IMG/VR virus record: IMGVR_UViG_3300046542_000459
Span: 1-24,373 of that record
Reading direction: 5' to 3' (one strand)
DNA from: a virus
DNA length: 24,373 nucleotides
Positions 1 to 24,373 of the stretch are shown piece by piece. The notes beneath the pieces are model-generated. The model searched no databases and was not told the DNA's origin. It saw only the letters and a list, made by a program, of their open reading frames with translations. Each line of letters opens with the position of its first letter. Position 1 is the stretch's first letter. Position numbers and translations under genes: made by a program.

Positions 1-739
1 GCTTCCAGACGCGGGGGTCGGCCATCTCCTTCACTTCGGCGGCGGAGATGCCGAACTTCGACATACCGAACTCGACCAGGCGCGTTGCCAGCTTGCCGTC
101 AAAGCCCGGAATGTCCCGCTTGAGGACCTTCCCGCACTCTTGCATGGCGGCAGTCGACGCCTCGGCGCGAGCCCGACCGTGGGCCTCCTCTTTGCCCTTG
201 AGGGCGCGCTGGGCGTCGTCGGCCTTCTCCTTGGCCTGCTGGTATTCGAACCAGAGCTGTTGCGCCGTCGCCGGATCGGCGCGTTGCAGCTCGGCCCAAT
301 CCAGGCTCTTGAACTCTTCGACCTGGAGGGCCAGGGCCTCGGCCTTGCCGTACTCGGTGCGGAGGGCGTTGTACGTCTCCAGCTCGGCCGCGCGCTGGCG
401 CTCGAAGGTCTGCCGACCCGCCACCAGCTCGTCAGCTTGCGCGCTGAGGGTGTCGTGGCGGGCCAGGGCGTCACGGATGACGGGCGGGAGCCGATGCTTC
501 GCACCGCCCCACTCGACTTCCTCTAGGCCGTCGCTGTCGTCGTCATCGTCCGCCTCGCCGCCCAGCGTGTCGCCGTCGCCGAAGTCGTGGTCATCGTCGT
601 CGGCGTCGCCGGCATCGTCCGCGGCGTCGTCAGCGCCGTCACCCTCACCGCCGCCCGTGCCGTCGTCCGGCGCGAGGGTGACGGCGGGGCCGCGCAGCAT
701 CAGATTGGCCGGCGATCCGGCAAGACGTCCATAGTTCAT
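1..739 (-). CDS. phage scaffolding protein (3' end outside window)
   Basis: Reading leftward from an ATG at 739 there is an open frame of 246 codons that runs off the left edge. The N-terminal 75 residues are very acidic (runs of Asp, Gly, Glu), followed by EVEWGGAKHRLPPVIRDAL and then a long charged helical segment rich in Ala, Glu, Gln and Lys that looks like a coiled coil. That layout is typical of podovirus head scaffolding proteins, which chaperone capsid assembly and then leave the prohead. The start is supported by a GAGGA Shine-Dalgarno about 8 bp upstream. It follows the portal gene, the usual portal-scaffold-capsid order, so the major capsid gene should lie to the left. The 53-bp gap to the portal gene holds a GCGTTTAAACGC palindrome. 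The family call rests on composition and position. Confidence 0.8.
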   Translation of the reverse strand, partial: MNYGRLAGSPANLMLRGPAVTLAPDDGTGGGEGDGADDAADDAGDADDDDHDFGDGDTLGGEADDDDDSDGLEEVEWGGAKHRLPPVIRDALARHDTLSAQADELVAGRQTFERQRAAELETYNALRTEYGKAEALALQVEEFKSLDWAELQRADPATAQQLWFEYQQAKEKADDAQRALKGKEEAHGRARAEASTAAMQECGKVLKRDIPGFDGKLATRLVEFGMSKFGISAAEVKEMADPRVWK

Positions 740-791
740 GCTCAGTCCTCTAGGCCCATGCGTTTAAACGCCGGGCGGTTGGGCGCTACCG

Positions 792-2795
792 TCACCACTG
801 ATCGGGGGTGACGGCGCGCGATTGGGGTTGGATCGGCGCGGTTCGCGCCAGGGCGGCCATGCGGCGCGTTTCAGCCTCGAACGCGTCGATTTCCAGCTTA
901 CGGGCGTCCATCGATCGGTCGCCCTGGAGCTTGGCGATTTCCTGCCTCGCCGCCGCCAGAGCTTGCCCGAGCTGCTGGAGCTGCTGGCCCTGCTGCTGGA
1001 TGCCCTGCTGGACTTCCGGGGACAGAGAGGCCGGCCCGCCCTTGCCCAGGAGGGCCTGGACGGGCGGAGGCAGGAGGGCTTGCAGGCGGGCGGAGATTTC
1101 ATCCGCCCCCGGCCAATCCAGGTTCCGCGCCAGCATGTCGCCGATGACCGGAGCCGCCGCCGGGAAGGCCCGGATAAGCTCGATCATCTGATTGGCGGCT
1201 TCCTCGCGCTGAGACGTGAACGACGGCCCGGCCTTCACGGTCAGGTCGTACTTGCCCTTGGTCAAATCGAAGATCCGATGAGCGCGGGTCATCTGCCCGT
1301 TTTCGCCCTTCACCTCCGCCATGTGCGGTTGGTTCACCGGAACCGTCTTAGCCTTGCCGTCCGGCCCCAGGACCCGGACCACGCGGGCCACGGAGTAGAC
1401 CTTGGGGATCAGGTCGATGAGGATGCGGCCGGCGTGCCGGATCGCGCGCGACAGGTTGTCGATATAGTGGAAGGTGGACACGTCCCCCTCCCGCTGACGC
1501 GCCATAATCGCCCGGCCGCTCGTCTCATTCGACTTCGCGCCCAGGCTGGCGTCGTACAGCCCCATAATCGATTTCATGTCGTCGGCGGCGTTCAGGGCCT
1601 CTTGCAGCGCGCCCGGAGGCGTGCCCGTGAAGCTCTGGCGCTGCGGCGGCGTCGTCCCGTCGTACTCGATGTAGGCGTGCGACTTGACGTTGGCGCTTTC
1701 CCACTTGTCCGCGTCCGTGTCGAACGCGCCCTTGGGGCCGACGTAGGGCGTCTTGGGGGCCAGCGCGACCAGCTCAGTTGAGGTCGTGCGCCAGTAGTTG
1801 AACATGCGCTGCGGGTCTTTGGCGTCCCGAACCAGCGAGCGCAGGACCCGCCGGCCATCCACCAGCAGCTCCTCCCCATAGACGGGGACTATGGGAATGT
1901 ACTTGCCGGCCCACTCGACGGTCTCCAGCACCTCCGCGCCGGAGAGGAGGCGCTGCGTGACCTTGTGTGTCCGCACGGTGCGCGGCTCGCCGACCACCTG
2001 CATTCCGGCCATGTCGAACCACGGCTTGTGCTCACGGTACGCGGCCAGGTCCACCACCTGGGCGTCCAGGGCCTCGCGCGTGCCGGGGTCCTCACCGTCC
2101 GAGAGCTGGACGATTGCGCGCTCGACCACTTCGCGGGTCCAGTATTCCGCCACGGTCACCCGGTCACCGCCGCCGTCCGCAGCCTCCAGGAAGTCCTCAC
2201 CACCGGCCCAGCTCACCGGCTCGGCCTTCGGCCAGCGCGCCTCAAAGGCTTGCCTGGACATGTCGTCCAGAATGAACGCGACATTCCAATCCGAGCTGTC
2301 GGCCGCCACGCTGTCGGGGTCGCCGTACACCGCGAACGGGTTTGCCATCCGCTCAATCACCAGGTCTTGGTCAAAGGTGTCCTCTGACGAATACGCGGTA
2401 TTGATGCGGAAATAGCCGACACCGGAGGTCACCGCGAAGTCTAGCGCGGTGTCATAGGCTACCTCGGCATCGCTCGATTGCTCGACGTTGCGGATAAGCC
2501 CGTTGAAGACCTCCGAGGTTTCCGGGTCGGAGCTGTCGTCCACCGGGTGAACCACGATGGCCGGCTTGTTCTGGCGCGCGTCGTTGACGACTTGCCGGAT
2601 GAACGCCGGAAGCCGGTTGATGGTCAGGCAGGGCCGCCCTTCCAGCTCGCGCTCCCGGCGCACCTTCTCCGGCCATTGCTCGCCCAGGCGGGCGAACCGC
2701 AGATCGTCCAGCGCCTCGCGCCGATTTTCCGCCTCCGCCTCCGCCGCCAGGTCAAAGGCCAGGCGCGCAGCAGCAATCACCTTGTCGTCAGCCAT
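792..2795 (-). CDS. portal protein, P22-like
   Basis: The 667-residue protein matches P22-type portal proteins in size and pattern: a helical N-terminus with LRFARLGEQWP, then GRPCLTINRLPAFIRQVVND and the segment around ALDFAVTSGVGYFRINTAY. It ends in a Gln/Ala-rich helix (about residues 590-650). The portal is the dodecameric vertex through which DNA is packaged and ejected and to which the terminase docks. The ATG overlaps the terL stop as TGATG, so translation is probably coupled. P22-like portals point to a short-tailed (podovirus) particle. The fold assignment comes from recognised sequence pattern; no alignment was run. Confidence 0.9.
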   Translation of the reverse strand: MADDKVIAAARLAFDLAAEAEAENRREALDDLRFARLGEQWPEKVRRERELEGRPCLTINRLPAFIRQVVNDARQNKPAIVVHPVDDSSDPETSEVFNGLIRNVEQSSDAEVAYDTALDFAVTSGVGYFRINTAYSSEDTFDQDLVIERMANPFAVYGDPDSVAADSSDWNVAFILDDMSRQAFEARWPKAEPVSWAGGEDFLEAADGGGDRVTVAEYWTREVVERAIVQLSDGEDPGTREALDAQVVDLAAYREHKPWFDMAGMQVVGEPRTVRTHKVTQRLLSGAEVLETVEWAGKYIPIVPVYGEELLVDGRRVLRSLVRDAKDPQRMFNYWRTTSTELVALAPKTPYVGPKGAFDTDADKWESANVKSHAYIEYDGTTPPQRQSFTGTPPGALQEALNAADDMKSIMGLYDASLGAKSNETSGRAIMARQREGDVSTFHYIDNLSRAIRHAGRILIDLIPKVYSVARVVRVLGPDGKAKTVPVNQPHMAEVKGENGQMTRAHRIFDLTKGKYDLTVKAGPSFTSQREEAANQMIELIRAFPAAAPVIGDMLARNLDWPGADEISARLQALLPPPVQALLGKGGPASLSPEVQQGIQQQGQQLQQLGQALAAARQEIAKLQGDRSMDARKLEIDAFEAETRRMAALARTAPIQPQSRAVTPDQW

Positions 2796-4123
2796 CAGCC
2801 CATCCAGTTCAGGCCTTCGCCCGAACCCTTCTTCTTTCTGAGGGTGTCAGCGCGTCGGTTGAGCGCGAATTCGCCGAAGGCGTCGGAGCCGTGCGAGTTC
2901 ATGTCGTGGAGCGGCCCGCCGTAGCTCGACGTGCTCTTGATCCAGCGCTTCCGGTAGGCCTTGAGGCGGTCCAGGCCGGCGGCGCACCGCTCCTTGTCGA
3001 AACGGCACATCGGCAGGAGATTGCGGACAGCGTTTACACGCTCCTCCGGGTCCGTCGCCGTGCCCACGATGATGTTGGACAGGCCCAGGCCCTGGAGGGT
3101 TTCATACCGGCTCCGGCCGGTGGACAGGTCCCGCACCATCACGTCGTGCGGGAGGTGGTTGGCCGCGTAGAGGTAGGGCTTGGAGGCGACGGCCTCTTTC
3201 ACGATGGCGGGCAGGCCTTGGCCGCTTGTCTCGTAGTAGTCGATTACCCGGACCTCGGGTCCTACCTGCTGGAAGAACCAAATCGCCGTGTAGTCGTCGA
3301 TCCCCAAATCCCATGACGTGTAAACGCGCATCGCCGGGTCGTAAGGCACGAAGCCGATCCGGCCTTGCGCCGCCGCCTCCGACAGGTGCGAGCCGTAATA
3401 GCTACCCGGCGTCGCCACGTTGAAGTCCACCATGTACTCTTGGCGGAAGCGGGCTTCGGCCTCCTCTCTGGAGCCGGTTTCGTCCACCAGCTCGCGCAGC
3501 TCGCGCTCCAGGGCGACCTCATCGAACACGCCGGTAACGTCCGCGCCGCTGCGCAGCGTGAACCACTCGTCCGGCGTCTTCTCGCGCGCCTCAAACGCCC
3601 GTGTGGCGTGGTTCGGGCCGCGCGGCGTCCAGATGAACAGCGCCCACCCGCCATTCTCCGCCAGGATCGGACGGAAGTATCCCCAGGCCTCCGGCTTCGC
3701 CAGCGACCACTCCGAGAGGGTCACGCCGTAGGGCGGCGAGCCCACAAGGGTGTTGTAGTTGTCCGACCCGAGAACCTGCCAGGTCCCGCCGTTGACGAAC
3801 TCGATAAGCATTTCGTCGTCGCGGGTCCGCTTCCGCATGGCCTGCGGAAAGGCCTCGTCAATGCGCTTGCGGCCGGTGTGCGGGTTCACCGCGTTCCAGA
3901 TGGCCTTACGAGCCTGGGCTTGCTCCGGCAGCATGTGCCAGTAGGTAGCCGGCTTCCGCAGGACAGAGACGGCGGCCCAATTCAGGGCCATCTCGTCTTT
4001 GCCCCAACGGCGATGCGCCACTACGTCGGCGCGCCGGCCACCATTCCAAAGGTAGCGCCAGAGGCTTTCTTGGTACGGCCGGGGCTTCCAGCCGTTCGGG
4101 ACCTTGAGGCGAGGCTTAAGCAT
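2795..4123 (-). CDS. terL: terminase large subunit
   Basis: This 442-residue protein is the ATP-driven packaging motor and headful or site-specific nuclease. The N-terminal ATPase carries an atypical Walker A, AHRRWGKDE, near residue 38, and a Walker B-like segment YGVTLSEWSL in which Ser-Glu takes the place of Asp-Glu. The C-terminal RNase H-like nuclease starts at SWDLGIDDYTAIWFF, has HDV in the middle, and ends with HDMNSHGSDAF, giving the expected acidic residues. I chose the ATG at 4123, which overlaps the terS stop by 8 bp. A TTG at 4141 would add six residues (MWTPWP) and is less likely. The stop is fused to the portal start. The gene appears intact. Confidence 0.92.
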   Translation of the reverse strand: MLKPRLKVPNGWKPRPYQESLWRYLWNGGRRADVVAHRRWGKDEMALNWAAVSVLRKPATYWHMLPEQAQARKAIWNAVNPHTGRKRIDEAFPQAMRKRTRDDEMLIEFVNGGTWQVLGSDNYNTLVGSPPYGVTLSEWSLAKPEAWGYFRPILAENGGWALFIWTPRGPNHATRAFEAREKTPDEWFTLRSGADVTGVFDEVALERELRELVDETGSREEAEARFRQEYMVDFNVATPGSYYGSHLSEAAAQGRIGFVPYDPAMRVYTSWDLGIDDYTAIWFFQQVGPEVRVIDYYETSGQGLPAIVKEAVASKPYLYAANHLPHDVMVRDLSTGRSRYETLQGLGLSNIIVGTATDPEERVNAVRNLLPMCRFDKERCAAGLDRLKAYRKRWIKSTSSYGGPLHDMNSHGSDAFGEFALNRRADTLRKKKGSGEGLNWMG

Positions 4124-4520
4124 CGGCCAGGGGGTCCACAATCTCGATGACCAGGCCGCCGCCCACTTCCAGGTTGCCCTTGGGGCCGTACTTGGTCGGG
4201 TTCAGCTTGGACGAACGCCACTCGCGCGCTGCGATCTTGACCTTGGCGACTTGGGCCTCATCGGGCGTCTTCACCTGGTCGGCAATCCACACGATATCGT
4301 CCGCGTCGGCGTCGGCCTGGATCACACGGGACGCCTCGTACGCGGCCCGCATCTCCTCATCCGCGGCGATGCGTTTAAACACCGCCTGTCGGGAGGGCAT
4401 CCCGGCGTCCTCGCAGATCGCCCGCAAGCTCTCCCCGCCCATGAGGCGGTCGCAAATGCGCTCCCACACCGCAGGCGTCAGCGCGACGCCGTGGGACGGG
4501 GCCTTGGGTTGCTTTGCCAT
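4116..4520 (-). CDS. terS: terminase small subunit, Sf6-like
   Basis: The 134-residue protein has an N-terminal helix-turn-helix (VWERICDRLMGGESLRAICEDAGMPSRQAVFKRIAADEE). It continues with EMRAAYEASRVIQADADADDIVWIAD and a C-terminal KVKIAAREWRSSKLNPTKYG segment characteristic of Sf6/P22-type small terminases. It recognises viral DNA to start packaging and forms a ring that regulates TerL. No clear Shine-Dalgarno precedes the ATG, and a hairpin lies about 30 bp upstream. The motif GCGTTTAAACAC sits inside the coding region at 4371-4382. This could be a fortuitous match or part of the genome-wide repeat set. Confidence 0.88.
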   Translation of the reverse strand: MAKQPKAPSHGVALTPAVWERICDRLMGGESLRAICEDAGMPSRQAVFKRIAADEEMRAAYEASRVIQADADADDIVWIADQVKTPDEAQVAKVKIAAREWRSSKLNPTKYGPKGNLEVGGGLVIEIVDPLADA

Positions 4521-4545
4521 GTGGGGTGACCGGAGCCAGATACGG

Positions 4546-4566
4546 AAAGGCCCCCGCCGCGGGGGT
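4546..4566 (-). terminator. possible rho-independent terminator, leftward
   Basis: Read on the minus strand, a GC-rich hairpin (CCCCCG, loop, CGGGGG) is followed by CCTTTCC. The uridine tract is short, so termination would be weak. It lies between the small-gene operon ending at 5041 and terS, so it may partly separate the late packaging genes from upstream transcription. It also sits just upstream of the region carrying a LexA-type box. Confidence 0.35.
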
Positions 4567-4652
4567 GCGGCAGAGGCCTAAACGCAACACTGGAGACAGG
4601 AGGAAAGACGCTGCGTTCGTTCCCAGGTTCAAGCAGTTTCAGCGGGTTTCAT

Positions 4653-4667
4653 GTTCCCTACTTGTTC
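4653..4667 (+). promoter_or_regulatory. LexA-type SOS box (GTTC-N7-GTTC)
   Basis: GTTCCCTACTTGTTC matches the direct-repeat LexA box GTTC-N7-GTTC used in alphaproteobacteria, including Caulobacter. It lies 30 bp upstream of the ATG of the only rightward gene in this region. Three further GTTC tetramers lie just upstream (4615, 4619, 4627) without N7 spacing. A single match to eight fixed bases can arise by chance in a window this size, so its position just before an orphan gene is the main support. Confidence 0.55.
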
Positions 4668-4696
4668 TCATTGCTCGAGATCGGCAAAATGGGGCC

Positions 4697-5044
4697 ATGG
4701 GATCGAAGGCCCCCGACGTACTCCGCAACCCGCCCACACCCGAGGAAGCCCTTACCTGCGCGGAAATCTACGTGGCCGGCTGGGAGCTGCGCGGCCAGTG
4801 CAGCCGGTGCGGCCTCGGCCTACGCGGTAGCGCGCACACCCTGACCAAGACGCTCGGACCGTCGTTCGTGCTTTGGGGCTACACCACGTCGTGCCCGCGC
4901 TGGGACCCATGCGACGGGCGGTTTGCCTACTCGGCGCGCTCGGTCGGGGGCGGCACCTGGAAGACGCTCCGCACCCCCGCGCCCGAGCGCGTCATAGCCC
5001 AATGGAAGGCGCGCCGCGGGGCCTTCCACAAGCCGCCGCGCTAG
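4697..5044 (+). CDS. small zinc-ribbon-like protein, possibly SOS-regulated
   Basis: This 115-residue protein has two cysteine pairs, CSRC (C35, C38) and CPRWDPC (C66, C72), spaced as in a zinc ribbon. The intervening stretch TLGPSFVLWGY and the C-terminal FAYSARSVGGGTWKTLR resemble small zinc-ribbon proteins common in alphaproteobacteria. I do not know its function. It is transcribed rightward inside an otherwise leftward block. Its own upstream region is less GC-rich and carries a LexA-type box at 4653. The open frame extends further upstream, but the ATG at 4697 gives the conserved-looking start MGSKAPDVLRNPPTPEEALTC. Its stop shares the palindrome CTAG with the convergent gene. Context suggests a damage-induced phage gene such as an antirepressor, which is speculative. 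Confidence 0.7.
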   Translation: MGSKAPDVLRNPPTPEEALTCAEIYVAGWELRGQCSRCGLGLRGSAHTLTKTLGPSFVLWGYTTSCPRWDPCDGRFAYSARSVGGGTWKTLRTPAPERVIAQWKARRGAFHKPPR

Positions 5045-5241
5045 TTGGCGGCGAGGCTCACGGGCTGGCCGTCGCGGAGGAGGATGACTTGGTATCCGGG
5101 GAGCTTGGCGGCGATCAGGCCGGCCCATTCCATGGCCTGGAAATCGTCCTCCGGCGGCACCGGCGGCGGGTACAACACAGGCTCGCCGTCAGCGAACGGC
5201 GGGAGGCACTGGAGGGTGTAGCTTGGTACGTGCTTGGTCAT
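5041..5241 (-). CDS. hypothetical small phage protein
   Basis: This 66-residue protein is of unknown function. It has a proline-rich middle (VLYPPPVPPEDDF) followed by a short predicted alpha/beta segment (AMEWAGLIAAKLPGYQVILLRDGQPVSL). It is the last gene of the leftward chain that begins at 7025. Its TAG stop overlaps the TAG of the facing rightward gene within one CTAG. No recognisable Shine-Dalgarno precedes the ATG, and a 56-bp gap separates it from the next gene upstream. Confidence 0.6.
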   Translation of the reverse strand: MTKHVPSYTLQCLPPFADGEPVLYPPPVPPEDDFQAMEWAGLIAAKLPGYQVILLRDGQPVSLAAN

Positions 5242-5297
5242 GGGGCGGGCGACTTACCCGGAGCCGCCCGCCCTCGCCAAGCGACAGATTGGCGCGG

Positions 5298-5600
5298 CTA
5301 AGCTTCGTCGTGGAGCTTGAGCGCGCAGGGCAGGCAGCGCGAGGCGGCCAGGCGGCCCATCACCTCGGCGCGGCACGCCTCGCAGACGATGAAGGCCCCG
5401 CCGTGCCCGAACCAGCCGTAGCGGGTCAGGTCAGGGAGCTGGCGCGGCTTGGGCGGCAGGGCCGGCGGAGGCTCGCGGACCTCCGCCACGCTCGCCACAT
5501 GGGCGTCCACCCGGTTGTCATTGACCGGCTCGCCCCGCTTCCAGGCCATGGCGGCCTCATAGGCGAGGCGCTGGCGCTCGGCGTGGGCGGCCCTAGCCAT
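5298..5600 (-). CDS. hypothetical protein with C-terminal CxxC zinc motif
   Basis: The 100-residue protein starts with a charged helix (MARAAHAERQRLAYEAAMAWKRGEPVNDNRV), continues through a proline-rich linker and ends in FIVCEACRAEVMGRLAASRCLPCAL. The two CxxC pairs are a plausible zinc-binding knuckle pair. The ATG overlaps the preceding gene's TAG by 8 bp, indicating co-translation. No family is recognised. A DNA- or protein-binding role would fit the zinc motif but is not shown. Confidence 0.68.
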   Translation of the reverse strand: MARAAHAERQRLAYEAAMAWKRGEPVNDNRVDAHVASVAEVREPPPALPPKPRQLPDLTRYGWFGHGGAFIVCEACRAEVMGRLAASRCLPCALKLHDEA

Positions 5601-5796
5601 GACGGCCAGCCCGCGCCACCACGGCGTCCGCGGTCCGGTAGAGGCTTTCGGCCGCCCCCGGCTCGCCCATGATCTGGACCATTGCGCCGGCCGTGTGAGC
5701 CATGAGCGCCCGCAGGAACCCCTCCCGCTGATCGGCCGGGCGGGCGGCCAGACCGGCAGTCACCATGTCCCCGGCTTCCTGAATGGCGGCCCTCAC
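5593..5796 (-). CDS. hypothetical small helical protein
   Basis: This 67-residue, largely helical protein (MVTAGLAARPADQREGFLRALMAHTAGAMVQIMG) has no recognised domain. It starts with GTG at 5796, in a GTGA overlap with the stop of the gene upstream, and its stop overlaps the next start. These tight couplings support it as a real member of the 7025-5041 chain. Confidence 0.65.
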   Translation of the reverse strand: MRAAIQEAGDMVTAGLAARPADQREGFLRALMAHTAGAMVQIMGEPGAAESLYRTADAVVARAGRHG

Positions 5797-6398
5797 TGCT
5801 GCACCTGCACGCGTTCGCCGGCCATCAGGTCCAGCGCGATTTGAAGGACCCGGACCAGGGTTTGGGCGGCGTGGCCGTCAGGGCAGACCTCGCGCGGCGT
5901 GAACTCCAGGCCGCACACGTCGTCACAGGCCTTCACCAGGTCGGCTTGGTTGCCCAGGCGCTTGCGCATCCGGGCCAAGCGGGCCTCCGCCACCAGGCGA
6001 CGCCGCATCGCCGCGTGAGCCGCAGCCAGGCAGAGGCCGGAACCGCCGCCCACGCTGTCGTCCAGGGTGGACCGGAGGGAGGCCGGCGGCATGGCGTCCC
6101 GGTAGGCCTCGGCATAGGCCAGGCCGGCGGCCATCTGCACCGCGTTGAGCTTGCCGGTGTGGGCTAGGCTCGCGAGGCCCGAGAGCTTGCGGACGGCCTT
6201 GGCCCGGCCAGGCGCGGAGCGGGGGACCGCGAAGGCCTCGCCCCTGCCCCGGCCCAGCTCGACCCGTTCGGCCACGCCGTCGCCCACTTCCCGGCTATCC
6301 CGGCGGGCGTCCTCCAGGCGCTGCTCCCGGACGTTGGCTTGGCGCTCGCTGGCCTTGGCCTGACGCTCCGCCTTTTGCTTGGCGTTTAAACGCGCCAT
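5793..6398 (-). CDS. putative late-gene regulator (DUF6456/RinA-like pattern)
   Basis: The 201-residue protein begins with a highly charged helix (MARLNAKQKAERQAKASERQ). Its C-terminal part contains AMRRRLVAEARLARMRKRLGNQADLVKACDDVCGLE, then ending in LVRVLQIALDLMAGER. This resembles the C-terminal layout of DUF6456-type alphaproteobacterial proteins and, functionally, phage late activators of the RinA/ArpU kind that precede terminase genes. The similarity is from memory and modest. The frame is open further upstream, but ATG 6398 overlaps the previous stop as TGATG. The start region carries a GCGTTTAAACGC palindrome that encodes part of MARLNA. If it is an activator, its targets would be terS onward. 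Confidence 0.6.
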   Translation of the reverse strand: MARLNAKQKAERQAKASERQANVREQRLEDARRDSREVGDGVAERVELGRGRGEAFAVPRSAPGRAKAVRKLSGLASLAHTGKLNAVQMAAGLAYAEAYRDAMPPASLRSTLDDSVGGGSGLCLAAAHAAMRRRLVAEARLARMRKRLGNQADLVKACDDVCGLEFTPREVCPDGHAAQTLVRVLQIALDLMAGERVQVQQ

Positions 6399-6544
6399 CA
6401 GGAGACCACCCCCGACAGGAGGCCGGCGAAGATGGCCCCGCCGATCACCATGCCAGCCAGGACGGACAGCAGGGTCACCACCAGGTCCGAGGCCTTGGCC
6501 GGCCGCAGCTCGCGCAGGGGGCGGTATGCCTTGGGAGCCCTCAA
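6398..6544 (-). CDS. single-span membrane micro-protein
   Basis: A 48-residue ORF starts at TTG 6544, overlapping the preceding stop as TTGA, and ends at 6398 in a TGATG overlap with the next gene. It encodes a basic N-terminus (RAPKAYRPLRELRPAKAS) followed by a hydrophobic segment, DLVVTLLSVLAGMVIGGAIF and onward, which should form one transmembrane helix. No function is recognised. The stop-start overlaps on both sides and the clear membrane segment argue that it is translated. An alternative start within the same frame (GTG in LVVT) would remove the basic tail. Confidence 0.55.
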   Translation of the reverse strand: MRAPKAYRPLRELRPAKASDLVVTLLSVLAGMVIGGAIFAGLLSGVVS

Positions 6545-6672
6545 CGGAGAGCCCCCGGCGCGTAGGGCGGAGGGGTGGCGCAGCCGGCGGGGGCCGCGGC
6601 CAAGGCCAGGGCCAGGCCGACCAGGCCAATGACTGCGGCAGTCACGCCGGAGAGGGAGGCGAGCGCGCGCAT
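6541..6672 (-). CDS. secreted or lipoprotein-like micro-protein
   Basis: The ATG at 6672 overlaps the upstream stop as TGATG and opens a 43-residue frame ending at 6541. Residues 9-29 are a hydrophobic run (GVTAAVIGLVGLALALAAAPA). A cysteine follows at position 31 in PAGC, then the Pro-rich tail CATPPPYAPGALR. The lipobox is weak, because Pro occupies the usual Leu position, so it may be a lipoprotein or simply membrane-anchored. The small proline-rich tail is reminiscent of Rz1-type outer spanins, but the gene is far from the lysis cassette. Together with its coupled neighbour it forms a pair of membrane micro-proteins. Confidence 0.5.
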   Translation of the reverse strand: MRALASLSGVTAAVIGLVGLALALAAAPAGCATPPPYAPGALR

Positions 6673-7025
6673 CAGACGGACATCCGGTTGATCGCCCAGG
6701 CGTTCGCGTCGGCCACGCCGGCCCGGCCGATGCCGCCGGGGTAGTGCCGGCCGTAGTGGGCCACCGCCTCCTCATCCATGCCCAGCGCGCGGGCCTCGAC
6801 CGCACCGCGGCTCTCGCTGACAGCGCCCAAGGCCATGGCGGGGTCCTGCCCCAGGAAGGACGCGGCCATGTAGCCGAGGCACTGGCCCAGGTCGCCCGCG
6901 AAGACGCTCCGGCCTCGCTGGTCGGTCAGCGCGTCGAGGCCCGTGGTGATGACGTACCCGCCGTCACGGGCCTTGGCGATGTGCAGGGAGGTTGGGACGG
7001 GTCGGGTGGTGGCGTCGGTCGGCAT
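6672..7025 (-). CDS. hypothetical phage protein, first gene of leftward operon
   Basis: The 117-residue protein has a compact start (SLHIAKARDGGYVITTGLDAL) and a middle segment GDLGQCLGYMAASFLGQDPAMALG. I recognise no family. A strong GGAGGG Shine-Dalgarno precedes the ATG. It is the first gene after a three-box CCTAGG operator (7054-7090), and its stop overlaps the next start. It therefore leads a coupled chain running to 5041. Confidence 0.65.
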   Translation of the reverse strand: MPTDATTRPVPTSLHIAKARDGGYVITTGLDALTDQRGRSVFAGDLGQCLGYMAASFLGQDPAMALGAVSESRGAVEARALGMDEEAVAHYGRHYPGGIGRAGVADANAWAINRMSV

Positions 7026-7053
7026 GAGCCCTCCAGGTGTGAAGGCCCAAGGG

Positions 7054-7090
7054 CTATAGGGCGTTTCGCCCTAGGGCAACATGTCCTAGG
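7054..7090. promoter_or_regulatory. three-box CCTAGG operator, locus A
   Basis: Boxes CTATAGG, CCCTAGGG and CCTAGG are centred near 7056.5, 7072.5 and 7087.5. Between them lie the inverted arms GGGC-N5-GCCC and GGGC-N5-GTCC. The cluster sits 29 bp upstream of the ATG at 7025, where the promoter of the leftward operon should be. It is one of six loci in the window with this architecture. Confidence 0.75.
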
Positions 7091-7164
7091 TTGCGGGCAA
7101 AAGGACGCCCGCCGAGCGTGTGGGCCGGGCGGGCGTTGGTCGGTCGGGGGAGGCGTTTAAACGG

Positions 7165-7353
7165 CTAGGCCCAATCCGCCAGGGCGCGGAGCAGCGCGCG
7201 AGTGCGCTCCAGATCGGCGCGCAGCTCCTCCAGGTGTTCATCCGAGGCCTGCCGCTGGCGCGCCTTGGCGATGGCGGCCAGCCGGCTTCCCTCATAGGCC
7301 AGGAGGGCAGCGCGCAGGGTCGCGGTGTGGGGTGGATCGAAGGGCGGGGCCAT
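7165..7353 (-). CDS. hypothetical coiled-coil protein
   Basis: A 62-residue helical protein with heptad-like charge spacing (AKARQRQASDEHLEELRADLERTRALLRALADW). The ATG at 7353 overlaps the previous stop as TGATG; a GTG three bases upstream would give a GTGA overlap instead. It ends the operon that starts at 8251, and a GCGTTTAAAC motif lies immediately after its stop (7153-7162). Function is unknown. Confidence 0.6.
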   Translation of the reverse strand: MAPPFDPPHTATLRAALLAYEGSRLAAIAKARQRQASDEHLEELRADLERTRALLRALADWA

Positions 7354-8036
7354 CACGCCACCGCCGCCAGCAGATCAGCCGGCGCGTTGCTATTGGCCGC
7401 CACCATCGCAGAGACGCCCACCGTCCGCGCCATCGACACCATCACGTCCCGGAACAGGGCGGGCGTGGCGTCGCGGATGCGGGTCTTATCCTTCCCCCCG
7501 ATCAGGGCCATGCGGCCGACCCGGCGCGCCTTCTCGTAGCCGTAGCGCGCCACCATCTCAGGCGTCGGCCCGCTGTCGCTCTCGCCCCAAATCAGGTCGG
7601 GGAGATCGCAGCCCACCGCGTACAGCCACGTAGGCTTCCCGGCGAAGTGGCCGTAATGCCCCTGCGAGACGCAGCACGTCCAACCGCCGAAGGCGTCGGC
7701 CCACACCCACCCGCCCTTGCGCGGCGGAGCCTTGATGCCGAACCACGCCCAGGCGTGACTATCGCGAGGGTGTTCCAGCACGCCGCCGAAGTTGCGAACG
7801 GCGGTCAGCGCGGAGCCGAAGCACCCCCCGTCAGCGCCCAGCCGGTATTGGTGAGGCTTCCGCGGCGAGCCGTGCCAATAGCGGCCCCAGCGTTGGCAGG
7901 GCGGATGGGCAACGACGGGGTGAGGGCCGTCATAGCTGCGCGCGTCGCGGGTCACGTCCCACGGCTCGACGCCGGCTTGCCCGAAGTAGCACCCGTCAGT
8001 CTCGACGTAGAGGGCGGCAATCTGGCGCGCGCTCAT
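7353..8036 (-). CDS. conserved phage protein with PPCQ and LEHP motifs
   Basis: This 227-residue protein belongs to a family I recognise from proteobacterial phages without an assigned function. The ordered motifs are ALYVETDGCYF, HPVVAHPPCQRWGRYW, LGADGGCFGSALTAVRNFGGVLEHPRDSHAW, a Cys-rich GGWTCCVSQGHYGH and KPTWLYAVG. PPCQ followed by LEHP and a Trp echoes motif IV (PCQ) and the ENP motif of cytosine-C5 DNA methyltransferases, but no SAM-binding FxGxG is visible. It could be a diverged nucleotide or DNA base-modifying enzyme. I chose ATG 8036 because it overlaps the upstream stop (ATGA); the longer frame encodes only Arg-rich, non-protein-like sequence. Confidence 0.75.
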   Translation of the reverse strand: MSARQIAALYVETDGCYFGQAGVEPWDVTRDARSYDGPHPVVAHPPCQRWGRYWHGSPRKPHQYRLGADGGCFGSALTAVRNFGGVLEHPRDSHAWAWFGIKAPPRKGGWVWADAFGGWTCCVSQGHYGHFAGKPTWLYAVGCDLPDLIWGESDSGPTPEMVARYGYEKARRVGRMALIGGKDKTRIRDATPALFRDVMVSMARTVGVSAMVAANSNAPADLLAAVA

Positions 8037-8251
8037 TGGGCGGCCTCGTACTCGCCGTCCGTGCGGGCGAACTCGCCGTGGTAGTAGGCGGCTTGGCCGT
8101 GCTCGACGCCTTCGGAATGGCGGATCACGAACGCGCAACCGTGGAGCTTGGAGAGGGCCTTAGCGTGCTGCTCAGCTCCGGCCCGGTCGCTGGCGAAGTC
8201 CCGGCGGACGGTCGCGCCGTTCTCCGCCATGTGGTCGGTGAGATAGTCCAT
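8033..8251 (-). CDS. hypothetical small phage protein
   Basis: The 72-residue protein reads MDYLTDHMAENGATVRRDF and continues with AEQHAKALSKLHGCAFVIRHSEGVEHGQAAYYHGEF, an alpha/beta pattern without a recognised family. A GGAGGG Shine-Dalgarno sits 7 bp before the ATG. It leads a three-gene leftward operon directly downstream of operator locus B and is translationally coupled (ATGA) to the next gene. Confidence 0.65.
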   Translation of the reverse strand: MDYLTDHMAENGATVRRDFASDRAGAEQHAKALSKLHGCAFVIRHSEGVEHGQAAYYHGEFARTDGEYEAAQ

Positions 8252-8297
8252 GTGGTTCCCTCCGGGCGATGCCCTTGAGTTGCGATGACCACATAGA

Positions 8298-8333
8298 CCT
8301 AGGACAAGTTGCCCTAGGGCACAATGCCCTATG
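8298..8333. promoter_or_regulatory. three-box CCTAGG operator, locus B
   Basis: Boxes CCTAGG, CCCTAGGG and CCCTATG are centred at 8300.5, 8315.5 and 8330.5, exactly 15 bp apart, with pentanucleotide spacers between GGGC/GCCC arms. It lies about 47 bp upstream of the ATG at 8251. Twelve bases to its right is a GCGTTTAAACGC palindrome (8345-8356). Read on the opposite strand, palindrome plus operator closely resemble locus E at 20665-20711. Confidence 0.78.
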
Positions 8334-8401
8334 TTGAACTAAATGCGTTTAAACGCGCTATGGCGTTTCCGGTGGCGGCCGGCGCGAGGGTGGCCCGCCA
8401 A

Positions 8402-8803
8402 TTAGCGCCCTCGCCCGCCCTCCTGGACGCCAGCGCCGCGCATCAGATCGCCCAGGCTGACACCGCGCAGCCGGCAGACGGCCACAACGCGGTCATACGA
8501 GCGACGGCCGGCCAAGCACTCGACAGGCCGCCCCATCGCCAGGCGCTCCAGCATGGCCTTGGCCTCGACGCCGCCCGGCTCCGCCAGCTCCGGCGAGTAG
8601 AAGTCCGCCAGGCGCACCTCAACCAGGCCGGCCGGCGTCTGGACGCACAGGCTATCGCCGTCGCCCACGTAACCCACCGGGCCGGAGAAGGCCGAGCCCG
8701 CCGACAGCCAGGCAGGCATGGGGCCGCGATCCGGGATGACGTGGCAGGGATCGGCCAGGGCCGGCGAGGACAGCAGGGCCAGGGCGAAGGCCAGGCGGAT
8801 CAC
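8402..8803 (-). CDS. secreted SNase-like (thermonuclease fold) protein
   Basis: The 133-residue protein has a signal peptide (MIRLAFALALLSSPALA, cleavage before DPC) and a staphylococcal-nuclease-like domain. Visible motifs are VGDGDSL (residues 46-52), VEVRL with the catalytic-type Arg at 64, YSPE with Glu at 72, the helix GGVEAKAMLERL, and SYDRVVAVC with Arg at 105. The usual Asp of the (D)xPE motif is Tyr69 here, so calcium binding may be altered. It starts with GTG at 8803 in a GTGA overlap with the upstream stop. A periplasmic nuclease could degrade competing phage DNA or host DNA after lysis; that role is inferred. Confidence 0.75.
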   Translation of the reverse strand: MIRLAFALALLSSPALADPCHVIPDRGPMPAWLSAGSAFSGPVGYVGDGDSLCVQTPAGLVEVRLADFYSPELAEPGGVEAKAMLERLAMGRPVECLAGRRSYDRVVAVCRLRGVSLGDLMRGAGVQEGGRGR

Positions 8804-9129
8804 GCGGCCTCGCCCGTCAACCAGGCCCTCACGTCGTCGGGGTGATAGGCGTCGCCGTCCTCGCGCGTACGCGCGCACTCGGTCAACCCAGCGGGCCGCT
8901 CGCTCGCCTCACGAAGGGCCGCCAACTCAGCCCGGATGATCCTGCGGCATTCCTCGTTGGTCAGCTTCGCTTGGACACAAGCCATCGCCACGAACTCGTC
9001 CGACACGGCCCGGCTATCGCCAGGCTCAGCCAACACCAGGCGAGCCATAGCCAGGTCCAGGGCCAGCTCCAGGTCCGCAATCCGGGCGGCTTGAGCGTTC
9101 GTAAGAGCGCGGGTCACATAGGGGTCCAT
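8800..9129 (-). CDS. hypothetical helical protein downstream of origin-like repeats
   Basis: The 109-residue protein has an N-terminal coiled-coil-like segment (LTNAQAARIADLELALDLAMARLVLAE) and the segment VQAKLTNEECRRIIRAELAALREA. It ends in DAYHPDDVRAWLTGEAA. The ATG at 9129 is chosen because AGGAAAC, one of the regional repeats, serves as its Shine-Dalgarno; the longer frame would run back through the repeats. No family is recognised. It follows the primase-helicase gene across the repeat cluster. Confidence 0.62.
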   Translation of the reverse strand: MDPYVTRALTNAQAARIADLELALDLAMARLVLAEPGDSRAVSDEFVAMACVQAKLTNEECRRIIRAELAALREASERPAGLTECARTREDGDAYHPDDVRAWLTGEAA

Positions 9130-9132
9130 CGT

Positions 9133-9299
9133 GTTTCCTGTTTCCTCATTTCGAATTTTCAAATCTGCCCGCTTGGCTTCCCCGGTTGCCGTTTCCTGTT
9201 TCCGCGCCCCTTACAGGGGACGCTAGGAAACAAGCCAGGAAACGCCGGGGCCTACCGTTTCCTCGTTTCCTAGTTAACGCTCCAGGAAACGCAGGAAAC
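9133..9299. repeat. paired AGGAAAC/GTTTCCT repeat cluster, origin or operator candidate
   Basis: Ten copies of GTTTCCT or its complement occur in 167 bp of intergenic DNA. On the plus strand they are at 9133, 9140, 9191, 9198 (GTTTCC only), 9257 and 9265. As AGGAAAC they are at 9225, 9237, 9284 and 9293. They form five pairs arranged ++, ++, --, ++, --, with 7-12 bp between copies in a pair. An AT-rich stretch (TCATTTCGAATTTTCAAATC, 9146-9165) lies between the first and second pairs. Iterons plus an AT-rich tract beside the replication primase gene fit a replication origin. A regulator-binding array is the alternative. Confidence 0.7.
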
Positions 9300-9303
9300 A
9301 GCC

Positions 9304-11364
9304 CTACGCAGGCCCGCCAGGCTCCGGCGGCAGCTCATACAGAACGGCGTCACCCTCGCCGTGGACCACGACCAACAGGCCGTCATCCGCCAGGCGCTTC
9401 ACGGCTTTCCAGATGCCCGGACGGGAGCCCTTGAGCGTGGCGTTGAAGGTGTTCATCCCGAGCGGCCGGCCGGCTTGCTTGACCAGCTTGAGGGCGGCCT
9501 TTTCGAGCGGGCCGATTGCGCGGGTAGCACCAGGCAGCGAGCGGCGCGGGCCGTCGTCGTCAGGCTCGCCGGGGGCGTCCATACCCTCGCCAGGCACCAG
9601 GACGACGGACACGCCCTCCGAGCCATCCGAGCGGGTGAAGGACACCCGAGCATAGGTCAGCAGCACATCGGCGAACGGCTCCGCCTCTTTCATCTTGCCG
9701 ATCTTGCCGCCATTGCCGACGACCAGGCGAGCCCCGGCGCGGTCCATCGTCATCATGGCGTCCACCGCGCCCCGGAGGGCCGTGGAGCCCCGAACGTCGC
9801 CGCTCTTGCCGGTATGGTGGACAACCAGGACAGCCGCCCCCGTGGCCCGCTGGAGCCGGCCAACGCCGCCGTTGAACAGGTTCATATCCTTTTGATGGTT
9901 CTCGTCCCCGGCCCCGAAGCACCGGGCCAGGGTGTCCAAGATCACCAGCACGGGCGGGGCCGGCCAGGTCGCGAACTCCGCCAGCAGCTCGTCCACCTCC
10001 GCCCCCAGCATGTCCACCGGCTCCGGCAGGATGCGGAAGGGCGCGCGGACGCCGGACAGCCCATTGGCCTCACGCCAGGCCAGGACGCGGCCAGCGACGC
10101 CGGTAGAGCCTTCCCCCGCGACGTAGGCCACGACGCCTTGCTTGGTCGCCCGGCCCAGCCAGGGCACCCCGTGAGCGATCGACAGGCCCCAGGCTTGCGC
10201 GGCAAAGGATTTCATCGTGCCGGCGTCGCCGACAATCGCCGAATAGCCGGCCTCCGGCAGCATCCCGTCCACCAGCCACTCCGGCGGCTTTTGGGCCTCC
10301 AGGTCTTCCACGTCCACGAACCGAAAGCGGCTGGAGACGTTGGCCGGCGCGGGCATAGCGTCCAGCAGAGCCCAGGCGGCCCCGAGCAGCGCCCGCGCCT
10401 CCGCCTCGCCGCCTTCCGCCAGGCAGTCCGCCGCGTCCCACTTCTCCGGCTTGCCTTCGGGCACCATGACGGGCGCGCAGGGCATCCCGACCAGGTGCGA
10501 TTGGAGCCGGCGGACGAACTCACGGCCGGGCGCGTCGTGGTCGCCCCACAGGATCAGGCGCTTACCCCGCAGGGGCGCCCAATCCACCTTTTCCAGGTCC
10601 GCGTTGGCCCCGCCGATGATGCAGGTTGCGGGCACCCCGAGGGAGGCCAGCGCGTCGGCGCACTTCTCCCCCTCCGCCAGCACCACCGTATTCGCGGCGA
10701 CGATGGCGGGCAGGTTGTAGAGCGGGCGGACCTCCGGGCCTTCCCACACTTCCCGGCCGTGCGCGTCCAGCACCACCAGGCCGAAGGTTTTGCCCACCGC
10801 CTCGCCGGTCAGCGCGTGGAACTTCTCGAAGCGGACCACCCGCGCCAGGACGCGCGAGCCATCGGCGGACAGATAGTCCCAATGCGGGCCGCGCTTCTTG
10901 ATCGGCTTAGGGCCGGCGGCCTTGGCCTGCACAGTGGCCCGCTCTCGCGTCCGCCGGACCCACTCTCGAGCAGGCTCCGCGTAGGAGATGCCCACCAGGC
11001 CCTCCAGCCCTTCGACGGCCTCCGGGAAGGTGCAGCGGTGGAACAGCTCATAGAGCCCGATCAGGTCGCCGCCCGTGCCCTCCGCATGGTCGCGCCAGAG
11101 CCCAGCGCCCTCCCCGACGAAGTCCACCTTGAGGCTTTCCCCATGGTCGCCTTCGACGTTGCCGATCCGGCCTTCTCGCGCGTTGGCGTCGCCATGCGGG
11201 TACAGCTCTTTGAAGACTGAATCAGCCGACCGGCGCAGCGTCTCACGTAGGCCGGCCACGCGGCGGTCCCATTCCGCCCGGTCGTTCGCGGCGTTTAAGC
11301 GCGCGCCAATCGGATCCTGCGGGGCGGCGTCGTTGAAGTCGAAAGCGAAACCGCCGGAAGTCAT
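9304..11364 (-). CDS. bifunctional primase-helicase (TOPRIM + RepA-like ATPase)
   Basis: The 686-residue protein joins a TOPRIM primase domain to a RecA-fold hexameric helicase. TOPRIM motifs are VVLAEGEKCADAL (Glu231) and LILWGDHDAPGREF (Asp275, Asp277). The ATPase has Walker A GDAGTMKS (379-386), Walker B VLVILDT (Asp477) and the sensor-like VVHHTGKSGDVRGSTALRGAVD (514-535), as in RepA/AAA_25 helicases of phages and plasmids. A C-terminal winged helix (about 625-680) may bind DNA or load the helicase. An N-terminal zinc-binding primase domain is not evident. ATG 11364 overlaps the GcrA-like stop (ATGA); the longer frame is antisense-like sequence. The near-palindrome GCGTTTAAGCGC (11291-11302) encodes part of its ARLNA segment. 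Confidence 0.9.
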   Translation of the reverse strand: MTSGGFAFDFNDAAPQDPIGARLNAANDRAEWDRRVAGLRETLRRSADSVFKELYPHGDANAREGRIGNVEGDHGESLKVDFVGEGAGLWRDHAEGTGGDLIGLYELFHRCTFPEAVEGLEGLVGISYAEPAREWVRRTRERATVQAKAAGPKPIKKRGPHWDYLSADGSRVLARVVRFEKFHALTGEAVGKTFGLVVLDAHGREVWEGPEVRPLYNLPAIVAANTVVLAEGEKCADALASLGVPATCIIGGANADLEKVDWAPLRGKRLILWGDHDAPGREFVRRLQSHLVGMPCAPVMVPEGKPEKWDAADCLAEGGEAEARALLGAAWALLDAMPAPANVSSRFRFVDVEDLEAQKPPEWLVDGMLPEAGYSAIVGDAGTMKSFAAQAWGLSIAHGVPWLGRATKQGVVAYVAGEGSTGVAGRVLAWREANGLSGVRAPFRILPEPVDMLGAEVDELLAEFATWPAPPVLVILDTLARCFGAGDENHQKDMNLFNGGVGRLQRATGAAVLVVHHTGKSGDVRGSTALRGAVDAMMTMDRAGARLVVGNGGKIGKMKEAEPFADVLLTYARVSFTRSDGSEGVSVVLVPGEGMDAPGEPDDDGPRRSLPGATRAIGPLEKAALKLVKQAGRPLGMNTFNATLKGSRPGIWKAVKRLADDGLLVVVHGEGDAVLYELPPEPGGPA

Positions 11365-11861
11365 GCCGCGCGCCGTTGTCCTTGGGGTTGATCGTCGTTC
11401 ACCGCCTCGCACTCCCAGGCCCCGCCGTGGGCCATCGCCAGGTGCGCCCGGCAGTAGGTAGCCCGGCCGTCGCGCGGCAGGCAGCACGACACCAGGTCCG
11501 AACCCTCGCCAGCAACCGGCCAATGGCATTCGCTGGCGTCGTTCCGCTCTAGCCAATGCTTCGGCGTGGAGCCGGGCAGCGGGCCAGGCATCGCCGGCCA
11601 GGCCGTCAGCTCGCGAGAGACAGCCGCGCCGAACCCCATCCCTACGCGTCCGGCCTTGTTCGTGGACCGAGCGCCGGCCCGGACCGCCATGAGGTGGGTT
11701 TGGGCCGCCGCGTCCGCCGACCTGACCAGGCCCAGTCGGCGGAGCTTGCCGCGCACCGCCGAGGGGGTCACGCCCAGCGCCAGGGCAATCTCAGGACCGC
11801 CCAGGCCCTCAGTCCAGAGCCGGCGCAGCGTCGCCAGCTTGTCGTCATCCCAGCCGCTCAT
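11361..11861 (-). CDS. GcrA-family cell-cycle transcription regulator
   Basis: The 166-residue protein has the GcrA N-terminal helix-turn-helix (WDDDKLATLRRLWTEGLGGPEIALALGVTPSAVRGKLRRLGL, residues 4-45). Its C-terminal sigma-factor-binding-type domain contains ECHWPVAGEG, CC and ATYCRAHLAMAH (residues 111-144), with the conserved Cys and His positions. Host GcrA binds sigma-70 and promotes transcription at promoters carrying CcrM-methylated GANTC. Length is close to that of the host protein. It sits between the nuclease and primase genes with ATGA overlaps at both ends. A phage copy could redirect host polymerase or drive phage genes, but only four GANTC sites exist in the window. The family is confident, the role inferred. 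Confidence 0.88.
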   Translation of the reverse strand: MSGWDDDKLATLRRLWTEGLGGPEIALALGVTPSAVRGKLRRLGLVRSADAAAQTHLMAVRAGARSTNKAGRVGMGFGAAVSRELTAWPAMPGPLPGSTPKHWLERNDASECHWPVAGEGSDLVSCCLPRDGRATYCRAHLAMAHGGAWECEAVNDDQPQGQRRAA

Positions 11862-12625
11862 CGGTCCAGCTTCCAGCAGCGTTCCGGGAAGTCGCAGAAG
11901 CCCTTGCACACGAAGTGCGTCGGGTCCTTGAACGGGCGGGGCAGCAGTTCCCCCGCGTCGGTCGCCTTGATGATCCTCACGGCCCGGTCGGATCGCAATT
12001 GCGCCTCCTCCAGGTCAAGCGGGATAGCGATGTGCATTTGCTCGCCGCTGTCCAGGTTGGACACCGTGAACAGGGCCGGATTGGAGAGGTGGAGATAGGT
12101 CTGATAGATCGCGACTTGCGCGTAATAGGTCGGAGAGAACTTCTGCAGGCCGTCGCGCTCGATGCCCTTGTACGTGTCGCGGCCGACGCCCTTATGCTCC
12201 CAAAGGAACGGGTACTTGAGGCCGGGGACCGGCGGGCCGCCATGAAACACCCCGTCCGGGTGGCCCTTGAACCGGCCGTCCAGTTGGGTGAACAGCGCCT
12301 TCTTGCCCGTGTGCGGGTCGCTGTCTCGAAGGTCGAAGCCGGCGTCTAGGAACAGGTAGCGCGCCCACTCCTCCGCCATGTGGCCCAGCTCCATCTTGCG
12401 CAGGCCTTCCGGCGTCGGCTCGCGCTCACGGGGCGCGCCGGCAAACTCGAATTGGATAGCGCGTTCACAATGGCCGCCGATCCCCGACGCGCCGACGTAC
12501 TCCCGGCGCGGCTGGAGGGCGCGCTTGCGGCGCATACCGGCGACCAGCAGGCCGTTAACGGCGTCGTTCGTCGCCGCGGTGCGATGGGCCTTGCTGTTGA
12601 AGTCGAAGGAAACGGGCGCGTTCAT
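11858..12625 (-). CDS. Cas4/RecB-like PD-(D/E)XK exonuclease with Fe-S cysteines
   Basis: The 255-residue protein carries the full nuclease signature: GHMAEE (His82), GHPDG (Asp124), LWEHK (Glu143, Lys145) and the RecB motif YYAQVAIYQ (Gln170, Tyr174). Four cysteines, Cys53 in GGHCERA and Cys240, Cys244 and Cys250 in CKGFCDFPERC, are placed as in Cas4/AddB-type nucleases that hold a 4Fe-4S cluster. It probably resects DNA ends for the neighbouring Sak4-like annealing or strand-exchange protein, forming a phage two-component recombination pair. A GAGGT Shine-Dalgarno precedes ATG 12625. Confidence 0.87.
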   Translation of the reverse strand: MNAPVSFDFNSKAHRTAATNDAVNGLLVAGMRRKRALQPRREYVGASGIGGHCERAIQFEFAGAPREREPTPEGLRKMELGHMAEEWARYLFLDAGFDLRDSDPHTGKKALFTQLDGRFKGHPDGVFHGGPPVPGLKYPFLWEHKGVGRDTYKGIERDGLQKFSPTYYAQVAIYQTYLHLSNPALFTVSNLDSGEQMHIAIPLDLEEAQLRSDRAVRIIKATDAGELLPRPFKDPTHFVCKGFCDFPERCWKLDR

Positions 12626-12634
12626 GGCCGGACC

Positions 12635-13111
12635 TCAGAAAGGAAGCTCGCCGGCCGTGATCGGGCCGCCGAAGGGGATAGCGTCGTCAAAAGGGATTTC
12701 GGGCAGCTCCCCCGCCGCGACCGCCGCTTCGCGGTAGCCGATGCAGGCGCACATGAGGGCGTCCAGAGCTTGGCGCTTGGAGAGCTGGAAAAAGGGCACG
12801 TCCGCCGGGATGCCGGCGCTCGCCATCGCCGCGCCGATCTGAGGCATAGCCGCCTCGACCATCCCGCGCAGCTTGGCCTCCTGTAGATCGAACACCACCA
12901 GGTCCGTAAGCCGGCCCGAGGTGAGGCGCTTCATGCGGCCGGCGATCCAGACGCCAATGACCGCCGCGGCGATCCCCGACGCGTTCCGAAGACCAGGCAC
13001 CAGGGCTTGCAGCTCCGCAGCCGCTTCGCCCAAGGCCTCGCTCTCGTCCGCGTCGGGGCCGCACAGGGGCCGCTCCAGCAGCTTCGCTTTTGAAGTGGCC
13101 CCCTTAGCCAT
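12635..13111 (-). CDS. hypothetical protein with SSB-like acidic C-terminal tail
   Basis: This 158-residue protein of unknown family is mostly helical (LGEAAAELQALVPG, DLQEAKLRGMVEAAMPQIGAAM, SKRQALDALMCACIGYREAA). It ends in PEIPFDDAIPF (137-147) and a final GELPF. The FDDAIPF stretch looks like the DDDIPF tip through which bacterial SSB recruits partner proteins. The adjacent SSB-like protein lacks such a tip, so this protein may supply the partner-binding tail of the replication complex; that is inference. It starts 2 bp after the SSB-like gene's stop. Confidence 0.7.
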   Translation of the reverse strand: MAKGATSKAKLLERPLCGPDADESEALGEAAAELQALVPGLRNASGIAAAVIGVWIAGRMKRLTSGRLTDLVVFDLQEAKLRGMVEAAMPQIGAAMASAGIPADVPFFQLSKRQALDALMCACIGYREAAVAAGELPEIPFDDAIPFGGPITAGELPF

Positions 13112-13113
13112 GA

Positions 13114-13815
13114 CTAGGCCGCCCAGGCGGGCTTGGCCGCGCCGCCGGAGTTGGCAGCTTGCGGCGCGTTCGGGTGTTGCGGCGAGCCTTGGCCGCCCCA
13201 ATCCGAACCGCCGCCACCACCGCCACCGCTACCGCCGCCTTGCTGGCGGGGCTGGACGACGGCTTCCGCGGGCGGGCGCGGCTCTTGTTGGCCGGGGTGG
13301 ACGTACTCAGGCTTGTCCGGCGTGATGATGAACCGGACGTTGTTGCGGTCGGGGTGCTTCTCGCCGTTCGGGTTGTTCTTGTCCTTCGGGCGGCCCTTCT
13401 CCACGCCGATCATGGCGGGCACCTTGAGGAGGTGGAAGAAGTGGAAGCCGGGCACGCTCCGGGCGGCTTGCGCCTCCGGCGACGGGTCCTTGGGGTTGAT
13501 GCCCAGCGCGGCCTCAATCAGCGCCCGCAACATGCCGCGGGTGATGTTGACCGCCGTAGCGTGGCCGTCCGAGCCGTTGCCGATGACGATTTGTTCCGAC
13601 CACAGCTTACGCTTGTCGTATTCGCCGCCGACGATAGTAAATTCGAAGTCCAGCACCGAGAACGGGCCGCCGTCGTTCACCTTGTCCAGCATCCACTTGT
13701 CGGCTTGACCGCCGCCGGCTCGCAGGTTGGTCATGATGAACACGGGCGTGTTGTCGGGGATCAGCCCGCCAATGGCCTTTTGTTCTTGGGCGTCGTTGAA
13801 GTCCAGAAAGCTCAT
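13114..13815 (-). CDS. phage SSB-like single-stranded DNA-binding protein
   Basis: The 233-residue protein opens with a MSFLDFNDA motif common to phage SSB-like proteins of recombination cassettes. It has an OB-fold-like core (FSVLDFEFTIVGGEYDKRKLWSEQIVIG, then PGFHFFHLLKVPAMIGVEKG and NNVRFIITPDKPEYV) and a long Pro/Gln/Gly-rich disordered tail with a run of seven glycines. It should coat ssDNA during replication and Sak4-mediated annealing. The very C-terminus is AKPAWAA, not the acidic DDDIPF-type tip. A GAGGAA Shine-Dalgarno precedes ATG 13815. Assignment rests on pattern and on position between the Sak4-like and nuclease genes. Confidence 0.75.
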   Translation of the reverse strand: MSFLDFNDAQEQKAIGGLIPDNTPVFIMTNLRAGGGQADKWMLDKVNDGGPFSVLDFEFTIVGGEYDKRKLWSEQIVIGNGSDGHATAVNITRGMLRALIEAALGINPKDPSPEAQAARSVPGFHFFHLLKVPAMIGVEKGRPKDKNNPNGEKHPDRNNVRFIITPDKPEYVHPGQQEPRPPAEAVVQPRQQGGGSGGGGGGGSDWGGQGSPQHPNAPQAANSGGAAKPAWAA

Positions 13816-13826
13816 GGTCGTTCCTC

Positions 13827-14735
13827 TTAAGCAGCGGTTTGGAGATTGAGCGGGGCGGGCGAGCCGTCCCCGATAGCGTGGGCCATCGCGCCGCGAACGC
13901 GCTTGGCGTCCGAGGCCTTGGCGATCAGCGCGCCCAGGTTGGGCGGCTCGATGGGGTCCAGGCGGCCGGAGCGATCCTTGGCCGGGAAGCCGTAGGGGTT
14001 GCCCTGTTGCGTCACCAGGCAGCGCACCGGCTTGTCCACCGTGCCGACGCCGCCGGGGGCCGGCTCCGCGAACATGACGTTGTTGAGCGTGGCGATAATG
14101 TCCACGATCCCGAGCATGGCCGTAGGCGTCGCCTTGCCGTCCATCTGGAGGTCCCAGGACGGCCGGCCGTAGGCGTCCACGCCAGGGTCCAGCAGGCAGA
14201 GCAAGACGACGTGCCAGGACCGGGCGTGTTGCAGTTGCTCCAGCCAGGCGACCATTTCGCGAGCGAGGAGGCCGTAAGCGCCCCGAATGTCCGGCGCGCC
14301 GGTCTTAGGGGAGAACGCGTCCGGCTGCGTCTGACACCAGGCGAAGCAAGCCCGCGTGATGACGGTCACACTGTCCACGAACAGCAGGTTGAAGCCCGAC
14401 AGGTCGAGGCCCGGCATGGAGCCCACAACCGCGTCATAGTGGGCGCGCGAATAGCAGCGATCCGAGCCCAGCGCGTCGTTCGGCCCGCCCAGGACGGCGG
14501 CGACGTTGCGCAGCTCCGGCCAGGACCAGCGGTGGCCGGCGTCCGGGGCGATCTCCGCCACGTCCACGTCCTGCACCGCCAGGTCGCCGGCTTCCGCGTT
14601 GAGGAACAACGGGACGTAGGGCGCGACCGAGCGCAGCAGCGAGGTTTTCCCGATCCCGTGCGGGCCGGGAATGACGATCTTAAGGCCCTTCTGGCGGGCC
14701 ATCCGTTCGTCAGCGGTTACGATCTTGAAGGCCAC
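13827..14735 (-). CDS. Sak4-like RecA-fold recombinase/ATPase
   Basis: The 302-residue ATPase has Walker A GPHGIGKTS (24-32), a Walker B strand NLLFVDS (Asp121) and a core typical of phage Sak4/AAA_24 proteins, which assist single-strand annealing and recombination together with a phage SSB. It starts with GTG at 14735, two bases after the previous stop. The stop codon of that gene lies within a GTTTAAAC palindrome at 14736-14743. It is followed by the SSB-like and nuclease genes, the usual partners. A Sak4 assignment is more likely than a general RecA because of size and neighbours. Confidence 0.83.
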   Translation of the reverse strand: MAFKIVTADERMARQKGLKIVIPGPHGIGKTSLLRSVAPYVPLFLNAEAGDLAVQDVDVAEIAPDAGHRWSWPELRNVAAVLGGPNDALGSDRCYSRAHYDAVVGSMPGLDLSGFNLLFVDSVTVITRACFAWCQTQPDAFSPKTGAPDIRGAYGLLAREMVAWLEQLQHARSWHVVLLCLLDPGVDAYGRPSWDLQMDGKATPTAMLGIVDIIATLNNVMFAEPAPGGVGTVDKPVRCLVTQQGNPYGFPAKDRSGRLDPIEPPNLGALIAKASDAKRVRGAMAHAIGDGSPAPLNLQTAA

Positions 14736-14737
14736 GT

Positions 14738-15148
14738 TTAAACGCTCCAGCGGCCGAAGCCGGCCGGAGCCAGGTTCGACAGGATTTCGGGGAACTCGCC
14801 GAGGGTCGCGGCCCGGATCACCAGGCCGTTAGAAAGCGACCGCTCGCCGTGCAGCGAGGAGGCCACTTGCCGCTCAACGGCGTCGCGGGGGCCGACGTAC
14901 TCAACGACGCGCAGGACGCGCACCAGGTCGCCGCCAGGCGCGGGGCCGGCCACCGCGTCCAGGTGGGTTTGGATCGCGGCCAGTTGCATACGGCGGTCGA
15001 TGATGGCGGTTTGAGTGTCGGCGGCCTCGCGAGCGCAGAGGCCGCGCCCGCCCAGCTTCACAGCCAGGCGGGCCAGGTCGTCGCGCACCACGTCCGCGGC
15101 GTCCTGCAACACGTCCCGCAGCGCGGGGATGGGGTTGGCGGCGCACAT
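14738..15148 (-). CDS. hypothetical phage protein in recombination operon
   Basis: The 136-residue protein has a helical first half (ALRDVLQDAADVVRDDLARLAVKLGG, TQTAIIDRRMQLAAIQTHLDAV) and a C-terminal part VRVLRVVEYVGPRDAVERQVASSLHG ending in LSNLAPAGFGRWSV. No family is recognised. ATG 15148 lies one base after the upstream stop; the longer frame upstream is Ser/Arg-rich shadow sequence. Its TAA stop falls inside a GTTTAAAC motif. Position suggests an accessory role in recombination or replication. Confidence 0.65.
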   Translation of the reverse strand: MCAANPIPALRDVLQDAADVVRDDLARLAVKLGGRGLCAREAADTQTAIIDRRMQLAAIQTHLDAVAGPAPGGDLVRVLRVVEYVGPRDAVERQVASSLHGERSLSNGLVIRAATLGEFPEILSNLAPAGFGRWSV

Positions 15149-15149
15149 G

Positions 15150-15632
15150 CTAGGCGGCCACCGCTTCGACGGCTTCCGACACCGTGAGCGCCGGATTGCC
15201 CGGCTTGAGGGTCCGGGCCGGCTCGAATTGCTTGCGGAGGAACGACGGCCAGGAGGTGTAAGCCTTCTCCTCAACCTTGCGTTCGACCTTGATGTACTCG
15301 CTGGGATCGTCGCCGCCGGCCGCGATCTTCGCCGAGACTTCCGCCAGCTTGGCTTGGTCCCACTCTACTTTCTTCGGGGTATTCACCTCGAAATCCAGGC
15401 CGTGGACGACGACGTGAACCGTTCCGGTGTCGGAGCCCTTGGCGTCGTAGGCGGCCTTGATGGGGTCTTTCAGGCGAGCCAGGACGGCGGCCTTAATCAG
15501 CTTGCCGGCGTCGTCCGCCTCTTTCTTGGTCGCATCCGCGAACGCCAGCAGATCGGCGAGATACGGAAGGTCCATGCTCTTGAGCATGTCGGGATCGGCC
15601 ACGATGGAGGCCAGGGCGGGAGCGTTGCGCAT
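15150..15632 (-). CDS. conserved phage protein, first gene of replication operon
   Basis: The 160-residue protein has an N-terminal helical region (LPYLADLLAFADATKKEADDAGKLIKAAVLARLKD) and a beta-rich middle (GTVHVVVHGLDFEVNTPKKVEWDQAKLAEV). It ends in a Lys/Glu-rich segment SEYIKVERKVEEKAY. I have seen similar proteins next to Sak4/SSB genes in phages, always unannotated. A GGAGAC Shine-Dalgarno precedes ATG 15632. It is the first gene downstream of operator locus C, so it leads the long replication-recombination operon. Confidence 0.7.
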   Translation of the reverse strand: MRNAPALASIVADPDMLKSMDLPYLADLLAFADATKKEADDAGKLIKAAVLARLKDPIKAAYDAKGSDTGTVHVVVHGLDFEVNTPKKVEWDQAKLAEVSAKIAAGGDDPSEYIKVERKVEEKAYTSWPSFLRKQFEPARTLKPGNPALTVSEAVEAVAA

Positions 15633-15668
15633 TGTTGTCTCCGGTGCGCTATGCCGTGGGCGTAATGC

Positions 15669-15708
15669 CCTAGGGCGATACGTCCTAGGTAGGGCAATCT
15701 GTCCTAGG
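15669..15708. promoter_or_regulatory. CCTAGG operator pair, locus C
   Basis: Four boxes are centred at 15671.5, 15686.5, 15690.5 and 15705.5. They form two 15-bp-spaced pairs offset by 4 bp, each an inverted repeat with a 5-bp spacer (GGGC-GATAC-GTCC and GGGC-AATCT-GTCC). The cluster lies 37 bp upstream of the ATG at 15632 and directly after the resolvase stop. It therefore probably controls the promoter of the replication operon. Confidence 0.78.
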
Positions 15709-15710
15709 CG

Positions 15711-16217
15711 TCAAGCGCCTGTTGACTTGCTCGCGAACGCAGCGATTAGGGCCGCCTCCGCCCTCCCGTCGTCCTTCACCCGCAGAAGCTTGTTGGCCGC
15801 CATCGGGAACAGCTCCGAGGCCTTCGCCCGGCTGGAGTTCTTGTCCTTGGTGACGCCCATTGCGCGCTTCCACTTCGCCGGGCGGACGAAGGTCATGGGG
15901 ATAAAGTTGGCCCCGAGGACCCCGCGAACGTCGCCGTAGTTGCGGCCGAATGAGAAGGCGTGGCCGGAGCCCGGCATTTGCCCCACCAGCTCCAGCACCG
16001 CGCGGGCGATGCGGTGCGACCGCTCGTCCACCCAGCGGCCCAGCTCGTACACGTCCACTAGGCCGTCCGCCGTCCTTGGCATGTCGAAAAATTCGACACA
16101 CCGTGTTACGGGATCGAGCAGAGCGAGCGCGCCCTTCAGGCCAGGGTCCACACCCAGGATTTCGACGGCCGTAGCCGGAGCGACAGGTGGCACAAGGGCC
16201 AGGGCCGGCTGATGCAT
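15711..16217 (-). CDS. RuvC-like Holliday junction resolvase
   Basis: The 168-residue protein carries the RNase H-fold start EILGVDPGLKGALALL (catalytic Asp24). A middle block contains FSFGRNYGDVRGVLGANFIPMTFVRPAKWKRAMGV, as in phage RuvC-like resolvases. The C-terminal DDGRAEAALIAAF carries Glu154 where RuvC proteins more often have Asp (DHADAxLLA type). It would resolve branched replication and recombination intermediates before packaging. It is the first leftward gene across from the repressor, with a repressor operator 13 bp upstream of its ATG, so it is probably repressed in the lysogen. Confidence 0.82.
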   Translation of the reverse strand: MHQPALALVPPVAPATAVEILGVDPGLKGALALLDPVTRCVEFFDMPRTADGLVDVYELGRWVDERSHRIARAVLELVGQMPGSGHAFSFGRNYGDVRGVLGANFIPMTFVRPAKWKRAMGVTKDKNSSRAKASELFPMAANKLLRVKDDGRAEAALIAAFASKSTGA

Positions 16218-16229
16218 TTGAGGAGTGTG

Positions 16230-16290
16230 GCGGTATGTGTACCGCTTTGCAACGGCGACGTACCGCTTTTTGTGTCTTCACAGATACCGC
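16230..16290. promoter_or_regulatory. left repressor operators (GCGGTA/TACCGC)
   Basis: GCGGTATGTGTACCGC (16230-16245) is a perfect 6-bp inverted repeat with a 4-bp spacer, followed by TTT. A second half site TACCGCTTTT lies at 16261-16270 and a third TACCGC at 16285-16290. The same sequence elements occur at the right side of the repressor gene. They sit between the divergent resolvase and repressor starts, as expected of the OL/pL region of a lambdoid-type switch. Confidence 0.78.
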
Positions 16291-16337
16291 CGAAGCAGCT
16301 TAAGATAGCCCCCGTAACCACGCCGCAAACTCGGGTT

Positions 16338-17036
16338 GTGAGACCTTTGGAACCTCAGGAAGACAAGTCGCCCACCGTTCTCCAGGCCCGCGTAACCGAG
16401 CGGCTGGAGACACTTGGCTTGAAGCCAGCACCGGCGAGCATCAAGGCGGGGGTCCACAAGGACACCGTGCGGAACATCCTGCGCGGCAGATCGGCGCACC
16501 CGGCCTACGAGACCCTTGCAGCGCTGGCCCAGGCCCTGGAATGCGCGCCGGGCTATTTGACAGGCGATCAAGCGGACGCCATGTCGCACCCCAACGCTAG
16601 TGTGGAGGCGGCAGGGGCCGAGAGACTAATCGTGAGACATGAAGTAGGCGCGGGGTACTGGCGCAGCAGCGTAAATCAGCTTCCGCTTGGCGAGGGTGTT
16701 GTCGCACCGGCCGAGGAATACAGTAACTTTGCCCAATGGCTTGAGAAGGTATTGGGCCGGGGATTTGACACCGAGTACCCGGAGGGCACGCTTATTCACG
16801 TAGTTGACGCCTCCGCTATTGGTCACGCGCCCCGCCAGGGGGACCACGTTGTTGTGACCCGCATCCGGGCTGACGGTGAAGCTTCCGAGCGGTCGATTCG
16901 CGAGGTGACCTTTGACGGCGCGCGCCGGCTGTTCACGGCCAAGTCCACCGACCCGGAGCTGAACGGGGCTATCGAGCTTGGGCCGCATGACAGGGTTGCA
17001 GCCCTCATCCTAGGGTCGTACCGGCCACGCCGCTAA
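16338..17036 (+). CDS. CI-type phage repressor, S24 fold lacking catalytic Ser and Lys
   Basis: The 232-residue protein has an N-terminal helix-turn-helix (residues 18-70; SIKAGVHKDTVRNILRGR) and a C-terminal LexA/CI-like S24 domain (about 125-232; YPEGTLIHVVDA, GDHVVVTR, STDPEL). In this repressor family the cleavage serine lies in GxSMxxxYPxGT. Here the segment reads GRGFDTEYPEGT, with Gly142 for Ser and Phe143 for Met. The base lysine of the E-x-T-L-K motif appears as Arg188 in ERSIREV. It should therefore not self-cleave with RecA. I prefer GTG 16338, since the frame from ATG 16212 would translate through the operators. Operators flank the gene. It holds one of the four GANTC sites (16895). 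Confidence 0.85.
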   Translation: MRPLEPQEDKSPTVLQARVTERLETLGLKPAPASIKAGVHKDTVRNILRGRSAHPAYETLAALAQALECAPGYLTGDQADAMSHPNASVEAAGAERLIVRHEVGAGYWRSSVNQLPLGEGVVAPAEEYSNFAQWLEKVLGRGFDTEYPEGTLIHVVDASAIGHAPRQGDHVVVTRIRADGEASERSIREVTFDGARRLFTAKSTDPELNGAIELGPHDRVAALILGSYRPRR

Positions 17037-17047
17037 AAAAACGGAAC

Positions 17048-17090
17048 TTGTACCGCTTTTCTGCGTTGACGCGGTACGTGTACCACTTTA
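17048..17090 (+). promoter_or_regulatory. early rightward promoter with repressor operators
   Basis: A half site TTGTACCGCTTTT (17048-17060) precedes the inverted repeat GCGGTACGTGTACCAC (17071-17086). A -35-like TTGACG (17066-17071) abuts the repeat, and a TTTAGC sequence (17087-17092) lies about 15 bp downstream as a possible -10. Repressor bound here would block polymerase. The first gene starts at 17142 after a GGAGGA ribosome site. This corresponds to the OR/pR position of lambdoid phages. Confidence 0.7.
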
Positions 17091-17141
17091 GCACAACCTC
17101 CAGGCAAGGGCGTTCGCCCGGCCCACCTGGAGGAACCCCAC

Positions 17142-17444
17142 ATGAGCACGACCACCTCCCGCCGCGAGCTGTTGGACAGCCGCGACCCCTACGACGCGGG
17201 AATTCTCGGATACGACGGCCGGCGTGATCCGGCCCAGGACGGCGAAGGTCTGATCTTCTCCGTTGAGCGCGGTACGCCCAACGCCCCGTGGTTCTACATT
17301 CAGACCGCAGAGGGCGAGAGCGCCCCCATCCACCACCACACCATGCGGCAGATCGCGGAGGAGGCCTTGCGCTACCTCGCGCACCACACGCCGCCGGCCA
17401 ACGACGCCGCCCTAGCCGCCGCCAACGATCAGGTGGCAGCGTGA
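17142..17444 (+). CDS. hypothetical early protein
   Basis: The 100-residue protein has no recognised domain. The first 35 residues are polar (TSRRELLDSRDPYDAGILGYDGRRD). A beta-like segment follows (EGLIFSVERGTPNAPWFYIQ), then a helical tail (HHTMRQIAEEALRYLAHH). GGAGGA eight bases before the ATG is one of the best ribosome sites in the window, suggesting strong expression. It is the first gene after the repressor-controlled early promoter, a slot often used for host takeover or Cro-like functions. No helix-turn-helix is visible. Confidence 0.72.
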   Translation: MSTTTSRRELLDSRDPYDAGILGYDGRRDPAQDGEGLIFSVERGTPNAPWFYIQTAEGESAPIHHHTMRQIAEEALRYLAHHTPPANDAALAAANDQVAA

Positions 17445-18028
17445 GCGCCGCCGGCCTCAAGCGCGGCCCGCAGAACAGCCCGCCGCGCAACGTCCCCATC
17501 TACGCATGGGGCGGCTACTCGACCCGCGCGGCGGCCAAGGCTGGCGCGGTGAAGGCCCTGCGGAAGCGTGGCTTTGAAGGCCCCAAGGAACCCGGCGATT
17601 TCAGGATCACGCGGGAGGCCTCCGGCTACCGCTGGAACTCTGCGACGCCGGCCCCGGTGTCGCATCAGATCCCGCCCAGCCCGGCAAACGACCACCCGCG
17701 CGCCGAGCCCCCGAGGCAGGCGACGTTGGAGCAGAACCGACGCATCCGGGCGTTCCTGGACGACGCCTACGACGAGGAAGCCGGCCGCTACTACCACGAC
17801 GGCAGCGACGCCAAGGCGGCGGAAATGCTCAAGGTCCCGAGGGCGTGGGTGACCACCATCCGAGAGTTGTACGGCCCCGACCAGAACGACGGGGCGGCCA
17901 AGCGCAGGGCGGAACTCGACGCCGCCCATGCCGAAGCCGTCGCCGCCTCCGCCCGGTTCCTGGAGCTGGCCCAGGAAGCGGAAGCCCTCGCCGCCAAGCT
18001 CGCCCAGGCCCGCAAGGTGTTGGGATGA
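17441..18028 (+). CDS. hypothetical early protein with HTH-like and coiled-coil segments
   Basis: Starting at GTG 17441 in a GTGA overlap with the previous stop, this 195-residue protein has a compact N-terminal domain (NVPIYAWGGYSTRAAAKAGAVKALRKRGFEG, then DFRITREASGYRWNS), a proline-rich linker and a possible helix-turn-helix (GSDAKAAEMLKVPRAWVTTIRELYG). It ends in an Ala-rich coiled coil. The longer frame upstream overlaps the first early gene and is rejected. Function is unknown; DNA binding is possible. Confidence 0.68.
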   Translation: MSAAGLKRGPQNSPPRNVPIYAWGGYSTRAAAKAGAVKALRKRGFEGPKEPGDFRITREASGYRWNSATPAPVSHQIPPSPANDHPRAEPPRQATLEQNRRIRAFLDDAYDEEAGRYYHDGSDAKAAEMLKVPRAWVTTIRELYGPDQNDGAAKRRAELDAAHAEAVAASARFLELAQEAEALAAKLAQARKVLG

Positions 18029-18261
18029 TCGCAGCGAACGACAACCAGGCGCGGACCTATTGGCTCGATGCCGACCGCATCATGACCGGTGGGCTCTTGG
18101 GCGCCCGGTTCATCGAGACGGAGGAGGCGCACCAGCTCGCCGGCTACTTGTCTCGCGAAGCGCTCGCCGCCCACCAGGAGGGCCGGGAATCGGTCGCCCA
18201 GGTGTTCGCCCGGCAGGCCACCGAACTCTTGGAATGCCTCAACAGCAGGAAGGCCGCATGA
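18025..18261 (+). CDS. hypothetical small early protein
   Basis: A 78-residue protein (MIAANDNQARTYWLDADRIMTGGLLGARFIETEEAHQLAGYLS...) is linked by ATGA overlaps to the genes on both sides. The C-terminal half is an amphipathic helix (HQEGRESVAQVFARQATELLECLNS). No family is recognised. One of the four GANTC sites lies in it at 18187. Confidence 0.65.
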   Translation: MIAANDNQARTYWLDADRIMTGGLLGARFIETEEAHQLAGYLSREALAAHQEGRESVAQVFARQATELLECLNSRKAA

Positions 18262-18647
18262 CCGCTCGAACCCCCGACCAGGTGGACGCCCATGTGGGCG
18301 ACCGCATCCGCACCCGTCGCCGGGAGCTGACGCAATCCCAGGACGCCTTGGCCGAGCTGATCGGCGTGAGCTTCCAGCAAGTGCAGAAGTACGAGGGCGG
18401 CAAGAACCGGGTCAGCGCTTCGGCGCTGGTCAAGATCGCGGGCGCTCAGGGCGTCCCGGTCGCCTTCTACTTCGAAGGCCTCGGCCTCCGAGCGGACATC
18501 GCCGCCATGAGCCCCGAGGCCGCCGACACCCGCGCTTGGCTCGACAGTGAGGAAGCGTGGGCAGTCGCCAAGTACGCCGCCCGCATGTCCGCCGAAATGC
18601 GCGCCGCCTTCCGCCGGATCGCCGCCGTTCTGTCCCTCAACCCGTAG
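18258..18647 (+). CDS. XRE-family HTH transcription regulator
   Basis: The 129-residue protein has a classical Cro/CI-type helix-turn-helix: VGDRIRTRRRELTQSQDALAELIGVSFQQVQKYEGGKNRVSASALVKIAGAQGVPVAFYFEG (about residues 13-75). A helical C-terminus follows (SEEAWAVAKYAARMSAEMRAAFRRIAAVL). It resembles short HTH regulators widespread in alphaproteobacteria that have a similar C-terminal helix. Being in the early operon, it could be the Cro-like switch protein, a late-stage repressor of early genes, or the factor binding the CCTAGG operators. ATG 18258 overlaps the previous stop (ATGA). Confidence 0.85.
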   Translation: MTARTPDQVDAHVGDRIRTRRRELTQSQDALAELIGVSFQQVQKYEGGKNRVSASALVKIAGAQGVPVAFYFEGLGLRADIAAMSPEAADTRAWLDSEEAWAVAKYAARMSAEMRAAFRRIAAVLSLNP

Positions 18648-18658
18648 GAGAAAGACCC

Positions 18659-18913
18659 ATGTTTAAACGCGTTCTCGACTTGCTGTTTGCGCCGACCGTC
18701 GCCACCGCGACCAAGGGCCTTTCCCGGATGCTGGACCAGCTCCAGCGCGCCGAGGAGGCCGCCAAGCGTCGCGCCGCCGTCTCCCGCGATCTGCGCGACC
18801 TCCTGCGCAACAAGGCCCTGGAGGAGGATTGCGAGGCCAACCTTCACGACGCCGAAGCCAAGCGCGCCCGCCGTCTCGCCGGCCAGATCGACGCCTTTCT
18901 GCTCCCCAACTAG
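18659..18913 (+). CDS. hypothetical coiled-coil protein, last gene of early operon
   Basis: The 84-residue protein starts MFKRVLDLLFAPTVATATKGLSRML and continues as a long charged helix (QLQRAEEAAKRRAAVSRDLRDLLRNKALEEDCEANLHDAEAKRARRLAGQ), likely a coiled coil. A GGAG ribosome site precedes ATG 18659. The start codon is directly fused to a GTTTAAACGCG motif (18661-18671), which encodes FKR. The gene ends 27 bp before a strong terminator. Confidence 0.68.
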   Translation: MFKRVLDLLFAPTVATATKGLSRMLDQLQRAEEAAKRRAAVSRDLRDLLRNKALEEDCEANLHDAEAKRARRLAGQIDAFLLPN

Positions 18914-18939
18914 GCCGATCCTCCCCGCCTAGTCCAACT

Positions 18940-18969
18940 AGCCCCCGGCCCCGCGCCGGGGGCGCTTTT
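18940..18969 (+). terminator. rho-independent terminator of early operon
   Basis: GCCCCCGGC, a short loop and GCCGGGGGC are followed by GCTTTTC on the plus strand. This should end rightward transcription from the repressor-controlled promoter, just before the excisionase gene. Confidence 0.8.
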
Positions 18970-18985
18970 CTCTCAGAGCCCCGCT

Positions 18986-19186
18986 ATGAACGATAACCAC
19001 AAGCTCGCGTACAGCATCCCCGAGGCGGCCGACGCCCTAGGCGGCGTGAGTGAGAGCACCGTGTGGCGGATGATCCGCGACGGCGACCTGACCACCTCGC
19101 GCGTTCGGGGGCGCACCGTGATCCGCCGGGAGGTTCTTGTGGCCTACCTGGACGCCCAGGACGCCGCCCTAGCCCACGCTGCGTAG
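18986..19186 (+). CDS. xis: excisionase-like HTH protein
   Basis: The 66-residue protein is a MerR/HTH_17-type DNA-binding domain: SIPEAADALGGVSESTVWRMIRDGDLTTSRVRGRTVIRREVLVAYLDAQ. Small proteins of this type next to an integrase act as recombination directionality factors. No good ribosome site is visible, and the gene follows the terminator, so it needs its own promoter or read-through. Its 3' end overlaps the convergent integrase by 18 bp. An isolated CCTAGG occurs inside at 19036 without a partner box. Confidence 0.78.
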   Translation: MNDNHKLAYSIPEAADALGGVSESTVWRMIRDGDLTTSRVRGRTVIRREVLVAYLDAQDAALAHAA

Positions 19187-20392
19187 CGGCTCGACGTTCG
19201 AACCCACCGGGCGGTCACAGAAGTCCGCCCAGGCCTCCATGAGGGGCCGCCGACGCTCCAGGGCGTCCGAGCGCCAATAGGCCCGCTCCGTCTGATCGCC
19301 CACCGCGTGGGCCAGGGCCATCTCCGCCAGCTCCCGCGGGTAGCTGGTCGCCTCGCCGGCCCACTCCCGGAAACTCGACCTGAAGCCGTGGACCGTCACG
19401 GCCACTTCCATCCGATCCAGCACGCGCTCCAGCGCGCCGTCCGACAGCGGCTTTCCGGGCTTCGCGCCGGGGAAGATGAAGCCTTCGGTCCCGTACTCTT
19501 GGGCCACCGCGTCCAGGATCGCCAGGCAGCGCGGCGACAGCGGCACGCGATGCTCCAGCCCCGATTTCATGTGCGGGCCAGGGCAAACCCACACGCCTGC
19601 CGCGCGGTCGATTTCCGGCCACTGCGCCAGGCGCACCGGCTTGGTTCGGGAGGCGGTTAGCATCGTGAACTCTAGGGCCCTGGCCGACAGCGCCATGCGC
19701 TCGCGCAGCTCCGCCAGGAAAGCCGGAACCTCCTGATATGGCAGGGCCGTGAAGTGGCCCCGCTGGAGCCCCCGCAGACGCGGCAGCAGTTCCGACAGGT
19801 TCTCCTTCCAGGCCGCCGGGTTGTCGCCCGTGCGCAGCCCCCGGACCTTCGCCGCGCCAAGGACGCGTTCCATCCGCTCGCGCACCCGCGCCGCCGTCTC
19901 CGCCTTCGCGCTCCAGATCGGCTTGAGGGCGGCCAGCACGTCCGCTAGCGCCACGTCTCGAACCGGCATCGCCCACACGGCCGGCGCGTGGGTGCGCAGG
20001 CTGTTCTCCCATTGCTTGGCTGTCTTCGGGTTCTTCCAGCGCGGCGTCATGCTGGCGATGAGATCGAGGGCGACCGCCCCGAACGTCACCACGGCCTCAG
20101 GGGCGGGCGCTGGAGCCTTCCGCGCCTCAATCGGGTTGATGCCCCGCCCCACCAACTCCAGGGCCGCGTTGCGCAGCTCCCGAGCCTTCGCGAGGCCAAT
20201 CTCTCCCGGACCATCGCCGGCCGAGCCCAGGCCCATCTCCTTGCGCTTGCCTTGCCACTTGAACATGAACAGCCAGCGCCGCGCGCCGCTCTCGTCCACG
20301 ACCAGGTAAAGGCCGTCACCATCGGCCAGGCGCTCCGGCCCCTTGGCCGTCGTCACGGTGCGGGCGGAAAGGCCCTTCACTCGCTGTCCCAT
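19169..20392 (-). CDS. int: tyrosine-family integrase, P4-type
   Basis: The 407-residue protein has an N-terminal arm-binding DUF4102-type domain (ERLADGDGLYLVVDESGARRWLFMFKWQGKRKEMGLG). A core-binding domain spans about 100-215, and the catalytic domain has Arg249 (TASRTKPVR), Lys276 (HMKSGLEHRVPLS), His335 and Arg338 (HGFRSSFREW), His362 (ALAHAV) and Tyr372 (AYWRSD). All catalytic residues are present. It recombines attP with a host attB, typically a tRNA gene for this group; no tRNA-like sequence is seen here. The upstream region holds operator locus D and repeated TACCCCACCA sequences that may be arm sites. Confidence 0.92.
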   Translation of the reverse strand: MGQRVKGLSARTVTTAKGPERLADGDGLYLVVDESGARRWLFMFKWQGKRKEMGLGSAGDGPGEIGLAKARELRNAALELVGRGINPIEARKAPAPAPEAVVTFGAVALDLIASMTPRWKNPKTAKQWENSLRTHAPAVWAMPVRDVALADVLAALKPIWSAKAETAARVRERMERVLGAAKVRGLRTGDNPAAWKENLSELLPRLRGLQRGHFTALPYQEVPAFLAELRERMALSARALEFTMLTASRTKPVRLAQWPEIDRAAGVWVCPGPHMKSGLEHRVPLSPRCLAILDAVAQEYGTEGFIFPGAKPGKPLSDGALERVLDRMEVAVTVHGFRSSFREWAGEATSYPRELAEMALAHAVGDQTERAYWRSDALERRRPLMEAWADFCDRPVGSNVEPLRSVG

Positions 20393-20661
20393 CAGTACCC
20401 CACCACTTACCCCACCAACGGGGCCGGATTGAATGCTAGGAGCTGATAGGCGATGACAGGCCTAGGTCAATACGCCCTAGGTGTCGCATGGGCCTTTGGC
20501 AGGCGGTGACAGGGCATGACAGACAGGTGCGGGGGGCACTCGCACCGCCATACCCTCCGAGACGAAACGCCCCGTTTCGGCCCCCTTACCCCACCACTTA
20601 CCCCACCAGCGAAAAAAGTTCGGCTGACACCGCATGACAGGCTGTGACCCGGCCCCAACAA
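20393..20661. repeat. int-proximal repeat region, attP candidate
   Basis: This gene-free stretch carries two identical 22-bp copies (20396-20417 and 20587-20608), each made of two TACCCCACCA units 12 bp apart. The copies are 191 bp apart. TGACAGG or TGACAGA heptamers recur at 20454, 20507, 20517 and 20635, and a perfect CGAAACG/CGTTTCG hairpin lies at 20563-20579. Clustered short repeats next to a P4-type integrase start are what arm-type integrase and excisionase sites look like. The core crossover site cannot be identified without the host attB. Confidence 0.5.
20461..20481. promoter_or_regulatory. two-box CCTAGG operator, locus D (int promoter)
   Basis: CCTAGG boxes at 20461-20466 and 20476-20481 are 15 bp apart, with the sequence CCTAGGTCAATACGCCCTAG. 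They lie about 70 bp upstream of the integrase ATG, so the factor reading the other loci may also control integrase. Confidence 0.68.
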
Positions 20662-20663
20662 AA

Positions 20664-20712
20664 TGCGTTTAAACGCACATAGGGCATTGTGTCCTAGGGC
20701 GTATTGTCCTAG
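20664..20712. promoter_or_regulatory. TGCGTTTAAACGCA palindrome plus three-box CCTAGG operator, locus E
   Basis: A 14-bp perfect palindrome TGCGTTTAAACGCA (20664-20677) directly precedes boxes centred at 20680.5, 20695.5 and 20710.5, exactly 15 bp apart, with arms GGGC-ATTGT-GTCC and GGGC-GTATT-GTCC. The cluster is about 50 bp upstream of the SprT-like gene's ATG. Palindrome plus operator are a near copy of locus B read on the other strand. Other copies of the palindrome core GTTTAAAC are at 762, 4373, 6384, 7155, 8347, 14736, 18661 and 22213, with GTTTAAGC at 11293. Confidence 0.78.
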
Positions 20713-20761
20713 ATAGGTCTTGCGCAAGGGCACTCCCGCCCGGCGCACAAGGGACCGCCCC

Positions 20762-21829
20762 ATGACCGCCTCCGCCCTCCAAACCCCCGAAGCCTTCGAA
20801 GTCATCACCGACGCCGACAACGGCGCGCACTACGTGGTGGAGATCGCCACGGGCGAACGGGTCGCCGGCCCCTACCCGCTCAAGAAGACGGCCAACCGCC
20901 GCGCTCGCCAGCTCTGCGGGCAGGAAGCCCCCGCCCAGGCTGACGAGGCCCTGGAGCCCCGCGAACCCGAGGGCCTGGACGCCGCCGTGCTGGAGGAGGC
21001 CCTGGAGGAGGTCCCCGCGGCCAAGCCGCCCCTGTATGAGCTGCACCAAGCCGAGCTGGCCCGCCAGGCCGCCGAGGAGCCCGAGCAGGCCGCCGAGGAG
21101 GCCCCGGCCGAGGAAGAGGAAGGCGACGACGAAGCAGCGCCCCACGCGCCCGCCGTGAGCCGGCCGTTCCAGCTCGTCGAGCCGGCGACCATCGCGACCC
21201 GCGAGGATTGGCTTATCGCCGCGACCGTTCGCATTCGGCCGATCCTGGAGAGCATGGCCGGCCTTGAGCTGCCGGCGGTGCGCGTTACCTGCGGCTGGCC
21301 CTCCAAGGGCGGCACGGGCGGAAAGAAGCGCACCATTGGCGAGTGCTGGAACCCGGAGGCGTCCAGCGACGGCCACGCGGAAGTTTTCATCAACCCGATG
21401 GAAGCCGACCCCCAAACCGTTCTGGCGATCCTGACGCATGAGCTTATCCACGCCTGCCTCCCGAAGGGCACGGGCCATAAGGCCCCGTTCGTGAAAGCCG
21501 CGAAGGCCGTTGGCTTCGCTACGCCGGTCACGCAACTGACCATGCCGGACGAGCTGCTGGCGTGGGTTTGCCCGCTGGTCGCGGCCCTCCCGGACTACCC
21601 CCATGCGGCCATCAACCCGAGGGGCGCGGAGGGCGAGAAGAAGAAGCAGACCACCCGCATGATTAAGGCGGAATGCCTCCTGGAGCACGACGGCGAGCCC
21701 TGCGGCTACACCGTCCGCCTCACCGCAAAGTGGATCAAGGCGGCCGGCGCGCCGATCTGCCCGCGTCACCGGGAGCCGATGTTCTGCGACATGCCCGACG
21801 ACGCCCCGGAAGGCGAGGGGGACGAATGA
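20762..21829 (+). CDS. SprT-like zinc metalloprotease domain protein
   Basis: The 355-residue protein has an N-terminal segment of about 50 residues (FEVITDADNGAHYVVEIATGERVAGPYPLKKTANRRARQL), a long acidic Ala/Glu-rich linker (55-130) and a SprT-like metalloprotease domain. The active site is THELIHACLPKGTGHKAPF, with zinc ligands His226 and His230, base Glu227 and probable third ligand His239. A C-terminal zinc-ribbon-like segment has Cys305, Cys314, Cys333 and Cys342. SprT/Spartan proteins cleave DNA-protein crosslinks, and a phage version may clear protein roadblocks or host DNA-bound proteins. ATG 20762 is preferred to the TTG at 20720. It is controlled by operator locus E and coupled or near-coupled to the HTH gene downstream. 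Confidence 0.82.
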   Translation: MTASALQTPEAFEVITDADNGAHYVVEIATGERVAGPYPLKKTANRRARQLCGQEAPAQADEALEPREPEGLDAAVLEEALEEVPAAKPPLYELHQAELARQAAEEPEQAAEEAPAEEEEGDDEAAPHAPAVSRPFQLVEPATIATREDWLIAATVRIRPILESMAGLELPAVRVTCGWPSKGGTGGKKRTIGECWNPEASSDGHAEVFINPMEADPQTVLAILTHELIHACLPKGTGHKAPFVKAAKAVGFATPVTQLTMPDELLAWVCPLVAALPDYPHAAINPRGAEGEKKKQTTRMIKAECLLEHDGEPCGYTVRLTAKWIKAAGAPICPRHREPMFCDMPDDAPEGEGDE

Positions 21830-21841
21830 GCCCGGATTGCA

Positions 21842-21863
21842 CCCTAGGGCGAAATGCCCTAGG
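21842..21863. promoter_or_regulatory. two-box CCTAGG operator, locus F (HTH gene)
   Basis: CCCTAGGGCGAAATGCCCTA is the most symmetric copy: boxes centred at 21845.5 and 21860.5, with full GGGC-GAAAT-GCCC arms. It lies about 60 bp upstream of the TTG start of a small HTH gene, suggesting that the gene is autoregulated. Confidence 0.75.
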
Positions 21864-21921
21864 TTCCCTCCCCCGGCGCAGCCTACAAGGCGAGGCCGTA
21901 GTACCAGGGGAGCCCCGCGCT

Positions 21922-22155
21922 TTGACCGCCGACGAATACCGGAGCGCCATCGATCGATTGGGCCTCTCCCAGGTCAAGGCCGGCGCGTTCTTGGGCGTGG
22001 ACCAGCGCAGCAGCCGGCGCTACGCCGCCGCCGAGGTCGCCATACCGGGTTCCGTGGAGCTGGCGCTGGCGTGCGCGGTCCACCTAGTCGAAGATCAGGG
22101 CTGGACGCTCGACCAGGTGCAGGCCCTTCGCGAGCGCGTCACCGCCGAAGCCTAG
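21922..22155 (+). CDS. small HTH DNA-binding protein, candidate CCTAGG-operator regulator
   Basis: From TTG 21922 the frame gives 77 residues dominated by a Cro-like helix-turn-helix (ADEYRSAIDRLGLSQVKAGAFLGVDQRSSRRYAAAEVAIPGSVELALACAV) and a short C-terminal helical segment (DQGWTLDQVQALRERV). GGGGAG nine bases upstream is a good ribosome site. A longer version from ATG 21826, in an ATGA overlap with the SprT-like gene, would translate straight through operator locus F and add 32 residues of non-domain sequence. I consider it less likely, but it cannot be excluded. Autoregulatory placement makes it the best candidate to bind the six CCTAGG loci. Confidence 0.75.
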   Translation: MTADEYRSAIDRLGLSQVKAGAFLGVDQRSSRRYAAAEVAIPGSVELALACAVHLVEDQGWTLDQVQALRERVTAEA

Positions 22156-22176
22156 GCCGCCAGGTCTCCAGACATG

Positions 22177-22206
22177 AAAAAAGCCCCCGACCAACCGGCC
22201 GGGGGC
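22177..22206 (-). terminator. rho-independent terminator of lysis cassette (bidirectional hairpin)
   Basis: The hairpin GCCCCCG...CGGGGGC is followed, on the minus strand, by TTTTTTC, a strong terminator for the leftward lysis genes. On the plus strand it ends in TTCTGTGTTT and may also stop transcription from the HTH gene. A GTTTAAAC copy (22213-22220) lies between it and the DUF1353 stop. Confidence 0.82.
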
Positions 22207-22227
22207 TTCTGTGTTTAAACGCGCTGA

Positions 22228-22620
22228 CTACTTGCCCCAGCCGATCCAGCCGCCGCCGCGAACCGCTCCGAAGATGAGCGCCCGCTTCCAGGCCGCCACC
22301 CCTTGGGCCTTCATGGCCTCGGAGAAGATCGCGTCGCACTGAGAGCGGGTGTAGCGGCCGGCTAGGCCCTTGGTGCGGTACAGGTGGTCATGCAGCACCG
22401 CCGCTTTGATCCAGGGGCCATCCGGCGGGAGCAGGGCCGACACCAGGCGCGGGATGGACGCCAGGTCGGTTGTGGCCCCGGCAGGAACCACGATCAGCTC
22501 CCCCGCCTTGGTGGTGTACGCCAGGTCCGAGGAGACGAACCATTGCGCCCGGCCGCCCTCGGTGTCGGGTTGGCCGTCCGGGTGTTCCATCAGCGTGAGA
22601 TTGAGCGCCGCCGCGAACAT
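22228..22620 (-). CDS. DUF1353 family protein
   Basis: The 130-residue protein matches the DUF1353 pattern: SDLAYTTKAGELIVVPAGATTDLASIPRLVSALLPPDGPWIKAAVLHDHLYRTKG, then SQCDAIFSEAMKAQGVAAWKRALIFGAVRGGGW. The family is common in phages near lysis or tail genes and is functionally uncharacterised. The conserved TDLASIPR and LHDHLY suggest a hydrolase-like site. ATG 22620 is chosen because the longer frame runs through the lipoprotein gene. It is the last gene of the lysis cassette, just before a terminator. Confidence 0.85.
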   Translation of the reverse strand: MFAAALNLTLMEHPDGQPDTEGGRAQWFVSSDLAYTTKAGELIVVPAGATTDLASIPRLVSALLPPDGPWIKAAVLHDHLYRTKGLAGRYTRSQCDAIFSEAMKAQGVAAWKRALIFGAVRGGGWIGWGK

Positions 22621-22628
22621 GGCGGGCC

Positions 22629-22874
22629 TTACGGCTGCGCAGCCGGCCCGGAGCGCAGATCGTCCGGGCACAGGATGACGGGAACGCCGGCCGTGACTTG
22701 GGCTCTCAGCGCGGCGCGGGCCAGCGGGTGCAGGGCGCAGTACCGGGCCACCGCAGCGTCCGTGATCGTGTCGGCCGCCTCCAGACGGGCGGCGCGGGCG
22801 GCGGTCGCCTCGGGCGTGGTCGCGCAGGCGGCCAGGCAGGCAGCCAGGACGAGGGAAAGGGCGAGCTTGAGCAT
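22629..22874 (-). CDS. small lipoprotein, possible outer spanin
   Basis: The 81-residue protein has a signal peptide with a good lipobox (LAAC, Cys17; MLKLALSLVLAACLAACATTP), so it should be lipidated in the envelope. The mature part is a helical stretch (EATAARAARLEAADTITDAAVARYCALHP) ending in VILCPDDLRSGPAAQP. In phages a lipoprotein directly after the endolysin is often the Rz1/o-spanin that fuses inner and outer membranes. Compared with Rz1 it is not especially proline-rich, so the spanin role is tentative. Confidence 0.72.
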   Translation of the reverse strand: MLKLALSLVLAACLAACATTPEATAARAARLEAADTITDAAVARYCALHPLARAALRAQVTAGVPVILCPDDLRSGPAAQP

Positions 22875-22882
22875 GGGGCCTC

Positions 22883-23323
22883 CTAGGCCGCTTGCCGGAG
22901 GCCGGCGAGGTAGCCGCCGCCCGGACGCTTGGTGAGGACTTGCCGGCGCATCCGAGGATCGAAGCTGACGTGAACCCACGTCCCTTCCTCAATGAGCTGG
23001 TCGAAGGGCAGGCCGGAGCCGGCGATGGCGCGGCACACCGCGAGCGGCGAGCCGAAGCCGTAGCAGTTGAAATCAACGGCCAGGCCGGACAGGTGCGCCG
23101 AGGCCTTCGCGCCGCCCACCGCCTTGTTCAGGGCAGGGCAGCGGTAGCCGCTGGAGATCGTCACGACACGGTCGCCCAGGATCGCGCGCACCGTCTCCAT
23201 GTTGCCCGCAGTCTCCCGCAGGGCGTCAACGAGGGCCGCAGACTTGGGCCGGTTGTCGATCTTGCGATGCTGGGTCGCCACCAGCTCCTCAAGGGTGAAA
23301 TGGGGGGAGAGCTTGGTGGTCAT
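22883..23323 (-). CDS. endolysin, M15-type peptidase
   Basis: The 146-residue protein is a phage M15-like peptidase (PF08291 pattern). It has LSPHFTLEELVATQHRKIDN, the loop TISSGYRCPALNKAVGGAKASAHLSGLAVDF (zinc ligands His77 and Asp84), and GTWVHVSFD with the third ligand His118. Such enzymes cut peptide cross-links of peptidoglycan to lyse the cell. It has no signal peptide, so it needs a holin, which the next gene upstream may encode. Confidence 0.9.
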   Translation of the reverse strand: MTTKLSPHFTLEELVATQHRKIDNRPKSAALVDALRETAGNMETVRAILGDRVVTISSGYRCPALNKAVGGAKASAHLSGLAVDFNCYGFGSPLAVCRAIAGSGLPFDQLIEEGTWVHVSFDPRMRRQVLTKRPGGGYLAGLRQAA

Positions 23324-23326
23324 GCG

Positions 23327-23554
23327 CTAGTCCTTCTTGGAGGTGCGGAGGTCGCGCACGTCGCCGCGCAGGTTCGAGATTTCGACCTGTAGGGCTCGGA
23401 TCGCCGGCACTACGTCCTTGAGGTCTTCAAGCTGGCGGTCGTGCTCGGCCAGCTTGGCTTGGGCAGTCGCGGCTTGCGCGATCAGGAGGACGGCAGCGAC
23501 CAGCGCCGCCCACACGGTCTGACTATCCAGCCAGGTCTTGGGGTCCTTGCTCAC
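23327..23554 (-). CDS. membrane-anchored coiled-coil protein (holin or inner spanin)
   Basis: The 75-residue protein has one N-terminal transmembrane segment (TVWAALVAAVLLIAQAATAQ, residues 13-32), then a charged coiled coil (LAEHDRQLEDLKDVVPAIRALQVEISNLRGDVRDLR). That layout fits either a small type III-like holin or an Rz-type inner spanin. It is the first gene of the leftward lysis cassette and abuts the endolysin gene (3 bp). Confidence 0.72.
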   Translation of the reverse strand: MSKDPKTWLDSQTVWAALVAAVLLIAQAATAQAKLAEHDRQLEDLKDVVPAIRALQVEISNLRGDVRDLRTSKKD

Positions 23555-23590
23555 GTCCGGGCCTCGCGTCTAGGTCAGGCTTGGCGCGCG

Positions 23591-23595
23591 GAATC
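23591..23595. promoter_or_regulatory. GANTC methylation site in promoter region
   Basis: GAATC here is one of only four GANTC sequences found in the window and the only one outside a coding region. It lies 22 bp upstream of the ATG of the rightward membrane-protein gene, where promoter elements should be. Since the phage encodes a GcrA homologue, which in hosts acts at CcrM-methylated promoters, it may be functional. This is inference from position. Confidence 0.35.
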
Positions 23596-23616
23596 CGCTG
23601 TGGTAGCGGTTCGGTC

Positions 23617-23862
23617 ATGCGCCAGTTGGACGTGATCGACGCTGAGTTCGTAGAGGTGAGCAAGGCGACCAGGGGGCCGGCCCCCTATGTCGCAGGCCTC
23701 CTCATTCGGGGCCTTGTTCTGACGGCGGGCGACTACGTGCGGAGGCGTGGGATTGGTGGGGCAGCGCTAAGCGCCGCCCTCACCTTAATTGCCCTCGCCT
23801 TCCTCGCCTCCGTTATCGTGGCCGTGGTCGGCGTCGGCTACCTGATCGCCAACAACCACTAG
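23617..23862 (+). CDS. small membrane protein, possible lysogenic-conversion gene
   Basis: The 81-residue protein has a soluble N-terminus (MRQLDVIDAEFVEVSKATRGPAPYVAGLLIRGLVLTAGDYVRRRG) and a long hydrophobic C-terminal segment (AALTLIALAFLASVIVAVVG, about 53-72) that should span the membrane. It is a lone rightward gene between leftward blocks, which fits a moron expressed from the prophage, such as a superinfection-exclusion factor. That role is inferred. Its stop shares a CTAG with the convergent gene. Confidence 0.6.
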   Translation: MRQLDVIDAEFVEVSKATRGPAPYVAGLLIRGLVLTAGDYVRRRGIGGAALSAALTLIALAFLASVIVAVVGVGYLIANNH

Positions 23863-24373
23863 TCCCGCGGGCCGGCGCTGGAGCCGACCACGGCCTGACC
23901 ACTCACGCCTTGGGCGCGGCTGGACAGGCTGCGAGCCCTCTGCATCGCCAGCAGCCGCCGGACGCGCGCCGCCGCCTCCGGCTTGGTCAGGGCCTCCGCA
24001 AGAAGCGGGTTGGCCGCTTGGTCCGAAAGCACCGGCTGGGCGCGTCGCTCGCTGAGAGCCCGGCGAGCCAGGCGCAACAGGCCTCGCCCGTCCAGGGTCG
24101 CAATGTCGGCCGCCGTACCCAGCACGTCCGGCCCATCGTCGGCTAGGTCGTCGGCCGCAGCCTGCCGGCCGTAGGTCCGCGAGTTGTGCAGGATCCGATT
24201 ATTGCGGCCCTCGTCAGCGATGCGTTGGCGCGTGGTCCCCAGGAAGGCCTCAAACTCGCCGGGGGACGGGAACGCCAGGCGCACCTTGTCGGCCACGTCC
24301 TCGTTGCGGAGAAGCCGGCGCATAGCGGCCAGGCCGCCCTTGGTCCGGGCCTCCTGTAGGATCGCCTCGCCGA
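23859..24373 (-). CDS. C-terminal part of probable internal virion/structural protein (5' end outside window)
   Basis: The leftward frame is open from the right edge and ends at 23859, giving 171 visible residues: EAILQEARTKGGLAAMRRLL, DKVRLAFPSPGEFEAFLGTTRQRIADEGRNNRILHNSRTYGRQAAADDL, GRGLLRLARRALSERRAQP and AARVRRLLAMQRARSLSSRA. This helical, Arg-rich composition resembles the C-terminal ends of very large podovirus internal or DNA-ejection proteins. No catalytic domain is visible in this part, so the call is based on composition and position beside lysis genes. Confidence 0.6.
   Translation of the reverse strand, partial: GEAILQEARTKGGLAAMRRLLRNEDVADKVRLAFPSPGEFEAFLGTTRQRIADEGRNNRILHNSRTYGRQAAADDLADDGPDVLGTAADIATLDGRGLLRLARRALSERRAQPVLSDQAANPLLAEALTKPEAAARVRRLLAMQRARSLSSRAQGVSGQAVVGSSAGPRD

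Follow-up and report, generated by a model that had tools for sequence, protein, structure and literature searches.

Palindromic operators at six units of a phage genome and an Aca1-like helix-turn-helix protein as their probable repressor

Six genes of the virus record IMGVR_UViG_3300046542_000459 (24,373 nucleotides, analyzed at full length and referred to below as the window) begin leftward or rightward units and are preceded by clusters of CCTAGG-like boxes, an arrangement that raises the question of which protein recognizes these sites and what kind of control it exerts. A sequence-only reading of the window had proposed an undescribed global circuit; phage-wide control is supported, but the circuit is of a recognizable kind, because the protein is similar to the Aca1 repressor and the operator to the Aca1 inverted repeat. 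We regard it as highly probable that the palindromes are operators of the phage's own small helix-turn-helix (HTH) protein, encoded at 21922-22155, and that this relative of Aca1 is an autoregulatory repressor of six units.

The repeated unit is a 15-bp palindrome, AGGRCRNNNYGYCCT, or 17 bp if the flanking T and A are included, and 11 copies, ten full and one weak, occupy six intergenic loci of the window, with the 17-mers starting at 7057, 7072, 8300, 8315, 15656 (the weak copy), 15671, 15690, 20463, 20680, 20695, and 21845. All six loci carry boxes where the sequence-only reading had placed them, but its unit, an inverted repeat of CCTAGG boxes with a 5-bp spacer, gives way to abutting copies of the palindrome; because the palindromes abut, CCTAGG marks either the point where one unit meets the next or the outer border of an array. 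The 15-bp spacing within arrays was correctly recognized, and the sole exception, taken to be 16 bp, is in fact the 19-bp step from 15671 to 15690. The argument that CTAG is rare and its clusters consequently under selection does not hold for this phage, in which 46 occurrences were found and 46.7 were expected under a Markov model; CCTAGG occurs 16 times, on 12 occasions inside the arrays. A relaxed 18-mer pattern gave 15 strand-wise matches in the window and none when reversed. The proposed weight-matrix scan used a matrix derived from 119 sites of other viral contigs, to which the window contributed no sequence, and it recovered exactly these 11 sites and nothing else scoring at least 4 bits; the ten full sites scored 20 to 28 bits and the site at 15656 scored 12 bits, compared with a best score of 16.7 bits and 0.15 matches of at least 8 bits per shuffle in 60 Markov shuffles. 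The empty reversed control and the poorer performance of shuffled sequence under a matrix from other phages indicate that the sites did not arise by chance, and the operator set is phage-wide, as had been suggested.

On the minus strand, two abutting operators (7057-7073 and 7072-7088) lie upstream of a leftward unit that starts with the gene at 6672-7025, encoding a 117-residue protein without a family match, and two more (8300-8316 and 8315-8331) precede the leftward small genes at 8033-8251, 7353-8036, and 7165-7356, the first of which is likewise on the minus strand and without a family match. Three operators on the same strand (15656-15706; the weak copy at 15656 and those at 15671 and 15690) are located upstream of the replication/recombination unit that starts at 15632; its first gene, at 15150-15632 on the minus strand, encodes a DUF7173-like protein (PHROG 2480), and the unit also encodes an AAA protein, a Cas4-like exonuclease, a GcrA-like protein, and an AAA primase/helicase-like protein. 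A single minus-strand operator (20463-20479) precedes the tyrosine integrase gene (19169-20392, minus strand). On the plus strand, two abutting operators (20680-20711, with units at 20680 and 20695) are found upstream of a gene for a 355-residue SprT-like protein (20762-21829, plus strand) that is assigned to PHROG 6361, a family of unknown function, and contains a HELIH motif in its translation. The last operator, also single (21845-21861, plus strand), is situated 60 bp before the TTG start codon of the 77-residue HTH protein (21922-22155, plus strand), with no gene in between. The first gene of each of the other five units is a proposed target of regulation.

The promoter hexamers around these sites are weak, the best being TTGACG, TTGCAC, and GCGACA, and none of the six loci was reported by a scan for the sigma-70 consensus in the window; because of this weakness, the promoter register in the window is judged from its similarity to strong promoters found in other phages. 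The operator at 15690 is flanked on the minus strand by TTGACG (15709-15714) and TACCTA (15686-15691), the operator at 21845 is positioned between TTGCAC (21837-21842) and TAGGTT (21860-21865), and the integrase operator is accompanied by a -35-like GCGACA, a 17-bp spacer, and TAGGCC. At the two-operator arrays, the TTG-like match is partly operator sequence itself.

The strong promoters in question emerged from a scan of viral contigs with TTGACN{2,4}TAGGGCRNNNYGCCCTA, which found 91 stretches (the reversed pattern found two) in which the operator lies within the spacer that separates a TTGAC -35 element from the -10 element. The sixth base of the -35 element, left free in the search pattern, was A in 61% of the 62 distinct sites whose spacer measured 17 bp, and the third and sixth positions of the -10 element were each T in about half. 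The strict operator was present 1 to 16 times per record in 30 whole records, one copy per record being expected from the way they were selected, and the reversed control was absent. The 16 copies belong to an unrelated contig, IMGVR_UViG_3300023063_000005, in which most of the inspected copies sit in the middle of a promoter, such as TTGACA-CCTAGGGCATGATGCCC-TAGGTT, before separate small genes. Only one other viral contig (L325) contains a tandem 15-bp array, with units at 13092, 13111, and 13126; its spacings of 19 and 15 bp are the same two that occur at 15656-15690 in the window, and the array lies 25 to 73 bp upstream of a directly adjoining member of the HTH family that starts at 13067. 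A megablast search of the phage against annotated phages gave no match, and single-protein scans with the HTH and SprT-like proteins detected no close relative of either.

More distant relatives of the 77-residue HTH protein tie this family to the operator. A single-protein search (E < 1e-3) located relatives at 37 of the 91 loci with an operator-bearing promoter and at none of 120 control loci matched to them in GC content (Fisher P = 1.7e-16), and a profile built from those matches raised the counts to 58/91 and 3/120 (P = 2.5e-24); the positive loci come partly from related phages, and at 60% identity the 62 HTH proteins fall into 23 clusters. Of 59 HTH genes, 49 had their nearest promoter upstream and on the same strand; the distance was mostly 250 to 1000 bp, with at least one small gene in between, although the promoter was sometimes directly upstream. 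In the reverse test, 50 distinct loci were chosen by the protein only, with the motif ignored, and AGGNCNNNNNGNCCT was found within 650 bp upstream in 24 of them (control pattern, 0/50), with TTG[AC] in the -35 register at 16 of these 24; an operator matching this pattern was not found at the other 26 loci. A profile built from all 32 members of the family proved too divergent for the collection scan, and seven closer members were therefore used. Beyond the viral contigs, a 5.2-Mb Kiloniellales genome that was found by DNA alone has a single strict operator, located about 115 bp ahead of the gene for its best match to the family, and in the Bradyrhizobium phage ppBeUSDA76-2 a family member is preceded by TAGGGCCACTTGCCCTA, with space for one small open frame between them.

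The co-occurrence, the same-strand upstream placement, the reverse test, and the L325 array all support the earlier choice of the HTH protein at 21922 as the best candidate regulator. The main alternative is that a different DNA-binding protein, encoded by the phage or the host, uses these sites as its operators, with the HTH gene merely one of its targets, and the window does contain several other regulators: a CI-like protein (16212-17036), a second HTH protein (18258-18647), an Xis-like protein (18986), and a GcrA-like protein (11556). Moreover, in Roseateles, Mitsuaria, and Rubrivivax, genes for cytochrome bd-type oxidases are preceded by tandem arrays of the same consensus, and no strong member of the HTH family lies in their vicinity. 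Set against the 37 of 91 for the family of the 21922 protein, however, homologues of the second HTH protein, which had also been put forward as a candidate, and of the CI-like and Xis-like proteins were present at none of the 91 positive loci, and a GcrA-like homologue was present at one. Recovery of the operator from loci chosen by the HTH protein (24/50) also argues against another regulator, as does the variation of a half-site base with HTH clade, and we consider this alternative improbable. That variation takes the form of covariation with residue 39, where Arg accompanies AGGGCC and other residues accompany AGGGCR (Fisher P = 1e-5, the best column), but it counts for little, because it reflects essentially one clade split; it gives only a hint that this loop residue may track operator type. 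Binding by Aca10 depends critically on an arginine in the loop that follows the recognition helix (PMC9410881). A RuvC-like gene was also enriched, at 10 of the 91 positive and none of the 120 control loci. A genome scan with a 21-bp double-CCTAGG pattern returned 35 matches, approximately the chance level for 257 Gb by our own estimate, and only the Roseateles-type arrays and the Kiloniellales site appeared meaningful.

The family profile, searched against the PDB, placed Aca1 first (4e-8), followed by a small HTH regulator, Aca2, and Aca3; the kinship holds for the family profile, since the 77-residue protein alone has no match in Pfam or NCBIfam. The AlphaFold model of the protein is a single domain with a five-helix HTH fold (pLDDT 96) and superposes on Aca1 at 1.3 to 1.4 Å over 57 to 58 residues, with MqsA, HigA2, Aca2, and Aca10 also close. 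The MqsA and HigA2 antitoxin HTH domains are, together with Aca2, the closest folds, but no toxin partner gene lies beside the HTH gene of the window. Identity with a CI/LexA (S24) immunity repressor, a type that combines an HTH with a C-terminal S24-type domain and has divergent early promoters, was considered and rejected: the protein is a five-helix single domain of 77 residues, and the CI-like gene is the one at 16212-17036. The likeness to Aca1 of Pseudomonas phage JBD30 extends to the DNA. The Aca1 operator probe contains TAGGCACAATGTGCCTA (PMC9410881), which has the same 17-bp length and the same outer bases, TAGG and CCTA, as TAGGGCRNNNYGCCCTA; in both systems the repeat sits in the promoter of its own unit, here at 21845-21861, and relatives have it within strong TTGAC promoters. 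Small genes between promoter and HTH gene, at least one in many relatives, recall the layout of acr-aca operons. Unlike Aca1, with its TAGGCAC half-site, the operator described here has the half-site TAGGGCR, and it reaches beyond its own promoter to six units, with abutting arrays.

We infer that the HTH protein binds the palindromes and represses, rather than activates, at all six units. A dimer would be expected to bind each palindrome and, at operators in the spacer between the -35 and -10 elements, to deny RNA polymerase access; arrays of two or three abutting operators would be occupied by several dimers, which together would mask the promoter and the leader. Through the operator at 21845 the protein would limit its own synthesis, and as it accumulated it would turn off the other five units, those of the integrase, replication, the SprT-like protein, and the two sets of small genes, with a timing that may resemble the Cro- or Aca-type shut-off of early genes. 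Activation or dual regulation by binding to the spacer has a precedent in MerR-type promoters, in which a palindrome lies within a promoter spacer, as it does here, and the spacers are long. The promoter spacers around the present operators are already near optimal, at 16 to 18 bp. In the Aca families, furthermore, inverted repeats lie within the core promoter and reporters are repressed by the cognate Aca (PMC9410906), and we consider an activating role more improbable still than control by a different protein. Tandem 15-bp repeats bear a superficial likeness to iterons or centromere-like sites, but a structural role in partition or replication is very improbable given the spread over six operon starts, the single copies in other phages, and the promoter register.

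Repression by the HTH protein at many sites would have counterparts elsewhere. A common regulatory sequence stands before 11 of the 13 early genes of the rudivirus SIRV2, and the Aca-type wHTH protein Aca8 was proposed to shut them down (PMC11065993); the archaeal promoters have TATA and BRE elements, whereas those considered here are of the bacterial -35/-10 type and carry a palindrome in their spacer. The repressors of mycobacteriophages L5 and L1 likewise act at many sites across a genome, but their stoperators are asymmetric (PMC1934351), whereas the sites in the window are symmetric and located at promoters.

An Aca-type autorepressor with a promoter repeat is a known kind of system; new elements are the operator and the HTH family, the abutment of operators in arrays, and their distribution over six units that include the integrase and replication. 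Our search of the literature, which was of partial coverage, found neither a description of this motif nor, for any phage of bacteria, a phage-wide regulon of the Aca type. In bacterial phages, Aca proteins are known as local repressors of acr operons, and the role of Aca-like genes without a nearby acr is open (PMC9410906). The role implied here is wider, and the association of an Aca-like protein with a defined operator at six units of the window, together with the 16 strict sites of IMGVR_UViG_3300023063_000005, offers a ready test of that question. We suggest tentatively that Aca1-like "solo" HTH proteins may be global early-gene switches of temperate phages, with the spacer palindrome marking whole regulons that include many unrecognized anti-defense and takeover genes; if so, the motif could be used to locate such genes. 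Because it sits inside strong promoters of the early type, the operator can also guide searches for early genes of phages that are poorly known, and ArdC-like and other small genes were found downstream of the operator-bearing promoter in other contigs.

The operator is not the only repeated element of the window: the 8-mer GTTTAAAC is a second, occurring nine times (at 762, 4373, 6384, 7155, 8347, 14736, 18661, 20667, and 22213) versus 0.04 expected, with most copies having the form GCGTTTAAACGC and several adjoining gene starts or operator arrays. The CI-like gene (16212-17036) is bordered on both sides by GGTAYGTGTACC-like repeats, at 16220-16250 and 17050-17090, which are probably operators of its own. 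Within the replication unit, 11556-11909 encodes a protein with a GcrA-like domain (Pfam GcrA, 2.6e-11), the presence of which points to an alphaproteobacterial host for the phage.

In other viral contigs, the genes immediately 3' of promoter-operators, in which the operator occupies the spacer between the TTGAC -35 and the -10 elements, include those for an ArdC N-terminal domain (antirestriction), DUF7249, an HD-domain protein, and a protein resembling the DnaA C terminus, as well as an uncharacterized 106-aa family that recurs (L129, L101, L060, and others). Each promoter-operator in one compared stretch (L002, 470-2830) is followed by a near-identical leader, and these leaders carry the inverted repeat CGGGCGAYGGTGCCCG immediately 5' of the ribosome-binding site. 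One clade of the HTH family, marked by GER[DES] in the loop C-terminal to the recognition helix, is accompanied by AGGGCCAWTGGCCCT-type operators and not by the AGGGCR half-site (L273, L276, L287, L291, L294, L309, and L321).

Arrays of AGGRCRNNNYGYCCT with a 15-bp period were also observed on Roseateles, Mitsuaria, and Rubrivivax chromosomes (L013, L018, L023, L031, L034, L038, and L039); cytochrome bd-type (CioAB-like) oxidase genes lie downstream, and no strong HTH family member was found near these arrays. Elements resembling CCTAGGACGRSYCGTCCTAGG are common to Pasteurellaceae genomes (L009, L014, L015, L029, L030, L040, L042, and L043), several with a ggggctggg-like flank, and these look to be a conserved element distinct from the operator.
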